Below are positions 1 through 64,000 of a stretch of DNA of 64,000 bases, one piece after another. The translations under genes were made by a program, and so were the position numbers. How positions within the stretch are numbered: position 1 is the stretch's first letter; every line of letters starts with the position of its first letter. The DNA is from Conexibacter woesei Iso977N (GTDB lineage Bacteria > Actinomycetota > Thermoleophilia > Solirubrobacterales > Solirubrobacteraceae), in assembly GCF_000424625.1 (NCBI RefSeq), contig NZ_AUKG01000002.1, forward strand, positions 1,736,001 through 1,800,000, written 5' to 3'. Below the pieces are notes generated by a model. The model worked only from the letters and a program-made list of their open reading frames with translations. It was not told where the DNA came from and ran no database searches.

Positions 1-598
1 GGGCGACGCCGCCGGCGCACAGGTCCGGGCACGGGTAGCCGCAGACCGCCGGGTGCACGATCGGCGCGTCGGGCAGCCTGCCGTCGGCGCGCGGCGCGTG
101 GTGGTCGGTGACCACGACGTCGAGCCCCAACGACACCGCCAGGGCGACCTCGTCGACCGCGGTGATCCCGCAGTCGGTCGTCACCAGCAGCTTGGTCCCG
201 CGCGCGGCGAGCTTCTCGACCGTCGCGGCGCTCAGCCCGTAGCCGTCCTCGGCGCGCGACGGCAGGTACCAGTCGACGTCGGCGCCGACCGCACGCAGCG
301 TCCGCACGAGGATCGCCGTGGACGTCACGCCGTCCACGTCGTAGTCGCCGTGCACGGTGATCCGCGTCCCCGCAGCGGCGTGGCGCAGCATCGCCTCGAC
401 CGCGCGCTCCAGACCGGGCCCGAACGCCGACGCCGGATGCTCGTCGCTGGCCGCCAGCCAGTCGCGCGCGTCCTCGACGGTCTCGATCCCGCGCCGGACC
501 ATCACCTGCCCGACCGGGAAGCTCATCCCGAGATCGCGCGCCAGCGACAGCGCCGCGGCGCTGTCGCACGGCGGGACGTCGAGTCGGGGCGTGAGCAT
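1..598 (-). CDS. recJ: Single-stranded-DNA exonuclease RecJ, 5' part only
   Basis: N-terminal 199 residues of RecJ, the 5'-to-3' single-strand exonuclease of recombination and mismatch repair; the rest runs off the left edge. Reading leftwards from ATG at 598, the DHH-phosphoesterase motifs appear in order: DYDVDG near residue 97, VTTDCGI, then VVTDHHAP, where the DHH triad is D-H-H. All metal-binding Asp/His residues of this part are intact. The spacing from Met to the DYDVDG motif is usual for RecJ. The gene is the first in its direction after a 12-bp hairpin at 648-678 that ends the secDF unit, so it probably has its own promoter. Identification is firm; only the C-terminal half is unseen. 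Confidence 0.93.
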   Translation of the reverse strand, partial: MLTPRLDVPPCDSAAALSLARDLGMSFPVGQVMVRRGIETVEDARDWLAASDEHPASAFGPGLERAVEAMLRHAAAGTRITVHGDYDVDGVTSTAILVRTLRAVGADVDWYLPSRAEDGYGLSAATVEKLAARGTKLLVTTDCGITAVDEVALAVSLGLDVVVTDHHAPRADGRLPDAPIVHPAVCGYPCPDLCAGGVA

Positions 599-647
599 CC
601 CACCGCACGATGGCAGCGCGACCGGACGCCAAGACCGAGCGTTCCCG

Positions 648-678
648 CACGCTCCGGAGATTTCGCCTCCGGAGCGTG
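648..678 (-). terminator. 12-bp hairpin terminator after the secDF unit
   Basis: Perfect 12-bp inverted repeat (arms 648-659 and 667-678, arm CACGCTCCGGAG) with a 7-nt loop, 9 bp past the stop of the small membrane gene at 687. There is no T-run, as is common in high-GC genomes. Confidence 0.7.
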
Positions 679-686
679 TTGTAGGA

Positions 687-962
687 CTAATCCAGCTGGA
701 GCGCCGGGATCTTGCGGCGCACGCCCTCGGCGTACACCACGGCGATCCCGATCAGCGTGCCCGGGATCGCCTCGAGCGCCTGCAGGATGTGCGTGTCGGA
801 CTCACCCGGCACGGTGAAGCCGTTGACGACCAGGCCCGAGATCACGGCCCCGATGATCGCGCCCAGGAAGGCGCCCACGATGCCACCCCAGAACCGGTCC
901 GGGATGAAGATCGTGAAGTGCCAGAGGGCCAGGCCCATCATGATCCACGCGAACATCGCCAT
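687..962 (-). CDS. Small membrane protein of the secDF unit (unknown function)
   Basis: 91 residues with an N-terminal hydrophobic helix (about 1-20), a Gly-rich second segment (about 25-46; GGIVGAFLGAIIGAVISGL) and a short hydrophobic stretch near 66-78. The Gly-rich pair recalls GlsB/YeaQ/YmgE (transglycosylase-associated) proteins, but the resemblance is weak and I do not assign that family. The ATG lies 2 bp past the secDF stop, so the two are almost certainly cotranscribed. The hairpin at 648-678 ends the unit. A helper of the translocase or of membrane insertion is possible, but that is inference from position alone. Confidence 0.7.
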   Translation of the reverse strand: MAMFAWIMMGLALWHFTIFIPDRFWGGIVGAFLGAIIGAVISGLVVNGFTVPGESDTHILQALEAIPGTLIGIAVVYAEGVRRKIPALQLD

Positions 963-964
963 GG

Positions 965-3868
965 CTAACGCGGTCTCCCGTGACGCTTGTTGCGCGAGCG
1001 CCTGGGCTTGTCGCGCTTGTCATCCTTCAAGTACAGCTCGTCGGGCGAGGCGTCGGCCGCCACGTCCGGCTCGGGCTCCGGCTCGGCGTCGCGCTCCTTC
1101 TGAGCGACGCGCGTCGGCGCCGTCTCGTGCGCGATGTCCTGCACCATCTGCTGGAACTCGTTCTGCGACACGCCGCGCTCCGGGTCGTCCGGGGACGTGA
1201 TCCGGCGGCTCGGGCCCTTCGGCTCCTTCGGGTCGACCGTGAGGCCGTGGCCCGCGGTCGCGTAGGCCGGGACGTGCCCGCCGCTCTCGGCCGCGATGCG
1301 TGCGCGCCGGCGGCGGTAGAGCTCCTCGCGCTCCTTCCAGTGCGTGAGCACCGGCGAGGCGATGAAGATCGACGAGTAGGCACCCGAGACCACGCCGACG
1401 AGCAGCGCGAACGCGAAGTCCTTGAGCGTGTCGCCGCCGAAGAACAGCAGCGACAGGATCGGCAGCAGGGTGCAGAACGAGGTCGCCAGGGACCGCGTCA
1501 GCACCTCGCTCATCGAGCGGTTGACGATCTGGGAGAACGCGGCTCGCGGCATGCGCGGCACGTTCTCGCGGATGCGGTCGAACACGATGATCGTGTCGTA
1601 CAGCGAGTAACCGAGGATGGTCAGCAGCGCCGCGACCGTCGACGTCGTCACCTCCCGGCCGGTGAGCGAGTACACGCCTGCCGTGATCAGCAGGTCGTGC
1701 ATCAGCGCTATGAGGACTGGGACGGCGAACTTCCACTCGAAGCGCAGCGCGATGTAGGCGCTGATGACCAGCAGCGACGCGATGATCGCGATCACCGCCG
1801 ACTTCGCCACGGTGTTGCCGAACGTCGGGCCGACCGATTGCGACTGATACGCCCTGGGCGCGCCGAACGCCCTGGTCAGCGCGGGCTGGACCTCGGAGAT
1901 CTGCCTCGGGTCGGACTCACCCAGCGTGATCTGGATGCCGTCGCCCTTGAGCTCCTTGTCGCCCCTGACCTTCTGGACCTCGGGGTTCCTGAAGCCCGCC
2001 CTCTGCAGGACGTCGGAGACCTTGTTCTCCGTCGGCGTCTGCACGAACGCCGCCTTGACGCGGGTGCCCGACTGGAAGTCGATGCCGAAGTTCAGGCCCT
2101 TGCCGCCGATCGCCAGCGCGCCGATCAGCAGGATCACGCCGGAGAAGGAGAAGAACCACTTCGACGCGCCCATGAAGTCCTGGGTCCACCTGCGCCTCTG
2201 CTCGCCGGCGCCGAGCGCCGACGGGTGCGTGATGAAGCGCGAGCGCTGCATCTGGCCGAGGACCGCCTGGGTCGCGAGGACCGCGGTGAACAGCGAGGTC
2301 AGGGTGCCGATGCCGAGGGTGAACGCGAAGCCCTTGACCCCGGCCGTGGCCAGGATGAAGAGGATGAAGGCCACCATGAAGGTGACGACGTTCGCGTCGA
2401 TGATCGCCGCGATGCCCTTCTTGTAGCCCTGGGCGATGCCCGCCGCGACGGATCGACCGCCGCGGATCTCCTCTTTGACGCGTTCGAAGATGACGATGTT
2501 CGCGTCTGCCGCGACGCCGATCGTGAGGATCAGGCCCGCGATGCCCGGCAGCGTCATCGTGATCGGGATCAGCTTGATCAGCGCGAACAGGTAGATCGCG
2601 TAGATGATCAGCGCGCCGACCGCGATGATGCCGAGCACGCGGTAGAAGAGCAGCAGGAACAGCGCGACGACGACGAAGCCGACGATGCCGGCGACCAGGC
2701 CCTGGTGCAGCGCCTGCTGGCCGAGGGTCGCGGACACCTGCGACTGCGAGATCAGCTCGAGGTGGATCGGCAGCGCGCCGGTCTTGAGCAGGTTCGCGAG
2801 GCTCTGGGCGGTCTTGATCGTGAAGCCGCCGGAGATCTCGGAGCCGTTGGAGCCGTCGATGCCGTCCGGGTTCTCGCGCGGATCGATGAACGGGACCGAG
2901 ATGAGCTTGTTGTCGAGGACGATCGCGAAGTGGTTGGCGACCTGCTGGGGGTCGACGCCCGGCAGCAGGTTCGCGGTGCCGCGCTGGGCGATCTCGCGCG
3001 TCGTCTTCTGCCACTTCTTGCGGCCCGAGCTCGTGAAGTCGAACGTGACCGTCGGCGCGCCGGTGGTCGAGTTGGTGTTCTGCTCCGGGTTCTTGATGTC
3101 CGTGCCGCGCAGGGACGGGAGGTCCTGGAGGATGAAGTAGGAGTCGCTGGCCGCCGCGACCTGCCTGGGGTCGGTGGCGTCCGACTGGGACTGGACGACG
3201 ACGTAGCCCTCGGGGACCTCGACGTAGGAGGTCGGCCTCTTGCTCGCGTTGGTGCACGCGTCCCGGGCGGCCTTCTCGGTGTTCTGCGGGCCGCAGAGGA
3301 CCGTCCTGGCCTTGTCGTCGACGCCGTACCAGGTGCCGGACGTCGTGTTCAGCGGGTTGTCCTGCGGCTTGAGCCTGGACGCCTGCTTGACCGCGTCGTA
3401 CTGGGACTGCGAGGCGCCGGAGCCGGGCGTGCCCGCGACCGAGCCGCCGGTGACGTTCGCGTCGGCCGGGGCGGTCTTGCCGTCCGGGCCGACGACGTTC
3501 TTCTCCCAGTCGTAGAACGCCAGCTGGGCGGTCGTGCCCACCTGCGACTGCGCGTCGTCGGCGTTCTTGACGTCCGGGAGCGAGACCTCGATCTGGTTGT
3601 TGCCCGACCGCTGGATCTCCGGCTCGGCGACGCCGAGGTTGTCGATCCGGTCCCGCATGATGTCCATGGTCCGCTGGATCGAGTCCGTGGTGACCTTGGA
3701 GTACTTGGTCGGCTGGGCCTCGTAGACGAGCGACACCCCGCCCTTGAGGTCGAGGCCCTGGCGCGTCGGCTTGGACAGCGGCGACCCGGGGATGATGACC
3801 GCGAGCGCGGCCACCAGGAGGGCGGCCACGATGGCGAGGATGATGAGATTGCGGCGGCGATCAGTCAT
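965..3868 (-). CDS. secDF: Fused protein-export membrane protein SecDF
   Basis: 967-residue RND-type accessory factor of the Sec translocon, which uses proton motive force to pull preproteins through SecYEG. SecD half: TM1 at about 8-26, GLDLKGG motif at 38-44, periplasmic P1 region, then five C-terminal TMs with the ADANIVIFERVKEE signature. SecF half starts near residue 563 (ASKWFF) with FGIDFQSG near 593 and the SYDTIIVFDRIREN signature. A charged Lys/Arg/Glu tail of about 100 residues ends the protein. Odd: P1 carries an extra Gly/Ser/Thr-rich stretch at about 125-240 with two cysteines (192, 205). SecD and SecF are separate genes in many actinobacteria; here they are one polypeptide. The small membrane gene follows at once. 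Confidence 0.95.
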   Translation of the reverse strand: MTDRRRNLIILAIVAALLVAALAVIIPGSPLSKPTRQGLDLKGGVSLVYEAQPTKYSKVTTDSIQRTMDIMRDRIDNLGVAEPEIQRSGNNQIEVSLPDVKNADDAQSQVGTTAQLAFYDWEKNVVGPDGKTAPADANVTGGSVAGTPGSGASQSQYDAVKQASRLKPQDNPLNTTSGTWYGVDDKARTVLCGPQNTEKAARDACTNASKRPTSYVEVPEGYVVVQSQSDATDPRQVAAASDSYFILQDLPSLRGTDIKNPEQNTNSTTGAPTVTFDFTSSGRKKWQKTTREIAQRGTANLLPGVDPQQVANHFAIVLDNKLISVPFIDPRENPDGIDGSNGSEISGGFTIKTAQSLANLLKTGALPIHLELISQSQVSATLGQQALHQGLVAGIVGFVVVALFLLLFYRVLGIIAVGALIIYAIYLFALIKLIPITMTLPGIAGLILTIGVAADANIVIFERVKEEIRGGRSVAAGIAQGYKKGIAAIIDANVVTFMVAFILFILATAGVKGFAFTLGIGTLTSLFTAVLATQAVLGQMQRSRFITHPSALGAGEQRRRWTQDFMGASKWFFSFSGVILLIGALAIGGKGLNFGIDFQSGTRVKAAFVQTPTENKVSDVLQRAGFRNPEVQKVRGDKELKGDGIQITLGESDPRQISEVQPALTRAFGAPRAYQSQSVGPTFGNTVAKSAVIAIIASLLVISAYIALRFEWKFAVPVLIALMHDLLITAGVYSLTGREVTTSTVAALLTILGYSLYDTIIVFDRIRENVPRMPRAAFSQIVNRSMSEVLTRSLATSFCTLLPILSLLFFGGDTLKDFAFALLVGVVSGAYSSIFIASPVLTHWKEREELYRRRRARIAAESGGHVPAYATAGHGLTVDPKEPKGPSRRITSPDDPERGVSQNEFQQMVQDIAHETAPTRVAQKERDAEPEPEPDVAADASPDELYLKDDKRDKPRRSRNKRHGRPR

Positions 3869-3946
3869 GCGAAGCGGACGGCAGCGTACTGCTCGGAGAG
3901 GGACATGGCGTGTAGGGACCTAGCCGGACTGTCAGCAGCCCGGCGT

Positions 3947-4396
3947 CTACTTGTCCGGCGTGAGGACGAGCAGCATGCCCCCGTCGTCATCGTACGCCGG
4001 GAAGAGGTCAGCGGTCGCCTGGGCGGGTAGGTCGCCCTCGGCGTTGACCTGGACGGGTTGCTTGAGCTTGCGCACACCCCACTCCAGGACGGTGCCGACG
4101 GGGTCGTCCCCGTTGGCGAAGTCGAGGCCGAGGACGTCGTTGACCGGACGGCCGATGACCTTCTCGTCGTCCAGGCCGGTCAGCTCGAAGGACCCGCGAC
4201 CGCATGCGATCACGTTGCCCTGCTGGTCGCACGCGAAGAACGCGGCGTCCGGCGCGGGGTAGTAGTCGTCGAGCAACTCGAACAGGAACCCGAAGCCGCA
4301 CTTGGCGCAGCCACGGGCCTCGCGGCGGAAGCCGGCGTTGCGTTCGGTCTCGGTCGTGCGGTTGCCGCAGTTGGGGCAGATGAAGAGATGAGCCAT
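3947..4396 (-). CDS. Zinc-ribbon PAS-domain protein
   Basis: 149 residues starting at ATG 4396. The N-terminus is a four-cysteine zinc ribbon (CPNCGNRT near 8, then CAKCGFGF near 29). A PAS-like domain follows (DAAFFACDQQGNVIACGRGSFELTGLDDEKVIGRPVNDVLG in two adjoining stretches), typical of small-ligand or redox sensing, with a hydrophobic C-terminal strand (MLLVLTPDK). There is no output domain, so it is a stand-alone sensor or adaptor. It lies about 80 bp upstream of secDF on the same strand; cotranscription is possible. A similar stand-alone PAS protein is common in this lineage as far as I recall, but I cannot name a characterised homologue. The longer open frame upstream reads as low-complexity Ala/Arg/Ser and was not used. 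Confidence 0.7.
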   Translation of the reverse strand: MAHLFICPNCGNRTTETERNAGFRREARGCAKCGFGFLFELLDDYYPAPDAAFFACDQQGNVIACGRGSFELTGLDDEKVIGRPVNDVLGLDFANGDDPVGTVLEWGVRKLKQPVQVNAEGDLPAQATADLFPAYDDDGGMLLVLTPDK

Positions 4397-4526
4397 CGTT
4401 TCGGTCAGCAAGGGTATCCGGACGGCCTTTCGGGCACGTGAAGGCGCGGTTCGAGTCCGCGACGGGTGGACGTTCGGCGTGCTCGTTGCAGTGTTGGACC
4501 GCCCGGTCTGGTAAACCGCCGGGCCG

Positions 4527-5453
4527 ATGGAAGGCGCGCGCCCACCACATGACCCCGAGGTGCCGCTGGGCGACGCCGCGATCGCGACGGAGATCGCGCA
4601 GGCGGCGGCCCGCGGGCGCGGCGCCGATCGCGCCCCGACGCTCGAGCAGCTGCTCGCCGCGTTCGGCGAGAGCGCGCCGACCGACGCCGCGCGGCGCCGT
4701 GTCAGCGCTGCGCTGCGCGTGGCCGGGATGGGCGTCCGCCCGGACGTGCTGACGGCCGACCCGGGCCAGCGGCTGCTGCTGCTGCCGCCGGGCACGTCGG
4801 CCGGGAGGTCGCGCGGGCGCGGGCTGCTGGGGCTCGTGGGCGTCGCGGCGGTGCTGATCGCCGCGGCGGCGGGCGCGTCGCTGCTGGACAGGGGCGGCAA
4901 GCCGCAGACGGCGGACTCGCTGCCGGAGGGCACGACGCCGTCGTCGGTCGTCCCGCCGAGCACGTCGGCGCCGGCGACGACGCCGGCGGTGACGGACACG
5001 ACGCCTGCCGAGACGGATACGACGGCGACCGACACCACCGCCACGTCGACCACGCCGTCGGACGCCGACGCGGAGGCCGCTGCGGCGGCGAGGGCGAGGC
5101 GGCAGCGCGCCGCGCGGGCCAGGCGCAGGCGCGAGCAGGAGGCGGCGGCTGCGGCTGCGGCCAGGCAGCGCAGGGCCGCGGCGTCCAGGCAGGTGACGGT
5201 GCGCGTCGACGCGACCGGCCGGCCGACGTTCCTGTGCGTGGACGACGGCAAGGGCAACGACCTGTTCAGCGGGACGCTGTCGGGCAAGAAGGTCTTCCGC
5301 GGCAGGCGCATCCGCATGAACATCGGGCTGGCCTCGACGGTGATCACCGTCAACGGCAACCCGGTCCGGCTCAACGGCTCACCGGACGGCCTCGACATCA
5401 CCCGCGCCGGCGGCGCCAAGACGCTGCCGCTCGGGCAACGCCCCTGCGGCTGA
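4527..5453 (+). CDS. Membrane-anchored protein with RodZ-tail-like domain
   Basis: 308 residues. A cytoplasmic N-terminus of about 98 residues is followed by one TM helix (about 99-119). Then come a Thr/Ser/Pro-rich stalk (about 130-180), a charged Ala/Arg/Glu-rich helical segment likely to form a coiled coil (about 185-225), and a C-terminal beta domain. That domain reads VTVRVDATGRPTFLCVDDG, LFSGTLSGKKVF, IRMNIGLAS, ITVNGNPV, resembling the RodZ C-terminal DUF4115 fold in strand pattern. No HTH like that of RodZ is seen at the N-terminus. An outside-facing role in cell shape or envelope sensing is possible; function is unknown. The start was chosen as the first ATG after the divergent promoter region. 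Confidence 0.6.
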   Translation: MEGARPPHDPEVPLGDAAIATEIAQAAARGRGADRAPTLEQLLAAFGESAPTDAARRRVSAALRVAGMGVRPDVLTADPGQRLLLLPPGTSAGRSRGRGLLGLVGVAAVLIAAAAGASLLDRGGKPQTADSLPEGTTPSSVVPPSTSAPATTPAVTDTTPAETDTTATDTTATSTTPSDADAEAAAAARARRQRAARARRRREQEAAAAAAARQRRAAASRQVTVRVDATGRPTFLCVDDGKGNDLFSGTLSGKKVFRGRRIRMNIGLASTVITVNGNPVRLNGSPDGLDITRAGGAKTLPLGQRPCG

Positions 5454-5466
5454 GGGCGGCGCGCGC

Positions 5467-5817
5467 TCATCGCGGCGCGACCGGGCGCAGCACGGCGCGG
5501 TGGCGCTGGCCGGCTGAAGTTGTAGGCATGGACTTGGTCGCCGCCACGGCGACGACCGCTGTGGCCGCACCGGCGCCCGCGGCGGTCGCGTAGGCGGCGG
5601 CGTGGTGGTGGTCGAGGGTCAGCGTCGCGCCGTCGGCCGAGGCCGCGTGCAGCGCGATCCCGGTCGGGACCAGCAGCGCCGCGATCACGGTCATCAGGCC
5701 GAAGCGGCGGCGTGTGCGTGACGCGTGGCGGCGGTGCTCGCGGCGCTCGGCGGCGTGCATCGCGGCGGCGACGTCCTCGGTCAGCTTGGCCAGCGCCGGG
5801 AAGTCCTCAGCGGGCAT
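5467..5817 (-). CDS. Small single-pass membrane protein paired with ECF sigma
   Basis: 116 residues: a charged N-terminal helix rich in Glu/Arg/His (about 1-38), one TM (about 40-60), then a His/Ala-rich outer region (TLDHHHAAAYA) and an Arg-rich tail. Its ATG overlaps the end of the upstream sigma-factor gene by 11 bp, so it is translationally coupled to it. That position, the size and the cytoplasm-TM-outside layout fit an anti-sigma factor, but there is no zinc-binding HxxxCxxC motif. Anti-sigma function is therefore inference from context. The C-terminal 40 residues are low complexity. Confidence 0.6.
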   Translation of the reverse strand: MPAEDFPALAKLTEDVAAAMHAAERREHRRHASRTRRRFGLMTVIAALLVPTGIALHAASADGATLTLDHHHAAAYATAAGAGAATAVVAVAATKSMPTTSAGQRHRAVLRPVAPR

Positions 5818-6349
5818 CGGGCACCTCCTCCATCACCTTGATCGCTTCTCCCAGCGCGCGCAGCCCACGGGACACGCGGGCCCGGGCGGTCTGCGCGCTG
5901 ATGCCCAGGCGCGTGGCCAGCTCGTCGTACTCGAGCTCGTCGACCACACGGAGGCGGACGGCCTCCTGCTGGTCCTGCGGAAGTTGTTGTAGCTCTTGGG
6001 CGAGGACCGGGCGCAGCGCTTCGAGCCCCGCGAGGTCCTCGACGCGCCGCCGCTCGTCCTCCCCCATCACCGGCCGGTCGACGCCGAGCCGGTCCAACGC
6101 TCGGCGCTCGGCGCCACGGCGGCGGTAGGTGTGGTTCAGCTGCGTGCGGACGATCGCGAACAGCCAGGCGACGGCCTCGTCACGGGTGCCGCCGCGGAAC
6201 CTGGAGCGCCGCTCGAACGCGACCGCGAACGCCTCGCCGACGACGTCGAGCGCCAGCTCGGCATCGAACGTGCGCCTGGTGGCGAACGCCAGCAACCGAG
6301 GCCCCTCGGCCTCGAACAGCTCTCCCAGCGCTGTGGCATCGAGCTTCAT
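5807..6349 (-). CDS. ECF-type RNA polymerase sigma factor
   Basis: 180 residues, the usual ECF length. Region 2 runs from about 10 to 75 (GPRLLAFATRR, ALDVVGEAFAVAFERRSRF, AVAWLFAIVRTQLNHTYRR). Region 4 is at about 115-170 (LQQLPQDQQEAVRLRVVDEL, YDELATRLGISAQTARARVSRG), a clear HTH for -35 recognition. Start chosen at ATG 6349 because AGGAG sits just upstream; an in-frame GTG lies at 6367. It heads a two-gene unit with the overlapping membrane gene at 5817, the typical layout of a sigma factor with its regulator. The target genes cannot be told from this window. Confidence 0.88.
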   Translation of the reverse strand: MKLDATALGELFEAEGPRLLAFATRRTFDAELALDVVGEAFAVAFERRSRFRGGTRDEAVAWLFAIVRTQLNHTYRRRGAERRALDRLGVDRPVMGEDERRRVEDLAGLEALRPVLAQELQQLPQDQQEAVRLRVVDELEYDELATRLGISAQTARARVSRGLRALGEAIKVMEEVPDAR

Positions 6350-6416
6350 CCGTCTCCTGAGACCCACAACCCTCGCACCCTGTGACGAAGACCCGATTAA
6401 GGGATCCGCACCGGTG

Positions 6417-7436
6417 TCAGAAGAGGCCGGGTTCGGCGTCGGTGGGGAGTTCGAGGCCGAGGTGGGCGAAGGCGCGGGTGGTGGCGACGCGGCCGCGGGG
6501 TGTGCGCTTGAGGAAGCCGCATTGCAGGAGGTAGGGCTCGTAGACGTCTTCGATCGTGTCCTGCTCCTCGGACACGGTGATCGCGAGCGTGGAGAGGCCG
6601 ACGGGGCCGCCGGAGAACTTGGTGCAGATGGCGTCGAGGATCTCGCGGTCGAGGCGATCGAGGCCGAGGTCGTCGATCTCCAGAAGCCTCAGCGCCGCGT
6701 TGGCGGACGCGGCGTCCACGACGCCGGCGCCGCGGACCTCGGCGAAGTCGCGGACGCGCTTGAGCAGCCGGTTGGCGACGCGCGGCGTGCCGCGGGAGCG
6801 GCGGGCGATCGCGGCCGCGCCGCCCTCGTCGATCGCGCAGCCGAGGATGTGCGCGCTGCGGTGGATGATCGCCGCCAGCTCGGGACCGGCGTAGGGCTCC
6901 AGGCGGTGCTGGATGCCGAACCGATCACGGAGCGGTGTGGTGAGCAACCCTGCGCGGGTCGTCGCGCCGACGAGCGTGAACGGCGGCAGCGGCACGTCCA
7001 TGACGCGAGCACCGGCACCCTGACCGACGGTGATCGGGAGCTTGCGGTCCTCCATCGCGGGATAGAAGGTCTCCTCCAGCGCGCGGCTCAACCGGTGGAT
7101 CTCGTCCACGAAGAAGATCGAGCGCGGCTCCAGGGCGCCGAGGAACGCGGCGATGTCGGCCTTGCGCTCCAGCGCCGGGCCAGCGGTCTGGACGAACGGG
7201 ACCTCCAGCTCGGCCGCCAGGATCTGCGCCAGCGACGTCTTGCCGAGACCCGGAGGGCCGGCGAGCAGCACGTGGTCGAGCGCCTCGCCGCGCAGCCGCG
7301 CGGCCTCCAGCGACACCGCCAGCTGGTCCTTCAGCGGGTCCTGCCCGACGAAGTCGGCGAGCGTCCTGGGCCGCAGCGAGCGATCGAGGTCGTCCTCGAA
7401 CACCTCGTCGGGCGTCTGGATCCGCAGGCCGCTCAT
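6417..7436 (-). CDS. ruvB: Holliday junction branch-migration ATPase RuvB
   Basis: 339 residues, normal RuvB length. AAA+ motor of the RuvAB complex that drives branch migration at Holliday junctions. Walker A GPPGLGKT at 60-67, Walker B with DEIH at 111-114, sensor 1 GATT at 157-160 followed by the arginine-bearing TTPLRDRFG stretch, then the C-terminal winged-helix DNA-binding domain (SGGPVGLSTLA, EDVYEPYLLQCGFL, RTPRGR). The ATG overlaps the ruvA stop by 4 bp (ATGA), giving tight ruvC-ruvA-ruvB coupling. Nothing is odd about the sequence. Confidence 0.97.
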   Translation of the reverse strand: MSGLRIQTPDEVFEDDLDRSLRPRTLADFVGQDPLKDQLAVSLEAARLRGEALDHVLLAGPPGLGKTSLAQILAAELEVPFVQTAGPALERKADIAAFLGALEPRSIFFVDEIHRLSRALEETFYPAMEDRKLPITVGQGAGARVMDVPLPPFTLVGATTRAGLLTTPLRDRFGIQHRLEPYAGPELAAIIHRSAHILGCAIDEGGAAAIARRSRGTPRVANRLLKRVRDFAEVRGAGVVDAASANAALRLLEIDDLGLDRLDREILDAICTKFSGGPVGLSTLAITVSEEQDTIEDVYEPYLLQCGFLKRTPRGRVATTRAFAHLGLELPTDAEPGLF

Positions 7437-8029
7437 GCGCGCGCCGCCCGCAGCGCCTGCTGCAGCAGGTCCTCAGGCGTGTCGCCGGACGTGTCGCGCA
7501 GCAGCGCCTCGGCCTCCTCGAGCGAGAAGCCGAGCTCGACGAGCCCGTCGCGCGCCAGCGTCCGCGGGTCGTCGGCGCGCGTGGCGGTGATCTCGCCGGA
7601 CGCGTCGACCACGACGTCCGACGCCGTCCCGACCTTCTCGCGCAGCTCGACGATGATCCGCTCCGCCGTGCGCTTGCCGATCCCGGGGACGGCCGTCAGG
7701 CGCTTGACGTCGCCCGCCGCGACGCTGGCGATCAGCTCGCGCGGCGAGCCGCCGCTGAGCACCGCCTGCGCCATCTTCGGCCCGACGCTCTGCACGCCGA
7801 TCAGCAGCAGGAACAGGTCCCGCTCCTCCTCGGTCGCGAAGCCGTACAGCGACAGCGCGTCCTCGCGCACGACGAGGTGCGTCAGCAGCGAGACCGACTC
7901 CCCCGCCGCCGGGACCTGGCGCAGCGTCTCGGCGGACACGGCGAGCCGGTACCCGACCCCGGACGCGGTCTCGATCACGACGTGATCCGGACGGCGGACG
8001 TAGACCTCACCGGCAACGAGCGCGATCAT
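7433..8029 (-). CDS. ruvA: Holliday junction DNA-binding protein RuvA
   Basis: 198 residues (family about 200). RuvA tetramers grip the four-way junction and dock RuvB. Domain I is an OB fold (MIALVAGEVY at the start, GVGYRLAVSAET, LYGFATEEERDLF). Domain II holds the two helix-hairpin-helix motifs (VQSVGPKMA near 79-87, VPGIGKRTAERI near 114-125). Domain III, the RuvB-contact helices, is at about 150-198 (ARDGLVELGFSLEEAE). Start ATG 8029 overlaps the ruvC stop by 4 bp; the longer open frame upstream is the antisense-like reading of ruvC and lacks family similarity. Confidence 0.97.
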   Translation of the reverse strand: MIALVAGEVYVRRPDHVVIETASGVGYRLAVSAETLRQVPAAGESVSLLTHLVVREDALSLYGFATEEERDLFLLLIGVQSVGPKMAQAVLSGGSPRELIASVAAGDVKRLTAVPGIGKRTAERIIVELREKVGTASDVVVDASGEITATRADDPRTLARDGLVELGFSLEEAEALLRDTSGDTPEDLLQQALRAARA

Positions 8030-8547
8030 CGCGAAGCGGCCTCCTGCAGCACGGCCGCCAGCGGCGCGTGGTTGGCGTGGCAGACGCCGACGGCCAGCGC
8101 GTCGGTCGCGTGGTCGGGCAGCGACTGCCCTTCCGGAAGACGGAGCAGCGAGACCACCATGCGCGCGACCTGCTCCTTCTGCGCGCGGCCGGTCCCGCAC
8201 ACGGCCTGCTTGACCTGCTGCGGCGTGTAGGACGCGCACGGGATCCCGCGGCGCCCGGCGGCGAGCATCACGACCCCGCGCGCCTGGCCGACCGCGAACG
8301 CGCTCCTGGCGTTCTGGCCGAAGAAGAGGTCCTCCAAGGCGACCGCCTCGGGCCGCCACTGGTCCAGCAGCGCCTCGACCTCGGCGAAGATCGTCGCCAG
8401 CCGCGCCTCCAGCGCCACACCCGCGCGCGTCGTGACGACGCCGCCGTCCAGCGCCGCGAAGCGCATGCCGCGACGCTCCACCACGCCGTAGCCGGTGTTG
8501 GCCAAACCAGGATCGATGCCGAGGACGGGACTCACTGAGTCAGGCAT
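8026..8547 (-). CDS. ruvC: Holliday junction endonuclease RuvC
   Basis: 173 residues; RNase-H-fold resolvase that nicks Holliday junctions symmetrically. Active-site residues seen: D12 (VLGIDPGLANTGYG), E72 (ALEDLFFG), H146 and D149 (PDHATDAL). The use of His at the third position matches the Thermus-type RuvC rather than the Asp of E. coli. It is the first gene of ruvC-ruvA-ruvB, each joined by an ATGA overlap. Start ATG 8547 was chosen because it gives the usual short lead to the first catalytic Asp. The region upstream (8548-8662) separates it from a divergent signalling gene. Confidence 0.95.
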   Translation of the reverse strand: MPDSVSPVLGIDPGLANTGYGVVERRGMRFAALDGGVVTTRAGVALEARLATIFAEVEALLDQWRPEAVALEDLFFGQNARSAFAVGQARGVVMLAAGRRGIPCASYTPQQVKQAVCGTGRAQKEQVARMVVSLLRLPEGQSLPDHATDALAVGVCHANHAPLAAVLQEAASR

Positions 8548-8662
8548 TCTGCATGTCGGGTCGGATGTCCTGCGAACGCGCGTTCGGATCGGCACAACAC
8601 GCGTCCACGTACGTGACGCACCGCACAACCACCCGCCCCGCCAAGCCGATCCCGGACGCAAG

Positions 8663-9838
8663 ATGTTCAGCGAAAGCCGCCGCCTCCGTGACGAGCTGCG
8701 CACGACCCACGCACGCATCGCCGTGCTGGAGGCCGAGCGCAACGACTACCTGCGCAAGGACCGCCGTGCCGGCGTCCTGACGCTCGACGCCTTCCGGGAG
8801 GCGGCCGCCGCCGCCCTGCGCGGGACTCAGCGCCGTGGCGAGGCCGCCGCGCTCGTCCTGGTCGACATCGACGGCTTCCGCGCGCTCAACGGCCGCCGCG
8901 GCGCCGCCGCCGGCGACGAGGCGCTCGCCGCGGTCGCCCAGCGCCTGCGCGAGCTCGTGCGCGGCGGCGACGTCGTCGGCCGCACCGGCGCCGACGAGCT
9001 GGCGGTCGTCATGCCCGGCGCCAACCTCGCCGGCGCGCGCGGCGTCGCCGAGCGGCTCGTCGCGGTCCTGGAGCAGGTCGGCCCCGTGACGGTCAGCGCC
9101 GGCATCGCGGTCGACTCCGGCACCGGCCAGCTCGACGGCCTGATGGCCGACGCCTCGGCGATCCTGGAGCGCGCCCGGATCGCCGGCGGCAACCGCGTCG
9201 GCGCGCCCGGCCGCCAGCCCACCGTCGAGCCGAGCCGCGGCGCGATCGGCGCCCTGGCGCTGGCGCTGTCCGAGCGCGACCGCGGGACCGGCCAGCACGC
9301 GGAGCAGGTCGTCGCCCTTGCCGGCGCGGTCGCCCGCCGCCTCAACCTCGACGCCGAGGAGGTCGAGCGGATCGCCGCCGCCGCGCTCCTGCACGACATC
9401 GGCAAGGTCGCGGTCCCGGACTCGATCCTCTCCAAGCCCGGACCGCTCAACGACGAGGAGTGGTCGGTCATGCGCGGCCACTCGGCCGTCGGCGAGAAGA
9501 TCCTGCGCGCGGTCCCCGGCCTCGGCCCGGTCGCCCGCATGGTCCGTCACGGCCACGAGAGCTGGGACGGCAGCGGCTACCCGGACGGCCTCAGCGGCCA
9601 CGACATCCCGCTCGGCTCCCGGATCGTCCTGGCCTGCGACGCCTACGACGCGATGACCTCGACGCGCCCCTACCGCGACGCGATGTCCCACGAGGACGCG
9701 GTCGCCGAGCTGGCGGCCAAGTCCGGCACGCAGTTCGACCCGCAGGTCGTCGGCGCGCTGCTCGGCTACCTCGAGGACCGCCGCCCCGTGGACTACGCGG
9801 CGCGCCGCAGCGCCGCCGCCGCAGCAGCGGCGCGCTAG
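8663..9838 (+). CDS. Degenerate-GGDEF / HD-GYP protein (c-di-GMP phosphodiesterase)
   Basis: 391 residues. A short coiled N-terminus (about 1-35, LRDELRTTHARIAVLEAERN in adjoining parts) leads to a GGDEF-fold domain (about 62-175). Its signature reads GADEL at 109-113 instead of GG(D/E)EF, so diguanylate cyclase activity is unlikely; the GVRLVDIDGF-type metal loop is partly kept (VLVDIDGF at 66-73). The C-terminal HD-GYP domain (about 195-370) is complete: HDIGK at 244-248, HGHE at 296-299 and GYP at 305-307, so it should cleave c-di-GMP. The GGDEF part may bind GTP or act as a dimer module. It is divergent from ruvC. Start at ATG 8663 removes a low-complexity antisense stretch upstream. Confidence 0.88.
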   Translation: MFSESRRLRDELRTTHARIAVLEAERNDYLRKDRRAGVLTLDAFREAAAAALRGTQRRGEAAALVLVDIDGFRALNGRRGAAAGDEALAAVAQRLRELVRGGDVVGRTGADELAVVMPGANLAGARGVAERLVAVLEQVGPVTVSAGIAVDSGTGQLDGLMADASAILERARIAGGNRVGAPGRQPTVEPSRGAIGALALALSERDRGTGQHAEQVVALAGAVARRLNLDAEEVERIAAAALLHDIGKVAVPDSILSKPGPLNDEEWSVMRGHSAVGEKILRAVPGLGPVARMVRHGHESWDGSGYPDGLSGHDIPLGSRIVLACDAYDAMTSTRPYRDAMSHEDAVAELAAKSGTQFDPQVVGALLGYLEDRRPVDYAARRSAAAAAAAR

Positions 9839-9844
9839 GCGCGC

Positions 9845-10441
9845 CTACGCCAGCCGGGCCATCCCGCCCCACACCACGTCCATCACGCGGTCCACGAGCA
9901 CGGATCGCGGGACGTCGGTGTGGTCGGCCCACCAGTTCGCCAGCGCCTGGCAGGCGCCCGACGTCAGCTGCGCGTACATCTCGATCGCCTGGCGGTCATC
10001 GCCCTCGCCCGCCGGGACCAGCGCGACGATCGCGCCCGTCGCCTGCGCCTGGAGCCGGTCGATCAGCGGCGCCAGCTCCGGGTCGGCCGAGTCGCGGAAC
10101 AGCGCTTGCCACGCCTCGCGGCGCTCCTCGACCCAGCCGAAGAAGACGTCCACGCCCGCGCGCAGCCGCGCCTCCCCCACCAACCCCGCCGCCGCGTTGA
10201 CGGTGAAGCGCCGCGCCAGCTCCTCGGCGTGCTCCTGGATCAGCATCTCGTGCAGTTGCTGCTTGGACTCGAAGTGCTCGTAGATGAGCGCCTTCGAGGT
10301 CCCGGACGCCTTGGCGATGTCGTCCAGCGAGGACCCGTGGTAGCCCCGCTGCGCGAACACCTCCTGGGCGGCGGCGAGGATGCGCTCGCGCCGTTCGGCG
10401 GCGCTCAGACGACGGCGTGGCGGCTGGCGTTCGGAAGTCAC
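9845..10441 (-). CDS. TetR-family transcriptional regulator
   Basis: 198 residues with GTG start. N-terminal TetR HTH at about 14-60 (RRERILAAAQEVFAQRGYHG, SLDDIAKASGTSKALIYEHF, SKQQL), followed by an all-helical ligand/dimer domain with Trp-rich C-terminus (CQALANWWADHTDVPRS). The start is fixed by the HTH position and by a TAGTGT hexamer (10450-10455) 8 nt upstream with no Shine-Dalgarno. The gene is divergent from the adenylate cyclase at 10467 with only 25 bp between start codons, and the two -10-like hexamers overlap. It may thus repress itself and the cyclase; ligand unknown. Confidence 0.9.
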   Translation of the reverse strand: MTSERQPPRRRLSAAERRERILAAAQEVFAQRGYHGSSLDDIAKASGTSKALIYEHFESKQQLHEMLIQEHAEELARRFTVNAAAGLVGEARLRAGVDVFFGWVEERREAWQALFRDSADPELAPLIDRLQAQATGAIVALVPAGEGDDRQAIEMYAQLTSGACQALANWWADHTDVPRSVLVDRVMDVVWGGMARLA

Positions 10442-10449
10442 GCCACGGA

Positions 10450-10459
10450 ACACTAGGCT
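10450..10459. promoter_or_regulatory. Overlapping divergent -10 hexamers (TetR / adenylate cyclase)
   Basis: TAGTGT on the minus strand (10455-10450), 8 nt before the TetR GTG, and TAGGCT on the plus strand (10454-10459), 7 nt before the cyclase GTG. They share the TA at 10454-10455, so polymerase could occupy only one at a time. Confidence 0.55.
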
Positions 10460-10466
10460 GCCCGGC

Positions 10467-11585
10467 GTGGACTTCGCGGCCGAGGGGTTCTTCGACGGGT
10501 TGCAGGGCGCGGCGCTCGAGGAGCGCCGGGCGTTGTTGGAGTGGTTGGTCGCCGAGGGCTTCGGCGACGACCAGCTGCGCCGCGCGCACCGCCGCGGGCT
10601 GCTCGTGTTCCTCGCCGCCGAGCGCGAGGTCGGCGGCGTCCCGAAGTACACGACGACCGAGGTCGCGCAGATGGCCAACGTCGACCCGGAGCTGCTGAAG
10701 GCGCTACGCCGCGCCCACGGGCTGCCGCTGCCGGAGGCCGACGCGGTCGAGTTCACCGACGTCGACCTCGCGTCCGCCGAGACCGCGCGGCAGTTCAGCG
10801 ACCTCGGCCTCACGCAGGAGCAGATGGTCGCCACGACCCGCGTGCTCGGCCGCTCGCTCTCGACCGCCGCCGAGGCGATGCGCGCGGTGACGCTGGAGAC
10901 CGTCCTGGAGCCCGGGACGACCGAGCTGGAGCTGGCCCAGCGCTACGCCGCGCAGGTCCACGCGATCCTGCCGCTCGCCGGCCCGATGATCCTGCAGATG
11001 CTCTCCCAGCACCTGCGCAACATGGTGCAGTCGGAGATGGTCGGCGCCGCCGAGCGCCTCACCGGCCAGCTGCCGGGCGCGCGCGACCAGGCGGTCGCGT
11101 TCGCCGACCTCGTCGGCTTCACCCGCCTCGGCGAGGAGATCGCGCCGGAGGACCTCGGCAGCGTCGCCGAGCGGCTGTTCTCGATCACGCGCGAGGTCGT
11201 CGAGCCGCCGGTCCGGCTGGTCAAGACGATCGGCGACGCCGTCCTGCTGACCGCTCCGGAACCCGACGCGCTCGTGCAGACCGCGCTGGCGCTGCTGGAC
11301 GCCAGCGACGCCGAGTCCCAGCGCAGCGCGTTCCCGCAGGTCCGGGTCGGCCTCGCCTACGGGCCGACGGTCGCCCGCGGCGGCGACGTGTTCGGCCGCG
11401 CCGTGAACCTCGCCAGCCGCGTGACGACGATCGCCCGCGCCGGCTCCGTGCTCGCGACGCGCGACGTGCGCGACGCGGCGCGCGGCGACTACGCCTGGTC
11501 CTCGGCCGGCGCGCGCCGGATCAAGGGGCTGCCGGAGCCGGTGCCGCTGTACCGGGCACGACCGCTCCACGCGGAAGGTCTCTGA
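10467..11585 (+). CDS. Class III adenylate cyclase with pH-sensor-type regulatory domain
   Basis: 372 residues with GTG start. The N-terminal helical domain (about 1-190; LLEWLVAEGFGDDQLRRAHR, VPKYTTTEVAQMANV) resembles the autoinhibitory, pH-sensing domain of mycobacterial Rv1264. The C-terminal class III catalytic domain (about 205-372) keeps all six key residues: metal Asp 214 (AFADLVGFTRL) and 257 (KTIGDAVLL), purine-selecting Lys 253 and Asp 307, and Asn 314/Arg 318 (GRAVNLASRV). It should make cAMP as a homodimer. It is soluble, with no TM. Its 3' end overlaps the convergent MFS gene by 65 bp. It is divergent from TetR, sharing the promoter core. Confidence 0.92.
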   Translation: MDFAAEGFFDGLQGAALEERRALLEWLVAEGFGDDQLRRAHRRGLLVFLAAEREVGGVPKYTTTEVAQMANVDPELLKALRRAHGLPLPEADAVEFTDVDLASAETARQFSDLGLTQEQMVATTRVLGRSLSTAAEAMRAVTLETVLEPGTTELELAQRYAAQVHAILPLAGPMILQMLSQHLRNMVQSEMVGAAERLTGQLPGARDQAVAFADLVGFTRLGEEIAPEDLGSVAERLFSITREVVEPPVRLVKTIGDAVLLTAPEPDALVQTALALLDASDAESQRSAFPQVRVGLAYGPTVARGGDVFGRAVNLASRVTTIARAGSVLATRDVRDAARGDYAWSSAGARRIKGLPEPVPLYRARPLHAEGL

Positions 11586-12768
11586 CCGCTCGCACGCTGA
11601 GGCAGAGCGCCGCCGCGGCGATCCCGCAGACGCTCATCAGCGTCAGCGTCAGGTGGATCCCGATCGCGTCGGCGACCGGCGGCGCCAGCAGCATCCCGAT
11701 CGGCATCATCCCCGCGCTGGCCGCGTAGTCGTAGGACGACACGCGCGAGAGCTTGCCCTCCGGGATGTGCTCCTGCAGCGACGTCTCCCAGAGCGTGAAG
11801 AACGTGCTGACGCCGATCGCGGCGAAGAACTCGACGCACGCGATCAGGACGATCGACAGGCCGGAGCCGATGATCACCGCCTGGCAGGAGGCGAGCGCCA
11901 GCGCCGCGGCGCCGGCGCGCAGCGCGTACTTCGGGTGCCACCTGAGCAGCAGGACGTCGGCGACGATCGAACCCGCGCCGAACGCCGCCGTGACGATCGC
12001 CCACGACGTCGCGCCGCTGTACTCGTCGCGCATCAGGACCGGGCCGAGCACGAAGATCGAGGGCAGCACGATCATGTGGTAGACGAGCACCGCCAGCAGG
12101 AACGTCCAGACCCACCTGCGCGCCCGCACCTCGGTCCAGCCGCCGCGCAGGTCGGCGCCGAACGGCTCCGGGTCGCCGCGCTCGACGGTCCGCGGCCTCA
12201 GGAACAGCAGGCACGCGACGGACACCCCGAACGTCCCGGCGTCGGCCAGCAGCGCGCCGCCCTCGCCGACTGTCGCGACCAGCGCGGCGCCGAGCGCCGG
12301 CCCGACGAGCGAGCCGGTCGAGAACGTCATCCCGCGCAGCGCGTTGGCCGGCTGGATGTAGTGCGGCTGGGTGATCGTCAGCGGCAGCAGCCCGCTGAAG
12401 GCGGGCGAGAAGAACGAGTCGGCCGCGCCGAACACGGCGGTCAGCGCCGCCAGGTGCCAGACCTGCGCGTGGCCGGAGACGAGCAGCAGCCCCGCCGTCA
12501 GCTGGACCAGGAGCCGTACGAGATCGGAAGCGATCAGGATCCGCTTGCGTTCGACGCGGTCGGCGAGCACCCCGCCGATCAGCCCGAGCAGGATGAACGG
12601 CACGGTCCCGGACGCGGCGACGATCCCGACGTCGGCGACGCTGCCGCCGATCGACAGCACCGCGAACGGCAGGACGATCTGCGTGATGCGGTCGCCGACG
12701 ATCGACAGCGCCTGCCCGAGGAACAGCAGCCGGAACTGGCGCTCCTCGCGCAGAACCGCCGGGATCAT
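11521..12768 (-). CDS. MFS transporter (enterobactin-exporter/EntS-like type)
   Basis: 415 residues with about 12 hydrophobic segments. MFS hallmarks: LFLGQALSIVGDRI in TM1, the loop-2/3 motif GGVLADRVERKR near 65-76, GAADSFFSPAFSGLLP near 117-132, and PANALRGMTFSTGSLVGPAL. This pattern belongs to the MFS_3 branch (EntS, macrolide and small-molecule efflux). Substrate unknown; export of a small molecule is the best guess. The last 21 codons overlap the convergent adenylate cyclase gene. It follows yebC on the same strand by 24 bp, so the two may be cotranscribed. Start ATG gives the standard short N-terminus. Confidence 0.87.
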   Translation of the reverse strand: MIPAVLREERQFRLLFLGQALSIVGDRITQIVLPFAVLSIGGSVADVGIVAASGTVPFILLGLIGGVLADRVERKRILIASDLVRLLVQLTAGLLLVSGHAQVWHLAALTAVFGAADSFFSPAFSGLLPLTITQPHYIQPANALRGMTFSTGSLVGPALGAALVATVGEGGALLADAGTFGVSVACLLFLRPRTVERGDPEPFGADLRGGWTEVRARRWVWTFLLAVLVYHMIVLPSIFVLGPVLMRDEYSGATSWAIVTAAFGAGSIVADVLLLRWHPKYALRAGAAALALASCQAVIIGSGLSIVLIACVEFFAAIGVSTFFTLWETSLQEHIPEGKLSRVSSYDYAASAGMMPIGMLLAPPVADAIGIHLTLTLMSVCGIAAAALCLSVRAVRDLPRGAVVPGTAAPAPAAP

Positions 12769-12792
12769 GGAACCACCGGCGCCGCGGAGGCG

Positions 12793-13548
12793 CTACGAGG
12801 CCGCCATGAGGCGCTCCAGCACCTCGGCGTCGACGTCGAAGTTCGCGTGGACCGCGTCGACGTCGTCGTAGTCCTCGAGGTTGTCGATCAGCCGCAGCAG
12901 CCTCGCCGCGGTGTCCTCGTCGACCGGGACGAGCACCTTCGGCCGCTGGATGACCTCGGCGTTCTGGACCTCGATGCCGGCCTCGTCCAGCGCCGCACGC
13001 ACCGCGGTCAGGTCCGACGGCTCGGTGACGATCTCGTAGACGTCGTCGTCGAGCGAGATGTCCTCGGCGCCGGCGTCGATCGCGACCATCAGGTCGTCCT
13101 CGGTGTACTTCTCGCCGTCGACCGCGATGACGCCCTTCTTGTCGAAGTTGTAGGCCACGCTCCCCGGCTCGCCCAGCGACCCGCCACCCTTGGACAGCGC
13201 GTGGCGGACGTCCGCGCCGGTCCGGTTGCGGTTGTCGGTGACGGCCTCGATCAGCAGCGCCACGCCGCCCGGGCCGTAGCCCTCGTACATGACGTTCTCG
13301 AGCGCCGCGGCGTCGGCGCCGGCGCCCGTGCCCTTGGCGATCGCCCGCTCGATGTTGTCCTTGGGCATCGAGGCGTCCTTGGCCTTCTGGACCGCGAGCG
13401 CCAGCGACGGGTTGCCGTCGATGTCGCCCCCGCCCTCCTTGGCCGCGACCGTCACCGCGCGCGCGAGCTTGGTGAAGAGCTTGCCGCGCTTGGAGTCGAC
13501 GATCGCCTTCTTGTGCTTGATCGAGGCCCACTTGGAATGTCCGGACAT
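12793..13548 (-). CDS. yebC: YebC/PmpR-family regulatory protein
   Basis: 251 residues, full length for YebC/TACO1. Starts with the family signature MSGHSKWASIKHKK; three domains follow with SMPKDNIERAIAKGTG (about 60-75), YEGYGPGGVALLIEAVTDN (about 90-108) and RT..VR..LSKGGG..G. C-terminal motif NAEVIQRPKVLVPVD. Family members act as transcription regulators or as ribosome-associated factors that relieve stalling at proline runs. It carries a TAGAAT hexamer (13558-13563) 9 nt before the ATG. In many genomes yebC lies beside ruvC; here ruvCAB is 5 kb away with signalling genes inserted between. The MFS gene follows. Confidence 0.96.
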   Translation of the reverse strand: MSGHSKWASIKHKKAIVDSKRGKLFTKLARAVTVAAKEGGGDIDGNPSLALAVQKAKDASMPKDNIERAIAKGTGAGADAAALENVMYEGYGPGGVALLIEAVTDNRNRTGADVRHALSKGGGSLGEPGSVAYNFDKKGVIAVDGEKYTEDDLMVAIDAGAEDISLDDDVYEIVTEPSDLTAVRAALDEAGIEVQNAEVIQRPKVLVPVDEDTAARLLRLIDNLEDYDDVDAVHANFDVDAEVLERLMAAS

Positions 13549-13557
13549 ACGCCCTGC

Positions 13558-13563
13558 ATTCTA
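13558..13563 (-). promoter_or_regulatory. -10-like hexamer of yebC
   Basis: TAGAAT on the minus strand, 9 nt before the yebC ATG; only a weak AGGG lies between. Fits a leaderless or near-leaderless transcript. Confidence 0.5.
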
Positions 13564-13660
13564 GGCAGTGCGTCCGTCCTGGCACGTTGGCAGTTGCAGA
13601 GCGACGCTCACCGGCCGACTACATGGTCAGGACTGGGGGTCGTACGCCCTCGTCCAGGGG

Positions 13661-15991
13661 ATGAGAACCACTTTGGCCAGCTCGCGCGCCACACCGCCGT
13701 CGTCACGCCTCTCGGGCCGGAGCGCCCGCGTGTTCAACCTGCTGACCGGTGCCGCGATCGCGCTCGGCCTCGCCGATCTCGCGATCCTGGCGGGCGTCCG
13801 GCTGGCGTCGCCGGCGGTCGGGACGATCGCGCTGCCGTTGGCCACCGGCGCGATCGCCGGCGGCCTGGCCGCGATCCGCCTCGGCGCCTCGAGGGGGGAC
13901 CGCAGGCTCTGGGTCCTGCTGTTCGCCGGGCTCGCGCTGTCGTTCGCGGGCGGTGTCGTGAGCGCCGCGACCGGCAACCACGTCGACCACACCGGCGTGG
14001 CGGACATCCTCTGGCTCGCCGCCTACCCGCCGTGGTACGCGGCGCTGATCGTGATCTCGCGCCACTACCTCGGCGGCGCGCACAGGTCGTTCTGGCTCGA
14101 CGGGCTGCTGATCGGCCTTGCCTCGGCGACCTACGTCGCGGCGCTGTTCCTGAAGGACCTGGTCGGGCTCTCGCAGACGACGCTGATCGTCACCGTCGCC
14201 TACCCGGCGGCCGACCTCGCGCTGCTCGGGATCCTCTTCGGCACGCTGCTGATGATCGGCCGGCCCTCGCCCCAGGGCCTGGTCCTGGCCGGCGGCCTGC
14301 TGTTCACGCTGGCCTCCGACACGCTGCGGACCGTCGCGCTGAGCGGCGGGCACACGCACGCGACGGGCGCGATGTCGTGCGCCTGGGCGCTGGGGCTGCT
14401 GGGCCTGGCGAGCGCGTCGTGGGCGCGCCCCGCGCCGGGCCGCGTGCTGCCGGTCGGCGGCTGGTGGGAGCTGACGTCGCCTGCGTGCATCGCGTCGCTG
14501 GCGTGCGGGATCCTGGTCGCGGGCCACTGGGTCGTGCTGCCGGACGCCGCGGTCGTCCTGGCCGCCGCGACGTTCGCCTGCGCGCTGGCGCGGCTGGTCT
14601 GGACGCTGCGCGAGGTGCGCTCGCTGGCGCTGCACCGCCGCGAGGCGCTGACCGACGACCTCACCGGCCTGCCCAACCGCCGCGCGCTGTTCCGGGAGCT
14701 GGAGGTGCTGACCGCCGCGGGCGAGTCGTCCTCGCGCCACTTCGCGCTGCTGCAGCTGGACCTCGACGGCTTCAAGGAGCTCAACGACACTCTCGGCCAC
14801 CACGCCGGCGACGACCTGCTGATCGCGGTCTCGCGGCGGCTGGAGGCCGTCTGCCCGGGCACGCTGGCGCGGCTCGGCGGCGACGAGTTCGCCGCGATCG
14901 TGCCGGACGGATCCGACGCGTCGGTGGTCGCCGCCGCCGTCGGCGAGGCGCTGCACACGCCGATCGACATCGAGGGCGTGGGCGTCGCGGTGAACGCGAG
15001 CGTCGGCATCGCGCACTTCCCGCAGGACGCGCACGACTCGCGCGAGCTGGCGCGGCGCGCCGACGTCGCGATGTACGACGCCAAGCGCCTGGGCACCGTC
15101 GTCGCGGGCTACACGGCCGAGCACGACGAGCACTCGCTGGATCGCCTGGCGCTGGCCGGCGACCTGCGCAACGCCTTCGACCGCGACGAGCTGTGGCTGG
15201 CCTTCCAGCCGCAGGTCGACATCGCGACCGGCCGGATCTCGGGCGCCGAGGCGCTGATCCGCTGGCGCCATCCGTCGCGCGGCGAGATCCCGCCGGGCGT
15301 GCTGCTGCCGATCGCCGAGCGCACCGGCCTGATGCCGCAGCTGACGCTGTGGGTCCTGGAGCGCGCGATCGCGCAGGCGGCGCAGTGGCGGCGGGCCGGG
15401 CTCGACATCCGCATCGGGGTGAACGTCAGCGCGATCGTGCTGGTCGACGCCACGCTGCCGGACCGGATCGCCTCGACGCTGGCGTCGCACGCGCTGACGC
15501 CGGAGAACCTGTGCGTCGAGGTCACCGAGGACGCGGTCATGGCCGACACGTCCCGGGCGATCGCGATCCTGGACCGGATCAAGAAGTCCGGCGTGGAGAT
15601 CTCGGTCGACGACTTCGGGACCGGGCAGTCGTCCCTGGAGCAGCTCAAGAACGTGCCGGCCGACGAGCTGAAGCTGGATCGCTCGTTCGTGCTGGGGATG
15701 GTCGACGACCCGCAGGACGCGGCGATCGTCGGCTCGGTCGTGGGGCTGGGACGCGCCTTGGGGTTGCGGGTCGTCGCCGAGGGCGTCGAGACGCCCCAGG
15801 TCTGGCAGCGCCTGGCCGACCTCGGCTGCGACGTCGCCCAGGGCTTCGGCCTGGCCCGCCCGATGCCCGCCGCGCAGTTCGAGCGCTGGGCCCGCGAGCC
15901 GAGCGACCGCGCCCGCCTGCTCGTGCCGGATCTGCACACGTCGCGCTCGTCCTGGCGCCCGCGGGCGCGTTCGCGCGACCGCGTCGCCTAG
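13661..15991 (+). CDS. Membrane GGDEF-EAL protein (c-di-GMP synthesis/breakdown)
   Basis: 776 residues. About nine hydrophobic segments occupy residues 25-320, forming a sensory membrane domain of no family I can name. GGDEF domain: [13 protein letters not shown] at its start, [22 protein letters not shown], and an intact LGGDEF near 406-411; the I-site is not evident. EAL domain: [10 protein letters not shown], then EAL near 529-531 ([11 protein letters not shown]), VNVSAI, EVTED and [14 protein letters not shown] near 649. The metal and general-base residues are kept, so both halves look active. Such proteins set local c-di-GMP in response to a membrane cue. ATG 13661 precedes a basic, Ser-rich leader before TM1. 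Confidence 0.9.
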
Positions 15992-16061
15992 GCGCGGCTA
16001 CGAGTACACGGGCGCGCACGTAGGGCCCGGCGGGCCGATATTCGCCCCCCCTCGCGCTTGT

Positions 16062-17381
16062 TCAGGCGCGGCCGAGGGTCGCCGTTGCGCGGAGGCCGCC
16101 GAAGCGGTCGGAGTCGCTGAGCTTCAGCGTGCCGCCGTGGCGGTGGGCCTGGGCGGCGGCGATCGCGAGGCCGAGGCCGGAGCCGGGGCCGCGGGCCGAG
16201 CTGGCGCGGCCGAAGCGGGTCAGGGCGAGGTCGCGTTCGTGCGCGGGGATGCCGGGGCCGTCGTCCTCGACGTCGAGCCGGTGGTCTCCGACGGTGACGA
16301 CGACGTGCGGGCCGCCGTGGCGGGCGGCGTTCTCGACCAGGTTGTCCAACAACGCGCGGAGGCCGTCGGGATCGCCGACGTAGGGCGCGGTGTGGCCGGG
16401 CGCGTCGAGGTCGATCGTCGTCTCCGGATGGCGGCGGCGGGCGGCGGTGACAGCGGCGTCGGCGAAGTCGACCAGGTCGAGTCCTTCGACCTGCTGCGGC
16501 GGGCCGCTGCTGCCGCGGGCGAGCGCCTGGAGCTGTTCGACGAGCGTCCCGATCCGCATCAGCTCGGCGTCGGCGGCGTCGAGCGCCTCGCGGTCCCCGG
16601 CGCGGGCCGCGGCGAGGTTGACCGACAGGCTCGTCAGCGGCGTGCGCAGCTCGTGCCCGGCGTCGGCGGCGAAGGCGCGCGCGGCCTCCAGCGCGGCGGC
16701 GCGGTCGGCGTGCGCGCGCTCCAGGCGGGCGAGCATCGCGTTGAGGTCGGCGCCGAGCTCGTCGACCTCGGCGACGCCCGCGTCGGCGGGCACGCGCGCC
16801 GTGGCGTCGCCGGTCCCGGTGCCGACCGTGCGCGCGGCGGTGCGCAGGCGGTCGAGGGGGCGCAGCGCTGCGCGGGTGAGCGTGCGGGCCAGGAGCGCCG
16901 AACCGGCGAGCGCGATCAAGGCCACCAGGAACACGATCCGGCCCAGGCGCGCCGCGCGGTCGCGCAGCGGTTGCAGCCGCGCGGCGGCCTGGAGCGTGCG
17001 GCCGCCCGCGATCGTGCGTGACACCACGCGCCAGTCCTGGCCGCCGGCGTGGACGGTCTCGGGGTGCTCCTGCGCGCCCGCGGCGTCCGGGAAGTCGTCC
17101 GGGACCGCGGCGCCGCCGTGCTGGACCGTGACGCCGTTGCCGGCGACGACGCGGACGAATCGGTCCTCGTCCGGGCCGACGGCCGCCCCCTGCGTCCCGC
17201 GGACGGCGAGCAGCGCGGGCTTGGCGCGGCGGTCGACGACGCGCTTGAGGTCGCCGTCGAGCGTCGTGCGGTCGGTCCTCGCGGCGATCACGACGACGGC
17301 CACGCCCGCGACCGCGAGGCAGATCGCGACCGCCGCGACGGCCGCCAGCGCGACGCGGGCGCTCAGGCTCGACGGTCTCAC
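16062..17381 (-). CDS. HAMP-domain sensor histidine kinase
   Basis: 439 residues, GTG start. TM1 at about 10-30, an outer sensor region of about 110 residues, TM2 near 148-168, HAMP (about 170-225; [16 protein letters not shown]), HisKA with the phospho-His near 240 ([17 protein letters not shown]), and HATPase_c with N box [12 protein letters not shown]1 [12 protein letters not shown] and G2 [18 protein letters not shown]. All catalytic motifs are intact. The GTG overlaps the stop of the response regulator by 4 bp (GTGA), so it is translationally coupled. The pair resembles the MprAB/TrcRS type of actinobacterial envelope-stress systems; the secreted protein upstream (18108-18593) may be its signal or target. 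Confidence 0.92.
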
Positions 17382-18097
17382 GGCTCGGCCCGCAGGACGA
17401 AGCCGACGCCGCGGACGGTCTGGATCAGCCGCGGCTCGCCCTCGGCCTCGAGCTTGCGGCGCAGGTAGCCGACGAACACGTCCACCACGTTGCCCTCGAC
17501 GGCGAAGTCGTAGCCCCAGACCTGCTGGAGCAGCTGCTCGCGCGACAGGACGATCCCGGTGTGGCGGGCCAGCGCCTCCAGGAGGTCGAACTCGCGGCGG
17601 GTCAGGTCGATCGCCCGCGCGCCGCGCCGCGCCGTGCGGTCCGCGAGGACGACCGTGAGGTCGCCGGCGACGAGGTCGTCCGGGCACTCGGTGGCGGGCG
17701 TGGCCGCGGCCGCGTGCTCCTCGGCCGCCCGGCGCAGCAGCGCGCGCAGCCGCGCGACCAGCTCGGCGAACGCGAACGGCTTGACGAGGTAGTCGTCGGC
17801 GCCGGCCTGCAGGCCCGCGACGCGGTCGTCGACCTCGTCGCGCGCGCTGAGGATCAGGATCGGCACGCGGTCGCCGCCGGCGCGCAGGCGCGCGCAGACC
17901 GCGCGGCCGTTGAGGTCGGGCATCGCGACGTCGAGGACGATCGCGTCGGGCGCGAACGCCGCCGCCTCGCGCAGACCGGAGCGGCCGCCGTCGGCCGTGC
18001 GCACGGCGAAGCCCTCGCCGCGCAGCGCGCGGTCGAGGGCCTCGCGGATCGCGGCGTCGTCGTCGACGACGAGGACGCGCGGCGACGACGGGCTCAT
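17378..18097 (-). CDS. OmpR/PhoB-family response regulator
   Basis: 239 residues from ATG 18097. Receiver domain 7-118: acidic pocket VVDDDAA near 11-16, phospho-acceptor D56 ([12 protein letters not shown]), switch Thr/Ser ([12 protein letters not shown]) and K106 ([10 protein letters not shown]). The C-terminal winged helix runs from about 145 to 239 ([56 protein letters not shown]). This is the kinase at 16062-17381's partner, overlapping it by 4 bp. A TTG nine bases upstream (18106) could also serve as start. The receiver and effector are both complete, so it should act as a phosphorylation-dependent DNA-binding regulator. Confidence 0.93.
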
Positions 18098-18107
18098 GGC
18101 CTCCAAC

Positions 18108-18593
18108 CTACTTGTGATGGGCCTTGCGCTGGGCCTCCAGAGCGCTGAGCACCTTGGCGCGGTCGAGGTGCAGCTCGCCCGCCAGCGCGGTCGCGCGCTT
18201 GTTCATGCGCTTGGTCGCATTGGCCTTGGGGCGCTTGACCTTCTTGGCCGCGGCGCCCCGGCGCGCGGGCAGGTTGGTCCGGTCGCAGGTCAGCGGGGCG
18301 ACACGGCAGGCCATGATCGCGGTGCGCTCGTCGGCGGTCAGCGTGCCCTTGCTGACGCGTTGATCCAGGCGGTCCTTCAGCAGCGCGCCCTGCGCCGCCT
18401 GGAGCTGGTTGTCGGACACTCCGAGGCGCTGGGCCAGCTCGGCGCGCCGAGCGTCGATCTTGGCGCGCTTCTGCCCCATCGTCTGCGGCGGCTTCCTGCT
18501 CGGCGTCGCCGCGGCAACGCCCGTGTAGGCAACGGCGCCGCCGGCAAGGAGCGCCGACGCGGTCGCGGTGGCCAGGGTCTTGGTGAACGGCAT
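18108..18593 (-). CDS. Secreted protein linked to two-component system (unknown)
   Basis: 161 residues. A signal peptide covers about 1-29 ([19 protein letters not shown], cleavage near GVAAA). The mature part is basic and helical, with short repeats of a Leu-heptad type ([40 protein letters not shown]) and a Cys pair ([12 protein letters not shown]) that could form a disulfide. The two helical repeats each end in an L-x-(V/L)-(S/D)-x-x-(Q/K) turn, loosely like small helix-bundle chaperones such as Spy/CpxP; that is only a shape comparison. It ends 10 bp before the response-regulator start and reads as the first gene of a three-gene unit. A role as signal modulator of the kinase is inference. 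Start chosen for its signal peptide. Confidence 0.68.
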
Positions 18594-18643
18594 GCCTGTC
18601 AGGCTGCCCGCCCTTCTTGTGGCCTCTATGAGACCTGCCCAAC

Positions 18644-18649
18644 TAGGAT
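18644..18649 (+). promoter_or_regulatory. -10-like hexamer of the phosphomannomutase operon
   Basis: TAGGAT, 8 nt before ATG 18658; no Shine-Dalgarno lies in the spacer. Confidence 0.5.
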
Positions 18650-18657
18650 GGGCGGCG

Positions 18658-20046
18658 ATGAGCGTCCCCGCCGAGATCTTCAAGGCCTATGACATCCGCG
18701 GCATCCACGGCGAGCAGCTGGGGCCGGATGATGCTGAGCAGATCGGTCGCGCGTTCGCGCGGGTGATCGCGGAGCTGGAGGGCAAGCCCGTCGGCGAGCT
18801 GCGGCTGGGCCTGGGTCGCGACATGCGGCTGACCGCACCCGAGATGGCCGCGCGCTACCGCGCCGGGATGGTCGCCGAGGGCGCGCACGTGATCGACGCG
18901 GGCCAGGTCGGGACCGAGATGTTGTACTTCCTGGTCGGCTCGCGTGAGCTCGACGGCGGGCTGATGTGCACCGCGTCGCACAACCCGAAGGCCTACACGG
19001 GCGCCAAGCTCGTCAAGAGGGGCGCGATCGCCTTGTCGGGCGACGAGGGGATCCAGGACATCCGCAGGCTCGTGGACGCCGGGCTCGGGGAGCCCGACGC
19101 CGCCGCGGCCGGGTCCGCCGAGGAGGTCGACATCTACGAGGAGTTCCAGGCCGCCGCGCTCGGGACGATCGACCCGGCCAACGTCAAGCCCCTGAAGGTC
19201 GTCGTCGACGGCGGCAACGGGATGGCGGGGCCGATGGCCGGCCCGGTCCTGCGCGGGCTCGGCCTCGAGCTGGTCGAGACGTACTTCACGCCCGACGGCA
19301 ACTTCCCCGACCACGAGCCCAACCCGTTGTTGGAGGAGAACCGCAGGTTCATCGTGGACAAGGTCGTCGCCGAGGGCGCCGACCTCGGGATCGCCTGGGA
19401 CGGCGACGCCGACCGCTGCTTCTTCATCGACGACACCGGCCGGTTCGTGGACGGCGACTTCCTGACGGCGATCCTCGCCGAGCACCTGCTGGCCAAGCCG
19501 GGCAACGCCGGCGCCGACATCCTCTACGACGCGCGCGCATCCCGGGCGGTCGCGGACACCGTCGAGGCCGCGGGCGGCAAGGCGCACATCAACCGCGTGG
19601 GCCACGCGTTCTTCAAGACGCGCATGCGCGACGAGGGCGCGATCTTCGGCGGCGAGGTGTCGGGCCACTACTACTTCCACGACTTCTACAACGCGGACTC
19701 GGGGACGCTGCCGGCGCTGCTGGTGCTGGAGAAGCTGAGCGTCGAGGGCAAGAGGATGTCCGAGCTGCTGGAGCCGTTCAAGGCCAAGTACTTCATCTCG
19801 GGCGAGATCAACTCCGAGGTCAGCGACGCGGCCGCGAAGATGACCGAGCTGGAGGAGCACTACGGCTCGCAGCCGGGCGCCGAGGTGACGCACGTCGACG
19901 GCGTGTCGGTCGACTTCGAGGACTGGCACTTCAACGTGCGCCCGTCGAACACCGAGCCGCTGCTGCGCCTGACGCTGGAGTCGCTGGTCTCCGAGGCCGA
20001 CATGGTCGCCAAGCGCGACGAGGTCCTCGGCCGGATCCGCGCGTGA
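18658..20046 (+). CDS. manB: Phosphomannomutase/phosphoglucomutase
   Basis: 462 residues, normal for the bacterial PMM/PGM alpha-D-phosphohexomutase family that interconverts mannose-6-P/1-P and glucose-6-P/1-P for sugar-nucleotide supply. Four domains: start FKAYDIRGIHGE; the phosphoserine loop TASHNPKAYTG with S107; the metal loop WDGDADRCFF near 246-255; sugar-binding GGEVSGHYYF near 331-340; and the phosphate-binding loop RPSNTEPLLRL near 428-438. All are intact. It heads a three-gene overlapping run with an MBL-fold hydrolase and a GNAT. Start ATG 18658 follows a TAGGAT hexamer. PMM versus PGM preference cannot be settled by eye. Confidence 0.94.
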   Translation: MSVPAEIFKAYDIRGIHGEQLGPDDAEQIGRAFARVIAELEGKPVGELRLGLGRDMRLTAPEMAARYRAGMVAEGAHVIDAGQVGTEMLYFLVGSRELDGGLMCTASHNPKAYTGAKLVKRGAIALSGDEGIQDIRRLVDAGLGEPDAAAAGSAEEVDIYEEFQAAALGTIDPANVKPLKVVVDGGNGMAGPMAGPVLRGLGLELVETYFTPDGNFPDHEPNPLLEENRRFIVDKVVAEGADLGIAWDGDADRCFFIDDTGRFVDGDFLTAILAEHLLAKPGNAGADILYDARASRAVADTVEAAGGKAHINRVGHAFFKTRMRDEGAIFGGEVSGHYYFHDFYNADSGTLPALLVLEKLSVEGKRMSELLEPFKAKYFISGEINSEVSDAAAKMTELEEHYGSQPGAEVTHVDGVSVDFEDWHFNVRPSNTEPLLRLTLESLVSEADMVAKRDEVLGRIRA

Positions 20047-21047
20047 GCGCCGGGGTGGGCGGGCCCGGCATCATCGCGCTGCCGGTCCCGACGCCGTTCG
20101 CGGTCGGGCGGGTCAACTGCTACCTGATCGAGGACGACCCGCTGACGCTGGTCGACGCGGGCCCGAACTCCGGAACGTCCTTGACCGTTCTGGAAGCCGC
20201 GTTGCGTGCACACGGTCGCGCGGTCGAAGACCTGGAGCGGATCGTGCTGACCCATCAGCACATCGACCACATCGGGTTGGCGAAGATCCTGGCGGACCGG
20301 TCGGGTGCGGAGGTCGTCGCGCTTGACGTCCTGGCGCCGTGGCTGGCGTCGTACGGCAAGCAGATCGAGGCCGACGACGTCTTCGCCGAGGAGCTGATGC
20401 TGCGCAACGGGATCCCGCGGGAGATCGGGATCGCGCTACGCGCCGTGACCGCGTCGTTCCGGGGCTGGGGCTCAGCGGTCGACGTGACGCGGACGGTGAG
20501 CGAGGGCGACGTCCTGGAGTTCGCCGCGCGCTCCTGGCGCGTGCACCGCCGGCCGGGGCACTCGCCGAGCGACACGGTCTTCCACGACGAGGCCAGCGGC
20601 GAGCTGATGGGCGGCGATCACCTGATCAAGCACATCTCCTCGAACCCGCTGATCTCACGGTCGCTGCCGGGGGACGCGCCGAGCGACGGCGGGGCGCACC
20701 GCCCGCGGGCGCTGTTGATGTACATGGACTCGCTGCGCGCGACGCGCGCGATGGACCTCAGGATCGTCTACTCCGGCCACGGCGACCCGGTCGAGGATCA
20801 CCGCGCGCTGATCGACGAGCGCTTCGAGGGCTACGAGCGCCGCGCGCACAAGATCGCCGGGATCATCGGCGACGGCGAGCCGAAGTCCGGCTTCGAGATC
20901 GCGCAGGCCATGTGGGGCAACGTCGCGGTGACGCAGGCGTTCCTGACGCTCAGCGAGGTGCTGGGGCACGTCGACCTCCTGCTGGAGCGCGGCGAGGTGG
21001 TCGAGGTCGAGTCCGACGGCGTCGTCCGCTTTGCGCCGAGCGCGTAG
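20043..21047 (+). CDS. MBL-fold metallohydrolase
   Basis: 334 residues, GTG start overlapping the mutase stop by 4 bp (GTGA). Metallo-beta-lactamase fold with the metal motif HQHIDH at 71-76 (H71, H73, D75, H76), then the downstream ligand His in RRPGHSPSDTVFHD, Asp in GGDHLI, and a late His (YSGHGDPVEDHRALID). C-terminal winged-helix-like region (PKSGFEIAQAMWGN, LSEVLGHVDLLLERGEV) as in glyoxalase-II-related and lactamase B2-type proteins. A thioester or phosphodiester hydrolase is likely; the exact substrate is unknown. A second gene overlaps its last 17 bp. Confidence 0.9.
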   Translation: MSAGVGGPGIIALPVPTPFAVGRVNCYLIEDDPLTLVDAGPNSGTSLTVLEAALRAHGRAVEDLERIVLTHQHIDHIGLAKILADRSGAEVVALDVLAPWLASYGKQIEADDVFAEELMLRNGIPREIGIALRAVTASFRGWGSAVDVTRTVSEGDVLEFAARSWRVHRRPGHSPSDTVFHDEASGELMGGDHLIKHISSNPLISRSLPGDAPSDGGAHRPRALLMYMDSLRATRAMDLRIVYSGHGDPVEDHRALIDERFEGYERRAHKIAGIIGDGEPKSGFEIAQAMWGNVAVTQAFLTLSEVLGHVDLLLERGEVVEVESDGVVRFAPSA

Positions 21048-21480
21048 CGACGAGGCCGCGGCGGTCGCCGCGCTGGTCGAGGCAGCGTTCGCGCGCCATG
21101 TCGCGGCGGTCGGGCGGCGCCCGGCGCCGATGGACGACGACCACGCGGCGCGCATCACCGCCGGCGAGCAGTACGTCCGCGACGCCGAGGACGGCACGCC
21201 CGCGCTGGCGTCCTCGATCGTGTTGGTGGACAACGGCGACCACCTGGTCGTCAACAACGTCGCGGCCCGCCCGGACCTGCAAGGACAAGGCCTCGGCCGC
21301 GACCTCCTGGCCTTCGCCGAGGACGAGGCCCGCCGCCGCGGCTTCGCCGAGATCCGTCTGCACACCAACGCGGCCATGGCGGACAACATCCTGATGTACC
21401 CCAAGCTGGGCTACACCGAGACCGGCCGCGAGACCCGCTCCGGTTTCCACCGCGTCCTCTTCATCAAGCCGCTCACCTAG
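21031..21480 (+). CDS. GNAT-family N-acetyltransferase
   Basis: 149 residues with TTG start overlapping the MBL gene by 17 bp. GNAT fold: beta strand SSIVLVDNGDHLVVNNVAA, acetyl-CoA pyrophosphate loop RPDLQGQGLGRDLL (motif A), then ARRRGFAEIRLHTNAAMADN and the tyrosine-bearing YPKLGYTETGRETR. Complete and of normal length. The substrate is unknown. The stop TAG at 21478-21480 marks the left end of the tandem duplication described at 21476-23249. Translation probably depends on the MBL reading. Confidence 0.88.
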   Translation: MRRARSDEAAAVAALVEAAFARHVAAVGRRPAPMDDDHAARITAGEQYVRDAEDGTPALASSIVLVDNGDHLVVNNVAARPDLQGQGLGRDLLAFAEDEARRRGFAEIRLHTNAAMADNILMYPKLGYTETGRETRSGFHRVLFIKPLT

Positions 21481-21580
21481 GCAACCTGGGCCTCCTGGCT
21501 CTAGCACCGCCGCGTAAGCTGCTCATAAGTCCTGAGCGCTCGCGACTTGCACGCACATCAACAACTCAGGAGGGAACATC

Positions 21581-22189
21581 ATGCACCTGTTCACCAGGAG
21601 TGTTGGGCTGCTCTCGGTCGTCGTCGCGCTGGCCTTCGCCGGCGTCGGCACGGCTGCGGCGGCAACCGCCACGGTCACCCCCGGCGGGTCCACCAGGGGT
21701 GTCGGCACCACCGGCTGGGAGCTGACCGCGACGGGCGGGGCGAGGTTCAACTGCGCCACCGGCTCGTTCAGCGCCAACCTGTTCAGCGCCACCGGCTCGC
21801 TGCCGCTGACGATCTCGACCAGCTACCAGCAGGCCTTCAGCTCGTGCAGGACGGCCGGCTTGTCCTACACGTTCCAGTGCGCGGCCACCGCGCAGCTGAG
21901 CGTGACCGCGCTGACGAACACGAGCGGCGTCACGCCGGGCACCGTCAGCGGGCTCAACTGCGTGGCGAGGCTCTCGTCGGGCTGCTCGGCGCAGATCACC
22001 GGCTCGCTGCCGGTGTCGTTCAGCAACCCAGGCAGCACGCTCACCGTCCCGATCCCGGGCCAGGCGATCGTCGTGTCGGGCTCGACCTGCGGGTCGCTGT
22101 TCCCGAACGGCCCGGCGACGTTCGCGGCCACGGGCGGCGGAGCGTTCACCTACGTCGTCTCCCCCGCCACGACCATCACGGTGGTCTAG
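21581..22189 (+). CDS. Secreted beta-rich protein, copy A of tandem pair
   Basis: 202 residues. Signal peptide about 1-27 (MHLFTRSVGLLSVVVALAFA, cleavage near TAAAA). Mature part is Thr/Ser/Gly-rich, predicted all-beta, with six cysteines in mature positions also kept in copy B (for example FNCATGSF, FSSCRTAG, SGLNCVA, SGSTCGSL). No known domain. It has a strong Shine-Dalgarno (AGGAGG, 8 nt spacer), unlike many neighbours. The paralogue 22470-23087 shares its first six residues, its leader and the same cysteines but is clearly diverged. An extracellular or wall-associated role is inferred from the signal peptide. It ends in a hairpin at 22211-22240. Confidence 0.75.
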   Translation: MHLFTRSVGLLSVVVALAFAGVGTAAAATATVTPGGSTRGVGTTGWELTATGGARFNCATGSFSANLFSATGSLPLTISTSYQQAFSSCRTAGLSYTFQCAATAQLSVTALTNTSGVTPGTVSGLNCVARLSSGCSAQITGSLPVSFSNPGSTLTVPIPGQAIVVSGSTCGSLFPNGPATFAATGGGAFTYVVSPATTITVV

Positions 22190-22210
22190 CGAGGCACATC
22201 CCCGCACCTG

Positions 22211-22240
22211 CGCCCCCGTCGCCGCGTTGCGGCGGGGGCG
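22211..22240 (+). terminator. Hairpin after secreted protein A
   Basis: Outer 8-bp stem (CGCCCCCG / CGGGGGCG) and inner CCGC/GCGG with a 3-nt bulge. No T-run. It lies 22 bp past the stop. Confidence 0.6.
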
Positions 22241-22250
22241 TGCGCGGCGG

Positions 22251-22366
22251 TCAGGCTCCGCCGATCGGGTCCTTCAGCGGGAGCATGTTGTACTTCAACA
22301 ATCTGTGGAGGAGTGGCGCCACTGCTCGGCGAGCACACTGACGGCGATAACGCGGGTCATGGCGTT
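22251..22366 (-). pseudogene. Dead fragment of the MOSC gene 3' end
   Basis: Minus-strand remnant of the last 35 or so codons of the MOSC gene at 23133. One frame reads VLAEQWRH (MOSC: ELAEQWRT), then a shift gives LLKYNMLPLKDPIGGA (MOSC: LLEYNMLPLKDPIGGA) to the same TGA. It is cut off on its 5' side at about 22366 by the next copy of the duplication. The final 44 bases are identical in both copies. Confidence 0.8.
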
Positions 22367-22469
22367 GCCTAGGCAACCTGAGCCTCCTGGCTCTGGCCCT
22401 CGCGGATAGACTGCTCTCAAGTCCTGAGCGCTCGCGACTTGCACGCACAACCTATCTAGGAGGAACCTC

Positions 22470-23087
22470 ATGCACCTGTTCACCAGGAGCATCGGCCTGC
22501 TCACCGCAGCGCTTTTCGCCTCGTTCGTCTTCGCGGGCGCCGCGTCGGCCTTGACGGTGACGGTCACCCCGTCCCCCAGCGCCATCACCGGCACAGGGAC
22601 CACCCCATGGCAGTTGACCATCCAACCCAGCGGTGGCGGGCCCACGGTGTTCACCTGCGTCAACGCCGGCTTCACGGCCACAGTCAGGAGCGCGACCGGC
22701 GCGGGACCGCTCGCGATCGCGACGAACTACCAGCAGACGTTCAGCAGCTGCAGGGTCGCGGGCATCTCGTACACCGACACCTGCTCGGGCACCGCGGTCC
22801 TCTCGGTCACCGGTGTGACGGTCTCGGGCGTCACACCGCTCACCCTCTCGTCGCTCTCGTGCACCGCCACGATCGGCGGCTGCGGGAGCGCGAGGATCAC
22901 GGGAACGATCCCCGAGACGTACAACAACACCACGAGGCAGCTGACCGTGCTGACGACGGGACAGGCACTCACCGTGAGCGGCACCACGTGCTCGAGGATC
23001 CCAAACGGCGCGGCAACGTTCGCAGCGACCGGCGGGGGGAACTTCGTCTACGCCGTCTCTCCGGCGACGACGATCGTCGCGACCTGA
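22470..23087 (+). CDS. Secreted beta-rich protein, copy B of tandem pair
   Basis: 205 residues, paralogue of the gene at 21581. Signal peptide about 1-26 (MHLFTRSIGLLTAALFASFV, cleavage near AASA). The mature part is Thr-rich and beta-like with the same cysteine positions (FTCVNAGF, FSSCRVAG, LSCTATIGGCG, SGTTCSRI) and the same ending SPATTI. Overall identity with copy A is moderate, so the duplication is old. A strong Shine-Dalgarno (AGGAGG, 7 nt spacer) precedes it. It ends in an 11-bp GCAA-loop hairpin at 23098-23123, convergent with the MOSC gene. Function unknown. Confidence 0.75.
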   Translation: MHLFTRSIGLLTAALFASFVFAGAASALTVTVTPSPSAITGTGTTPWQLTIQPSGGGPTVFTCVNAGFTATVRSATGAGPLAIATNYQQTFSSCRVAGISYTDTCSGTAVLSVTGVTVSGVTPLTLSSLSCTATIGGCGSARITGTIPETYNNTTRQLTVLTTGQALTVSGTTCSRIPNGAATFAATGGGNFVYAVSPATTIVAT

Positions 23088-23097
23088 CGTGGCCAAC

Positions 23098-23123
23098 GTC
23101 CCCGCTGCGCAAGCAGCGGGGAC
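23098..23123. terminator. Terminator with GNRA loop between convergent genes
   Basis: Perfect 11-bp stem (GTCCCCGCTGC / GCAGCGGGGAC) closed by a GCAA tetraloop, between the stops of the secreted protein B gene and the MOSC gene; can serve both strands. Confidence 0.75.
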
Positions 23124-23132
23124 ACGCCCCGC

Positions 23133-23828
23133 TCAGGCTCCGCCGATCGGGTCCTTCAGCGGGAGCATGTTGTACTCCAAGAGCTTGTGGAGGGAGGTGC
23201 GCCATTGCTCGGCCAGCTCGGGGACCGCGACCACGCGGGACAGGGCTTGGGGGTCGTGGCGGTCGCGGTAGGTGACGCGGAGGACCTCGGCGACGGTGAT
23301 GGGGCTGGTGCGGTCGAGCAGCTCGAGGGTGTCGCCGGCGGCGACGGTCCCGGTCTCGATCACCCGGAAGTAGAAGCCGGCGATCATGTCGTAGGCCATC
23401 TCGCGGGTCACGCGCTTGGTGCCCCAGCGCGCGGCGAGCTTGAAGCAGGGGCCGCGGGGTTGGGAGACCTGGACGACCACGCCGTCGTCGCCCAACCTGT
23501 AGGTGTCGCCGATGTGCACGCCGGTCTCCAGCGCGCCGTGCAGCGTGAGGTTCTCCCCGAAGGCGCCGGGTGGCATCGGCTCGGAACGCTCCAGGAGCCT
23601 CACCCAGTAGGGGAAGTGCTCGGAGGCGTAGCAGCAGATCGCCTTGTCGGGACCGCCGTGGACGGTGAGGTCGGCCTGCTCGTCGTCGTCGAAGCCGGTC
23701 GGGCTCAACGCGATCCGCGCGCCGTCCAGCACGGGCTTCTTGACGATCGCGGTCGCGACCTCGCCGTCGCGCCACGGCAACGTGCCGGCGCGACCGACCT
23801 GCAGCGAGAGGACCCGAGCGTGCGTCAT
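23133..23828 (-). CDS. MOSC-domain protein, YiiM-like
   Basis: 231 residues, close to E. coli YiiM (molybdenum-cofactor enzyme that reduces N-hydroxylated bases). Seen: SPTGFDDDEQADLTVHGGPDKA in two stretches, matching the GLEGDEQAEKKVHGGPDRA region; PPGAFGENLT; and QPRGPCFKL with C128, the likely molybdenum-ligand cysteine. The C-terminus is a helical tail (LAEQWRTSLHKLL). The ATG overlaps the stop of the upstream glycosyltransferase by 4 bp. An old duplication has copied its last 35 codons to 22251-22366. Detoxification of N-hydroxy compounds is inferred from family resemblance. Confidence 0.88.
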   Translation of the reverse strand: MTHARVLSLQVGRAGTLPWRDGEVATAIVKKPVLDGARIALSPTGFDDDEQADLTVHGGPDKAICCYASEHFPYWVRLLERSEPMPPGAFGENLTLHGALETGVHIGDTYRLGDDGVVVQVSQPRGPCFKLAARWGTKRVTREMAYDMIAGFYFRVIETGTVAAGDTLELLDRTSPITVAEVLRVTYRDRHDPQALSRVVAVPELAEQWRTSLHKLLEYNMLPLKDPIGGA

Positions 23829-24847
23829 GCGAGAACGCGGGACATCGTCGCATCCACGGCGGCGGCCGTCGCCGCCCAGGTCAGCGGCGCCGCGCGCGGC
23901 GGGCCCGCGGCGCGCCAGGGCTCCGGGTCGTCCAGGACGCGCTCCAGCGCGCCCGCGACCGCCTCGGCGTCGAGCGGGTCGACCAGCAGCGCCGCGTCCC
24001 CGCACACCTCCGGCAGCGCGCCGCGGTCGGCGGCCACGACCGGGACGCCCGCCGCCAGCGCCTCCAGCGCCGTCAGCCCGAAGCCCTCGTACAGCGACGG
24101 CAGCACGAACGCCGCCGCGCCCGCGTACAGCCCGGGCAGGAGCGCGTCGTCGACGTGCCCGAGCGCGCGCACGCCCGCGCTGTCGTCCTCGGCCCGGAAC
24201 TGCGGGCGGTCGCCGCCGGCGGCGACGAGGTCCACCCCGCGCTCGGCCAGGCGCCGCGCGGCGAGGTCGAGCACCCCGAGGTTCTTGCGCGCCGTGCGCG
24301 AGGCGACGGTCAACACGTAGGGCTTGCTCGTCAGGCCCAGCGCCGCGCGGGCCGCCGCGGCGTCGGCGTGCGGGGTGAAGCGCGGGTCGACGCCGCCCGG
24401 CACGACGTCCACGCGGGACTCCGGGACGCCGAGCAGCTCGACGACCTCGTTGCGGGAGAACGCCGAGGGCGTGACGATCCGCGCCGCATGGCGCGCGATC
24501 CGCGGCAGCACCGCGCGCTGCCAGCGCACGTAGAGCGACGAGTACCAGGCGGGTTCGCGCAGCGGCGCGACGTCGTGCAGGACCACCACCGTCCGGCGCG
24601 AGGCCAGCGGCGCGAGGTTCGCCGGGCAGAGGATCGCCTCCGCGCGCGCCGCGGCCGCCTGCGCCGGCAGGACGAACTGCTCCCACGCATGCCCCGCGCG
24701 GTGCGCGAGCGCCGGCGGCGGCTGTGCGACGACGTAGCGCTCCGGGTTCAGCGCCGGGAGCCGCGCCGTGAGCTCACGCGCCCACCGCTCGACCCCGCCC
24801 AGCTCCGGCCGCGCGGCCGCGCGGGCATCGATGACGACACGCCCCAT
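23825..24847 (-). CDS. GT4-like glycosyltransferase (group 1)
   Basis: 340 residues. GT-B fold: N-terminal acceptor domain begins VIDARAAARPELGGVERWAR; HDVAPLREPAWYS; central PSAFSRNEVVELLGVPESRV and VVPGGVD. C-terminal donor domain has TVASRTARKNLGVL, YEGFGLTALEALAAGVPVVA (the GT4 EX7E-type motif) and CGDAALLVDP. Likely transfers a hexose or mannose from a sugar nucleotide to an envelope glycan or natural product. It is the first gene of a pair with the MOSC gene (ATGA overlap). Start ATG 24847 was chosen because it gives the usual short lead to the Gly-rich loop. Confidence 0.88.
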   Translation of the reverse strand: MGRVVIDARAAARPELGGVERWARELTARLPALNPERYVVAQPPPALAHRAGHAWEQFVLPAQAAAARAEAILCPANLAPLASRRTVVVLHDVAPLREPAWYSSLYVRWQRAVLPRIARHAARIVTPSAFSRNEVVELLGVPESRVDVVPGGVDPRFTPHADAAAARAALGLTSKPYVLTVASRTARKNLGVLDLAARRLAERGVDLVAAGGDRPQFRAEDDSAGVRALGHVDDALLPGLYAGAAAFVLPSLYEGFGLTALEALAAGVPVVAADRGALPEVCGDAALLVDPLDAEAVAGALERVLDDPEPWRAAGPPRAAPLTWAATAAAVDATMSRVLA

Positions 24848-24971
24848 GCCCGCCCGAGTATGACGGCGACCCCGGAGCCCCGGCGCTCCGGGAAGGCGTG
24901 GCGGCGGGCGGAGTCGTGGGCGCGAGCGTGCAGCGCAACCTCTGGGGTCCGGTGAGCGTTTCAATGGGCAC

Positions 24972-26285
24972 ATGCGTCGCTTCCTCCTCATCGCCCTCCT
25001 CACGCTCGTCGTGGTGCCCGCTGCGGGGGCGGCGACCTGGAGCGCGCCGCAGACGGTCTCGAAGGCCCACGAGTTCGTGGGGCCGGTGATCACGACGACG
25101 AGCTTCGACGGGTCGGCGGTCGCGGTCTGGCCGTGGCAGGACAACGTCGGCAACGACGCCGTCGGCGGCTGGGCCGAGGCGGCGCGGCCGTCGTCGCTGA
25201 CCCCCGTGGGCTTCGGCGCCGAGCGCACCGCGCCGGACGGGACGGCGCAGATCGGCGCGTTCGCCAAATCGCAGGTGCTGGCGATCTCCGAGCAGGCCAC
25301 CGGCCACCCCGGTCCGACCGGGGCGATCTTGTATGACATCGTCGCGTCGTTCGCCACCGTCGGCGGCGGCTTCAACAGCGCGCGGCGGCTGGCGACCGCG
25401 CCGGTGCTCGGCCAACCGCAGCTCGCGACCTCCGGCTCGACGGCGCTCGTCACGTGGGTCGAGGTCACGAGGACGTCGAGCGGCGGGATCCGGCGCGTCG
25501 TCCGCGCGATCGACCGCCGCAACGGCGCCTGGGGCAAGGCCTACACCTTGAGCGGCACCGGGCGGGCGAACACGCTGACCGCGGCGGCGTCCACCAACGG
25601 CGACCAGGTCGTCGCCTTCGACCGCGACGGCAAGGTCCTCGTGCGCGTGCGCCGCCACGGGCACTCGTGGGGCTCGATCACGACGCTCGCCACCCAGAAC
25701 GGCAGCACGCAGTGGCAGCTGGCCGCCGCCATCGATGCGCGCGGCCAGGTCCGGGTCGTGTGGCGCCGCCACCAGCTGGGCCGCAGCGGCGTCCCGGGGA
25801 TCCAGGCGATCGAGACCGCAGCGCGCCTCGTCGGGCGTACGACGTTCACGAAGGCGCAGACGATCGCGGCCAACGGCGCCTCGAGCTTCCGCCTGACGTC
25901 GATCCCCCAGGGCTGGGCCGTCGCCGACGTCGAGCACGACCAGCCGATCCTCCACCGCACCACCGGCGGGTCGCAGTTCATCGGCGGCCAGGCCGCCGCG
26001 CCCGCCCAGTCGGGGACCCGCGGCGCCGACGTCACCTGGTCCTCCGTCGGCGGGATCACCGTCGCGTGGGTCCAGCCGCTGAACAACCTGACCGACGGGA
26101 TCGCCCGCTCCGCCAGCTACGAGAACGGCGCCTGGAGCACGGTCGAGGACGTCTCGCCCGCCGAGACCGTCCACGACGTCCGGCTCGTCACCGACGCACG
26201 CGCAGGCCAGCCCGTCGCCATCTGGACCGCCCGCCCCTCCGGGCAGCCGCCCTCCCTCGTGCGCTCCGCCACGCGCCGCCCGTGA
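24972..26285 (+). CDS. Large secreted protein, probable beta-propeller-like
   Basis: 437 residues. Signal peptide at 1-20 (MRRFLLIALLTLVVVPAAGA). The mature part is made of about six repeats, each with a W at a fixed place and short strands such as TALVTWVEVTR, GQVRVVWRRH, GGITVAWVQPL and GQPVAIWTARP. Such V-x-W strand repeats suggest a propeller or sialidase-like fold; the Asp-box motif is not seen. No catalytic residues can be named. There is no Shine-Dalgarno upstream, only a TTCAAT 6 nt before the start. A free extracellular protein is the best guess. Next downstream is the kinase gene at 26355. Confidence 0.6.
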   Translation: MRRFLLIALLTLVVVPAAGAATWSAPQTVSKAHEFVGPVITTTSFDGSAVAVWPWQDNVGNDAVGGWAEAARPSSLTPVGFGAERTAPDGTAQIGAFAKSQVLAISEQATGHPGPTGAILYDIVASFATVGGGFNSARRLATAPVLGQPQLATSGSTALVTWVEVTRTSSGGIRRVVRAIDRRNGAWGKAYTLSGTGRANTLTAAASTNGDQVVAFDRDGKVLVRVRRHGHSWGSITTLATQNGSTQWQLAAAIDARGQVRVVWRRHQLGRSGVPGIQAIETAARLVGRTTFTKAQTIAANGASSFRLTSIPQGWAVADVEHDQPILHRTTGGSQFIGGQAAAPAQSGTRGADVTWSSVGGITVAWVQPLNNLTDGIARSASYENGAWSTVEDVSPAETVHDVRLVTDARAGQPVAIWTARPSGQPPSLVRSATRRP

Positions 26286-26354
26286 CAAACGTCACGTCCA
26301 ACTGAGGAGCGACCGCACCTGGCGCTCCGCCGCCCCGAGGGGGACCATCCGTCC

Positions 26355-27548
26355 ATGCTGTTCCCCTTCAACCGCCAGACTTCCAGTGTGAGCGCGCAGC
26401 AGTGCCCACCAGCGGAGCCGGGACTGATCGTCGTCCCCAGGCGTGGCCAGTGGGCCATGCTGGTCTCGCTCGTCTTCTTCGTCGGGCCGGTGCAGGGCGC
26501 CTTCGCCGGGCTGCCGACCGGGCGCCTGATCGCCACGCTCGTGCTCGCCGTCGCGTTCATCGCCGTCTACTGGCGGACGATGGTCGGCGGCTGGGTCATC
26601 CAGGACCGCCGCGCCGACGACGAGCTCAGCGCGCCGCTGCTGCTCGCCGGCCTCGGCGCGCTCGCGCTGGCCCTGAGCCTCGTCGGCGGCGCGGACTGGT
26701 GCGGCATCTGGTGCTTCGTCGGCGCCGCGCTCGGCCTGCGCATGCCCCGCCACCTCGCGATCCCGCTGCTGTTCGTCGCCGCCGCGCTGTCGGCCGCGAC
26801 GGTCTCGCTCGGCGGCGTCGACGACGCCTCGGCGCCGATCTCGCTCTTCATCGTCACGATCGGCGTCGGGATGCTCACCGGCGGCTTCCGCCGCCTGCGC
26901 GTCGTCGGCAACGAGCTCAACCAGGCCCGCGACGAGATCGGCCGCCTCGCGGTCGCCGACGAGCGCCTGCGCTTCGCCCGCGACCTGCACGACCTCCTGG
27001 GCCACTCGCTCAGCGTGATCGCGCTGAAGTCCGAGCTGGCCAACCGCCTGATCCAGGACCGCCCGGACCAGGCCGCCGAGCACATGCGCGACATCGAGGC
27101 CGTCACGCGCCGTGCGCTGTCGGAGGTCCGCGAGGCCGTCGCCGGCTACCGCAGGCCGCTGCTGCACGCCGAGCTGGCGGGCGCGCGCTCGACGCTGACC
27201 GCCGCCGGGATCGACGTCGACGCCGGCGCCCCGCCCGCCGTCGAGCTGCCGCCGGACGCCGAGGCCGTGCTGGCCTGGGCGGTCCGCGAGGGTGCGACGA
27301 ACGTCCTGCGCCACTCCGAGGCCAGCAGGGTCCGGATCTCCTTCGACGTCACCCGCGACGACGCCACGCTCACGCTCACCGACGACGGCCGCGCGTGCCC
27401 GGACGCCCAGAGCGCGTCCGACGGCACCGGCCTCGCGGGCCTGGCCGAGCGCGTCGCCCGCGTCCGCGGCCGCCTCGACGCGGCACCGCGCGACGACGGC
27501 GACGGCTTCCGCCTGCACGTCACGGTCCCGCTGGAGGTCGCGTCGTGA
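26355..27548 (+). CDS. NarL-type sensor histidine kinase (HisKA_3)
   Basis: 397 residues. Five or six hydrophobic segments at about 30-165 form the membrane sensor. A coiled linker (NELNQARDEIGRLAVADERLR) leads to the HisKA_3 H-box ARDLHDLLGHSLSVIALKSE with phospho-His near 215. The compact HATPase has GATNVLRHSEASRVRISF (N box), LTDDGRA and DGTGLAGLAERVARVRG (G boxes). The layout is like DesK-type kinases. The stop overlaps the partner response regulator by 4 bp (GTGA). The stimulus is unknown. Translation likely uses the GAGGGGGA about 10 nt upstream. Confidence 0.9.
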   Translation: MLFPFNRQTSSVSAQQCPPAEPGLIVVPRRGQWAMLVSLVFFVGPVQGAFAGLPTGRLIATLVLAVAFIAVYWRTMVGGWVIQDRRADDELSAPLLLAGLGALALALSLVGGADWCGIWCFVGAALGLRMPRHLAIPLLFVAAALSAATVSLGGVDDASAPISLFIVTIGVGMLTGGFRRLRVVGNELNQARDEIGRLAVADERLRFARDLHDLLGHSLSVIALKSELANRLIQDRPDQAAEHMRDIEAVTRRALSEVREAVAGYRRPLLHAELAGARSTLTAAGIDVDAGAPPAVELPPDAEAVLAWAVREGATNVLRHSEASRVRISFDVTRDDATLTLTDDGRACPDAQSASDGTGLAGLAERVARVRGRLDAAPRDDGDGFRLHVTVPLEVAS

Positions 27549-28150
27549 TCCGCGTGCTGATCGCCGAGGACCAGGCGATGGTGCGCGGCGCGCTCGCGTC
27601 GCTGCTGCAGCTCGAGGGCGACCTCGAGGTCGTCGCGGAGGTCGCGCGCGGCGACGAGGTGCTGACCGCGACGCGCGACGCCGCGCCCGACGTCGCCCTC
27701 CTGGACATCGAGATGCCCGGCGGCGACGGCCTGACCGCTGCCGGTCAGCTTGCCGACGCGCTGCCCGACGTGCGTGTCGTGATCCTGACGACCTTCGGCC
27801 GCCCGGGCTACCTGCGCCGGGCCATGGAGTCCGGCGCGCGCGGGTTCGTCCTCAAGGACGCGCCCGCATCCGAGCTGGCGACCGCGATCCGGCGCGTGAT
27901 GGCCGGCGAGCGTGTGCTGGACCCGGCGCTGGCCGCGGCCGCCCTGGCGGAGGGCGAGAGCCCGCTGACGCCGAGGGAGACGCAGGTCCTGGGCGCGGCC
28001 CGCGGCGGCGCGCCCGTCGCGGATCTGGCCGGGCGCCTGCACCTGTCCGCAGGGACGGTGCGCAACTACCTGTCGAGTGCGATGCAGAAGCTCGGAGCCC
28101 ATTCACGGGCCGAGGCTGTTCGAGTGGCGGAGGACAAGGGATGGCTGTAA
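27545..28150 (+). CDS. NarL/LuxR-family response regulator
   Basis: 201 residues, GTG start coupled to the kinase stop. Receiver domain 1-120: acidic AEDQAMV near 7-13, phospho-Asp 54 (ALLDIEMPGGDGL), Thr (VVILTTFGRPGY) and Lys (GFVLKDAPASELA). C-terminal LuxR HTH about 138-197 (SPLTPRETQVLGAARGG, VADLAGRLHLSAGTVRNYLS, QKLGAHSRAEAVRVAEDKGW). This is DesR-like, matching the DesK-like kinase. All key residues are present. The sigma/zinc-finger fusion gene begins 50 bp after the stop. Confidence 0.93.
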   Translation: MIRVLIAEDQAMVRGALASLLQLEGDLEVVAEVARGDEVLTATRDAAPDVALLDIEMPGGDGLTAAGQLADALPDVRVVILTTFGRPGYLRRAMESGARGFVLKDAPASELATAIRRVMAGERVLDPALAAAALAEGESPLTPRETQVLGAARGGAPVADLAGRLHLSAGTVRNYLSSAMQKLGAHSRAEAVRVAEDKGWL

Positions 28151-28186
28151 CCGACGGATTGGAATACGTGCCGCTGGATGGCCGAC

Positions 28187-28192
28187 TAGGGT
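28187..28192 (+). promoter_or_regulatory. -10-like hexamer before the sigma/zinc-finger gene
   Basis: TAGGGT, 8 nt before ATG 28201. Confidence 0.5.
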
Positions 28193-28200
28193 CCACGGCG

Positions 28201-29427
28201 ATGGAAGGAAGCGGGAACGGGGGCGTGACGCCCGAGGGCGTGCGTGCGGGCGACCGCATGGCGCTGCAAGGGCTGGTCGATCGCCGCGGGCCGGCGGTGA
28301 TCGCGTTCTGCACGCAGGTCTGCGGGCCGCAGAACGCCGATCGCGCGGCCGCCGAGGCGTTCGCGCGCTTCCGGGCCGCGGTGCGCGCCGCGCCGGACCT
28401 CGGGGCGCTCGACCCGGAGACGCTGCTGCGCGGGGCCACGCGCCATGCCGCGGCGTCGCTGGCGCGCCAGCCGTCGGGCCCACCGCCGCACGGCAGGCTG
28501 AGGTCGCGCGGGACCCAGACGTGCGAGCACGTCCCGACGATGCTCGCCGCGCGGGCCAACGGGGCGCTGGGCTCGGCCGACCTGGACCGGCTCGCACGCC
28601 ACCTGGAGCGCTGCGAGCGCTGCGACGCGCTCGGAGAGATCTTCCGGCGCGCCGAGCTGGCCTACCAGGACCCGGTCGTCGACACGCTCGGGACCGACAC
28701 GTCGTCGGTCCTGCTCGACGCGCTGCTCGCCGTTCCGGGCGATCCCTACGCGGTCGCCCCGGCGCCCGCCGCGGGCGCGGCCGCGCCGGCCGAGGTGCTG
28801 ACCGGCGCGTTCCCGGCGCTGCCGGACCTGGACGACGAGGTGCCGGTGGAAGTGGCGCCGCCGGTCGTCGTCCCGGAGCCCGAGCCGGTCGCCGAGGTCG
28901 CGGAGGCCGAGCTGGAGCTGGTCCCCGCCGCCGAGCCCGAGCTCGCGGAGGTCGCTGAGCCCGAGGCCGAGGCCCCGGAGCTCGACGCCGCGCCGCTGGA
29001 CGAGGCCGACGCCGACCTCGGCCTGACGATGGAGTGGGACAACGAGCTCCCGCCGCTCGAGCCCGAGGAGGAGTACCACGAGGCCGAGCCGGAGCCCGGA
29101 TCGGTCCTGACCGGCGGGACGAAGGTCAGGCGCACGGCCCCGCGGCCGCTGGTGATCCTGCTGCCGCTGCTGCTGGTCGTGGCGATCGCCGCGGGCGCCG
29201 CCGCCGTGGCCGGCGTGTTCTCGGGCGACACCTCGACGCCCGCGATCTCCAAGCCGCCGGCGCCGCACGTCCAGGCCCCGGTCACGACGCCGCTGCCGAT
29301 CAGGATCAGGCACAGGCCCGCGGCCTCGACCGCGACGCCGAGCACCACCGCCGCGACGGGCACGAGCACCGGCGCGACGAGCGGGACCGCGGCGAGCGAC
29401 GGCACCGCGAGCACGACCGTTCCGTAG
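28201..29427 (+). CDS. Sigma-region-2/zinc-finger/membrane fusion protein
   Basis: 408 residues. Residues about 18-90 read like sigma-70 region 2 (ALQGLVDRRGPAVIAFCTQV, NADRAAAEAFARFRAAVRA, LLRGATRHAAASLAR). No region 4 follows. Instead a zinc anti-sigma motif lies at 108-141: C108, H134, C138, C141 (HLERCERC, HxxxCxxC). Next are an acidic Pro/Glu/Ala/Val-rich linker (about 175-300), a TM (about 318-340) and a Thr/Ser-rich outer tail. It thus joins a sigma-like and an anti-sigma-like part in one anchored chain. An in-frame ATG at 28141 with GGAGG 7 nt before it is an alternative start; 28201 was preferred for the TAGGGT hexamer. Function uncertain; a membrane-bound regulator is inference. Confidence 0.6.
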   Translation: MEGSGNGGVTPEGVRAGDRMALQGLVDRRGPAVIAFCTQVCGPQNADRAAAEAFARFRAAVRAAPDLGALDPETLLRGATRHAAASLARQPSGPPPHGRLRSRGTQTCEHVPTMLAARANGALGSADLDRLARHLERCERCDALGEIFRRAELAYQDPVVDTLGTDTSSVLLDALLAVPGDPYAVAPAPAAGAAAPAEVLTGAFPALPDLDDEVPVEVAPPVVVPEPEPVAEVAEAELELVPAAEPELAEVAEPEAEAPELDAAPLDEADADLGLTMEWDNELPPLEPEEEYHEAEPEPGSVLTGGTKVRRTAPRPLVILLPLLLVVAIAAGAAAVAGVFSGDTSTPAISKPPAPHVQAPVTTPLPIRIRHRPAASTATPSTTAATGTSTGATSGTAASDGTASTTVP

Positions 29428-29454
29428 GACGTCCTGCAACATGAAGGCGTTGGT

Positions 29455-29482
29455 CGCGGGCCGCCCTGGAGGGCGGCCCGCG
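29455..29482 (+). terminator. 12-bp hairpin terminator
   Basis: Perfect stem 29455-29466 / 29471-29482 (CGCGGGCCGCCC) with TGGA loop, 28 bp past the stop at 29427. No T-run. Confidence 0.75.
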
Positions 29483-29488
29483 GTCGTT

Positions 29489-29536
29489 CCGGACTCGCGA
29501 GTCCGGTTCGCGGTACCGTTCCGGACCTCGAAGTCC
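29489..29536. promoter_or_regulatory. Paired palindromic operator of the TetR gene
   Basis: A perfect 18-bp palindrome at 29489-29506 (centre TCGCGA) and a second, imperfect one at 29523-29536 (GGACCTCGAAGTCC). Both have GGAC...GTCC arms and centres 32 bp apart, about three helix turns. They lie between the terminator and the TetR start at 29546. Confidence 0.6.
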
Positions 29537-29545
29537 ACTTCCCCC

Positions 29546-30136
29546 ATGTCGACCCAGACCCCCACGTCCCTCCCCGCCCTGCCCCGCCGTGCCGACGCGC
29601 GCCGCAACCGCGAGCGCGTGATCGCCGCCGCGGGCGCGGTCTTCGCCGAGCGCGGCATGGACGCCGGCGTCCCGGAGATCGCGCAGCGCGCCGGGGTCGG
29701 CAAGGCGACCGTCTACCGCTCGTTCCCGTCCAAGGAGCACCTCGTCGCCGCCGTGGCGTGCGAGCGCCTGGAGTGGATCACCGACGTCACGACCGCCGCG
29801 CTGCTGCGCGACGACGCGGGTGCCGCCTTCGGCGACGTCGTCGTCGCGATCGCCGAGCAGCAGGCCACCGACTGCGCCGTCGCCGGTGCTCTCGCCGCCG
29901 ACATCGACCTGCCCGAGCTGCACGCCGCCCGCGCGACCACGCAGGCCGCGCTGGAGTCCCTCGTCGACCGCGGCCGCGCCACCGGCGAGCTCCGCGCCGA
30001 CGCCACCGCCGAAGAGCTCCGCGTCCTCTTCACCGGCATGTCCCAGGTCCTCCGCGCCGACACCGTCCGCGACCCCACGACCTGGCGCCGCTACGGCCGC
30101 CTCGTCGCCGACGCGCTCCGCAACCCTCAGCGGTAG
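29546..30136 (+). CDS. TetR-family regulator, probably autoregulated
   Basis: 196 residues. HTH at about 15-62 (RRNRERVIAAAGAVFAERGM, VPEIAQRAGVGKATVYRSFP, SKEHLVAAV), then the helical dimer/ligand domain (TDCAVAGALAADIDLPELHA, RATGELRADATAEELRVLFT). This fits the TetR C-terminal subfamily often called SbtR-like. Start ATG 29546 gives the usual lead of about 14 residues; longer in-frame starts upstream would run through the palindromes. Two operator-like palindromes lie directly upstream. Its last 10 bp overlap the convergent small membrane gene. The ligand and other targets are unknown. Confidence 0.9.
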   Translation: MSTQTPTSLPALPRRADARRNRERVIAAAGAVFAERGMDAGVPEIAQRAGVGKATVYRSFPSKEHLVAAVACERLEWITDVTTAALLRDDAGAAFGDVVVAIAEQQATDCAVAGALAADIDLPELHAARATTQAALESLVDRGRATGELRADATAEELRVLFTGMSQVLRADTVRDPTTWRRYGRLVADALRNPQR

Positions 30137-30396
30137 TCGCCAGGCTCCTTCGACGGCGGCCAGCCGGTCGCCCGGAAGCGCCCGGTCGGCGTCGCGCGCA
30201 ACGGGTTGGGACCTTCCACCGCTGGGCTCTCAGGCGGCGGCCTCCGGAACGCGACAGCGGTCCACACCAGCCCGGCGACGATCCACATCCCCCACATCGA
30301 CGGGTCGCCGCCGAGCGCGAGTCTCAGCGTGCCCAAGACGATGTAGAACAGCGCGAGCGCGAGCGTCCAGGGTCGATGCACCCTCATCGAGGGCAT
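30127..30396 (-). CDS. Small membrane protein with PSKEPGDYR tail
   Basis: 89 residues: two close TM helices (about 10-45) and a Pro-rich basic C-terminus ending PPSKEPGDYR. The same ending (WPSKEPDDYR) is found in the unrelated-looking small membrane protein at 45664-45894, so the tail is probably a real shared element. The gene follows pdxT on the same strand by 4 bp and may be cotranscribed. The last three codons overlap the convergent TetR gene. Function unknown. An internal ATG at 30387 is also possible. Confidence 0.62.
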   Translation of the reverse strand: MPSMRVHRPWTLALALFYIVLGTLRLALGGDPSMWGMWIVAGLVWTAVAFRRPPPESPAVEGPNPLRATPTGRFRATGWPPSKEPGDYR

Positions 30397-30400
30397 CAGC

Positions 30401-30985
30401 CTACTGGCGCGACGCCGCTACGTGCTCGCGCACCTGCGCGAGGAACTGCTCGTGCAGCCGGCGCTCGCCGGACAGCTCGGGGTGGAAGGCCACCACCGTG
30501 ATGTTGCCTTCGCGGGCGGCGACACCGTGGCCGTCGACGTCGGCGAGGATCTCGACGCCGGCGCCGTGCTCGGCGATCCAGGGCGCGCGGATGAACACCG
30601 CGTGGACGGGCTCGTCGAGGTCCGGGAACTCCAGATCCGCCTCGAAGGACCGGATCTGGCGCCCGAACGCGTTGCGTGTCGCGACGATGTCCATCAGCCC
30701 GAGGTGCTCGCGGTCGAGCATGATCAGCCCGGCGCACGTCCCGAGCACGGGCACGCCGCGGTCGCGGATCAGCGCCGTGAGCGGCTCGGCGAGCCCCTCG
30801 CGTGCGATCCCCAGCGTCATCGTGGTGGACTCGCCGCCGGGCATGACCAATCCGTCCAACCCCTCGAGGTCGGCGACGGTCCGGACCTCGCGCGTCTCCG
30901 CGCCGAGGTCCCGGAGCATCCTGGCGTGCGCGTCGAACCCGCCCTGCAGGGCGAGCACGCCGACGAGCACGTCACCTTCCGTCAA
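30401..30985 (-). CDS. pdxT: Pyridoxal 5'-phosphate synthase glutaminase subunit PdxT
   Basis: 194 residues from TTG 30985 (GTG at 30970 is a credible shorter start). Class I glutaminase that feeds ammonia to PdxS: oxyanion-loop PGGESTT near 49-55, nucleophile C84 (VLGTCAGLIML), and H168/E170 (AFHPELSGE), so the triad is complete. It lies 9 bp after pdxS on the same strand, the standard pdxST pair for the deoxyxylulose-independent vitamin B6 route. Confidence 0.95.
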   Translation of the reverse strand: MTEGDVLVGVLALQGGFDAHARMLRDLGAETREVRTVADLEGLDGLVMPGGESTTMTLGIAREGLAEPLTALIRDRGVPVLGTCAGLIMLDREHLGLMDIVATRNAFGRQIRSFEADLEFPDLDEPVHAVFIRAPWIAEHGAGVEILADVDGHGVAAREGNITVVAFHPELSGERRLHEQFLAQVREHVAASRQ

Positions 30986-30994
30986 GTGCGGTGC

Positions 30995-31879
30995 CTACCA
31001 GCCGCGGTTCGCGAGAACCTGCGACTCGTCCAGCTTGCGCGCCTCCAGCGAGGCCATCGCGGCACCCAGGCCGGTCGAAGCGGCCGCGACCCGCTCGGGG
31101 TCGTTGAAGTGCGTGGCGGCCTCGACGACCGCGCGGGCCATCTTCTCCGGGTTGGAGGACTTGAAGATCCCCGACCCGACGAACACCGACTCGGCGCCCA
31201 GCTGCATCATCAACGAGGCATCCGCAGGGGTCGCGATCCCGCCCGCGCTGAACAGCGGGACCGGCAGCCTGCCCGCCTGCGCGACGCCGCGCACGATGTC
31301 GTACGGCGCCTGCAGCTCCTTGGCGGCGACGAACAGCTCGTCCTCCTCCAGCACGCCCAGCCGGCGGATCTCCGCGCGGATCGAGCGCATGTGGCGCACG
31401 GCCTCGACGACGTCGCCGGTGCCGGCCTCGCCCTTGGAGCGGATCATCGCCGCGCCCTCGCCGATGCGCCGCAGCGCCTCGCCGAGGTTCGTCGCGCCGC
31501 ACACGAACGGGATCCGGAACGCCCACTTGTCGATGTGGTTGGCCTCGTCGGCCGGCGTCAGGACCTCGGACTCGTCGATGTAGTCGACCTCGAGGGCCTC
31601 CAGCACCTGCGCCTCGGCGAAGTGGCCGATGCGGGCCTTGGCCATGACGGGGATCGTCACGGCCTCCTGGATGCCCTTGATCATCTGCGGGTCGCTCATG
31701 CGCGCGACCCCGCCGTCGCGGCGGATGTCGGACGGCACGCGCTCGAGCGCCATCACGGCAGCTGCGCCCGCGTCCTCAGCGATCTTCGCCTGCTCGGCGT
31801 CGACGACGTCCATGATGACGCCGCCCTTGAGCATCTCGGCCAGACCGGCCTTGACCCGGAACGTTGCTTCGTCTCGCAT
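30995..31879 (-). CDS. pdxS: Pyridoxal 5'-phosphate synthase lyase subunit PdxS
   Basis: 294 residues from ATG 31879. PdxS builds PLP from ribose-5-P, glyceraldehyde-3-P and glutamine-derived ammonia. Key residues: K81 ([10 protein letters not shown]), which forms the first imine, and K149 ([11 protein letters not shown]). Also [19 protein letters not shown] in two stretches and [20 protein letters not shown]; the TIM barrel is complete. Start chosen because TACAAT lies 8 nt upstream and the family begins about here; an upstream ATG at 31912 would add 11 residues. It heads pdxS-pdxT. Confidence 0.96.
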
Positions 31880-31887
31880 CGCGACCC

Positions 31888-31893
31888 ATTGTA
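31888..31893 (-). promoter_or_regulatory. -10-like hexamer of pdxST
   Basis: TACAAT on the minus strand, 8 nt before the pdxS ATG at 31879; no Shine-Dalgarno. Confidence 0.5.
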
Positions 31894-31912
31894 GGGGCGC
31901 GAAGCCCTCCAC

Positions 31913-32779
31913 CTACTTCAGGCGGAAGGCTTTGATCCGATCGGCGTACTGGTCGGCATCCCGGCTGTACACACCGTACGCCAGCGCCTGCAGCGTGGAG
32001 AGCAGCGCGGTGTGCGAGCGCACGTAGGCCGGCGAGTTGCTCGAGTAGTACAGCTTGATCTGCGCGAGCTTGGCCACCTCGGACAGCGTCGCGTCGACCA
32101 CGGCCAGCGTGCCGGCCCTGCGGTGGCGCGCGAGCTTCATCGCCCGGACGACGAGCGGGTGCGGGCGCCCGGCGCTCAGACCGACGACCAGCGTGCCCTC
32201 GTCGATGCGGCCCAGGCGCGACAGCGCCTCCTGCGACGGCGACGCGACGATCTCGGCGCGCAGGTCGAGCAGCATCAGCAGGTGGCGGAAGTAGGAGGCG
32301 AAGAACGCCATCTGGTCGGTGCCGCAGACCAGGACGCGGTCGGCCCTGGCGATCGCGCCGATCGCGGCCTCGACCTCGGAGCGCGACACGCGGCGCGCGG
32401 TCTCCTCGACGTTCTGGAAGTCGGCGGCGATCGCGGTCTCGAACTCGTTCTGGTCGAGCGAGAACAGCGGCTCGGCCGACGACGCGGCCTGCCCGCCGAC
32501 CTGGCCGTTGGCGACCTTGCGGCGGTACTCCTCACGAGCGGAGTGCTGGAGCTCCGGGAAGCCCTCGAAGCCGAGCGCCTGCGAGAAGCGCACGACCGTC
32601 GACGACGACGTGTTCGCGCGGCGCGCGAGCTCCTCCGCGGTCTGGAACGCCACCTCGTCCAGGTGATCGACGATGTACTGCGCCACATCCTTCTGTGAAC
32701 GCGAGAACTCGTCGAAGCGCGCCTGGATGTAGGCGGAGAGAGTCTGGTGTCCCCGCGCCTCGTGCGGCGGGGCGGTCAT
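31913..32779 (-). CDS. MurR/RpiR-family transcriptional regulator
   Basis: 288 residues from ATG 32779. N-terminal HTH_6 (about 10-90): FSRSQKDVAQYIVDHLDEVA, then TAEELARRANTSSSTVVRFS and QALGFEGFPELQ. The SIS sugar-phosphate-binding domain runs from about 125 to 265 (RADRVLVCGTDQMAFFASYF, GTLVVGLSAGRPHPLVVRAM, AVVDATLSEVAKLA). Such regulators sense phosphosugars. Here it stands beside pdxST (which uses pentose and triose phosphates), with which it is on the same strand 33 bp upstream, so a link to B6 synthesis or sugar use is possible but unproven. An ATG at 32800 is an alternative start. Confidence 0.88.
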   Translation of the reverse strand: MTAPPHEARGHQTLSAYIQARFDEFSRSQKDVAQYIVDHLDEVAFQTAEELARRANTSSSTVVRFSQALGFEGFPELQHSAREEYRRKVANGQVGGQAASSAEPLFSLDQNEFETAIAADFQNVEETARRVSRSEVEAAIGAIARADRVLVCGTDQMAFFASYFRHLLMLLDLRAEIVASPSQEALSRLGRIDEGTLVVGLSAGRPHPLVVRAMKLARHRRAGTLAVVDATLSEVAKLAQIKLYYSSNSPAYVRSHTALLSTLQALAYGVYSRDADQYADRIKAFRLK

Positions 32780-32861
32780 GGTCGCGGACGTCCTCTTCAT
32801 GGGCGACCCGGGTTTTCGACAACCGCTCCGTGGAGTCCTCCAAATCGGGTCTCCGAAAGAG

Positions 32862-32981
32862 CGACGCGCCCGGTGTGGTGACCGGGCGCGTCGGGGAAGG
32901 GTGCGGGCCCACGCCGATTCCGCCGTGGAGGGCCCGCGAGAAGGACGGAGGCGGGGGGTATGGCGCCGAAGTCCGTCCTTC
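32862..32981. other. Three consecutive hairpins in a 310-bp intergenic region (candidate structured RNA)
   Basis: Region 32780-33089 has no gene. It holds hairpin 1 (13-bp perfect stem, 32862-32874/32881-32893, loop GTGGTG), hairpin 2 (8-bp stem GCGGGCCC, 32903-32910/32930-32937, 19-nt loop) and hairpin 3 (10-bp stem, 32940-32949/32972-32981, with an inner GGCG/CGCC). Purine-rich linkers join them. It lies between the divergent RpiR and FUSC genes. I recognise no known RNA family; operator or terminator roles are equally open. Confidence 0.5.
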
Positions 32982-33076
32982 CGGTTGGTGTTGCTCAAGA
33001 GGCTCCCCTGGTCGGCGTGCGACAGAAACCGGTGCACGAGCGTCTGTGTCCGTGAGGGAACGGCACCCGCGGCGGG

Positions 33077-33082
33077 TACGGT
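33077..33082 (+). promoter_or_regulatory. -10-like hexamer of the FUSC gene
   Basis: TACGGT, 7 nt before GTG 33090. Confidence 0.5.
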
Positions 33083-33089
33083 GGCTGGC

Positions 33090-34214
33090 GTGAGCTCGCG
33101 CCCCACCGTGGAGGCCGCCGTCGAGCGCTCGCGCGACTCCGCCCGGGCGCGCTGGGCGCGGTGGCGGTCGCTCGCCCCCACCCTGCTGCTGACCGCCCTG
33201 GGCGCGGGCGCGGCGTGGATGATCGCCAAGGGGATCTTCGGGACCAGGGGCGCGTTCTTCGCTCCGGTCGCCGCGATCATCACGCTCGGGCTGACGGTCG
33301 GCGCGCGGCTGGAGCGGGCGATCGAGGTGTCGGTCGGCGTGCCGCTCGGGATCGCGCTCGCCGACGTGCTCGTGCTGGAGGTCGGGTCCGGGCCGATCCA
33401 GCTGGTGTGCATCGTGTTCATCGCGACGTCGGTCGCGATCCTGGTCGGCGGCGGGCCGCTGCTGACCTCGCAGGCCGCGGTCTCGGCCGTGCTCGTCGTG
33501 ACGCTGCAGCCGCCGACGTCGGGGCTGACGTTCACCCGGGCCGCCGACGCGCTGATCGGCTGCGGCGTCGCGCTGCTCCTCAACTTCGTGATCGCGCCGA
33601 TCGACCCCATGCGGTTGGTCCGGCGCGAGGCGGTCCCGGTCCTGGTCGAGCTGGCCGGCGTCCTCGACGACGTCGCCTCCGCCCTGGCCGACCGCGACCG
33701 CGCCGACGCGATCGCCGCGCTGCAGCGTGCGCGCGACATCGACGGGCGGACCGAGAGGTTCCTGGAGGCGTTGACGATCGGGCGCGAGACCGCGTTCGCG
33801 GCCCCCGCGCGCTTCTCGCAGCGCTCGTCGCTGGCCGTCTACTCGGAGGCCGGCGGCCAGCTCGACCTCGCGGTGCGCAACGTGCGCGTGCTGGCCCGCG
33901 GCGTCCTGCGCGCGGTCGAGACCGGCGACCACGTCCCGCCCCCGGTCCCGGACGCGATCCGCGAGCTGCGCTCGGCGGTGCTGGCCCTCGGCCCGTGGCT
34001 GGAGGACCCGAAGCAGGTCGATCAGGTGCGCAGGCCCGCGATCGCCGCAGCACGCGACGCGACGATGGTGTTGGACATGACGACCAACCTGTCGGTGTCG
34101 GTGATCGTCGCCCAGGTCCGCTCGGCGGCCGTCGACCTGCTGCGCGTGACCGGCGTCGATGGCGAGCGCGCGCGGGCGCTGATCCGCGGCGAAGATGTCG
34201 GGGCCGAGCGCTAG
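33090..34214 (+). CDS. FUSC-family membrane protein (aromatic-acid-exporter-like)
   Basis: 374 residues, GTG start. Six hydrophobic segments occupy about 28-175 (LAPTLLLTALGAGAAWMIAK, FFAPVAAIITLGLTVGARLE, AADALIGCGVALLLNFVIAP). A long soluble helical domain follows (about 180-370). The order of TMs then helices matches half-FUSC/ArAE proteins (YccS, AaeB relatives), thought to export aromatic acids or similar. The gene is divergent from the RpiR regulator across the three-hairpin region. Substrate unknown. The stop lies 8 bp from the convergent GAF-GGDEF gene. Confidence 0.82.
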   Translation: MSSRPTVEAAVERSRDSARARWARWRSLAPTLLLTALGAGAAWMIAKGIFGTRGAFFAPVAAIITLGLTVGARLERAIEVSVGVPLGIALADVLVLEVGSGPIQLVCIVFIATSVAILVGGGPLLTSQAAVSAVLVVTLQPPTSGLTFTRAADALIGCGVALLLNFVIAPIDPMRLVRREAVPVLVELAGVLDDVASALADRDRADAIAALQRARDIDGRTERFLEALTIGRETAFAAPARFSQRSSLAVYSEAGGQLDLAVRNVRVLARGVLRAVETGDHVPPPVPDAIRELRSAVLALGPWLEDPKQVDQVRRPAIAAARDATMVLDMTTNLSVSVIVAQVRSAAVDLLRVTGVDGERARALIRGEDVGAER

Positions 34215-34221
34215 GCGCGCT

Positions 34222-35268
34222 CTAGGCGCGCTGCGGCGAGCTGAGGACCGCGCGGTCCTTGCCCTGCGCCTTAGCCGCCAGGAGGCACTCGTCGGCGGCC
34301 TTGAAGAGCGTGGCGACGGTGGCCGCGTCGGCCGGCGCGATCGCGACGCCCGCGGAGGCCGTGATCGGCCCCGGCGCGCCCCACTCCGCCGCGCGGACCG
34401 CGCCGACGAGCCGCTCGGCGGCCCGCTGGGCCTCGGCCTGGTCGGCGGCCGGCAGGATGACGGCGAACTCCTCGCCGCCAGTACGGCAGACGACGTCGCC
34501 GGCACGGACGTGGCCCTCCAGGACCTCGCCGAAGGCCATCAGGACCTGGTCGCCGACCGGGTGGCCGTGCACGTCGTTGACGCGCTTGAAGTCATCCACG
34601 TCGAGCAGCACCAACCCGACCGGCGCCTCGTCGCGCTGCGCGCGCGCCAGCTCGGCGGCCAGCCGCTCGTGGAAGTGGCGGCGGTTGAACAGGCCGGTCA
34701 GCTCGTCGGTCCGGGCCTGCTCGGAGAGCAGCTCGCGGCGGCGCGCGTTGTCATAGGCCAGCGCGGCCAGCGACGCGAAGCGCTTGATCAGCTGCGCCTC
34801 CTCGGGCGAGAAGGTCGGGACCGTGCCCTCCCACTGCGGCGCGGCGTCCTCGCGCCAGACGTTGAGCGTCCCGATCACGCGGTCGCCCACGATCAGCGGG
34901 CAGAAGACGATCGCCTCGAGGTCCTGCGGGGTGCCGTCGATGATGTAGCGGCCGAACCACGGGTGGCCCGGCTCCAGGTGCACGATCTGGCGCGAGCGTA
35001 CGACCTTGCCGGTGATCGAGTTGTCGATCTTGGGCGCGTCGGCCATCGTCTCGTCGACCCACAGGCCCTCGGCGAAGACCGGCTGCATCACGTTGCGCTC
35101 ATGGTCGACCTCGTACACGGCAAGGCTCGAGTACGGGACGATCCCGTGCAGGGCACGGGCCATCGACTGCAGCGTCGCGTCCAGGGACTGCTCGGCCAGG
35201 ACGCCGGCGACCGCGTCGATGATCGACTCGAGCCCGCGGACCACGCGGGTGGCGGAGACGGTGTGCAT
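34222..35268 (-). CDS. GAF-GGDEF diguanylate cyclase
   Basis: 348 residues from ATG 35268, which has GGGGAA upstream. GAF domain about 25-175 (ALHGIVPYSSLAVYEVDHER, ITGKVVRSRQIVHLEPGHPW, VFCPLIVGDRVIGTLNVWRE). GGDEF domain about 185-348: DELTGLFNRRHFHERLAAEL, LLDVDDFKRVNDVHGHPVGD, and active signature GGEEF (CRTGGEEFAVIL). An RxxD-type inhibitory site (RAGD) lies just before it. It should make c-di-GMP in response to a small ligand or redox state bound by GAF. It follows the larger GGDEF-EAL gene on the same strand by about 55 bp. Confidence 0.92.
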   Translation of the reverse strand: MHTVSATRVVRGLESIIDAVAGVLAEQSLDATLQSMARALHGIVPYSSLAVYEVDHERNVMQPVFAEGLWVDETMADAPKIDNSITGKVVRSRQIVHLEPGHPWFGRYIIDGTPQDLEAIVFCPLIVGDRVIGTLNVWREDAAPQWEGTVPTFSPEEAQLIKRFASLAALAYDNARRRELLSEQARTDELTGLFNRRHFHERLAAELARAQRDEAPVGLVLLDVDDFKRVNDVHGHPVGDQVLMAFGEVLEGHVRAGDVVCRTGGEEFAVILPAADQAEAQRAAERLVGAVRAAEWGAPGPITASAGVAIAPADAATVATLFKAADECLLAAKAQGKDRAVLSSPQRA

Positions 35269-35322
35269 CGTGGTTCCCCTATAGATCGGCCGCAAGGCTC
35301 CCGATGTTGAGCGTTGACGTCG

Positions 35323-37686
35323 TTATGGGAACGTTCGCTCGCCCTCGTCCAGCAGCGCGGCGAGCGCGTCGAAGGGCATCGGGCGCCCGAGCAGGTAGCC
35401 CTGGGCGAGGTCGCAGCCCAGCGCCTTGAGGAACGCGAGCTGCTCGCTGGACTCGATGCCCTCGGCGGTCACGCGGCGCCCGAGGGCGTGCGCCATGCCG
35501 ACGACGGCGGCGACGATCGCGCCGCTCGACGCGTCCTCCGGGAGCCCGGCGACGAACGAGCGGTCGATCTTGATGCCGTCGATCGGCTGCTCCTTGAGCA
35601 TCGACAGCGACGAGAAGCCGGTCCCGAAGTCGTCCAGCACGAGGTGCACGCCCTGGTCGCGCAGCGCACCGATCGCGTGCGACGTCGCGGGGTCGCTGCC
35701 CAGCAGCGCGGTCTCGGTGATCTCCACGACCAGCGAGTCCGGCGGCAGCTGCGAGGTGCTCAGCGCGCCCTCGACGGCGGCCAGGAACGCCGGGTGGCGC
35801 AGCTGGCGCGGCGAGACGTTGACCGCCAGCGTGACGTTCCTGCCGGTCGCGGCGCGCAGCGCCATCGTCTTCGCGCAGGACTCGCGCAGGACCCACGCGC
35901 CGAGCGCGTCGATCGTGCCGGTCTCCTCGGCGATCGGGATGAACTCGTCGGGGCCGACCGCGCCGAGCACCGGGTGCGTCCAGCGCAGCAGCGCCTCCAG
36001 GCCGCAGATCTCCCCCGTGCTGAACTCGGCGACCGGCTGGGCGACGAGGTGCAGCTCGCCGCGGTCCAGCGCGCCGCGCAGCGCGACCTCGATCTCCAGG
36101 CGCCGCCCGGCGCCGTCGCCGTGCGCGTGCCCGCGGCGGTGGCGGTTGCCGCCCTCGTCCTTGGCGGCGTACATCGCCTCGTCGGCGCGGCGGACCGCCT
36201 CGTGGGCGTCGGCCTCGCCGCCGGGGATCACGACGACGCCGACCGACGCGGTCGGGCGCAGGCCGTCGGCGCCGGTCGCGGCGGTCTCGCCGACCGCGCG
36301 GACGATCCGGTCGGCGATCACGCCCGCGGTGTCGGCGTCGACGTCCTCGGCGACGACGATGAACTCGTCGCCGCCGAAGCGCGCGACGGTGTCGCCGGGC
36401 CGGACGCAGCCGGCGACGCGCTCCGCGGCCTCGCGCAGGACCTGGTCGCCCACGTCGTGGCCGAGCGTGTCGTTGACGAGCTTGAGGCGGTCGAGGTCGG
36501 CGAACAGGACGGCCAGCGTCGTCCCGCTGCGCCGGGCGCGGGCCAGCGCCTGCGTGAGGCGGTCGAACAGCAGCGTGCGGTTGGGCAGCCCGGTCAGCGG
36601 GTCGTGCGTGGCGCGGTGGACGAGCTCGTCGGTCGCGCGCTGGCGCTCGATCGCGATGCCGGCGACGCGGGCGGCGTCGCGGATGAACTGGCGGTGGCGC
36701 TCGGTCGGCTCGCGCGGCTCGTCGGAGTAGAGGCCGAACGTCCCGAGCACGTCGCCGGCGCCGCCGAGGATCGGGAACGACCAGCACGACTTCAGGCCGT
36801 GCTCGCGGGTCATGTGGCGGAACGCGTCCCACTTCGGATCGGCCTCGATGTCCGGGCTCAGGATCTCGGTGCCGTAGTAGGCCGCGGTGCCGCAGGACCC
36901 GACCTCGGGGCCGATGACGAGGCCCTCCAGCTGGGCCGAGTAGGACGCGGGCAGCGACGGCGCGGCGCCGTTGTGGATCGTGCGCAGGATCGGGTCCAGC
37001 AGCAGCACCGAGCCGCGCAGCGTCGGGTCGAAGTCCTCGATCGACAGGACGACCTCGCGCAGGCTGTCGCCGAGCGGCGCGTCGGCGGCGATCAGCTCGT
37101 GGATGCGGTTGTGGGCGGCGACGACGCCGTTGGCGGCGCGCAGGTCGGCCGCGGCGACGCGCAGCGAGATCTCCGACGCGATCGCCTCGGCGACCGAGCC
37201 GAGCAGCTCGACGTCGTCCTCCGTCCAGCCGCGCACCTCACGCTCGCAGACACACAGTGATCCGACATCGTGACCATCGACGCGGATCGGCGTGCCGGCG
37301 TAGGAGACGAGCCCATGGCGCAGCGGCCCGGCGATCCTGGCCAGCTCGGGGTGCGCGCGGGTATCGGCGACGGCCAGCGCACGGCCTCCGGCGATCACGT
37401 ACTGGCAGATCGCCAGCTCGGGCGGGGCGGTGACGCCGGCCACGCCCTCGAGGCCGATGACCGACTTGAGGTACTGGTGCTCGTCGTCGAAGAGCGTGAC
37501 GAGCGCGACCGGCGTGCGCAGCGCGCGGGCGGCGAGCGCGGCCCAGCGGTCAAAGGCCTCTTCGGGCGCCGAGCCCATCAGGCCGGTGCGGCGCACGACG
37601 TCGAGGCGGGCCGGGTCCTTCAGGACGGCGGCAAGACGGTCAGGGTGGAAGCGTTCCGGTTCGTAAGGCACCGCTCCCTGGTTCAT
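35323..37686 (-). CDS. GAF-GAF-GGDEF-EAL protein
   Basis: 787 residues. GAF 1 about 40-175 (ALVTLFDDEHQYLKSVIGLE, ICQYVIAGGRALAVADTRAH); GAF 2 about 195-350 (VVLSIEDFDPTLRGSVLLLD, GSCGTAAYYGTEILSPDIEA). GGDEF at about 365-520 with HDPLTGLPNRTLLFDRL, DLDRLKLVNDTLGHDVGDQV and intact FGGDEF; RPGD before it may be the I-site. EAL at about 535-775: LVAQPVAEFSTGEICGLEAL, EITETALLG, LDDFGTGFSSLSMLKEQPI, EGIESSEQ; catalytic residues are present. Soluble. Probably both makes and breaks c-di-GMP, with the balance set by the GAF ligands. It is followed by the single GAF-GGDEF gene. Confidence 0.93.
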   Translation of the reverse strand: MNQGAVPYEPERFHPDRLAAVLKDPARLDVVRRTGLMGSAPEEAFDRWAALAARALRTPVALVTLFDDEHQYLKSVIGLEGVAGVTAPPELAICQYVIAGGRALAVADTRAHPELARIAGPLRHGLVSYAGTPIRVDGHDVGSLCVCEREVRGWTEDDVELLGSVAEAIASEISLRVAAADLRAANGVVAAHNRIHELIAADAPLGDSLREVVLSIEDFDPTLRGSVLLLDPILRTIHNGAAPSLPASYSAQLEGLVIGPEVGSCGTAAYYGTEILSPDIEADPKWDAFRHMTREHGLKSCWSFPILGGAGDVLGTFGLYSDEPREPTERHRQFIRDAARVAGIAIERQRATDELVHRATHDPLTGLPNRTLLFDRLTQALARARRSGTTLAVLFADLDRLKLVNDTLGHDVGDQVLREAAERVAGCVRPGDTVARFGGDEFIVVAEDVDADTAGVIADRIVRAVGETAATGADGLRPTASVGVVVIPGGEADAHEAVRRADEAMYAAKDEGGNRHRRGHAHGDGAGRRLEIEVALRGALDRGELHLVAQPVAEFSTGEICGLEALLRWTHPVLGAVGPDEFIPIAEETGTIDALGAWVLRESCAKTMALRAATGRNVTLAVNVSPRQLRHPAFLAAVEGALSTSQLPPDSLVVEITETALLGSDPATSHAIGALRDQGVHLVLDDFGTGFSSLSMLKEQPIDGIKIDRSFVAGLPEDASSGAIVAAVVGMAHALGRRVTAEGIESSEQLAFLKALGCDLAQGYLLGRPMPFDALAALLDEGERTFP

Positions 37687-37812
37687 CGGCCGGTGCTACC
37701 CCGGGAGCGATCCCGCGATCGGGGGACGTCGGATCCCAGACCTGTGAGACACGCTACATAGGCAGCGGCGCTCACAGGCCTGGGAAACGGCGATGTTTTA
37801 CGTCCAGGTTGC

Positions 37813-39999
37813 CTAGAGACGGAAGGCCGCGACGGCCTCGCGCAGCTCGGCGGCCGTGCGCGCCAGCTCCTGGGCCGACGCCGCGACCTGCTCGGTCGAG
37901 GCCGACGTCTGCTGCGTGGAGGCGGAGACCTGCTCGCTGGCGGCGCTGGAGTCCTCGGCGACGTCGGCGATCTCGGCGACCTCGTCCTGGACGCGGGCCA
38001 GCTCGCCGACGACGCGGTCGGCGGCGTCGGCGATCGCGCCGACCTGCTCGGTGACCTCGGCGACGGCGGAGCCGATCGCCGCGAACGCGGCGGCGGCCTG
38101 CTCGACGGTCGCGGTGCCCTCGCCCGTGCGCTCGGCGCCGTGCTCGACGGCGCGGACCGCGCGGCCCGTGCCCTCCTGCATCTCGGCGATCAGCGACGAG
38201 ATCGACGACGCGGCCTGCGAGGACTCCTCGGCCAGCTTGCGGACCTCCTCGGCCACGACGGCGAAGCCGCGGCCCTGCTCGCCGGCGCGCGCTGCTTCGA
38301 TCGCGGCGTTCAAGGCCAACAGGTTGGTCTGCTCGGCGATGCCGGAGATCGAGGCGACGATGCCGCCGATCTCCTCCGACTTGCCGGCCAGCTCGCGGAT
38401 CGCGCCGGTGGCGTCGGTCGAGGCGTCGCGGACGGCGGCCATCGCGTCGGTCGCCGCGTGGGCGGCGGCGACGCCCTCGGAGACGACCTCGGCGGTGCGG
38501 TCGGCCGCGGCGGCCGTGGCCTGCGCGGTGGTCGCCGAGTCGCGGACGGCGTCGCCGACCGAGTCGGTGCGCTGGCGCGTGTTGGCCACCATCTTGACCT
38601 GGCGCTCGGCGCCGTGGGCGACGCCCTCGACGGCGGTGGCGATCTCCTGGACCGCGCGGCCGGTCTGCTCGGCGGTGTCGGACATCTCGCGCGACGCGGA
38701 GTTGAGCTGATCGGCGCTGCGGGCGACGCCGCCGATCATCTGCGCCAGCGCGCCGCGGGTGCGCTCGTAGGCGCGCAGCGACTCGCTCGTGCCCTCGATC
38801 GCGTCGTTGAGCGCGCGGCCGGCGCGGGCGATCTCGTCCTCGCCGCGAACCTCCAGCGGCTCGGTGGTCGGCTGGACCTCGCGGGTCAGGTCGCCCTGGG
38901 CCATCGCGCCCATGCCGTCGCTCAGCGCGGCGACGTCGACCGTCGAGAGCTGCTCGAGGCGCTCGACGAAGCCGCCGATCGGCTTGGTCAGGCGGCGGGC
39001 GAAGAACACGACCGCGGCGACGAGGAAGAGCAGGGCGATCAGCCCGACGACCAGCAGCTTGGTGCGCAGCGAGTGGACCGCGGCGTAGACCTCGCTCTTG
39101 GGCGCGACCGTGATGAAGCCCCAGCCGCCGGTCCTGACCGGCGCCCAGGAGATCAGGACGCGGCGGTCGTTGTGGAACGGGTCGTCGGCCTCGACCTGGC
39201 CGCCCCTGCCGGCCTTCACGCCCGCGGCGATCTTGGCCAGGACCGGCGCCTTCAGCGCCTTGGCCTCCTGGGTCAGCGTCTTGATCCCGACGAGCTTGGC
39301 GTTCGGCGCCGAGGCGAAGGTGCCGTTGTTGGACACCATCATCGCGTAGCCGGACTTCAACACGGTGATCCTGCGGACCGCCGCGTTCATCTTGTTCAGC
39401 GAGCGATCCAGACCCGCGACCCCGATGAACTTCCCATCGCGCAGGATCGGCGTCTGGTACGAGGTCATCAGCGTGCCCTCGTAGACGTAGGGCTGGACGA
39501 CGAACGGCTTCTTGGTGGCCTTCGGGACGTCGTAGTAGGCGTTGCCGTCGATCGAGTCGACCGGCTCGTTCTGCACCGCGCCGTCGACGCGCGTCATGTA
39601 CGGCGAGAAGCGGCCGGACCTCGTCTCGCCCCTGGTGCCGGCGAACTGCGCGTCGCGGCCGTCGAAGGCGTTGGGCTCGTAGCCGAGCCAGAAGCCGAGC
39701 AGGTTCGGGTGGGCCTGCGCGATGTCCCTCAACATGCGCTCGGCCTCGGCGCGGTTCGCCCCGGTGTAGCCCTTGAAGGTCGCGGCGAGGTTGCGGCTCG
39801 TGTCCTCCTGCTCGCGGAAGCCGGAGTCCTGGACGGCGGCGTTGTGCGCGGTCAGCTCGGTGAGGTGGGCGGACTCGGACCTGCGCTGGGCGTCGGAGGC
39901 CTTGTTGATGGCCAACAGAGTGAGCGTCGCGATTGCGACGACGGCGATCGGGACGATCGCCAGGACGAGCTTCAGGCGAAGCGAACGGAGCGGCGGCAT
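37813..39999 (-). CDS. Methyl-accepting chemotaxis protein with dCache sensor
   Basis: 728 residues. TM1 about 10-30, a large outer sensor (about 35-335) with dCache features ([60 protein letters not shown]), TM2 about 340-360, HAMP, and a long cytoplasmic coiled coil. The signalling tip has [20 protein letters not shown] followed by [20 protein letters not shown]. No pentapeptide CheR tether is seen. Ligands of dCache sensors are usually amino acids or carboxylates. No che genes lie in the window, so its partners are elsewhere. Neighbours on both sides are c-di-GMP enzymes. Confidence 0.92.
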
Positions 40000-40104
40000 G
40001 GTTCCCGGTGGTGTCGGCAGGCTGACGCGGCGGTTGAGCCGGTTGGCGTATCCGACGCGCCGACCGCCGTTCGGTCTGACGCGGGCGGGCGCGCGGCCGG
40101 GTGC

Positions 40105-41112
40105 TCAGACGACGTTGGGCAGCGCCCTGAGGTCCAGCAGCGGGACGAGGATCTCGTCGGCGCGGCCGGGGCGGGTCTCGAGGTCCAGCGCGGCGAAGGC
40201 GCGGACGCAGTCCGGGTCGAACTGGGTCCCGGCGTCTTGTTGTAGGCGTTGGATCGCCTCGCGGTGCGGGAGCGCCGGGCGGTAGGAGCGGTCCGAGGTC
40301 ATCGCGTCGTAGGCGTCGGCGACCGCGAGGATCCGGGCGTCGAGCGGGATCGCCCTGCCGGCGAGGCCGTCGGGGTAGCCGCGGCCGTCGTAGCGCTCGT
40401 GGTGGTGGCGCGCGCCCGGGATGTAGGCGGCGAAGCGCTGCACCGCGCCGAGGATGTGGGCGCTCTGGGCCGGGTGCTCGCGGACCTGCTGCCATTCCTC
40501 GTCGGACAGCGCGCCGGGCTTGTGGAGGATCGAGCGCTCCAGCGCGACCTTGCCGACGTCGTGGAGCATCCCGGAGAGGTGGATCCGCTCGCAGTCGGCC
40601 GGCGGCAGGCCGAGCGCGCGGGCGAGGCGGACGGCGTAGGCCGCGACCTTCTCGGAGTGGCGCGCGGTGTAGGGGTCGCGGGCGTCGATCGCGCGGACGA
40701 ACGCGAAGATCGTCTCCTCGTTGAGGCGCTCCAGCTCGCGCACGCGCTGGACCAGCGCGGTGGTCAGCGCGCCGGTGACGCCGCCGACCAGGACCATCGC
40801 GGCGCCGCGCAGGAGCCACGGGCCGTCGAGGTCGACGTGCTCGCCCAGGATCGTCAGCGCGCCGGGCTCGGCCAGCAGCGCCGCGGCGGCGCCGACGAGC
40901 ATCCCGAGGCGCGGCCCGTAGAGCACGGCGGCCGCGATCAGGACGAAGTAGTAGAGGTGCGTGGTCGGCGTGGGCGGGCCGCCGACGGCGACGACGAGCG
41001 CGGTGCACGCGGCGAGGCCGATCAGGATCGCGGCCGCGGCCGCAGGCCGGCGTCGCCAACGCGTCAGCACGTCGGCGATCTGCACCTGTGACCCGGGGCG
41101 GCTCCTCGTCAC
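40105..41112 (-). CDS. Membrane HD-GYP phosphodiesterase
   Basis: 335 residues. Four hydrophobic segments at about 25-130. A short coiled linker (VQRVRELERLNEETIFAFVR) leads to an HD-GYP domain (about 140-310): IDARDPYTARHSEKVAAYAV, LSGMLHDVGKVALERSILHK with the HD pair, ARHHHERYDGRGYPDGLAGR with GYP, and VADAYDAMTSDRSYRPALPH. All metal ligands are seen, so it should degrade c-di-GMP to pGpG or GMP. It lies about 105 bp upstream of the chemoreceptor gene and is divergent from the potassium channel. Signal unknown. Confidence 0.9.
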   Translation of the reverse strand: MTRSRPGSQVQIADVLTRWRRRPAAAAAILIGLAACTALVVAVGGPPTPTTHLYYFVLIAAAVLYGPRLGMLVGAAAALLAEPGALTILGEHVDLDGPWLLRGAAMVLVGGVTGALTTALVQRVRELERLNEETIFAFVRAIDARDPYTARHSEKVAAYAVRLARALGLPPADCERIHLSGMLHDVGKVALERSILHKPGALSDEEWQQVREHPAQSAHILGAVQRFAAYIPGARHHHERYDGRGYPDGLAGRAIPLDARILAVADAYDAMTSDRSYRPALPHREAIQRLQQDAGTQFDPDCVRAFAALDLETRPGRADEILVPLLDLRALPNVV

Positions 41113-41267
41113 TCCGTTGGTGATCGGCGGCCCACGACGGCAGCTTTACCGCGGTTTGGCGTCGCTCGGCGCGTTGGCGCTTTGCGCTCCTGTGCGGAGC
41201 TTTCGACACGCGGGCGAGTCGGTTCTGGCCCGAATGGAGGCAGACGCAGGCGTTTTGCCCTGCCACC

Positions 41268-43010
41268 ATGGCGTTCCAAGTGACACAGGCCCCCGGCGTC
41301 GGCGCGCACGTTCCATCCGCTTCCGCGCCGGTGTTGCTCGCAGGCGACGACGGCGTTCCGCTGCGCGTCCGCGAGGAGCTCGCCGGCGCCGGGGTGCCAA
41401 CCGTGTCCTTGTGCGCTTCGGGGGAGGCGTTGGCCGCGCGGGGTGCCGAGCGGCTCGTCGTCGGGGACTGGACGGCGCCCGAGGCCTGGCTGGAGGCGGG
41501 CGTCCGGTCCGCGACGGCGGTCGGCCTGCTGGGGCCGGACGACCTCGCGAACCTCAACGCGGCGCTGCTGGTGGCCGAGCTGAACGCCGAGTGCCGGATC
41601 GTGGTGCGGCTGTTCGCCGCCGACCTGGCGGGCGGCGTGGCGCGGATGCTCGGCGGCCGCGGCGTGGTGCTGAGCGACACCGAGGTGGCGGCGCCGGCGT
41701 TCCTGCAGGCGGCGCTGAGCGGCAACACCGGCCAGCGCGTGACGGTCGCGGGACGCGTCCTGGAGGTGGCGCAGGTCGACCGCGACGACCCGCGGCTGGT
41801 GGTCGCGCTGGCCGACGGCGACGCCGTCCTGCCGCCGCGCGCTGCGCTCGGCGAGCACGTGCTCGCGCTGATCGACCCCGACGGCGCGGTCGCGGGCGCG
41901 CGCGGGGCGCTGCCCTCGGCGGTGGCTGCGGCGCGAGGCGGCGGCGCGGCGGCGGCACCGCGGCGGCCGCGGCACTCGCTGCGGGCGCGGGCGCGCGCGG
42001 CGGCGCGGCTGGTGCCGCGGCGCGCCGAGTGGCTGGCGCTGGCGATCATCTTGGTGTTCTCGGTCAGCACCGCCGTGTTCGCGCTGTCGCGCCACCTCGA
42101 CTTCGTCGACGCCATGTACTTCACGGCGACGACGATGGCGACCGTCGGCTACGGCGACGTCAACCTCGCGGGCGCGAGCGACTGGCTGAAGTTGTACGAC
42201 ATCGGGCTGATGGCGGTCTCGGCGATCCTGCTGGCGAGCGTGCTGGCGTTCGTCACGGATCTGCTGGTGCGATCGCGGATCGACCACGCGCTCGGGCGCT
42301 TCCCGCGGCCGCGCGAGGACCACGTGATCGTCTGCGGGCTCGGCAAGGCGGGCGCGGCGATCGTCGCGGGGCTGCACGCGCTGGGCGTGCCGTGCGTGGG
42401 GGTCGAGCACGACGACGGCGCGGTCGGGATCGCGGTCGCGCGGGCGCTGCGGATCCCGGTCGTCTTCGCCGACGCGCGGACGCCGGGCGTGCTCGCCGAT
42501 GTGCACGTGGAACGCGCGCGGGCGGTGATGGCGGTCACCAACGACGACCTCGCCAACCTGCAGTGCGGGCTGGCGGCGCGGGAGCACTCGCCGGGGCTGC
42601 GGGTGGTCCTGCGGATCTTCGACCCGCACCTGGCCGAGCGGCTCGATCGCTCCGTCGAGCTGGACCTGACGCGTTCGGTGGCGGGGCTGGCGGCGCCCGC
42701 GTTCACCGCGGCGCTGCTGGGCCGGCGTGCGTCGTCGGGGGCGCTGCCGCTGGCCAACACGGCGCTGCGGGTGGTCGAGACGGCGGTCCCGGCGGGCAGC
42801 GCGGTCGCCGGTCGCTCGGTCGGCGCGCTGCACCACGAGCGGGCGCTGCGGGTCCTGGCGCTGGACGGGCGCTGGCGGCCGCGGGAGGACCTGGTGGTCG
42901 CGGCGGGTATGGCGATCGCGATCGTGGGAACGCGCGCGGCCTGCGACGATCTCCTGCATGCCGACGCAGGAGTGGGAGACGCGGTCCGCCGCGCTGTGGG
43001 ATCGACTTGA
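41268..43010 (+). CDS. Two-TM potassium channel flanked by two RCK/TrkA-N domains
   Basis: 580 residues. An N-terminal RCK-like Rossmann domain (about 20-215; PVLLAGDDGVPLRVREELAG, VVGDWTAPEAWLEAGV, TAVGLLGPDDLANLNAALLV) is followed by a basic linker and TM1 (about 252-272). The pore has the selectivity filter TVGYGD at 292-297; TM2 spans about 303-330. A second RCK (about 348-490; HVIVCGLGKAGAAIVAGLHA, VVFADARTPGVLADVHVERA) and a C-terminal TrkA-C-like part close the chain. The usual MthK type has RCK only after the pore. The two domains differ in sequence: the first lacks the full GxGxxG loop. K+ conduction gated by nucleotide or ion is inferred. Confidence 0.87.
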   Translation: MAFQVTQAPGVGAHVPSASAPVLLAGDDGVPLRVREELAGAGVPTVSLCASGEALAARGAERLVVGDWTAPEAWLEAGVRSATAVGLLGPDDLANLNAALLVAELNAECRIVVRLFAADLAGGVARMLGGRGVVLSDTEVAAPAFLQAALSGNTGQRVTVAGRVLEVAQVDRDDPRLVVALADGDAVLPPRAALGEHVLALIDPDGAVAGARGALPSAVAAARGGGAAAAPRRPRHSLRARARAAARLVPRRAEWLALAIILVFSVSTAVFALSRHLDFVDAMYFTATTMATVGYGDVNLAGASDWLKLYDIGLMAVSAILLASVLAFVTDLLVRSRIDHALGRFPRPREDHVIVCGLGKAGAAIVAGLHALGVPCVGVEHDDGAVGIAVARALRIPVVFADARTPGVLADVHVERARAVMAVTNDDLANLQCGLAAREHSPGLRVVLRIFDPHLAERLDRSVELDLTRSVAGLAAPAFTAALLGRRASSGALPLANTALRVVETAVPAGSAVAGRSVGALHHERALRVLALDGRWRPREDLVVAAGMAIAIVGTRAACDDLLHADAGVGDAVRRAVGST

Positions 43011-43506
43011 TGATGTCGAGGAGGCCGAGTTCCGGGCGCTGGTCGACGCGCTCGCGGGCGAGCTGGACGACGGCGATCCGGTCGCGGCGTTCGAGCGCGG
43101 CTGCGCGGCCGACTCGACCGGTCATCCGGACGAGGCGGTCGTGCTGTACGAAGCCGCTCTGGCCGCCGGCCTCGACGGGTACCGGCGCCGCCGTGCGCTG
43201 ATCCAGCTGTCGTCTTCCCTCCGGAACCTCGGCCAGCCGGAGCGCGGAGTCGTCCTCCTCGAAGCCGAGCGCGCCGCGAGCCTCGCCGCCACCGCGCCTC
43301 CGGTCACCGCCGCGACTCCGGCCGGCGACGATCCTGCGACCCTCGACGACGCGCTCGTCTGCACGCTCGCGCTCTGCCTCGCCGACGCCGGGCGGGCGCG
43401 CGAGGGCGTCGGCCTGGTGGTCGCGGCGATGGCGCCGAAGCTCCCGCGCTACCAGCGCTCGATGGCCTTCTACGGCAAGGACATGGCCGGCCTGAGCCAG
43501 GACTAA
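42958..43506 (+). CDS. TPR-like helical repeat protein
   Basis: 182 residues; ATG lies inside the channel gene (53-bp overlap, different frame). Helical repeats of TPR type: PVAAFERGCAADSTGHPDEA, VVLYEAALAAGLDGYRRRRA, LIQLSSSLRNLGQPERGVVL, and later DALVCTLALCLADAGRAREG. This matches a small family of tetratricopeptide proteins common in actinobacteria whose role is unknown. The overlap suggests translational coupling to the channel, but both genes also read independently. Ends MAFYGKDMAGLSQD. Confidence 0.75.
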   Translation: MPTQEWETRSAALWDRLDDVEEAEFRALVDALAGELDDGDPVAAFERGCAADSTGHPDEAVVLYEAALAAGLDGYRRRRALIQLSSSLRNLGQPERGVVLLEAERAASLAATAPPVTAATPAGDDPATLDDALVCTLALCLADAGRAREGVGLVVAAMAPKLPRYQRSMAFYGKDMAGLSQD

Positions 43507-43543
43507 GGGGTCGCCTTACGCAGCTAAGGGGTGGGCTGCGCCG

Positions 43544-43696
43544 ATGCGCACCATCCTCCCGATGTGGGACGGGGGCCTCAGGGCCAAGATGATGTTCATG
43601 ACCTCTCTCCTCTCCCAGCCGTTCACCACCGCCCAGTCCGACGTCGTCGTCAAGGCGAGCCTGCTGCGCCACCTGCGCGGCCGTTTCGCCCGTTAG
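43544..43696 (+). CDS. Possible 50-residue small protein
   Basis: Open frame MRTILPMWDGGLRAKMMFMT and so on to GRFAR, ending TAG 43694-43696. It has a Met/hydrophobic centre and a basic end. No homologue recognised; AGGGG lies about 13 nt upstream. It fills the otherwise gene-free 43507-43706 between the TPR gene and the LLM gene. The stop codon is part of the hexamer TAGCCT (43694-43699). Coding is uncertain. Confidence 0.3.
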   Translation: MRTILPMWDGGLRAKMMFMTSLLSQPFTTAQSDVVVKASLLRHLRGRFAR

Positions 43697-43699
43697 CCT
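43694..43699 (+). promoter_or_regulatory. -10-like hexamer of the LLM oxidoreductase gene
   Basis: TAGCCT, 7 nt before GTG 43707. Confidence 0.5.
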
Positions 43700-43706
43700 C
43701 GGCGGC

Positions 43707-44627
43707 GTGACCGCCGCGAACACGTCTCCTCGCCGCCCGCTGCGCATCGGCGTCCAGCTCCCCGAGGTCGAGCGGCCCGTCCGCTTCACCGAAGTGATGG
43801 CGATGGCCCAGGCGGCCGAGGAGTCGGGGTTCGCCTCGGTCTGGGTGGGCGACCACCTGCTGTACCGCGCGACCGCCGCCCGCTCCGAGCGCGGCCCCTA
43901 CGAGGCGTGGACCATGTTGTCCGCCTTGGCCGCGGTCACCGAGCGCGTCGAGTTGGGGCCCTTGGTCGCCTGCGCCGCCTTCCACCCGCCGGCGGTGCTG
44001 GCCAAGATGGCCGCGACGATCGGCGAGATCAGCTCCGGCCGGTTCGTGCTCGGCATCGGCGCGGGCTGGAACACCGAGGAGTTCGACGCCTTCGGCCTCC
44101 CCCACGACAAGCTCGTCGGCCGCTTCGCCGAGGCGTTCCCGATCATCCGGGGGCTGCTCGCGGGCGAGCGCGTGAGCGCGTCGGGCCGCTACGCCTCCGT
44201 CGAGGACGCGGTCCTGCTGCCGGAGCCGCCGCGCGTCCCGATCATGATCGGGTCCAACGGGCCGCGGATGCTGTCGATCGCCCTGCCCCACGCCGACGCG
44301 TGGAACACGTGGTGGGACGACTACGGCAACACCGCCGAGGGCTTCGCGTCCCTGAACGCTCGGATCTCGGCGGCGGCGGTCGAAGCAGGTCGCGAGCCCG
44401 GCGACATCCTGCGCTCCGCGTGCGCGCTGGTGATGCTCGACGAGTCGGCGCCCGAGCGCCCGATCATCCCCGAGGCGCCGCCGATCACCGGGACGCCGAC
44501 GCAGATCGCCGCGCGCCTCCGCGAGCTCCACGAGGCCGGCGCCGACGACATCATCCTGGTGGTGTCGCCGATCACCGAGGCCTCGATCCGGACGCTCGCG
44601 GAAGCGGTGGCGCTGGCTACCGCGTAG
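43707..44627 (+). CDS. LLM-class F420-dependent oxidoreductase
   Basis: 306 residues, GTG start. Luciferase-like TIM barrel: LRIGVQLPEVERPVRFTEVM, FASVWVGDHLLYR, RVELGPLVACAAFHPPAVLA, SGRFVLGIGAGWNTEEFDAF, VPIMIGSNGPRMLSIALPHA, AWNTWWDDYG. The cofactor is probably F420 rather than FMN, from the overall family and from its lineage; a substrate cannot be named. A second member lies at 48835. It carries a TAGCCT hexamer 7 nt upstream and no Shine-Dalgarno. The stop is 4 bp from the convergent CHAP gene. Confidence 0.85.
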   Translation: MTAANTSPRRPLRIGVQLPEVERPVRFTEVMAMAQAAEESGFASVWVGDHLLYRATAARSERGPYEAWTMLSALAAVTERVELGPLVACAAFHPPAVLAKMAATIGEISSGRFVLGIGAGWNTEEFDAFGLPHDKLVGRFAEAFPIIRGLLAGERVSASGRYASVEDAVLLPEPPRVPIMIGSNGPRMLSIALPHADAWNTWWDDYGNTAEGFASLNARISAAAVEAGREPGDILRSACALVMLDESAPERPIIPEAPPITGTPTQIAARLRELHEAGADDIILVVSPITEASIRTLAEAVALATA

Positions 44628-44630
44628 TCG

Positions 44631-45518
44631 TTACCAGCGGAAGTGGATGAAGTGATCCCAGTCCGCGTTCGGCGCGCGGCTGATCCAGCGGGTGCCATAG
44701 CCGTGCGGGGTGTCGTGGTTGTACTCCTCGACCATGAACTGGGTCTTGGTCACCTTCGAGACGATCGCGACGTGGCCCCAGGTGCCGCTGTCACGCACCA
44801 TGACCGAGCCGACGGTCGGGTTGTTGTCCACCTTGAAGCCGAGCGCGCGGGCGTTGTCGTCCCAGTTGCCGGCGTCGCCGAAGTGGCCGCCGTCCATGCG
44901 GTTGCTGAACGTGAAGTGAACCATCCGGTTCAGGCGTGAGGCAACGAAGCTCGTGCACTCGCGGTAGTAGAACCCCCACTTGTCGGCGTCCTTGGGGTTC
45001 GCGTTCGGGAACGGGTAGTCGTTCTTGAGCGTGACGTCGCGCGGGAGGCCCCTCTTGGGCTGCCTGTCGGTCGGGTGCGACCTGGGCTGCGGGGCGGGAG
45101 GACCGCTGTCCTCGTTGCAGTCCGGGGCGACGCGGCCGTCGCTGCCGGTGAAGATGAAGGTGTCGCTGACGTAGCCGCCCTTGATCAGCTTGTCCCACAG
45201 CTTCGAGGTGCCGTAGGTGCCACTCGTGCTCTCGCCCTTGGTCTGGCAGACGATCGTGACCTTGGCGCCGTTCCTGAGCTTGCGGACCTTCGCCGCGGCG
45301 CTGTTGGGGGCGTTGCGAACCGTGAGCGTGTAGCCGGCGTTGACGTTGACCGTGCCGTCGGCGGTCCTGACGGCCGACGGGCACTGCGGGCTGCCGACGT
45401 CGCCACAGGCAGGCATCGCCTGCGCGGCCGGAACGGCCAGCGCCGCCGTGACCGCGACGCCCGCGGCCGAGAGACCAACTGCGCGACGTCGCGCAGTTGC
45501 GAAGAGATGGTTGAGCAA
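44631..45518 (-). CDS. Secreted SH3-CHAP cell-wall hydrolase
   Basis: 295 residues from TTG 45518, chosen because GGAAGGA lies about 8 nt upstream and the signal peptide then starts at once (LLNHLFATARRRAVGLSAAG, about 1-36). A bacterial-SH3-like domain follows (about 50-110; TVNVNAGYTLTVRNAPNSAA, AKVTIVCQTKGE), then a Pro-rich linker and a C-terminal CHAP domain (about 175-295). The CHAP has nucleophile Cys in YYRECTSFVASRL and His in TWGHVAIVSKV, so it should cleave peptidoglycan peptides or cross-links. GTG 45647 is a possible longer start without Shine-Dalgarno. No riboswitch was recognised upstream. Confidence 0.85.
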   Translation of the reverse strand: MLNHLFATARRRAVGLSAAGVAVTAALAVPAAQAMPACGDVGSPQCPSAVRTADGTVNVNAGYTLTVRNAPNSAAAKVRKLRNGAKVTIVCQTKGESTSGTYGTSKLWDKLIKGGYVSDTFIFTGSDGRVAPDCNEDSGPPAPQPRSHPTDRQPKRGLPRDVTLKNDYPFPNANPKDADKWGFYYRECTSFVASRLNRMVHFTFSNRMDGGHFGDAGNWDDNARALGFKVDNNPTVGSVMVRDSGTWGHVAIVSKVTKTQFMVEEYNHDTPHGYGTRWISRAPNADWDHFIHFRW

Positions 45519-45663
45519 GGGGATTTCCTTCCCGCTGAGTTTGGACCTCCGACGCCCCTCCCGGACCGCCGGCACGACCTGCCCTCGCAGCAATGCCCAG
45601 CGTTCCGGAGTCCATGCACCGCTTCTCACGTTCCTCTCACGACCCACGTCCGCTGACTGACCC

Positions 45664-45894
45664 TCAGCGGTAGTCGTCCGGCTCCTTCGACGGCCACGCC
45701 GAGCCTTCGCGGTGCCAGCGCACGATGCTGATGGCGTAGCCGACCATCATCAGCACCCAGAGCGCGGCGAAGAGCGGCCACGGTGGGTCGGGGTCGAACA
45801 GCACCATGACCCAGAACGCCGTGGCAGCGGCGGCGCAGACCAGCTGGACCACCTTCAGGGCGCGGCTGCGCGACGGGCGATCGGTCTCCGTCAT
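45664..45894 (-). CDS. Small membrane protein with PSKEPDDYR tail
   Basis: 76 residues: basic N-terminus, two TM helices (about 15-58) and the ending WPSKEPDDYR. The last ten residues match the tail of the small membrane protein at 30127-30396 (PPSKEPGDYR) though the TM parts do not. This suggests a shared C-terminal recognition motif. It is located between the CHAP gene (same strand, 145 bp downstream) and tRNA-Met. Function unknown. Confidence 0.6.
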   Translation of the reverse strand: MTETDRPSRSRALKVVQLVCAAAATAFWVMVLFDPDPPWPLFAALWVLMMVGYAISIVRWHREGSAWPSKEPDDYR

Positions 45895-45939
45895 CGCCGG
45901 GCTTGCTACCCGTTCCCGAGCTTGTTCGCGCGGCGCCGA

Positions 45940-46013
45940 TGGGGCAGCTGGGATTCGAACCCAGATCTGAGGGATTATGAGTCCCCGGCTCTGACCAGTT
46001 GAGCTACCGCCCC
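45940..46013 (-). tRNA. tRNA-Met (CAU)
   Basis: 74-nt cloverleaf on the minus strand: acceptor GGGGCGG/CTGCCCC, D-arm GCTC..GAGC, anticodon loop CTCATAA (anticodon CAT), T-arm CTGGGTTCGAATCCCAG, discriminator A, no encoded CCA. An elongator methionine tRNA is most likely; the isoleucine-2 type (modified CAU) cannot be ruled out by eye. Confidence 0.88.
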
Positions 46014-46034
46014 GGGTGCGCGATCTTAGGTCGT

Positions 46035-46439
46035 GTGGATGACGATGTGCGGGAGTTGTTGATGGCGACGGAGACGTGGGCGGTGGTGGGGTGCTCGCCG
46101 GATCCGGGGCGGGATTCGCACCGGATCGCCGCGCTGTTGCAGGCGCGGGGCAAGCGGGTCGTCCCGATCAACCCGCGCGCGGAGGAGATCCTGGGGGAGC
46201 GGTGCTACGGGTCGATCGCGGAGGTCCCCGACACCATCAGGATCGACGTGGTCGACGTCTTCCGGCGCTCGGATCAGGCCGGCGCCTACGTGGACGAGGC
46301 GATCGCCCGCGGTGCCTCAGGCGTCTGGCTGCAGCTCGGCGTGATCGACCACGATGCGGCCGACCGCGCGAAGAACGCCGGGCTCCGGGTCGTCATGGAC
46401 CGCTGCCCGGCGATCGAGTGGCCGCGGCTGCGCGGCTAG
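46035..46439 (+). CDS. CoA-binding (YccU-type) protein
   Basis: 134 residues, GTG start just past tRNA-Met on the opposite strand. CoA_binding Rossmann fold: ETWAVVGCSPDPGRDSHRIA, then QARGKRVVPINPRAEEILGE, IDVVDVFRRSDQAGAYVDEA, IARGASGVWLQLGVID and the ending VVMDRCPAIEWPRL with the family Cys. Small proteins of this type bind CoA; their role is poorly known. It ends in a 4-bp convergent overlap with the lipoprotein gene. The start was chosen because an earlier Met would run into the tRNA. Confidence 0.85.
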   Translation: MDDDVRELLMATETWAVVGCSPDPGRDSHRIAALLQARGKRVVPINPRAEEILGERCYGSIAEVPDTIRIDVVDVFRRSDQAGAYVDEAIARGASGVWLQLGVIDHDAADRAKNAGLRVVMDRCPAIEWPRLRG

Positions 46440-47443
46440 CTCGCGCCGCCGTCGACCTTCGCGACCGCGCGCTCGAGCTCGTTGGCGCTGAACGCGCCCT
46501 CGAAGCGCGTCGAGATCACGCCGTTCTTGTCGATCACGAACGTCCAAGGCTCGGTCTGCAGCCTGTAGGTCACGAGCTGCGGCCGCAGGCCCTTGTTGAT
46601 CTGGTTGTCCTGGTAGACCTCCTGGTGGATGAAGGACACCTTGTCCCCCACCTTGGCCTGGACCTCATCCACCACATCGACCACCGGACCGCACACGCGC
46701 GACTGGCACAGCTGCGGCGTCGCGAACGTGATGACGACCGGCTTCTTGCCCACCACGTCGGCGAAGTCGTCCCTCAACAACGAAGGCGCGGCGGGCACGC
46801 GCGTGTCGATCTTCCTGACGTCGCCCGCCACGTCGGCCGGCGTCAGCGTGTGGATCACCGGCGCCCTGTCGCCGACGTCCGGCGGCGTGACCTTGCGCCC
46901 ACCGACCTGCACGCCGATCGGCGACGTCGCCACCAGCCGCCCGTCGAGCTGCGCGATCGCCAGGACCGCGTACTTGCCGTTCTTCCTGAACGGGACGTTC
47001 GCCACGTAGACCCCGCGCGCCGCGTTCGGGTCGGTCGCCGTCTGCTTGCTCTCGAACTGCGGCGAGACCTTCAGCGACTCCGCCCGCGCGACGTAGGGCC
47101 CGTGCGCGCTCGACCCATCGGTCGCGCCCACGTACAGGGCGACCCCGGCCCCGCTCAGCTGCTTGCCCGCGTTGTCGAACAGCGCGAACCCGATCCGGTT
47201 GGTCCCCGGCTTCAGGATCGACACGCTCGGTGCGAGGTTCGGACCCGCCGGCAGGTTGTTGATGACGTCGGGCAGCGTCCGCCCCGCAGCCTTCGGGAAG
47301 TCCTCCGCCTTGGCCGTCGGCTGGGGCTGCGCGGGCGGCGCGGCGTTGTCGCCGCTCCCGCTCGAACCGCACCCCGCAGCGGCCACGGCCACGGCGGCCA
47401 GCGCGATCAACATGGACGTGGTGGACCGTGTCAGGCGAGGCAT
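46436..47443 (-). CDS. Thioredoxin-like lipoprotein
   Basis: 335 residues. Lipoprotein signal with lipobox VAAAGC near 20-25. A middle beta domain (about 60-210) is followed by a C-terminal thioredoxin-like domain with FATPQLCQSRVCGPVVDVVD: two Cys four residues apart (CxxxxC) instead of CxxC, as in SCO1/redoxin-like proteins. WTFVIDKNGVISTRFEGAFS is the usual thioredoxin-fold end. Acts outside the membrane in redox or metal handling by inference; the Cys spacing makes disulfide reductase function uncertain. It is the only gene in its unit. Confidence 0.75.
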   Translation of the reverse strand: MPRLTRSTTSMLIALAAVAVAAAGCGSSGSGDNAAPPAQPQPTAKAEDFPKAAGRTLPDVINNLPAGPNLAPSVSILKPGTNRIGFALFDNAGKQLSGAGVALYVGATDGSSAHGPYVARAESLKVSPQFESKQTATDPNAARGVYVANVPFRKNGKYAVLAIAQLDGRLVATSPIGVQVGGRKVTPPDVGDRAPVIHTLTPADVAGDVRKIDTRVPAAPSLLRDDFADVVGKKPVVITFATPQLCQSRVCGPVVDVVDEVQAKVGDKVSFIHQEVYQDNQINKGLRPQLVTYRLQTEPWTFVIDKNGVISTRFEGAFSANELERAVAKVDGGAS

Positions 47444-47521
47444 GGGCAGCCGGGAAGGCTAGTGGCCTGATTGGATACCGCGCGCCGGTGTCGTGTTAAG
47501 CGCAGATGGAGGAGAACCAAC

Positions 47522-48241
47522 GTGGCCGAGCAGCGCGCAGCGATCGTGACGGGAGCGTCGTCCGGGATCGGGCTGGCGATCGCCGACGTCCTCGGGCAGG
47601 AGGGCTACGGGCTGACCGTCGCCGCCCGCCGCCCCGAGAAGCTTCAGGAGGCTGCCGAGGGCCTCAAGCAGAAGGGCTACGCCGTCGAGGTGGTCGCCGG
47701 GCCGCTCGGCGACGAGGACGGCGTCAAGGCCGTCGTCGAGGCCCACCGCGCCCGCTTCGGCCGCCTGGACGTCCTGATCAACAACGCCGGCGTCGGCATC
47801 GGCCAGCCGGTCGCCGAGATCGACACCAAGAAGCTCGACATCCAGCTCGGCGTCAACCTGCGCTCGCTGATCCTCTTCTACCGCGAGGGGATCGACCTCC
47901 TGCGCGCCGCCGGCCAGGAGCACCGCAAGGCGCTGGTCGTCAACACCGCCTCGATCGCCGGCAAGCGCGGCGAGGGCTGGCTGTCGGTCTACTCGGCGAC
48001 CAAGGGCGCGGTCGTGTCGTTCACCCAGGCCATGCACAAGGAGCTGAGCCCGGAGGGGATCAAGTCCACCGCCCTGTGCCCGGGCTTCGTCGACACGCCG
48101 ATGACCGACTTCGTCAAGGGCGCGGTCGCGGCCGAGGACATGATCACGCCGCAGGACATCGCCGAGACGGTCCGGCTGTTGTTGAAGGTGTCGCCCGCGT
48201 GCATCATCCCCGAGGTGCAGTTCATCCGCCCCGGGGACTGA
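47522..48241 (+). CDS. Short-chain dehydrogenase/reductase
   Basis: 239 residues, GTG start with GGAGGAGA about 9 nt upstream. Classical SDR: TGASSGIG cofactor loop near 10-17, NNAGVG, Ser in the NTASIAGK stretch, and YSATK (Y-x-x-x-K), all intact. ALCPGFVDTPM follows. The N-terminal RRP pattern after strand 2 suggests NADP(H). Substrate unknown. The stop is followed by a 22-bp palindrome, shared with the convergent gene. Confidence 0.9.
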   Translation: MAEQRAAIVTGASSGIGLAIADVLGQEGYGLTVAARRPEKLQEAAEGLKQKGYAVEVVAGPLGDEDGVKAVVEAHRARFGRLDVLINNAGVGIGQPVAEIDTKKLDIQLGVNLRSLILFYREGIDLLRAAGQEHRKALVVNTASIAGKRGEGWLSVYSATKGAVVSFTQAMHKELSPEGIKSTALCPGFVDTPMTDFVKGAVAAEDMITPQDIAETVRLLLKVSPACIIPEVQFIRPGD

Positions 48242-48242
48242 C

Positions 48243-48264
48243 CGCGCCGCCGCGCGGCGGCGCG
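48243..48264. terminator. 22-bp GC palindrome between convergent genes
   Basis: Perfect palindrome, centre between 48253 and 48254, arms begin CGCGCCGCCG. Fills the gap between the SDR stop (48241) and the stop of the minus gene (48265). Confidence 0.65.
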
Positions 48265-48735
48265 CTACTTCGGCAGCAGCTGCCGGCGCGTCTCGACCTG
48301 CGCGAGCGCGCCCTCGGCGTCGCGGGCGGCGCGGCGCTCGCCCAGCCAGCCGAACCCCGTCCGCCGGGCCTCGCGCGCCCGGCGGTCGCGGGCGATCCGC
48401 TGGTGGTCGGCGATCGCGCCGGCGAAGTCCGCCTCGGCCAGGATCGACGCCTCCAGCTGCGCGACCAGCACCCGCAGCTCACGCGTCGTCGCGCGCCGCG
48501 CCCGCTTGGCGCCCGCGAACCTGTCCCACGCGTGCGCGAAGGAGACGAACGACGTCCGGCCCCCGTGGCGATGGGCGGCGAGCATCGGGCACACGCCGCC
48601 GGAGCGGTCGGAGTAGGCGCCGACGATGATCTCGTTCGCGCGGACGCCGTCGAGCATCGCCTCCCGCGTGCGGAGCGGCAGGCAGTCGATGGCCAGGCGC
48701 AGGTCGTCGATCGGCGAGTGAGTGAGTGATCGCAT
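48265..48735 (-). CDS. Conserved hypothetical protein
   Basis: 156 residues from ATG 48735. Mixed: an N-terminal segment LRLAIDCLPLRTREAMLDGV, VRANEIIVGAYSDRSGGVCP, MLAAHRHGGRTSFVSFAHAW, then Arg/Ala-rich helices likely to form a coiled coil (about 85-150). No TM, no signal, no known domain. It reads as a small cytoplasmic protein of a lineage-specific family, by its own regular codon use. It is divergent from the LLM gene at 48835, 99 bp apart. Confidence 0.6.
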   Translation of the reverse strand: MRSLTHSPIDDLRLAIDCLPLRTREAMLDGVRANEIIVGAYSDRSGGVCPMLAAHRHGGRTSFVSFAHAWDRFAGAKRARRATTRELRVLVAQLEASILAEADFAGAIADHQRIARDRRAREARRTGFGWLGERRAARDAEGALAQVETRRQLLPK

Positions 48736-48834
48736 AGTCTTCCGGCTCGCTGGAACGCGCGGGACGAGTCGGAGGCTACGCCCCTGATCACGCGACGCCA
48801 AGGCGATGTCCTCCTGGTGAAAGGGAAGTTGCGG

Positions 48835-49881
48835 ATGAAGCTCGGTGTCCACATCGGCTACTGGGGCCTCGGCCTCACGAGCGCCGACCAACTCGCGATC
48901 GTCCAGGAGGCCGAGCGGCTCGGCTACGACAGCGTCTGGACCGCCGAGGCCTACGGGTCCGACGCGGCGACGATCCTGGCCTGGCTGGCCGGGCAGACGT
49001 CCAGGATCAAGCTCGGCTCCGGCATCTTCCAGATGCCCGGCCGCTCCGCCGCGATGACGGCGATGACCGCGGCGACGATCGACCAGCTCTCCGACGGCCG
49101 CATGCTGCTCGGGATCGGCTCGTCCGGCCCGCAGGTGAGCGAGGGCTGGCACGGCGTCCGCTTCGGCAGGCAGATCCAGCGCACGCGCGAGTACATCGAG
49201 GTGCTGCGGATCGCGCTGGCGCGCGAGCGGCTCGAGTACCACGGCGAGACGATCGACCTGCCGCTCCCGAACGGGCCGGGCAAGGCGCTGAAGCTGACGA
49301 TCGCGCCGGTCCAGGAGCGGATGCCGATCTACCTCGCGGCGATCGGGCCGCGCAACACCGCGCTGGCGGGCGAGATGGCCGACGGCTGGATGCCGACGCT
49401 GCTGTCGCCCGAGCACCTGCCGATCCTGACCGAGTCGCTCCAGGAGGGCGCGGCGAAGGCCGGGCGCTCGCTGGACGGCTTCGACATCGCGCCGACCGTC
49501 AACGTCAACATCACCGAAGATGATGTGGAAGGCGCGCGCGACGCGATGCGGCCGTTCATGGCGCTCTACATCGGCGGCATGGGCTCGCGCGACAAGAACT
49601 TCTACAACATCCTCGTGCAGCGCTACGGGTTCGAGGACGCGGCCAGGAAGGTCCAGGACCTCTACCTCGACGGCAAGAAGGAGGAGGCCGCCGCGGCGCT
49701 CCCCGACGAGCTGATCGACCTGGTGTCCTTGGTCGGGCCGAGGGATCGCGTGCGCGAGCGGCTGCGGATCTACAAGGAGGCCGGGGTCGGGACGCTCGGC
49801 GTCTCCCCCATGGCCTGGACCAAGGACGACCGGATCAAGCAGCTGCGGCTGGTCGCCGAGTTGTTGGAGGACGTGGTCTGA
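48835..49881 (+). CDS. LLM-class F420-dependent oxidoreductase (Rv3520c-like)
   Basis: 348 residues. Starts MKLGVHIGYWGLGLTSADQL, like the mycobacterial Rv3520c family. Then SVWTAEAYGSDAATILAWLA, KLGSGIFQMPGRSAAMTAMT, SDGRMLLGIGSSGPQVSEGW and YLAAIGPRNTALAGEMADGW. Uses F420 for redox of an unknown substrate, by family. Start ATG 48835 has AGGGA about 9 nt upstream; a GTG at 48817 is also in frame. The stop overlaps the next gene's presumed CTG start (CTGA). Confidence 0.87.
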   Translation: MKLGVHIGYWGLGLTSADQLAIVQEAERLGYDSVWTAEAYGSDAATILAWLAGQTSRIKLGSGIFQMPGRSAAMTAMTAATIDQLSDGRMLLGIGSSGPQVSEGWHGVRFGRQIQRTREYIEVLRIALARERLEYHGETIDLPLPNGPGKALKLTIAPVQERMPIYLAAIGPRNTALAGEMADGWMPTLLSPEHLPILTESLQEGAAKAGRSLDGFDIAPTVNVNITEDDVEGARDAMRPFMALYIGGMGSRDKNFYNILVQRYGFEDAARKVQDLYLDGKKEEAAAALPDELIDLVSLVGPRDRVRERLRIYKEAGVGTLGVSPMAWTKDDRIKQLRLVAELLEDVV

Positions 49882-51071
49882 AGGTCCTGCTGGGGGCGTT
49901 CGGGGACGCGGGCCACGCGTTCCCGATCATCGCCCTGGGCCGCGCGCTGCGTGCGCGCGGGCATGATGTGGTGGTTGAGACGTGGACGCGCTGGCGCGAG
50001 GACGTCGAGCGTGAGGGGATGCGGTTCGCGGCCGCGCCGGAGTACCACGTGTTCCCGACGCGGGAGCGGCCGCTCAAGCCCTACGAGGCGGTGCGGCGGG
50101 CGGCGACGACCACGCGCGAGCTTGTTGTCGCGGAACGCCCGGATGTTGTCGTCCATGACATCTTGACGCTGGCGCCGGCGCTGGCCGCCGAGCTGGAGGG
50201 CGTCCCGCGCGCGACGCTGATCCCGCACCTGGACCCGCGCGGCGCGCCGGGGTGGCCGCCGTACTCGATCGGCGCGCGGCTGCCGCGGACCGGCGTGGGC
50301 CGCGCGTTCTGGGGGCTGTTCGACCCGCTGCTGGAGCGAGGCCTACAACTCGGTCGGCGCGAGCTGAACGAGACGCGCTCGCGGTTGGGTCTGCCGCCGC
50401 AGGCCCACGTCCACGGCGGGATCTCGCGCGAGCTGGCGATCGTCGTGACGTTCCCGCAGCTGGAGTACCCACGGGCGGTGCCGGAGATCAACACGCACAT
50501 CGTCGGGCCGCTGTCGTGGGAGCCGCCGTCGGAGCCGGTCGAGCTGCCATCCGGGACCGACCCCTTGGTGTTGGTCGCGCCGTCGACCGCGCAGGATCAC
50601 GAGGGCGTGATGCTCCGCGCGGCGCTGGCGGCGATGGCCGATCTCCCGGTCCGCGTGATCGCCACGACCAACAAGCGCGGCGAGACCGGCGGCTACGACG
50701 TGCCCGCGAACGCGAAGCTCGTCGACTGGTTGTCCTACTCCCGCACCATGCCGCAGTGCGACCTCGTCGTCTGCCACGTCGGCCACGGCACCCTGATGCG
50801 AGCGCTCAGCAACGGCGTCCCCGTCGTCGCCTGCCCCGCAGCGGGCGACATGAACGAGAACGCAGCCCGCGTCGACTGGGCCGGCGTCGGCATCCGCCTC
50901 CCCCGCCGCCTGATCGGCCCCCGCGGCCTCAACCTCGCGATCCAGAAAGCACTCGCCGACCGCGACCGCCTCGCAGCGAACGCCGCCAAGCTCTCCCACT
51001 GGTCCGCAACCCACGACCCCGGAGCGACCGCCGCCCAACTCGTCGAAGACCTCGCAGCCCGCGCCACCTGA
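49878..51071 (+). CDS. GT-B glycosyltransferase (UGT/MGT-like), apparent CTG start
   Basis: 397 residues. N-terminal GT-B strand KVLLGAFGDAGHAFPIIALG, then RALRARGHDVVVETW, needed for the fold, has no ATG, GTG or TTG before it in frame; the first such codon (GTG 49968) would cut it away. CTG at 49878 overlaps the LLM stop by 4 bp (CTGA), like the ATGA/GTGA/TTGA overlaps elsewhere. The donor part has DLVVCHVGHGTLMRALSNGV, PVVACPAAGDMNENAARVDW and GVGIRLPRRL, the usual UGT-type motif. It glycosylates an unknown small molecule. Followed by a 13-bp inverted repeat. Confidence 0.8.
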   Translation: MKVLLGAFGDAGHAFPIIALGRALRARGHDVVVETWTRWREDVEREGMRFAAAPEYHVFPTRERPLKPYEAVRRAATTTRELVVAERPDVVVHDILTLAPALAAELEGVPRATLIPHLDPRGAPGWPPYSIGARLPRTGVGRAFWGLFDPLLERGLQLGRRELNETRSRLGLPPQAHVHGGISRELAIVVTFPQLEYPRAVPEINTHIVGPLSWEPPSEPVELPSGTDPLVLVAPSTAQDHEGVMLRAALAAMADLPVRVIATTNKRGETGGYDVPANAKLVDWLSYSRTMPQCDLVVCHVGHGTLMRALSNGVPVVACPAAGDMNENAARVDWAGVGIRLPRRLIGPRGLNLAIQKALADRDRLAANAAKLSHWSATHDPGATAAQLVEDLAARAT

Positions 51072-51109
51072 GGGCCGGGGGCTCCGGCGCCGTTCGGGCT
51101 CGGACCCAA

Positions 51110-51160
51110 GGGTCAACGGCAGTCCGGCGTCCCATACGAACACCAAGCTGCCGTTGACCC
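51110..51160. terminator. 13-bp inverted repeat after the glycosyltransferase
   Basis: Perfect arms GGGTCAACGGCAG (51110-51122) and CTGCCGTTGACCC (51148-51160) with a 25-nt spacer. It may be a terminator; the long loop is unusual. The 51072-51481 stretch otherwise holds only the cupin remnant. Confidence 0.45.
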
Positions 51161-51229
51161 ATCCGTTCGGACCGACGCCGCCGCCGGCCAGCGTCGCGCG
51201 CGGCTAGGCGAGGGCCAAGGCGGACAACA

Positions 51230-51453
51230 TGCCGGGTGAGTCGGCGGCGACCGGAGCACGACGTAGACCTCCTGGTGCCCGCGCCCGCCACCGTCCGCCT
51301 GCTCCACACGCGGTCCCCGCGGTCGCCCGTGAACGCCGCGCAGCCGAACGCCCGGACGCCCAGCGCCGCGCGCAGCGGCCGCCAGGTCACGCCCGCGCTC
51401 GCCCATGGGATCGCCTCGGCGTCGTCGAGCCCGACAACTCGTATGCCCTCCAT
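51230..51453 (-). pseudogene. Frameshifted, truncated cupin-domain gene
   Basis: From ATG 51453: MEGIRVVGLDDAEAIPWASA, then VTWRPLRAALGVRAFGCAAF and TGDRGDRV; after one lost base the cupin continues as VEQADGGGRGHQEVYVVLR in the next frame, then loses similarity. The pattern (GVRAFG, then GHQEVYVVLRG-like strand) matches a small cupin family. It is missing its second half, so it is non-functional. Confidence 0.6.
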
Positions 51454-51481
51454 GGACCGGTACTATCCGCCAGGCCTGCGA

Positions 51482-51553
51482 TCCGGGGTAGCTCAATGGC
51501 AGAGCATTCGACTGTTAATCGAAGGGTTGTGGGTTCGAGTCCCACCCCCGGAG
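51482..51553 (+). tRNA. tRNA-Asn (GUU)
   Basis: 72-nt cloverleaf: acceptor TCCGGGG/CCCCGGA, D-arm GCTC..GAGC, anticodon loop CTGTTAA (anticodon GTT), T-arm GTGGGTTCGAGTCCCAC, discriminator G, no CCA encoded. Confidence 0.93.
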
Positions 51554-51562
51554 CTGTGTGAC

Positions 51563-51588
51563 CGAAGCCCGCGCCCGCGCGGGCTTCG
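51563..51588. terminator. Bidirectional terminator between tRNA-Asn and dnaG
   Basis: Arms CGAAGCCCGCGC and GCGCGGGCTTCG, 12 bp, with 2-nt centre. It lies 10 bp past the tRNA and 16 bp past the dnaG stop on the other strand. Confidence 0.75.
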
Positions 51589-51603
51589 CTCGTTCCGGAG
51601 CCG

Positions 51604-53478
51604 CTACGCCGCCTCTTCGAGCGACTGGGAGACGAGCTCCTCCCAGCGCTGCTTGGCCGCGTCGACCTTGACGCGCAGCCCGGCCGCGTTGCCGTCGCTC
51701 GCGGCGATCGCCGCCCTGTGGTCGCGCTCCAGGCGCTTGAGCTCCACCAGCGCCAGCTCGCGGCGCAGGACCGTCGGCGAGTTGGTCAGCCCCGCGGAGT
51801 CCGCGATCAGACCGGACACCGCGTTGCGCAGCAGGTCGTCGCCTTCGTCGATGTTGGCCGTCGGCTCCTCGAGGTTGCCCTCCAGATGCGTCGCCAGCCG
51901 CCCCATGAACTCGCTGCTGAACGTCGCCTTGTCGAGCTTGGGCAGCAGGTCGCGCGCCAGCGACGGCGTCACGACGCACTGCGCCAGGAACGCCCGCTCG
52001 GCCTGCGCGACCTGGCTGCCCTTGCGCCTGGCGGGCCCGACGTCGGGCTCGAAGCTCCGGCGCGGCTGCCAGCCTCCGCCGCCCCCGTTGCGGCCGCCAC
52101 CGTAGGGCTGGCGCTGCGGCGGCGCGGACTGCTGCACCGCCGCGGGAGCAGCCGCCGGAGCGTCCTCCTCCTCGACCGGCATCGACAGCCACGACGACAC
52201 CTTCGCCCGGTCCAGCGCGACACCCGCGGTGACGACGTCGACCAGCTCCTCGCGCAGCGCGCTCGGCGGCAGCGTCGCGAACACCGGCCGCAGCGCGGCG
52301 ATCACCTTGTCCTTGCCCTCGGCGTCGGTCAAGTCCCCGCGCTCCAGCTCGCGGTCGACCTGGAAGCGCACGAACGGGACCGAGTGCTGGAAGAACTCCG
52401 CCGCCGCCTCGACCCCGCGTTGTTGGACGACGTCGGCCGGGTCCAACCCGACGGGCAGCGGCACGACGCGCAGCGCGAGCTTCGAACGCGCCGCCACCTT
52501 GGCCGCCTTGAGCATCGCCTCCTGCCCGGCGGAGTCGGCGTCCAGCGCCAACAACACCGTCTTGCCCAGCTTCGCCAGCTCGCCGACCTGGCGCTCGGTC
52601 AGCGACGTCCCCATGATGCACACCACGTTGACGATCCCGGCCTGGTGCAGGGCCAGCACGTCCATGTAGCCCTCGGTCGCGATCACCTCGTCGGCGCGCG
52701 CCGCGGCGCTTCGCGCCAGGTGCGCGCCGTAGACGATCTCGCCCTTGTGGAAGATCTCGCCGTCGTTCGAGTTGAGGTACTTGGGCTTCTGGTCCGCACC
52801 CAGCGCACGCGCGCCGAACCCGAGCACGCGGCCGCGCGCGTCGGCCAGCGGGAACATGATCCGCCGCCGGAAGCGGTCGTAGATCCGGCCCTGGCCCCTG
52901 TTGGACTTGACGGCCAGCCCGGCGTCGAAGATCTCCCTGTTGCCGTAGCCCCCGGCGCGGCCGGCCATCAGCAGCTTGTCCCACGCGCTCGGCGCGTAGC
53001 CGACCCGGAACGTGCGCAGCGTCTCCTCGGTGAACCCGCGGTCGACGAGGTACGCGCGCGCGGGCGCGGCCTCCTGCGACTCCCAGAGGTAGCGCTCGTA
53101 GAACCCGGTCGCGCGCTCCAGCAGCTCCAGCAGCCGCTCGCGCGCCTTGCGCTTCTCGGCCGCGCGCGGGTCCTCGTCCTCGACGGTCAGCTCGATCCCG
53201 ACGCGCTGCGCCAGCGACTCCATCGCGCCGATGAAGTCCAGGCCCTCGGTCTCCTGCACGAACTTGAAGGCGTCGCCGCCGACCCCGCAACCGAAGCAGT
53301 GGTAGACGCCCTTGTGGGCGTCGACGCTGAACGACGGCGAGCGCTCCTCGTGGAACGGGCACAGGCCCTTGTACTGGCCCGGCCCGGAGCGGCGCAGCTC
53401 GGTGCGTTTCGAGATGAGGTCGACGATGTCGACCGCCTCGCGGAGCTTCTCCTTGTCGCTGTCGGCGTAACGGGGCAT
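51604..53478 (-). CDS. dnaG: DNA primase DnaG
   Basis: 624 residues from ATG 53478; makes RNA primers for replication. CHC2 zinc finger: C40, H43, C61, C64 (GLCPFHEERSPSF, VYHCFGCG). Catalytic core about 110-430 with RIYDRFRRRIMFPL, LGFGARALG, the TOPRIM motifs VIATEGYMDVLALHQAGI and LLALDADSAGQEAM, and the DPADV turn. C-terminal part after a Gly/Pro-rich hinge (about 450-490) is the helicase-binding domain. GTG 53490, 12 bp upstream, is an alternative start; TATGCT lies 15 nt before the ATG. Length fits the family. Confidence 0.96.
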   Translation of the reverse strand: MPRYADSDKEKLREAVDIVDLISKRTELRRSGPGQYKGLCPFHEERSPSFSVDAHKGVYHCFGCGVGGDAFKFVQETEGLDFIGAMESLAQRVGIELTVEDEDPRAAEKRKARERLLELLERATGFYERYLWESQEAAPARAYLVDRGFTEETLRTFRVGYAPSAWDKLLMAGRAGGYGNREIFDAGLAVKSNRGQGRIYDRFRRRIMFPLADARGRVLGFGARALGADQKPKYLNSNDGEIFHKGEIVYGAHLARSAAARADEVIATEGYMDVLALHQAGIVNVVCIMGTSLTERQVGELAKLGKTVLLALDADSAGQEAMLKAAKVAARSKLALRVVPLPVGLDPADVVQQRGVEAAAEFFQHSVPFVRFQVDRELERGDLTDAEGKDKVIAALRPVFATLPPSALREELVDVVTAGVALDRAKVSSWLSMPVEEEDAPAAAPAAVQQSAPPQRQPYGGGRNGGGGGWQPRRSFEPDVGPARRKGSQVAQAERAFLAQCVVTPSLARDLLPKLDKATFSSEFMGRLATHLEGNLEEPTANIDEGDDLLRNAVSGLIADSAGLTNSPTVLRRELALVELKRLERDHRAAIAASDGNAAGLRVKVDAAKQRWEELVSQSLEEAA

Positions 53479-53529
53479 CGGGACGGACACCGCAGCATAG
53501 GCCGCGGCGGCCGCCCTCGGCGGGACGCT

Positions 53530-55050
53530 TTAAGCGCCCTGCTCCGTCAACGCCTCGAGGTCGCCCGCGAGCGACTGCAGGCGCCCCGCGACGTCCTCGG
53601 CGTGGGCCGCGACGCCGACCAGCTCGGCGGTCTGGTCGGCCGCGCTGCGGATCGCCGTGGCGACGTCCTCGATGCGCGTGCGCTGGTCGCCCGCGGCGTC
53701 GGCGATCTCCCCGACGCGCTGCGCCGCGCCCGCGGCGGCCTCGCTCAGGCGCGCGATGACGCCCTCGGTCTCGGCGGCCTGGCGCGTGCCCTGCTCGACG
53801 ACGTCGGCGCCGCGCTGGGCGGCGACGACCGCGTCGCGCGTGGCGACGTCGATCTCCTTGAGGATCTCGTCGACCGCGGCGGTCGACTCGCGCGAGCGCT
53901 CGGCCAGCGCCCGGACCTCCTCGGCGACGACCGCGAAGCCGCGGCCGTGCTCGCCGGCGCGGGCTGCCTCGATCGACGCGTTCAAGGCCAACAACTTGCT
54001 CTGCTCAGAGAGGTCGTCGACCGCGGCGGTGATCTCGCCGATCGCGCGGACGCGGTCGCTCAGCGTCGCGACGCCGGTGGCGGTCGCGCCGACCTCGTCC
54101 TTGATCCGGCCCAGCGAGTTCAGGATCTCCTGCAGCGCGGCGGCGCCGGCCTCGGTGAGCGACAGCGACTCGCGCGCGGCGCCGGCGACGTCGGCCGCCT
54201 CGGCGGCGGTGCGCTCGGCGACCTCGCGCACGCTCTCCACCGCGCCCGACGCCTCCTCGATCGCGGCGGACTGCTGCGAGACCGCGGCGGTGTTGCGCGC
54301 GACGGTCTCGCGGATCTCCTCGGCGCTGCCCGCGACGGTCTTGGCGCTGACGCCGACCTCGCCGGTCAGCGCGGTCACGGTCTCCAGCGCCATGCGCGTG
54401 CGCAGGCCGGACTCCTCCAGCTGGGCGACGGTCGCGTCCAGCTCGCCCTGGCGGGCGTCGAGCTGCTGGTTGCGCTGGTCCAGGAGGTCGGACTGGTCCT
54501 CGGCGAGCTTCCAGGACGCGACCAGCGCGATCACCTCGGCGACGACGAACGCCGCGTGGACCGAGGTCATCTGCAGCGTCATGCCCATGTCCGGATGGCC
54601 CGGGAAGACCGCGCGCGGCGCGAGCAGGGCGAAGATCCCGTGGTGGACGACGATGTAGCCGACCGCGCAGAGGAACGGCTTCCACTGGCCGTAGAGGCCG
54701 ATGACCGGGAGCACGACGAAGAAGTGGAAGTGCGCGGCGATCGCGCCGCCGGCGACGTGGACGACGATCGCCGAGCAGGTCACGAGCGCGATCGCGCCGA
54801 CGCAGCTCTTGGCGGTCTGCGAGAACTGCTTGGCGTTGGCCAGCAGCGCGAGCGCGGCGATCGGGAACGCGTCGAGCGCGGCATGCCAGACCGGGAAGCC
54901 CTTGAGGACCGACCACAGGAAGATGACCGGGACGTGCGCCCAGACCAGCGCGAGGATCGCGCGGTGGCGGGGCGCCCAGACGTCCGCCGGGAGGCCGGGG
55001 AGCTTGGGCAGGCGGGACAGGAGAGCGTTCACGCCTCGTTCATCGGCCAC
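53530..55050 (-). CDS. Methyl-accepting chemotaxis protein with multi-TM N-terminus
   Basis: 506 residues. Five or six hydrophobic segments at about 30-180 ([67 protein letters not shown]) replace the usual two TMs and outer sensor. A cytoplasmic coiled coil then has the tip [20 protein letters not shown] and [16 protein letters not shown]. No HAMP is apparent. Senses within the membrane by inference. Upstream of dnaG on the same strand (51 bp); that is probably chance. No chemotaxis kinase genes are in view. Confidence 0.88.
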
Positions 55051-55107
55051 CCGGACGGGTGGTTGATCACCCGGCGGCGGGAGAACGGTGTTCGGGCGCG
55101 TGCGCGG

Positions 55108-55428
55108 TCAGACCTTCCGGACGCGCACGGCGGTGCCGTAGGCGCAGATCTCGGTCCAGGTCGTGCCGAGCTCGGAGGTGTCGAAGCGGAACGCGAGGAT
55201 CGCGTTGGCGCCCCTGGCCTCGGCGTTCTCGATCAGGCGCTCGGTCGCGTGGTCGCGGCCCTCGCCGAGCATCTTGGTCATGCCCTTCAGCTCGCCGCCG
55301 ACGAGCGACTTCAGCGACGCGCCGATCTGCGAGCCGACGTTGCGCGAGCGGACCGTGAGGCCGAAGACCTCGCCGACGACCTCCTCGACCGTGTAGCCGG
55401 GGAGGTCGTTCATGGTGGAGATGATCAT
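55108..55428 (-). CDS. YbjQ-family heavy-metal-binding-like protein
   Basis: 106 residues: LPGYTVEEVVGEVFGLTVRS, VGSQIGASLKSLVGGELKGM, TKMLGEGRDHATERLIENAE, GANAILAFRFDTSELG, CAYGTAVRV. This is the YbjQ (UPF0145) family, small pentamer-forming proteins of unknown role. Complete. ATG 55428 follows TAGGGT with 7 nt between, and that TAG is the stop of the NmrA-like gene upstream, so both genes share these bases. Confidence 0.92.
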   Translation of the reverse strand: MIISTMNDLPGYTVEEVVGEVFGLTVRSRNVGSQIGASLKSLVGGELKGMTKMLGEGRDHATERLIENAEARGANAILAFRFDTSELGTTWTEICAYGTAVRVRKV

Positions 55429-55435
55429 GCGGCGG

Positions 55436-55441
55436 ACCCTA
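55436..55441 (-). promoter_or_regulatory. -10-like hexamer of ybjQ, overlapping a stop codon
   Basis: TAGGGT on the minus strand, 7 nt before ATG 55428; its first three bases are the stop of the gene at 55439-56224. Confidence 0.5.
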
Positions 55442-56224
55442 GTCGGCGAGCGCCTCCTGGAGCCGCGTCGCGGGCCGGCCGAGGACGCGCGGGACGCCGT
55501 CCGAGATGTAGGCGTCGTCGCCGCGGGCGATGCCGTCGAGCATCGCCATGCGCCAGGTGACGTAGCCCTCGGGCGTGCCGGCGGCGCGCAGCGCGGCGAC
55601 GTGCTCGTCGCGCGACTGCGGGACGTAGGTGCCGCCGACGGCCTGCGCGGCCGCGGCGAACGGGATCGCCTCGGGGCCGGAGATGTCGATCACCTTGCCA
55701 TCGAGCTCCTGCTGGGTGAGCGCCGCGGCGGCGACCTCGGCGATGTCCTGGACGTCGACGAACGGATGGCGCGCGTCGCCGACCGGGGCGCGGACCTCGC
55801 CGTTGGCGTCCGGGACGAACATTGCCTCGGTGAAGTTCTGGGCGAAGTGCGTCGGGCGCAGGATCGTCCACGCCAGCGGGCCGGTGCGCAGAGTCTGCTC
55901 GGCGCGGGCGACCGCGCCGTCGGGGTGGAACTCGACGCCGCGGGCGGAGAGCAGGACGGCGTGGCGGACGCCCGCCTCCGCGGCGGTGGTCTCGAAGTGG
56001 CGCAGCTTCGGCGACCAGTCCGTCGCCGAGCCGGGGCCGACGACGAAGACGCCGTCGATGCCCTCGAGCGCGTTCGGCCACGTCGCCGTGTCGTTCCAGT
56101 CGAACACCACGTCGCCGCGCTCACCACGCGAAGCGACACGTACACCATGGCCGTGCGCCCGCAGGACCGCAGCCAGTCGGCGGCCGACCTTGCCGGTGCC
56201 GCCGAGGAGAAGGAAGTTGGTCAT
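55439..56224 (-). CDS. NmrA/NAD(P)H-binding atypical SDR
   Basis: 261 residues from ATG 56224. Starts MTNFLLLGGTGKVGRRLAAV, an extended Rossmann GxxGxxG loop. Also VRVASRGERGDVVFDWNDTA, VFVVGPGSATDW, VLLSARGVEFH, ILRPTHFAQNFTEAM and VDVQDIAEVAAAAL. This matches NmrA-like reductases such as the azoreductase/quinone type (YtfG/QOR2); no catalytic YxxxK. It stands opposite an AraC regulator, a common pairing in which the regulator controls the reductase. The two starts are 84 bp apart. Confidence 0.88.
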   Translation of the reverse strand: MTNFLLLGGTGKVGRRLAAVLRAHGHGVRVASRGERGDVVFDWNDTATWPNALEGIDGVFVVGPGSATDWSPKLRHFETTAAEAGVRHAVLLSARGVEFHPDGAVARAEQTLRTGPLAWTILRPTHFAQNFTEAMFVPDANGEVRAPVGDARHPFVDVQDIAEVAAAALTQQELDGKVIDISGPEAIPFAAAAQAVGGTYVPQSRDEHVAALRAAGTPEGYVTWRMAMLDGIARGDDAYISDGVPRVLGRPATRLQEALAD

Positions 56225-56308
56225 GAACCCATGATGCTCCTCGTTGGGAGCACATTCCATGGGCATTTGTCGTTCTTAAATACGCGATCGTCTATCCTGG
56301 ACGGCGCC

Positions 56309-57211
56309 ATGGACGTCCTCGCCGACCTCCTCTCCCGCGCCCACGCCCGCGGCTCCGTCTTCTCCTCGCTGGCACTCAAGCCGCCCTGGGGCGCCGCCTT
56401 CTCCGGCACCCGCCCGCTGACGCTCCACGCCCTCCTGCTCGGCGACGCGTACCTGGAGACCGGCGCACCCCACCCCGTCGCGCTCTCCACGGGCGACATC
56501 GTCCTCGCCCAATCCGGCAACCCCTACAACATCGTCTCCACCCCCGGCGCCGCAGCGACCCCCATCGCCGACCTCCGCGGCGAGGGCTCGGCCGCCGACG
56601 GCACCGCGGAGCTGCTCTGCGGCGCCTACACCTTGGAGGGCACGGTCTGCGACGGGTTGTTGGACACCTTGCCCCGCTTCCTGATCCTCCGCGCCGACGA
56701 GCAAGGCCCGGCCCTTCGCGCGACGATCGAGTTGTTGTCCAACGAAGTCGAGCACGAATCCCCCGGCCAGCAGACCGTCCTCGACCACCTCCTGGACCTC
56801 CTGCTGGTCTACGCCCTCCGCGACTGGTTCGAGCGCCCCGACAGCGATCCACCCGGCTGGTACGACGCCCTCGCAGACCCGGCGCTCGGCCGCGTCCTCC
56901 GCGCGATCCACTCCCGCCCCTCAGTCCACTGGACCGTCGCGTCGATGGCCACCCTCGCCGGCATGTCCCGCGCGGCCTTCGCCCGCAAGTTCGCCGCGAC
57001 CGTCGGCACCCCACCCTCGACCTACCTCACCAACCTCCGCATGGACCTCGCGGCGACAGCCCTGCTCCTCCCCAACTCCACCCTCGCCACCGTCGCAACA
57101 TCCATCGGCTACACCACCGAGTTCGCCTTCTCCGACGCCTTCAAACGCCACCACGGCACAACACCCGGCCGCTGGCGCGCCGAGCACCGCGCAGCTGCCG
57201 CCGGGGGCTAG
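56309..57211 (+). CDS. AraC-family regulator with cupin sensor
   Basis: 300 residues. N-terminal cupin_6 type sensor (about 1-175): DLLSRAHARGSVFSSLALKP, ALSTGDIVLAQSGNPYNIVS, LLCGAYTLEGTVCDGLLDTL. C-terminal double HTH (about 195-298): VHWTVASMATLAGMSRAAFA, RKFAATVGTPPSTYLTNLRM, LATVATSIGYTTEFAFSDAF, KRHHGTTPGRWR. The domain order is typical of regulators divergent from oxidoreductases, as here with the NmrA-like gene. TATCCT lies 10 nt before ATG 56309. The stop overlaps the convergent dGTPase gene by 4 bp. Confidence 0.92.
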   Translation: MDVLADLLSRAHARGSVFSSLALKPPWGAAFSGTRPLTLHALLLGDAYLETGAPHPVALSTGDIVLAQSGNPYNIVSTPGAAATPIADLRGEGSAADGTAELLCGAYTLEGTVCDGLLDTLPRFLILRADEQGPALRATIELLSNEVEHESPGQQTVLDHLLDLLLVYALRDWFERPDSDPPGWYDALADPALGRVLRAIHSRPSVHWTVASMATLAGMSRAAFARKFAATVGTPPSTYLTNLRMDLAATALLLPNSTLATVATSIGYTTEFAFSDAFKRHHGTTPGRWRAEHRAAAAGG

Positions 57212-58251
57212 AGGGCGAAGGAGTCGGGGATGGTGAGGTCTTCGAAGATGCGGACGGCGTAGCGGTCGGTCATGCCGGCGAGGTAGTCGACGACGCGTTG
57301 GCCGGGGTCGGTGCCGGGGGCTCCGCCGCCGTCGGGGATGTTGGTGGGGTCGGAGACGTAGTGGTCGAAGAGGGTCCGGAGGAGGCGGTCGATCTTGGAT
57401 TGCTCGGCGTTCTGGCGCTCGCCGAGGTAGACGTTGGCGAACATGAAGTCCCGGAGCGTCTCCATCGCCTGCGCCGCCGCCGGGCCCTGCACGATCCTCT
57501 GAGCGGCGTCGCTGGACTCGACGAGGTCGTGGACCAGGGCGTCGATGCGGTGAGAACCGGTGTCGCCGAGGACCGAGATCGCCTCGTGCGGAAGATCGGC
57601 CTCGCGCAGGACCCCGGCGCGGATGGCGTCGTCGATGTCGTGGTTCAGGTAGGCCACGCGGTCGACGATCCGGACGATCATGCCCTCCAGCGTGCGCGGC
57701 GGCGTCGCGCGCCACGAGTGACTCAGGATCCCGTCGCGGACGTCGTCGTTCAGGTTCAGCCCGCGGCCGTCCTTCTCGAGGACATCGACAACGCGCAGCG
57801 AGTGCTCGTTGTGGCGGAAGCCGTCGCCGAAGCGCTCCCTCATGCAGGCGTCCAACACGGCCTCGCCGAGGTGGCCGAAGGGCGAGTGGCCGAGGTCGTG
57901 CCCGAGGCCGATCGCCTCGGTCAGGTCCTCGTTCAGCCCCAACGCGCGCGCCACCGTGCGCGAGACCTGCGTCACCTCCAAGGTGTGCGTCAAGCGCGTC
58001 CGGTAGTGATCGCCCTCGGGCGACACGAACACCTGCGTCTTGTGCTTCAACCGCCGGAACGCCTTGGAGTGCACGATCCGGTCCCGGTCGCGCTGCAGCG
58101 GCGTCCGCAGCCCGCAGTCGGTCTCGAAGTCCCTCCGCCGCGCCGGGTAGGACCGGGCGGCGAGATCCGACAGGTGCTCGTCCTCCCACGCCTGCTGGCG
58201 CGCGGCGAAGGCCGAGGCGACATGTCCGGGTGCGGCGGCGACGTCCATCAT
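57208..58251 (-). CDS. dgt: dGTP triphosphohydrolase-like protein
   Basis: 347 residues from ATG 58251. HD-domain dNTPase: RDRDRIVHSKAFRRLKHKTQ, RLTHTLEVTQVSRTVARALG (first His), GLGHDLGHSPFGHLGEAVLD (HD pair), FRHNEHSLRVVDVLE, ILSHSW, DRVAYLNHDIDDAIRAGVL. This is the type-2 dGTPase family (Dgt-like), which hydrolyses dGTP to deoxyguanosine and triphosphate and guards nucleotide pools. A double ATG at 58251/58248 leaves one residue of doubt. It stands opposite the MDR gene at 58335. Confidence 0.93.
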   Translation of the reverse strand: MMDVAAAPGHVASAFAARQQAWEDEHLSDLAARSYPARRRDFETDCGLRTPLQRDRDRIVHSKAFRRLKHKTQVFVSPEGDHYRTRLTHTLEVTQVSRTVARALGLNEDLTEAIGLGHDLGHSPFGHLGEAVLDACMRERFGDGFRHNEHSLRVVDVLEKDGRGLNLNDDVRDGILSHSWRATPPRTLEGMIVRIVDRVAYLNHDIDDAIRAGVLREADLPHEAISVLGDTGSHRIDALVHDLVESSDAAQRIVQGPAAAQAMETLRDFMFANVYLGERQNAEQSKIDRLLRTLFDHYVSDPTNIPDGGGAPGTDPGQRVVDYLAGMTDRYAVRIFEDLTIPDSFAL

Positions 58252-58321
58252 CTCGCACCGAGTTTCGCACTCGGCCACCCGCGTCCTTCCCGATCGCAAC
58301 AGAGCCACATGCAACGCGCGC

Positions 58322-58327
58322 TAGCGT
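58322..58327 (+). promoter_or_regulatory. -10-like hexamer of the MDR oxidoreductase gene
   Basis: TAGCGT, 7 nt before ATG 58335. Confidence 0.5.
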
Positions 58328-58334
58328 CGTGACG

Positions 58335-59258
58335 ATGAGAGCGCTCGTCGTCACCGCCGACCAACCGCATGTGGAACTCGCCGAGGTAGCGGAACCCCGC
58401 GCCCCGCTGCCGAGCGAGGCCGTCGTCGAGGTCCGTGCGCTGAGCCTCAACCGCGGCGAGAGCAACGGGCTCGCCTCCGCGACGCCGGGCAGCATCCACG
58501 GCTGGGACCTCGCTGGCGTCGTCGCACAGGCGGCCGAGGACGGCAGCGGCCCCAAGGAAGGCACCCGCGTCGTCGGCGTCAAGTACCCGCCCGGCGCCTG
58601 GGCCGAGCGCGTCAACGTCCCGGCCGACACCCTCGCGCCGCTCCCCGACGCCGTCACCTTCGAGCAGGCCGCCACGCTCCCTGTCGCCGGCCTCACCGCC
58701 CTGCGTGCCTACGAGCAGGCCGGCCTGCTGCTCGGCAAGCGCGTCGCGGTCACCGGCGCCTCCGGCGGCGTCGGCCTCTTCGCGCTCCAGCTCGCCCGCC
58801 TGTCCGGCGCCCACGTCACCGCGATCGCGCGCCGCGGCGAAGGCCTGGAACAACTCGGCGCTCACGAGGTGCTCAACACCCTCGACCCCGAGGGCGACAC
58901 CTTCGACGTCATCCTCGACGGCGTCGGCGCCCACCTCCTCGGCGCCGCGCTGCAGCGGATCGCGCCCGGCGGGACCGTCGTCTCCTACGCCTCCACCATC
59001 CAGGAGCCCGTCTCCTACCCCGCCGGCCTCTTCTTCCGCCGCGCGCCCCGCGCCAAGTTGTACGGGTTGTTCATCTTCGCCGAGCTGGAGCACACCCGGA
59101 CCACCGCCGCCGACCTCGGCCGCCTCGCAGACCTCGTCGCCACCGGCGACCTCACGGTCGACGCGTCCCACACCGAGTCCTGGACGCAGGCCCCCGACGC
59201 CGTCACCAAGCTCCTCGACGGCGAGATCAGGGGCAAGGCCGTCCTGACCGTCGACTAG
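58335..59258 (+). CDS. Zinc-free MDR oxidoreductase (quinone-reductase type)
   Basis: 307 residues. GroES-like N-terminus (LSLNRGESNGLASATPGSIH, GWDLAGVVAQAAEDGSGPKE, VVGVKYPPGAWAERVNVPAD) and NADP-binding domain with TLPVAGLTALRAYEQAGLLL and VAVTGASGGVGLFALQLARL (AxxGxxG), then ALQRIAPGGTVVSYAS. No structural or catalytic zinc ligands were found, so it is of the QOR/enoyl-reductase branch. It uses NADPH to reduce quinones or enones by inference. Leaderless by its TAGCGT hexamer. Confidence 0.88.
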   Translation: MRALVVTADQPHVELAEVAEPRAPLPSEAVVEVRALSLNRGESNGLASATPGSIHGWDLAGVVAQAAEDGSGPKEGTRVVGVKYPPGAWAERVNVPADTLAPLPDAVTFEQAATLPVAGLTALRAYEQAGLLLGKRVAVTGASGGVGLFALQLARLSGAHVTAIARRGEGLEQLGAHEVLNTLDPEGDTFDVILDGVGAHLLGAALQRIAPGGTVVSYASTIQEPVSYPAGLFFRRAPRAKLYGLFIFAELEHTRTTAADLGRLADLVATGDLTVDASHTESWTQAPDAVTKLLDGEIRGKAVLTVD

Positions 59259-59269
59259 GACCCCAACAA

Positions 59270-59944
59270 CTACTCGGCCACGCCGCGCGCCCGCCGGCGC
59301 AGCGTCCGGAACGCCATCGGGTCCTCGTGCGTGCGCTGCTCGGTCCACGGGTCGCCGTCGTTGTGGTAGCCGTTGCGCTCCCAGAACCCCGGCTCGTCGT
59401 GGTCGAGCAGCTCGATCGACTGGACCCACTTCGCCGACTTCCACAGGTACCGCGACGGCACGACCAGCCGCGCCGGACCGCCGTGATCGGGCGCCAGCGG
59501 CTCACCGTCGGCATGCGTGGCGATCAGGACGTCGGGATCCCGCAGCGCGTCCAGCGGCAGGTTGGTGGAGTAGCCGCCGAAGCAGTGGATCAGCGCGTGC
59601 GTCGCCGACGCCCGCGGTCGCGCCCGCTCCAGCAGCGGACCGACCCGTACACCTTGCAGCGCCGTGTCGAACCGCGACCAGCGCGTCACGCAGTGCAGGT
59701 CGCTGACCTGCTGGACCTGCTCCAGCTCCAGCAACTCGTCCCACCGCAGCGCGTAGGGCTCCTCGACCTCGCCGTAGAACGCGAGAGACCAGCGGTCGGT
59801 CTCCACGTCGCCCATCGGCCCGACGGTCAGCACCGGCCACTTCACGGTCGGCGACTGCCCCGGCGGCAGCCGCGCAGGGTCGATCCCGAGCTTCACCGCC
59901 CGCTTCTTGCCCCGCTCCCCGAACACGCTGGGCGTGAGCTTCAA
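59270..59944 (-). CDS. Sulfite-oxidase-family molybdenum oxidoreductase
   Basis: 224 residues from TTG 59944, which overlaps the ppdK stop (TTGA). Oxidoreductase molybdopterin domain: YALRWDELLELEQVQQVSDL, then DLHCVTRWSRFD with the Mo-ligand Cys, LIHCFGGYSTNLPLDALRDP, LAPDHGGPARLVVPSRYLWK and SAKWVQSIELL. This matches the short sulfite-oxidase-like proteins (YedY-like without TAT signal); no signal peptide or heme domain is present, so it works in the cytosol. Substrate unknown. Cotranscribed with recO and ppdK. It is noted that a MOSC protein, another Mo-cofactor type, lies at 23133. Confidence 0.85.
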   Translation of the reverse strand: MKLTPSVFGERGKKRAVKLGIDPARLPPGQSPTVKWPVLTVGPMGDVETDRWSLAFYGEVEEPYALRWDELLELEQVQQVSDLHCVTRWSRFDTALQGVRVGPLLERARPRASATHALIHCFGGYSTNLPLDALRDPDVLIATHADGEPLAPDHGGPARLVVPSRYLWKSAKWVQSIELLDHDEPGFWERNGYHNDGDPWTEQRTHEDPMAFRTLRRRARGVAE

Positions 59945-62595
59945 GACCCGCGCCCCTCCCTGTCCGGATCGACGTTGCGGATCGTCGCTTGCGCCGCCGC
60001 GACCCGCGCGACCGGCACGCGGTACGGCGAGCACGACACGTAGTCGATCCCGCTGTGATGGAAGAAGTCGATGGAGTCAGGGTCCCCGCCGTGCTCCCCG
60101 CACACACCCAGCTTCAGCGTGTTCTTGGTCTTGCGCCCCAGCCACGCGCCCATCCGGACCAGCTGGCCCACACCCGGACCATCCAACGTCTCGAACGGTG
60201 AGCGATCGAAGACCCTCATCTCGATGTAGCGCGCGAGGATCCGCCCCTCGATGTCGTCGCGCGAGAACCCCAGCGCGGTCTGCGTCAGGTCGTTGGTCCC
60301 GAACGAGTAGAAGTCGGCCTCGTGGGCGATGTCGTCGGCCTGCAGGCACGCACGCGGCAGCTCGATCATCGTGCCGATCGAGTAGTCCTCGCCCCGGGTC
60401 AGGTCGTGGTCGGAGCCGATCCCCTCGATCAGCTCGCGCATCAGCGTCAGCTCGCGGCGGTAGTCGACCAAGGGCACCATGATCTCCGCGTGGACAGAGC
60501 GACCGTCCTCGCGGGCGCTCACCAAGGCCTTCATGATCGCCTCGACCTGCATCGCGTAGATCGCCGGGTACAGGATCCCGAGCCGAACGCCGCGCGTGCC
60601 GAGCATCGGGTTGACCTCCTGCAGCGCGCGGACCCGCTCGTAGGTGCGCTCCAGCGCCGGCACCTCGTCGCTGACCTCGACCCGCGCGCGCTCCAGCCGT
60701 GCCTCGACGTCGTGCAGCTTCGGGAGGAACTCGTGCAGCGGCGGGTCGAGCAGCCGGATCGTCACCGGCAGCCCGTCCATCGCCGCGAAGATCCCCTCGA
60801 AGTCGCCCTGCTGCAGCGGCAGCAGCTCGCCGAGCGCGGCCTTCCGCTCCTCGTCGTCGCCCGCGAGGATCGTCCGGACCATCTTCTCGTGGCGGTCCTC
60901 GCCGAAGAACATGTGCTCGGTCCGGCACAGCCCGATCCCCTGCGCGCCGAACTCGCGGGCCTTCGCCGCGTCCTCCGGCGTGTCGGCGTTGGTCCGGACG
61001 TCCAGGCGCCGAAGCTCGTCGGCCCAGCTCAACACGGTGTTGAACTCGTCGCTGACCACCGGGTCGATCAGCTCGACGTCCTCGGTGGTCACGGTGCCGG
61101 TCGTCCCGTCGATGGCCACCAGGTCGCCCTCGCGCAGCACGACCTTGCCGTCCAGCCGGACCTCGCCCGCGGCCGGGTCGATCTCCAGCTCCCCGGCGCC
61201 CGTCACGGCGGGCACGCCCATCCCGCGCGCGACCAGCGCGGCGTGCGACGCCTTGCCGCCCTCGGCGGTCAGGACGCCCTTGGCGGCGTGGAAGCCCGCG
61301 ACGTCGTCGGCCTCGGTGAACGGCCGGACCAACACCACGTCCTTGCCATCGGCCGCCGCGGCGACCGCGTCGTCGGCGCGGAAGACGATCGTCCCCTTCG
61401 CCGCGCCCGGCGAGGCGGCGACGCCCCGCGCGAGCACGTCGTAGGACGCGTCCGGGTCGAACGTCGGGTGCAGCAGCGCGTCGAGCTTCTCGGCGTCGAT
61501 CGTCATCAGGGCCTGCGCCTTGTCCAGCAGCCCCTCGCCGACCGCGTCGACCGCGAAGCGCACCGCCGCCTGCGCCGGGCGCTTGGCGTTGCGCGTCTGC
61601 AACATGTACAGCTTGCCCTCTTCCACCGTGAACTCGGTGTCCTGCATGTCGCCGTAGTGCTGCTCGAGCTGGCGCAGGATCGAGAACAGCTGCTCGTGGA
61701 CCTCGGGCTGCCACTCCCTCAGCTCCCGGATGTCGCGCGGCGTCCGGACGCCGGAGACGACGTCCTCGCCCTGCGCGTTGGGCAGGAAGTCGCCGCTCGG
61801 CTCGGGCGCGCCGGTCACCTCGTCGCGCGAGAACGCGACGCCCGACCCGGACGTGTCGCCCTTGTTGCCGAACACCATCTGCTGGACGTTGACCGCCGTG
61901 CCCCAGTCGTCGGGGATGCGGTTGATGCGCCGGTACTCGACCGCGCGGTTGCCCAGCCACGAGTCGAAGACCGCCCGGATCGCGCCCGCCAGCTGGTCCT
62001 GCGGGTCGCTCGGGAAGTCGTAATAGCCCTTGAACGTTGACGTGAGCTCCCGCAGGGCGCCGACGTCCAGCTCGGTGTCGTCCCTGACGCCGCGATCCTT
62101 CTTGATGGCCTTGATCGCGTCCTCGAACTTCTCGCCCGGGATCCCGACGACGACGTTCCCGTACATCTGCACGAAGCGCCGGTAGGAGTCCCACGCGAAG
62201 CGCTCGTTGCCGGTCTTCTCCGCCAGCCCCGCGACCGACTCGTCGTTCATCCCGAGGTTCAGGACCGTGTCCATCATCCCCGGCATCGACTCGCGCGCGC
62301 CGCTGCGAACGCTGACCAGCAGCGGGTCGCCCGGGTCGCCCAGCCGCTTGCCGGCGTGCTCCTCCAGCGCGCGCAGCGCGGTCGCGACCTGGTCGTCCAA
62401 CCCCTCCGGGAACGCCTGCTCGGCGTTCATGTACGCCACGCACGCCGCCGTGGTGATCGTGAACCCCGCGGGCACCCGCTCCGGCCCCAGGACGCGCGTC
62501 ATCTCGGCGACGTTCGCCCCCTTGCCGCCCAGCAGGTCGCGCATGTCGCGCGACCCCTCGGAGAACTCGTAGACCCACTTCTCGGCGTCGCCCAT
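59941..62595 (-). CDS. ppdK: Pyruvate, phosphate dikinase
   Basis: 884 residues, typical length. Interconverts pyruvate, ATP and phosphate with PEP, AMP and PPi. Nucleotide-binding domain: LLGGKGANVAEMTRVLG; phospho-His near residue 450 in GGKASHAALVARGMGVPAV; PEP/pyruvate barrel with GIGLCRTEHMFF, GVRLGILYPAIYAMQVEAI, and MIELPRACLQADDIA; Cys near 830 in GVCGEHGGDP. All active-site residues are present. Start ATG 62595 is 13 bp past the recO stop, so recO-ppdK-molybdenum oxidoreductase form an operon. PPDK in soil actinobacteria often serves gluconeogenesis or glycolysis with PPi. Confidence 0.97.
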   Translation of the reverse strand: MGDAEKWVYEFSEGSRDMRDLLGGKGANVAEMTRVLGPERVPAGFTITTAACVAYMNAEQAFPEGLDDQVATALRALEEHAGKRLGDPGDPLLVSVRSGARESMPGMMDTVLNLGMNDESVAGLAEKTGNERFAWDSYRRFVQMYGNVVVGIPGEKFEDAIKAIKKDRGVRDDTELDVGALRELTSTFKGYYDFPSDPQDQLAGAIRAVFDSWLGNRAVEYRRINRIPDDWGTAVNVQQMVFGNKGDTSGSGVAFSRDEVTGAPEPSGDFLPNAQGEDVVSGVRTPRDIRELREWQPEVHEQLFSILRQLEQHYGDMQDTEFTVEEGKLYMLQTRNAKRPAQAAVRFAVDAVGEGLLDKAQALMTIDAEKLDALLHPTFDPDASYDVLARGVAASPGAAKGTIVFRADDAVAAAADGKDVVLVRPFTEADDVAGFHAAKGVLTAEGGKASHAALVARGMGVPAVTGAGELEIDPAAGEVRLDGKVVLREGDLVAIDGTTGTVTTEDVELIDPVVSDEFNTVLSWADELRRLDVRTNADTPEDAAKAREFGAQGIGLCRTEHMFFGEDRHEKMVRTILAGDDEERKAALGELLPLQQGDFEGIFAAMDGLPVTIRLLDPPLHEFLPKLHDVEARLERARVEVSDEVPALERTYERVRALQEVNPMLGTRGVRLGILYPAIYAMQVEAIMKALVSAREDGRSVHAEIMVPLVDYRRELTLMRELIEGIGSDHDLTRGEDYSIGTMIELPRACLQADDIAHEADFYSFGTNDLTQTALGFSRDDIEGRILARYIEMRVFDRSPFETLDGPGVGQLVRMGAWLGRKTKNTLKLGVCGEHGGDPDSIDFFHHSGIDYVSCSPYRVPVARVAAAQATIRNVDPDREGRGS

Positions 62596-62608
62596 ATGGC
62601 GCCGCAGC

Positions 62609-63331
62609 CTATCCGTGCGCGGCGGCGCGCAAACGGACGTGGGCGTGGTGCTCGACCGTCTCGCCGATCGCGCGCTCGGCCTGGCGCAGCGCGCGCTCGG
62701 TCCCGGCAGGCGGATCGGAGAGCGAACGGGCCAGCGTCTCGGTCAGGAAGTCGTGGGCCTCGGCGGCGAGCGGGAAGCCGCCGCCCTCGCACGACGCGCA
62801 CACCACGCCGCCCGCCGCGCCGGAGAAGCCGACGAGGTGGTCGCGCTCGCCGCACGCGGCGCACGCCGACAGCTGCGGCGCCAGGCCCGCGGCGACCAGC
62901 AGCTTCATGCGGAACTGCAGCTGGTTGGCGTGGCCGGCGAACGCGGGGTCGCCGTCGAGCAGGCCCAGCTCGTTGCACAGCAGGTAGAAGACCGGCGCGC
63001 TCGCCTCGGCCTCGCCGAACAGCCGGTTGACGGCGTCGCACGCGCGGGACGCCGCCTCGATCGCGGCGCCGCTCTCGCGCAGGCGCGCGTAGCCCTCGAC
63101 GGTCTCGGCGCTCGTCACGGTCAGCAGGTCCGACCTGCCCTCGTGCAGCACGAGCCGCAGCTGGAAGAACGGCTCCAGGCGCCCGCCGAAGCGCGAGCGT
63201 GTCTTGCGCACGCCCTTGGCGATCGCGCTGATCCGGCCGCGTTCCGGGGTGTAGAGATGGAGGATCCGGTCGGCCTCGCCGTAGCGCATCGAGCGCAGCA
63301 CGACGGCCTCGGTCTTCAGCGAGCCGCCCAT
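62609..63331 (-). CDS. recO: DNA repair protein RecO
   Basis: 240 residues from ATG 63331. Works with RecF and RecR to load RecA on gapped DNA. N-terminal OB fold: KTEAVVLRSMRYGEADRILH, YTPERGRISAIAKGVRKTRS, RFGGRLEPFFQLRLVLHEGR. Helical domain (about 85-150), then a zinc-type CxxC pair (ACAACGERD, VCASCEGGG), and a C-terminal helix. Complete. The start was chosen from the GAGGG just upstream and the family's N-terminus. Divergent from the glutaredoxin gene with 27 bp between start codons. Confidence 0.94.
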   Translation of the reverse strand: MGGSLKTEAVVLRSMRYGEADRILHLYTPERGRISAIAKGVRKTRSRFGGRLEPFFQLRLVLHEGRSDLLTVTSAETVEGYARLRESGAAIEAASRACDAVNRLFGEAEASAPVFYLLCNELGLLDGDPAFAGHANQLQFRMKLLVAAGLAPQLSACAACGERDHLVGFSGAAGGVVCASCEGGGFPLAAEAHDFLTETLARSLSDPPAGTERALRQAERAIGETVEHHAHVRLRAAAHG

Positions 63332-63338
63332 CAGGCCC

Positions 63339-63348
63339 TCGCTATCCT
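63339..63348. promoter_or_regulatory. Overlapping divergent -10-like hexamers (recO / glutaredoxin)
   Basis: TATCCT on the plus strand (63343-63348), 10 nt before the glutaredoxin ATG; TAGCGA on the minus strand (63344-63339), 7 nt before the recO ATG. They share bases 63343-63344. With only 27 bp between the starts both promoters must lie here or inside coding DNA. Confidence 0.45.
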
Positions 63349-63358
63349 TTGTGAAGTC

Positions 63359-63619
63359 ATGGCTGCCGAAGTCACCGTCTACACCACCGACCCGTGCTCG
63401 TTCTGCGCCCGCGCCAAGCAGCTGCTCGACGCCCGCGGGATCGAGTACTCCGAGATCAACCTGGCCCGGGATCCCGCCGGTCGTGCGGAGCTCCTGCAGA
63501 GGACCGGCATGATGAGCTTCCCCCAGGTGATCATCAACGACGAGCTCGTCGGTGGGTTCCAGGAGACGCTCGCGGCCGACCAATCGGGCCGCCTCGCGCA
63601 GCTCATCGCGGCCGCCTGA
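63359..63619 (+). CDS. grxC: Glutaredoxin
   Basis: 86 residues, the family's usual size. Thioredoxin fold: VTVYTTDPCSFCARAKQLLD with CSFC active site near 12-15, IEYSEINLARDPAGRAELLQ, TGMMSFPQVIINDELVGGF with cis-Pro. It reduces disulfides or carries iron-sulfur clusters; lineage members may work with mycoredoxin-like partners as glutathione is absent in many actinobacteria. It is divergent from recO, and its 3' end overlaps the convergent mutM gene by 17 bp. Confidence 0.92.
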   Translation: MAAEVTVYTTDPCSFCARAKQLLDARGIEYSEINLARDPAGRAELLQRTGMMSFPQVIINDELVGGFQETLAADQSGRLAQLIAAA

Positions 63620-64000
63620 CGCGCGGCCGCGGCTGGCAGGACTCGCACACGTAGGTCCCCCGGCCGGCCGCGACGAGCTTCTTGATCGTCGTGCCGCAGG
63701 TCAGGCACGGCTCGTCGCGCCGCAGGTGCACCAGGAAGTCGTTCTGGAACGCGCCGGACACGCCGTCGGGATGGCGGAAGTCGTCGATCGTCGAGCCGCC
63801 CGCGTCGATCCCGGCGTTCAGCACGTCCTTGACCGCCTGGGCGAGCGCGTCGTACTGCTCGCGCCTGAGCGTGCCCGCCGGGCGCAGCGGGTGGACGCCC
63901 GCGCGGAACAGCGCCTCGTCGGCGTAGATGTTCCCGACGCCCGCGACGTGGCGCTGGTCGAGCAGGAACGCCTTGACGGGTGCTTTGCGATGGCGCGCGA
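63603..64000 (-). CDS. mutM: Formamidopyrimidine-DNA glycosylase MutM, 3' part only
   Basis: C-terminal 132 residues; the gene continues past the right edge. Removes 8-oxoguanine and ring-opened purines. Helix-two-turn-helix: FLLDQRHVAGVGNIYADEAL (Fpg signature), then LRPAGTLRREQYDALAQAV. The zinc finger is complete: CLTCG, 16 residues on CESCQ (C-x2-C-x16-C-x2-C), with DDFRHPDGVSGAFQNDF before it. The N-terminal Pro/Glu catalytic residues are outside the window. MutM rather than Nei, because of the GVGNIYADEAL context. Overlaps the convergent glutaredoxin gene by 17 bp. Confidence 0.95.
   Translation of the reverse strand, partial: ARHRKAPVKAFLLDQRHVAGVGNIYADEALFRAGVHPLRPAGTLRREQYDALAQAVKDVLNAGIDAGGSTIDDFRHPDGVSGAFQNDFLVHLRRDEPCLTCGTTIKKLVAAGRGTYVCESCQPRPRVRRPR

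What the first reader, a model, noticed from the sequence alone, without database searches (positions are those of the whole stretch)
32862..32981. Three strong hairpins in a row in the longest intact intergenic region: candidate structured RNA or complex operator
Stems of 13, 8 and 10 bp follow each other within 120 bp, joined by purine-rich linkers, between the divergent RpiR-type regulator and FUSC exporter. This density is well above anything else in the window. The FUSC hexamer TACGGT lies about 96 bp further on, so the element is either upstream DNA for regulators, or an RNA with its own promoter. I recognise no described family.
Basis: partly seen in the sequence, partly recalled or inferred. 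Interest (0 to 1): 0.65.

Follow-up and report, generated by a model that had tools for sequence, protein, structure and literature searches.

The report
Stress-promoter small RNA with C-rich loop
The three hairpins are very probably one small regulatory RNA gene of soil actinobacteria (Solirubrobacteraceae), switched on from a stress-type promoter and carrying a cytosine-rich loop, built like the known 6C RNA but too different to be counted as one.

Summary
The hairpins are real (13, 8 and 10 bp) and form the only triple cluster of such stems in the window. They form one transcription unit on the MINUS strand, read towards rpiR: a sigma-B/F-type promoter (GTTT-N15-17-GGGNA, 33004-33029); a hairpin whose loop reads CAUACCCCCC (32940-32981); a second hairpin with an apical GGCGGAA motif (32903-32937); and a terminator-like hairpin with a U-rich tail (32862-32893). 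The unit lies upstream of rpiR in 18 genomes from six Solirubrobacteraceae genera, even where the gene on the other side differs. Stem sequences change on both sides and stay complementary, the loop motif is kept in 16 of 18, and the promoter is found in 16 of 18 (0.13 expected by shuffling). rpiR has its own conserved ECF-like promoter downstream, so the unit is probably not its leader. Best reading: a stress-induced small RNA of about 140 nt acting in trans through its C-rich loop, like 6C/B11 and F6 of other actinobacteria. Rfam has no family for it; it scores 19 bits against 6C (cut-off 47), and 6C's second C-run is missing. Expression and targets are untested. New variant of a known kind, moderate interest.

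The parts
33004..33029 (-). sigma-B/F-type promoter GTTT-N17-GGGGA of the small RNA (-35 GTTT at 33026-33029, -10 GGGGA at 33004-33008)
   Evidence: GTTT-N14..18-GGGNA found in 16 of 18 orthologous units, 15-24 nt before the first hairpin; 0.13 expected from dinucleotide shuffles. Coordinates.
32854..32997 (-). predicted small RNA (about 140 nt; exact 5' and 3' ends inferred)
   Evidence: RNA fold z -7.1; covariance model match 32854-32987, 114 bits (model built from these sequences)
   Evidence: stem kept by changes on both sides in 18 orthologues; anchor-based stem test
32953..32962 (-). loop motif CAUACCCCCC, proposed seed
   Evidence: CAUAN0-2C4-8 present in 16 of 18 units from six genera; lost in G036 and G069
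   Evidence: outer stem pairs keep pairing through double changes among 7 sequences and 10 units; absent in genera g18 and g6
   Evidence: compensatory changes at several pairs
32851..32861 (-). U-rich tail (GCUCUUUCGGA) of the terminator-like hairpin
   Evidence: T fraction 37% in the 12 nt after the hairpin on this strand over 16 units, 16% on the other strand
32815..32841 (-). separate ECF-like promoter of rpiR (GGAGGA..GTCGAA), 14 nt before the ATG
   Evidence: box found upstream of rpiR in 69 of 80 family loci, most of them without the small RNA
31913..32800 (-). rpiR-type regulator (HTH_6 + SIS), downstream neighbour
   Evidence: Pfam; present in 133 of 146 family genomes
33090..34214 (+). 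FUSC_2 protein, divergent neighbour, not part of the unit
   Evidence: Pfam; other genes take this place in other genomes

Best explanation
The three hairpins are one small non-coding RNA gene on the minus strand. RNA polymerase with a SigB/SigF-type stress sigma factor starts at GTTT-N17-GGGGA and makes an RNA of about 140 nt that stops at the GC-rich hairpin C with its U-rich tail. In the folded RNA, hairpin A presents CAUACCCCCC as an open loop; this loop is proposed to pair in trans with G-rich stretches of mRNAs, such as ribosome-binding sites, and so change their translation or stability under stress. Shown here by comparative sequence evidence: strand, promoter, hairpins, conserved loop, independence from the neighbouring genes. 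Inferred: transcription, stress induction, pairing with targets.
For: Promoter motif in 16 of 18 orthologous units at a near-constant place, 0.13 expected; it fits the SigB-homologue promoters of Streptomyces (first three G and fifth-position A of the -10 almost invariant, GTTT in the -35; PMC8346170). The own genome has eight SigB/F/G-type sigma factors over the family cut-off. Both sides of the stems change while pairing is kept: swapped-arm control 58% paired against 100% for hairpins A and B (arms chosen by hand); anchor-based test without hand choice, Fisher p 3e-10 with related sequences; RNAalifold finds 12 of 24 pairs with double changes. Loop CAUAN0-2C4-8 in 16 of 18 units. U-rich tail on this strand only. 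The unit stays upstream of rpiR while the gene on the other side changes. rpiR has its own promoter-like box downstream. No ATG in the RNA. Known counterparts act this way: 6C via C-rich loops (Mai 2019 as cited in PMC8557902 and PMC8628891), F6 from a SigF promoter (PMC8557902).
Against: No transcript data. Two units (G006, G020) lack the promoter pattern, and two of the three known units of genus g11 (G036, G069) have lost the C-run while keeping promoter, hairpin B and terminator, so the C-run cannot be the whole function everywhere. The terminator's U-tract is weak in the window and the generic terminator scan finds none. The perfect 10-nt complement GGGGGGTATG occurs nowhere else in the genome (its reversed control is also absent), so any targets must pair over shorter or imperfect stretches. 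Distribution is patchy within the family.
Confidence: 0.72

Rival explanations
1. The hairpins are a regulatory leader of the rpiR-pdxS-pdxT genes: transcription starts at the stress-type promoter, the RNA senses something, and hairpin C terminates or reads through into rpiR.
For: Same strand as rpiR and always directly upstream of it; a terminator-like hairpin before the gene is the usual layout of an attenuator.
Against: rpiR has its own conserved ECF-like box between hairpin C and the ATG, also in genomes without the element, with only 11-14 nt between box and ATG. Loop and stem lengths vary, hairpin B is optional, no Rfam riboswitch is near, and the unit is missing upstream of most rpiR genes of the family.
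Confidence: 0.15
2. The inverted repeats are DNA operators for regulators of the divergent rpiR and FUSC genes.
For: Position between divergent genes; inverted repeats suit dimeric repressors.
Against: Stem sequences of hairpin A differ almost completely between genomes while complementarity is kept, the opposite of a conserved binding site; the conserved part is the unpaired loop; FUSC is not the neighbour in several genomes; stems sit between a promoter and a U-rich tail.
Confidence: 0.05
3. The element is a true, highly diverged member of the 6C RNA family (RF01066).
For: Same plan: C-rich hairpin followed by a terminator hairpin, similar size, same phylum. In G192 the RNA scored as 6C starts about 25-30 nt after a promoter 44/45 identical to SCO3557p, which six SigB homologues recognise.
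Against: 19 bits against a cut-off of 47; no 6C over the cut-off in 146 family genomes; no C-run in the terminator loop; conserved CAUA before the C-run, not seen in the 6C sequences fetched; beside rpiR instead of ssd.
Confidence: 0.12

Closest known systems
6C RNA (Rfam RF01066; B11 of Mycobacterium tuberculosis)
   Same: Small actinobacterial RNA of a C-rich-loop hairpin plus terminator hairpin; in the one Streptomyces-type copy examined (G192, 44.2 bits, just under the Rfam cut-off) also behind a SigB-type promoter.
   Different: 6C carries C-runs in both hairpins and clear members score 70-90 bits; this element has one C-run, a CAUA motif, often an extra hairpin with GGCGGAA, another neighbour gene, and scores 19 bits.
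F6/SfdS of Mycobacterium tuberculosis
   Same: Small RNA expressed from a SigF-type promoter (PMC8557902), with a C-rich loop (PMC2764107).
   Different: No match in the Rfam scan; different neighbours; F6 is processed to 58 nt, not testable here.
CcsR1 (RF02791), stress-induced CCUCCUCCC RNA
   Same: Best weak Rfam hit (20.9 bits, E 0.007); C-rich stress RNA.
   Different: Far below the cut-off of 65.3; the CCUCCUCCC motif is absent and the hit covers hairpins B and C only.
SigB-homologue promoters of Streptomyces coelicolor (PMC8346170)
   Same: GTTT / GGGNA boxes.
   Different: Here 15-17 nt lie between GTTT and GGG; recognition by a sigma factor not tested.

Membership tests
6C RNA (RF01066) | score at or above the Rfam gathering score (47 bits) | tested here: not met
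   19.0 bits, E 3.1; no family genome over the cut-off
6C RNA (RF01066) | two stem-loops, each with a run of about six or more C | tested here: not met
   only hairpin A has the C-run; the terminator loop is CACCAC in the window
6C RNA (RF01066) | C-rich hairpin followed by a terminator-like hairpin | tested here: met
6C RNA (RF01066) | pairs with mRNAs through C-rich loops | not testable with these tools
   needs reporter or pull-down experiments
SigB/SigF-dependent small RNA gene | GTTT..GGGNA promoter directly upstream | tested here: met
   16 of 18 units, 0.13 expected
SigB/SigF-dependent small RNA gene | a SigB/F-type sigma factor in the genome | tested here: met
   eight over the TIGR02980 cut-off
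SigB/SigF-dependent small RNA gene | transcript made and dependent on the sigma factor | not testable with these tools
   no RNA data
cis-acting leader or riboswitch of rpiR-pdxST | the downstream gene depends on this promoter for its transcript | tested here: inconclusive
   rpiR has its own conserved promoter-like box, read-through cannot be excluded
any described Rfam family | match at the gathering score | tested here: not met
   only two tRNAs in the window

The most novel reading that the evidence does not exclude
A new small-RNA family of the Thermoleophilia that converged with 6C on the same design (SigB-type promoter, one exposed C-run, terminator), which would make 'a stress sigma factor drives a C-rich-loop RNA' a recurring regulatory solution in actinobacteria without Hfq, with a second, C-run-independent functional site (GGCGGAA in hairpin B) that outlives the C-run in some species.
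Probability: 0.4. Interest if true: 0.6.

Novelty: new variant of a known kind. Interest (0 to 1): 0.48.

Why it matters
Hardly any small RNAs are described from the class Thermoleophilia, a large part of soil actinobacteria; none was found in the paper library. This one comes with a promoter, a fold, a candidate seed and orthologues in relatives, so it can be tested directly. Together with the likely SigB-type promoter of Streptomyces 6C and the SigF promoter of F6, it suggests that C-rich-loop RNAs are a standard output of the actinobacterial stress response.

Tried and rejected
Rfam at gathering and relaxed thresholds: only weak hits (CcsR1, 6C, CRISPR repeat, microRNA), judged chance because they cover the generic GC-rich hairpins. 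Other weak 6C hits in the family lie in unrelated places with no CAUA-C motif and were dropped. Weak hits of the own models outside the rpiR locus that were looked at (L209, L210, L212, L213, L215, L220-L222, L225, L235-L240) lack the promoter pattern and, but for one CATACCCCC string in L225, the loop motif; most look like ordinary terminators. A second copy in the own genome was sought and not found. BLAST places in the own genome matching hairpin C are coding repeats or unrelated. Search for the perfect complement of the loop as a target site: only the locus itself. A kissing interaction of GGCGG (hairpin B) with CCGCC (hairpin A) was considered and not pursued, because hairpin B keeps GGCGGAA where the C-run is lost. 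A protein-coding reading was rejected: no ATG in the RNA.

Full report
Observation. In the 64-kb window it is the only place with three perfect hairpins (stem at least 8) inside 125 bp. The minus strand folds far better than shuffles (-80.0 against -53.4 +/- 3.7 kcal/mol, z -7.1), the plus strand less so (z -4.0). The flanking genes are an RpiR-type regulator (HTH_6, SIS), followed on the same strand by pdxS (and a pdxT-like frame), and a divergent FUSC_2 protein. Close relatives of the regulator come from records named Solirubrobacterales, Solirubrobacteraceae, Conexibacter, Paraconexibacter and Solirubrobacter, so the organism is a member of that group.

Conservation. A DNA search of 61 relatives found the region in genomes of the same genus (G001, G002, G006) and in another genus (G020). 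The unit is always upstream of rpiR and in its orientation, while the gene on the far side changes (FUSC in G000, G001 and by its reading frame G002; a protein-L-isoaspartate methyltransferase-like gene in G020; a co-directional gene in G006; gene names for the relatives are my reading). Reading about 70 upstream regions of rpiR orthologues and one further model hit (L211) gave 18 units from six genera: g1 (4), g15 (1), g3 (2), g18 (7), g6 (1), g11 (3). Covariance models found no further copy in 146 family genomes or in 151 genomes drawn from the order; the remaining hits look like terminators or chance. On a tree of the regulator protein the units are clustered but not one clade, which fits an old element with several losses; G004 of the same genus and many other genera lack it at rpiR.

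Anatomy, in the sense of the minus strand. (1) Promoter: GTTT, 15-17 nt, GGGNA, 15-24 nt before the first hairpin, in 16 of 18 units; dinucleotide shuffles give 0.13 expected. The units are related, so the formal probability is overstated, but the pattern recurs in five genera with different spacers. It fits the promoters of SigB homologues of Streptomyces coelicolor, in which the first three G and the A at position five of the -10 are nearly invariant and the -35 is GTTT or GNNT (PMC8346170). The own genome has eight SigB/F/G-type sigma factors over the curated cut-off. (2) Hairpin A: purine-rich 5' arm, pyrimidine-rich 3' arm, an inner GGC(G)/(C)GCC stem, and a loop CAUA followed by a C-run of four to eight, in 16 of 18 units. 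(3) Hairpin B, with apical GGCGGAA, present in g1, g15, g3 and g11, absent in g18 and g6. (4) Hairpin C, GC-rich, followed by a U-rich tail: 37% T in the next 12 nt on this strand against 16% on the other. The tail is weak in the window itself (GCTCTTTCGGAG) and the generic scan does not call it.

Are the stems selected? RNAalifold on seven sequences finds 24 pairs in hairpins B and C, 12 of them kept through changes on both sides in at least one sequence. The hairpin A arms do not align by sequence, so I listed the arms by hand: 15 different 5' arms in 18 units, all complementary to their own 3' arm, against 58% when arms are swapped between genomes. Because hand-picked arms pair by construction, I also tested it without choosing: around the CAUA-C anchor, the best stem between the flanks beats shuffled flanks, combined p 3e-10 (single values 0.002 to 0.45, sequences related).

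Independence from neighbours. rpiR of this family has its own conserved box, GGAA(C) or GGAGGA, 12-17 nt, (C/G/T)(T/G)CGAA, mostly 11-14 nt before the ATG, in 69 of 80 loci including many without the element; I read it as an ECF-type promoter with an almost leaderless mRNA (inference). The RNA has no ATG. So the simplest reading is a stand-alone small RNA gene, with possible read-through into rpiR.

How it works. Actinobacteria have small RNAs with exposed C-runs. 6C/B11 binds several mRNAs through C-rich loops without an RNA chaperone (title of Mai 2019, cited in PMC8557902 and PMC8628891). F6 depends on SigF (PMC8557902), and most of the M. tuberculosis RNAs first cloned have C-rich loops (PMC2764107). 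By analogy the loop CAUACCCCCC is the likely seed, pairing with G-rich sites near start codons. This step is inferred. The exact complement GGGGGGTATG is found nowhere else in the genome, nor is its reversed control, so pairing would be shorter or imperfect. G036 and G069 keep everything but the C-run: either the RNA lost its C-run function there or hairpin B carries another.

Relation to 6C. Five sequences matching the 6C model were fetched for comparison, two of them above Rfam's cut-off. The clear ones share the plan but have C-runs in both hairpins and no CAUA. The element scores 19 bits against a cut-off of 47, so membership fails. One link turned up: in G192 the RNA scored as 6C (44.2 bits) begins about 25-30 nt after a promoter identical in 44 of 45 positions to SCO3557p, which six SigB homologues of S. 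coelicolor recognise and which was assigned to a septum-site gene. The words sRNA and 6C RNA do not occur in that paper, so I infer that SCO3557p may be the 6C promoter in Streptomyces. If so, both C-rich RNAs are outputs of SigB-type sigma factors.

Verdict. It is a new family at the level of sequence but a variant of a known kind of regulator. Transcription, stress induction and targets remain to be shown.

Noticed in passing
window 32815-32841 (minus strand): rpiR orthologues across the family carry a conserved GGAAC/GGAGGA..CGTCGAA box 11-14 nt before the ATG: an ECF-like promoter with a nearly leaderless mRNA.
   Followed up: partly
L195:1430-1501: The promoter SCO3557p of Streptomyces coelicolor (recognised by six SigB homologues, assigned to a septum-site gene) lies directly upstream of the 6C RNA in a 9.2-Mb relative; it may be the 6C promoter.
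   Followed up: partly
L048 and L061: Two g11 genomes keep promoter, hairpin B (GGCGGAAC) and terminator of the unit but have lost the C-run of hairpin A, a natural loss-of-seed contrast to L058.
   Followed up: partly
whole genome G000: GGGGGGTATG occurs once in 5.7 Mb (the locus itself) and its reversed control not at all, so such G-runs appear strongly depleted.
   Followed up: no
window 51110-51160, 29455-29482, 648-678: Other perfect hairpins with 12-13 bp stems in the window, outside any triple cluster.
   Followed up: no
G000: Eight sigma factors of the SigB/F/G type over the curated cut-off in one genome, suggesting a layered stress response like that of Streptomyces.
   Followed up: no
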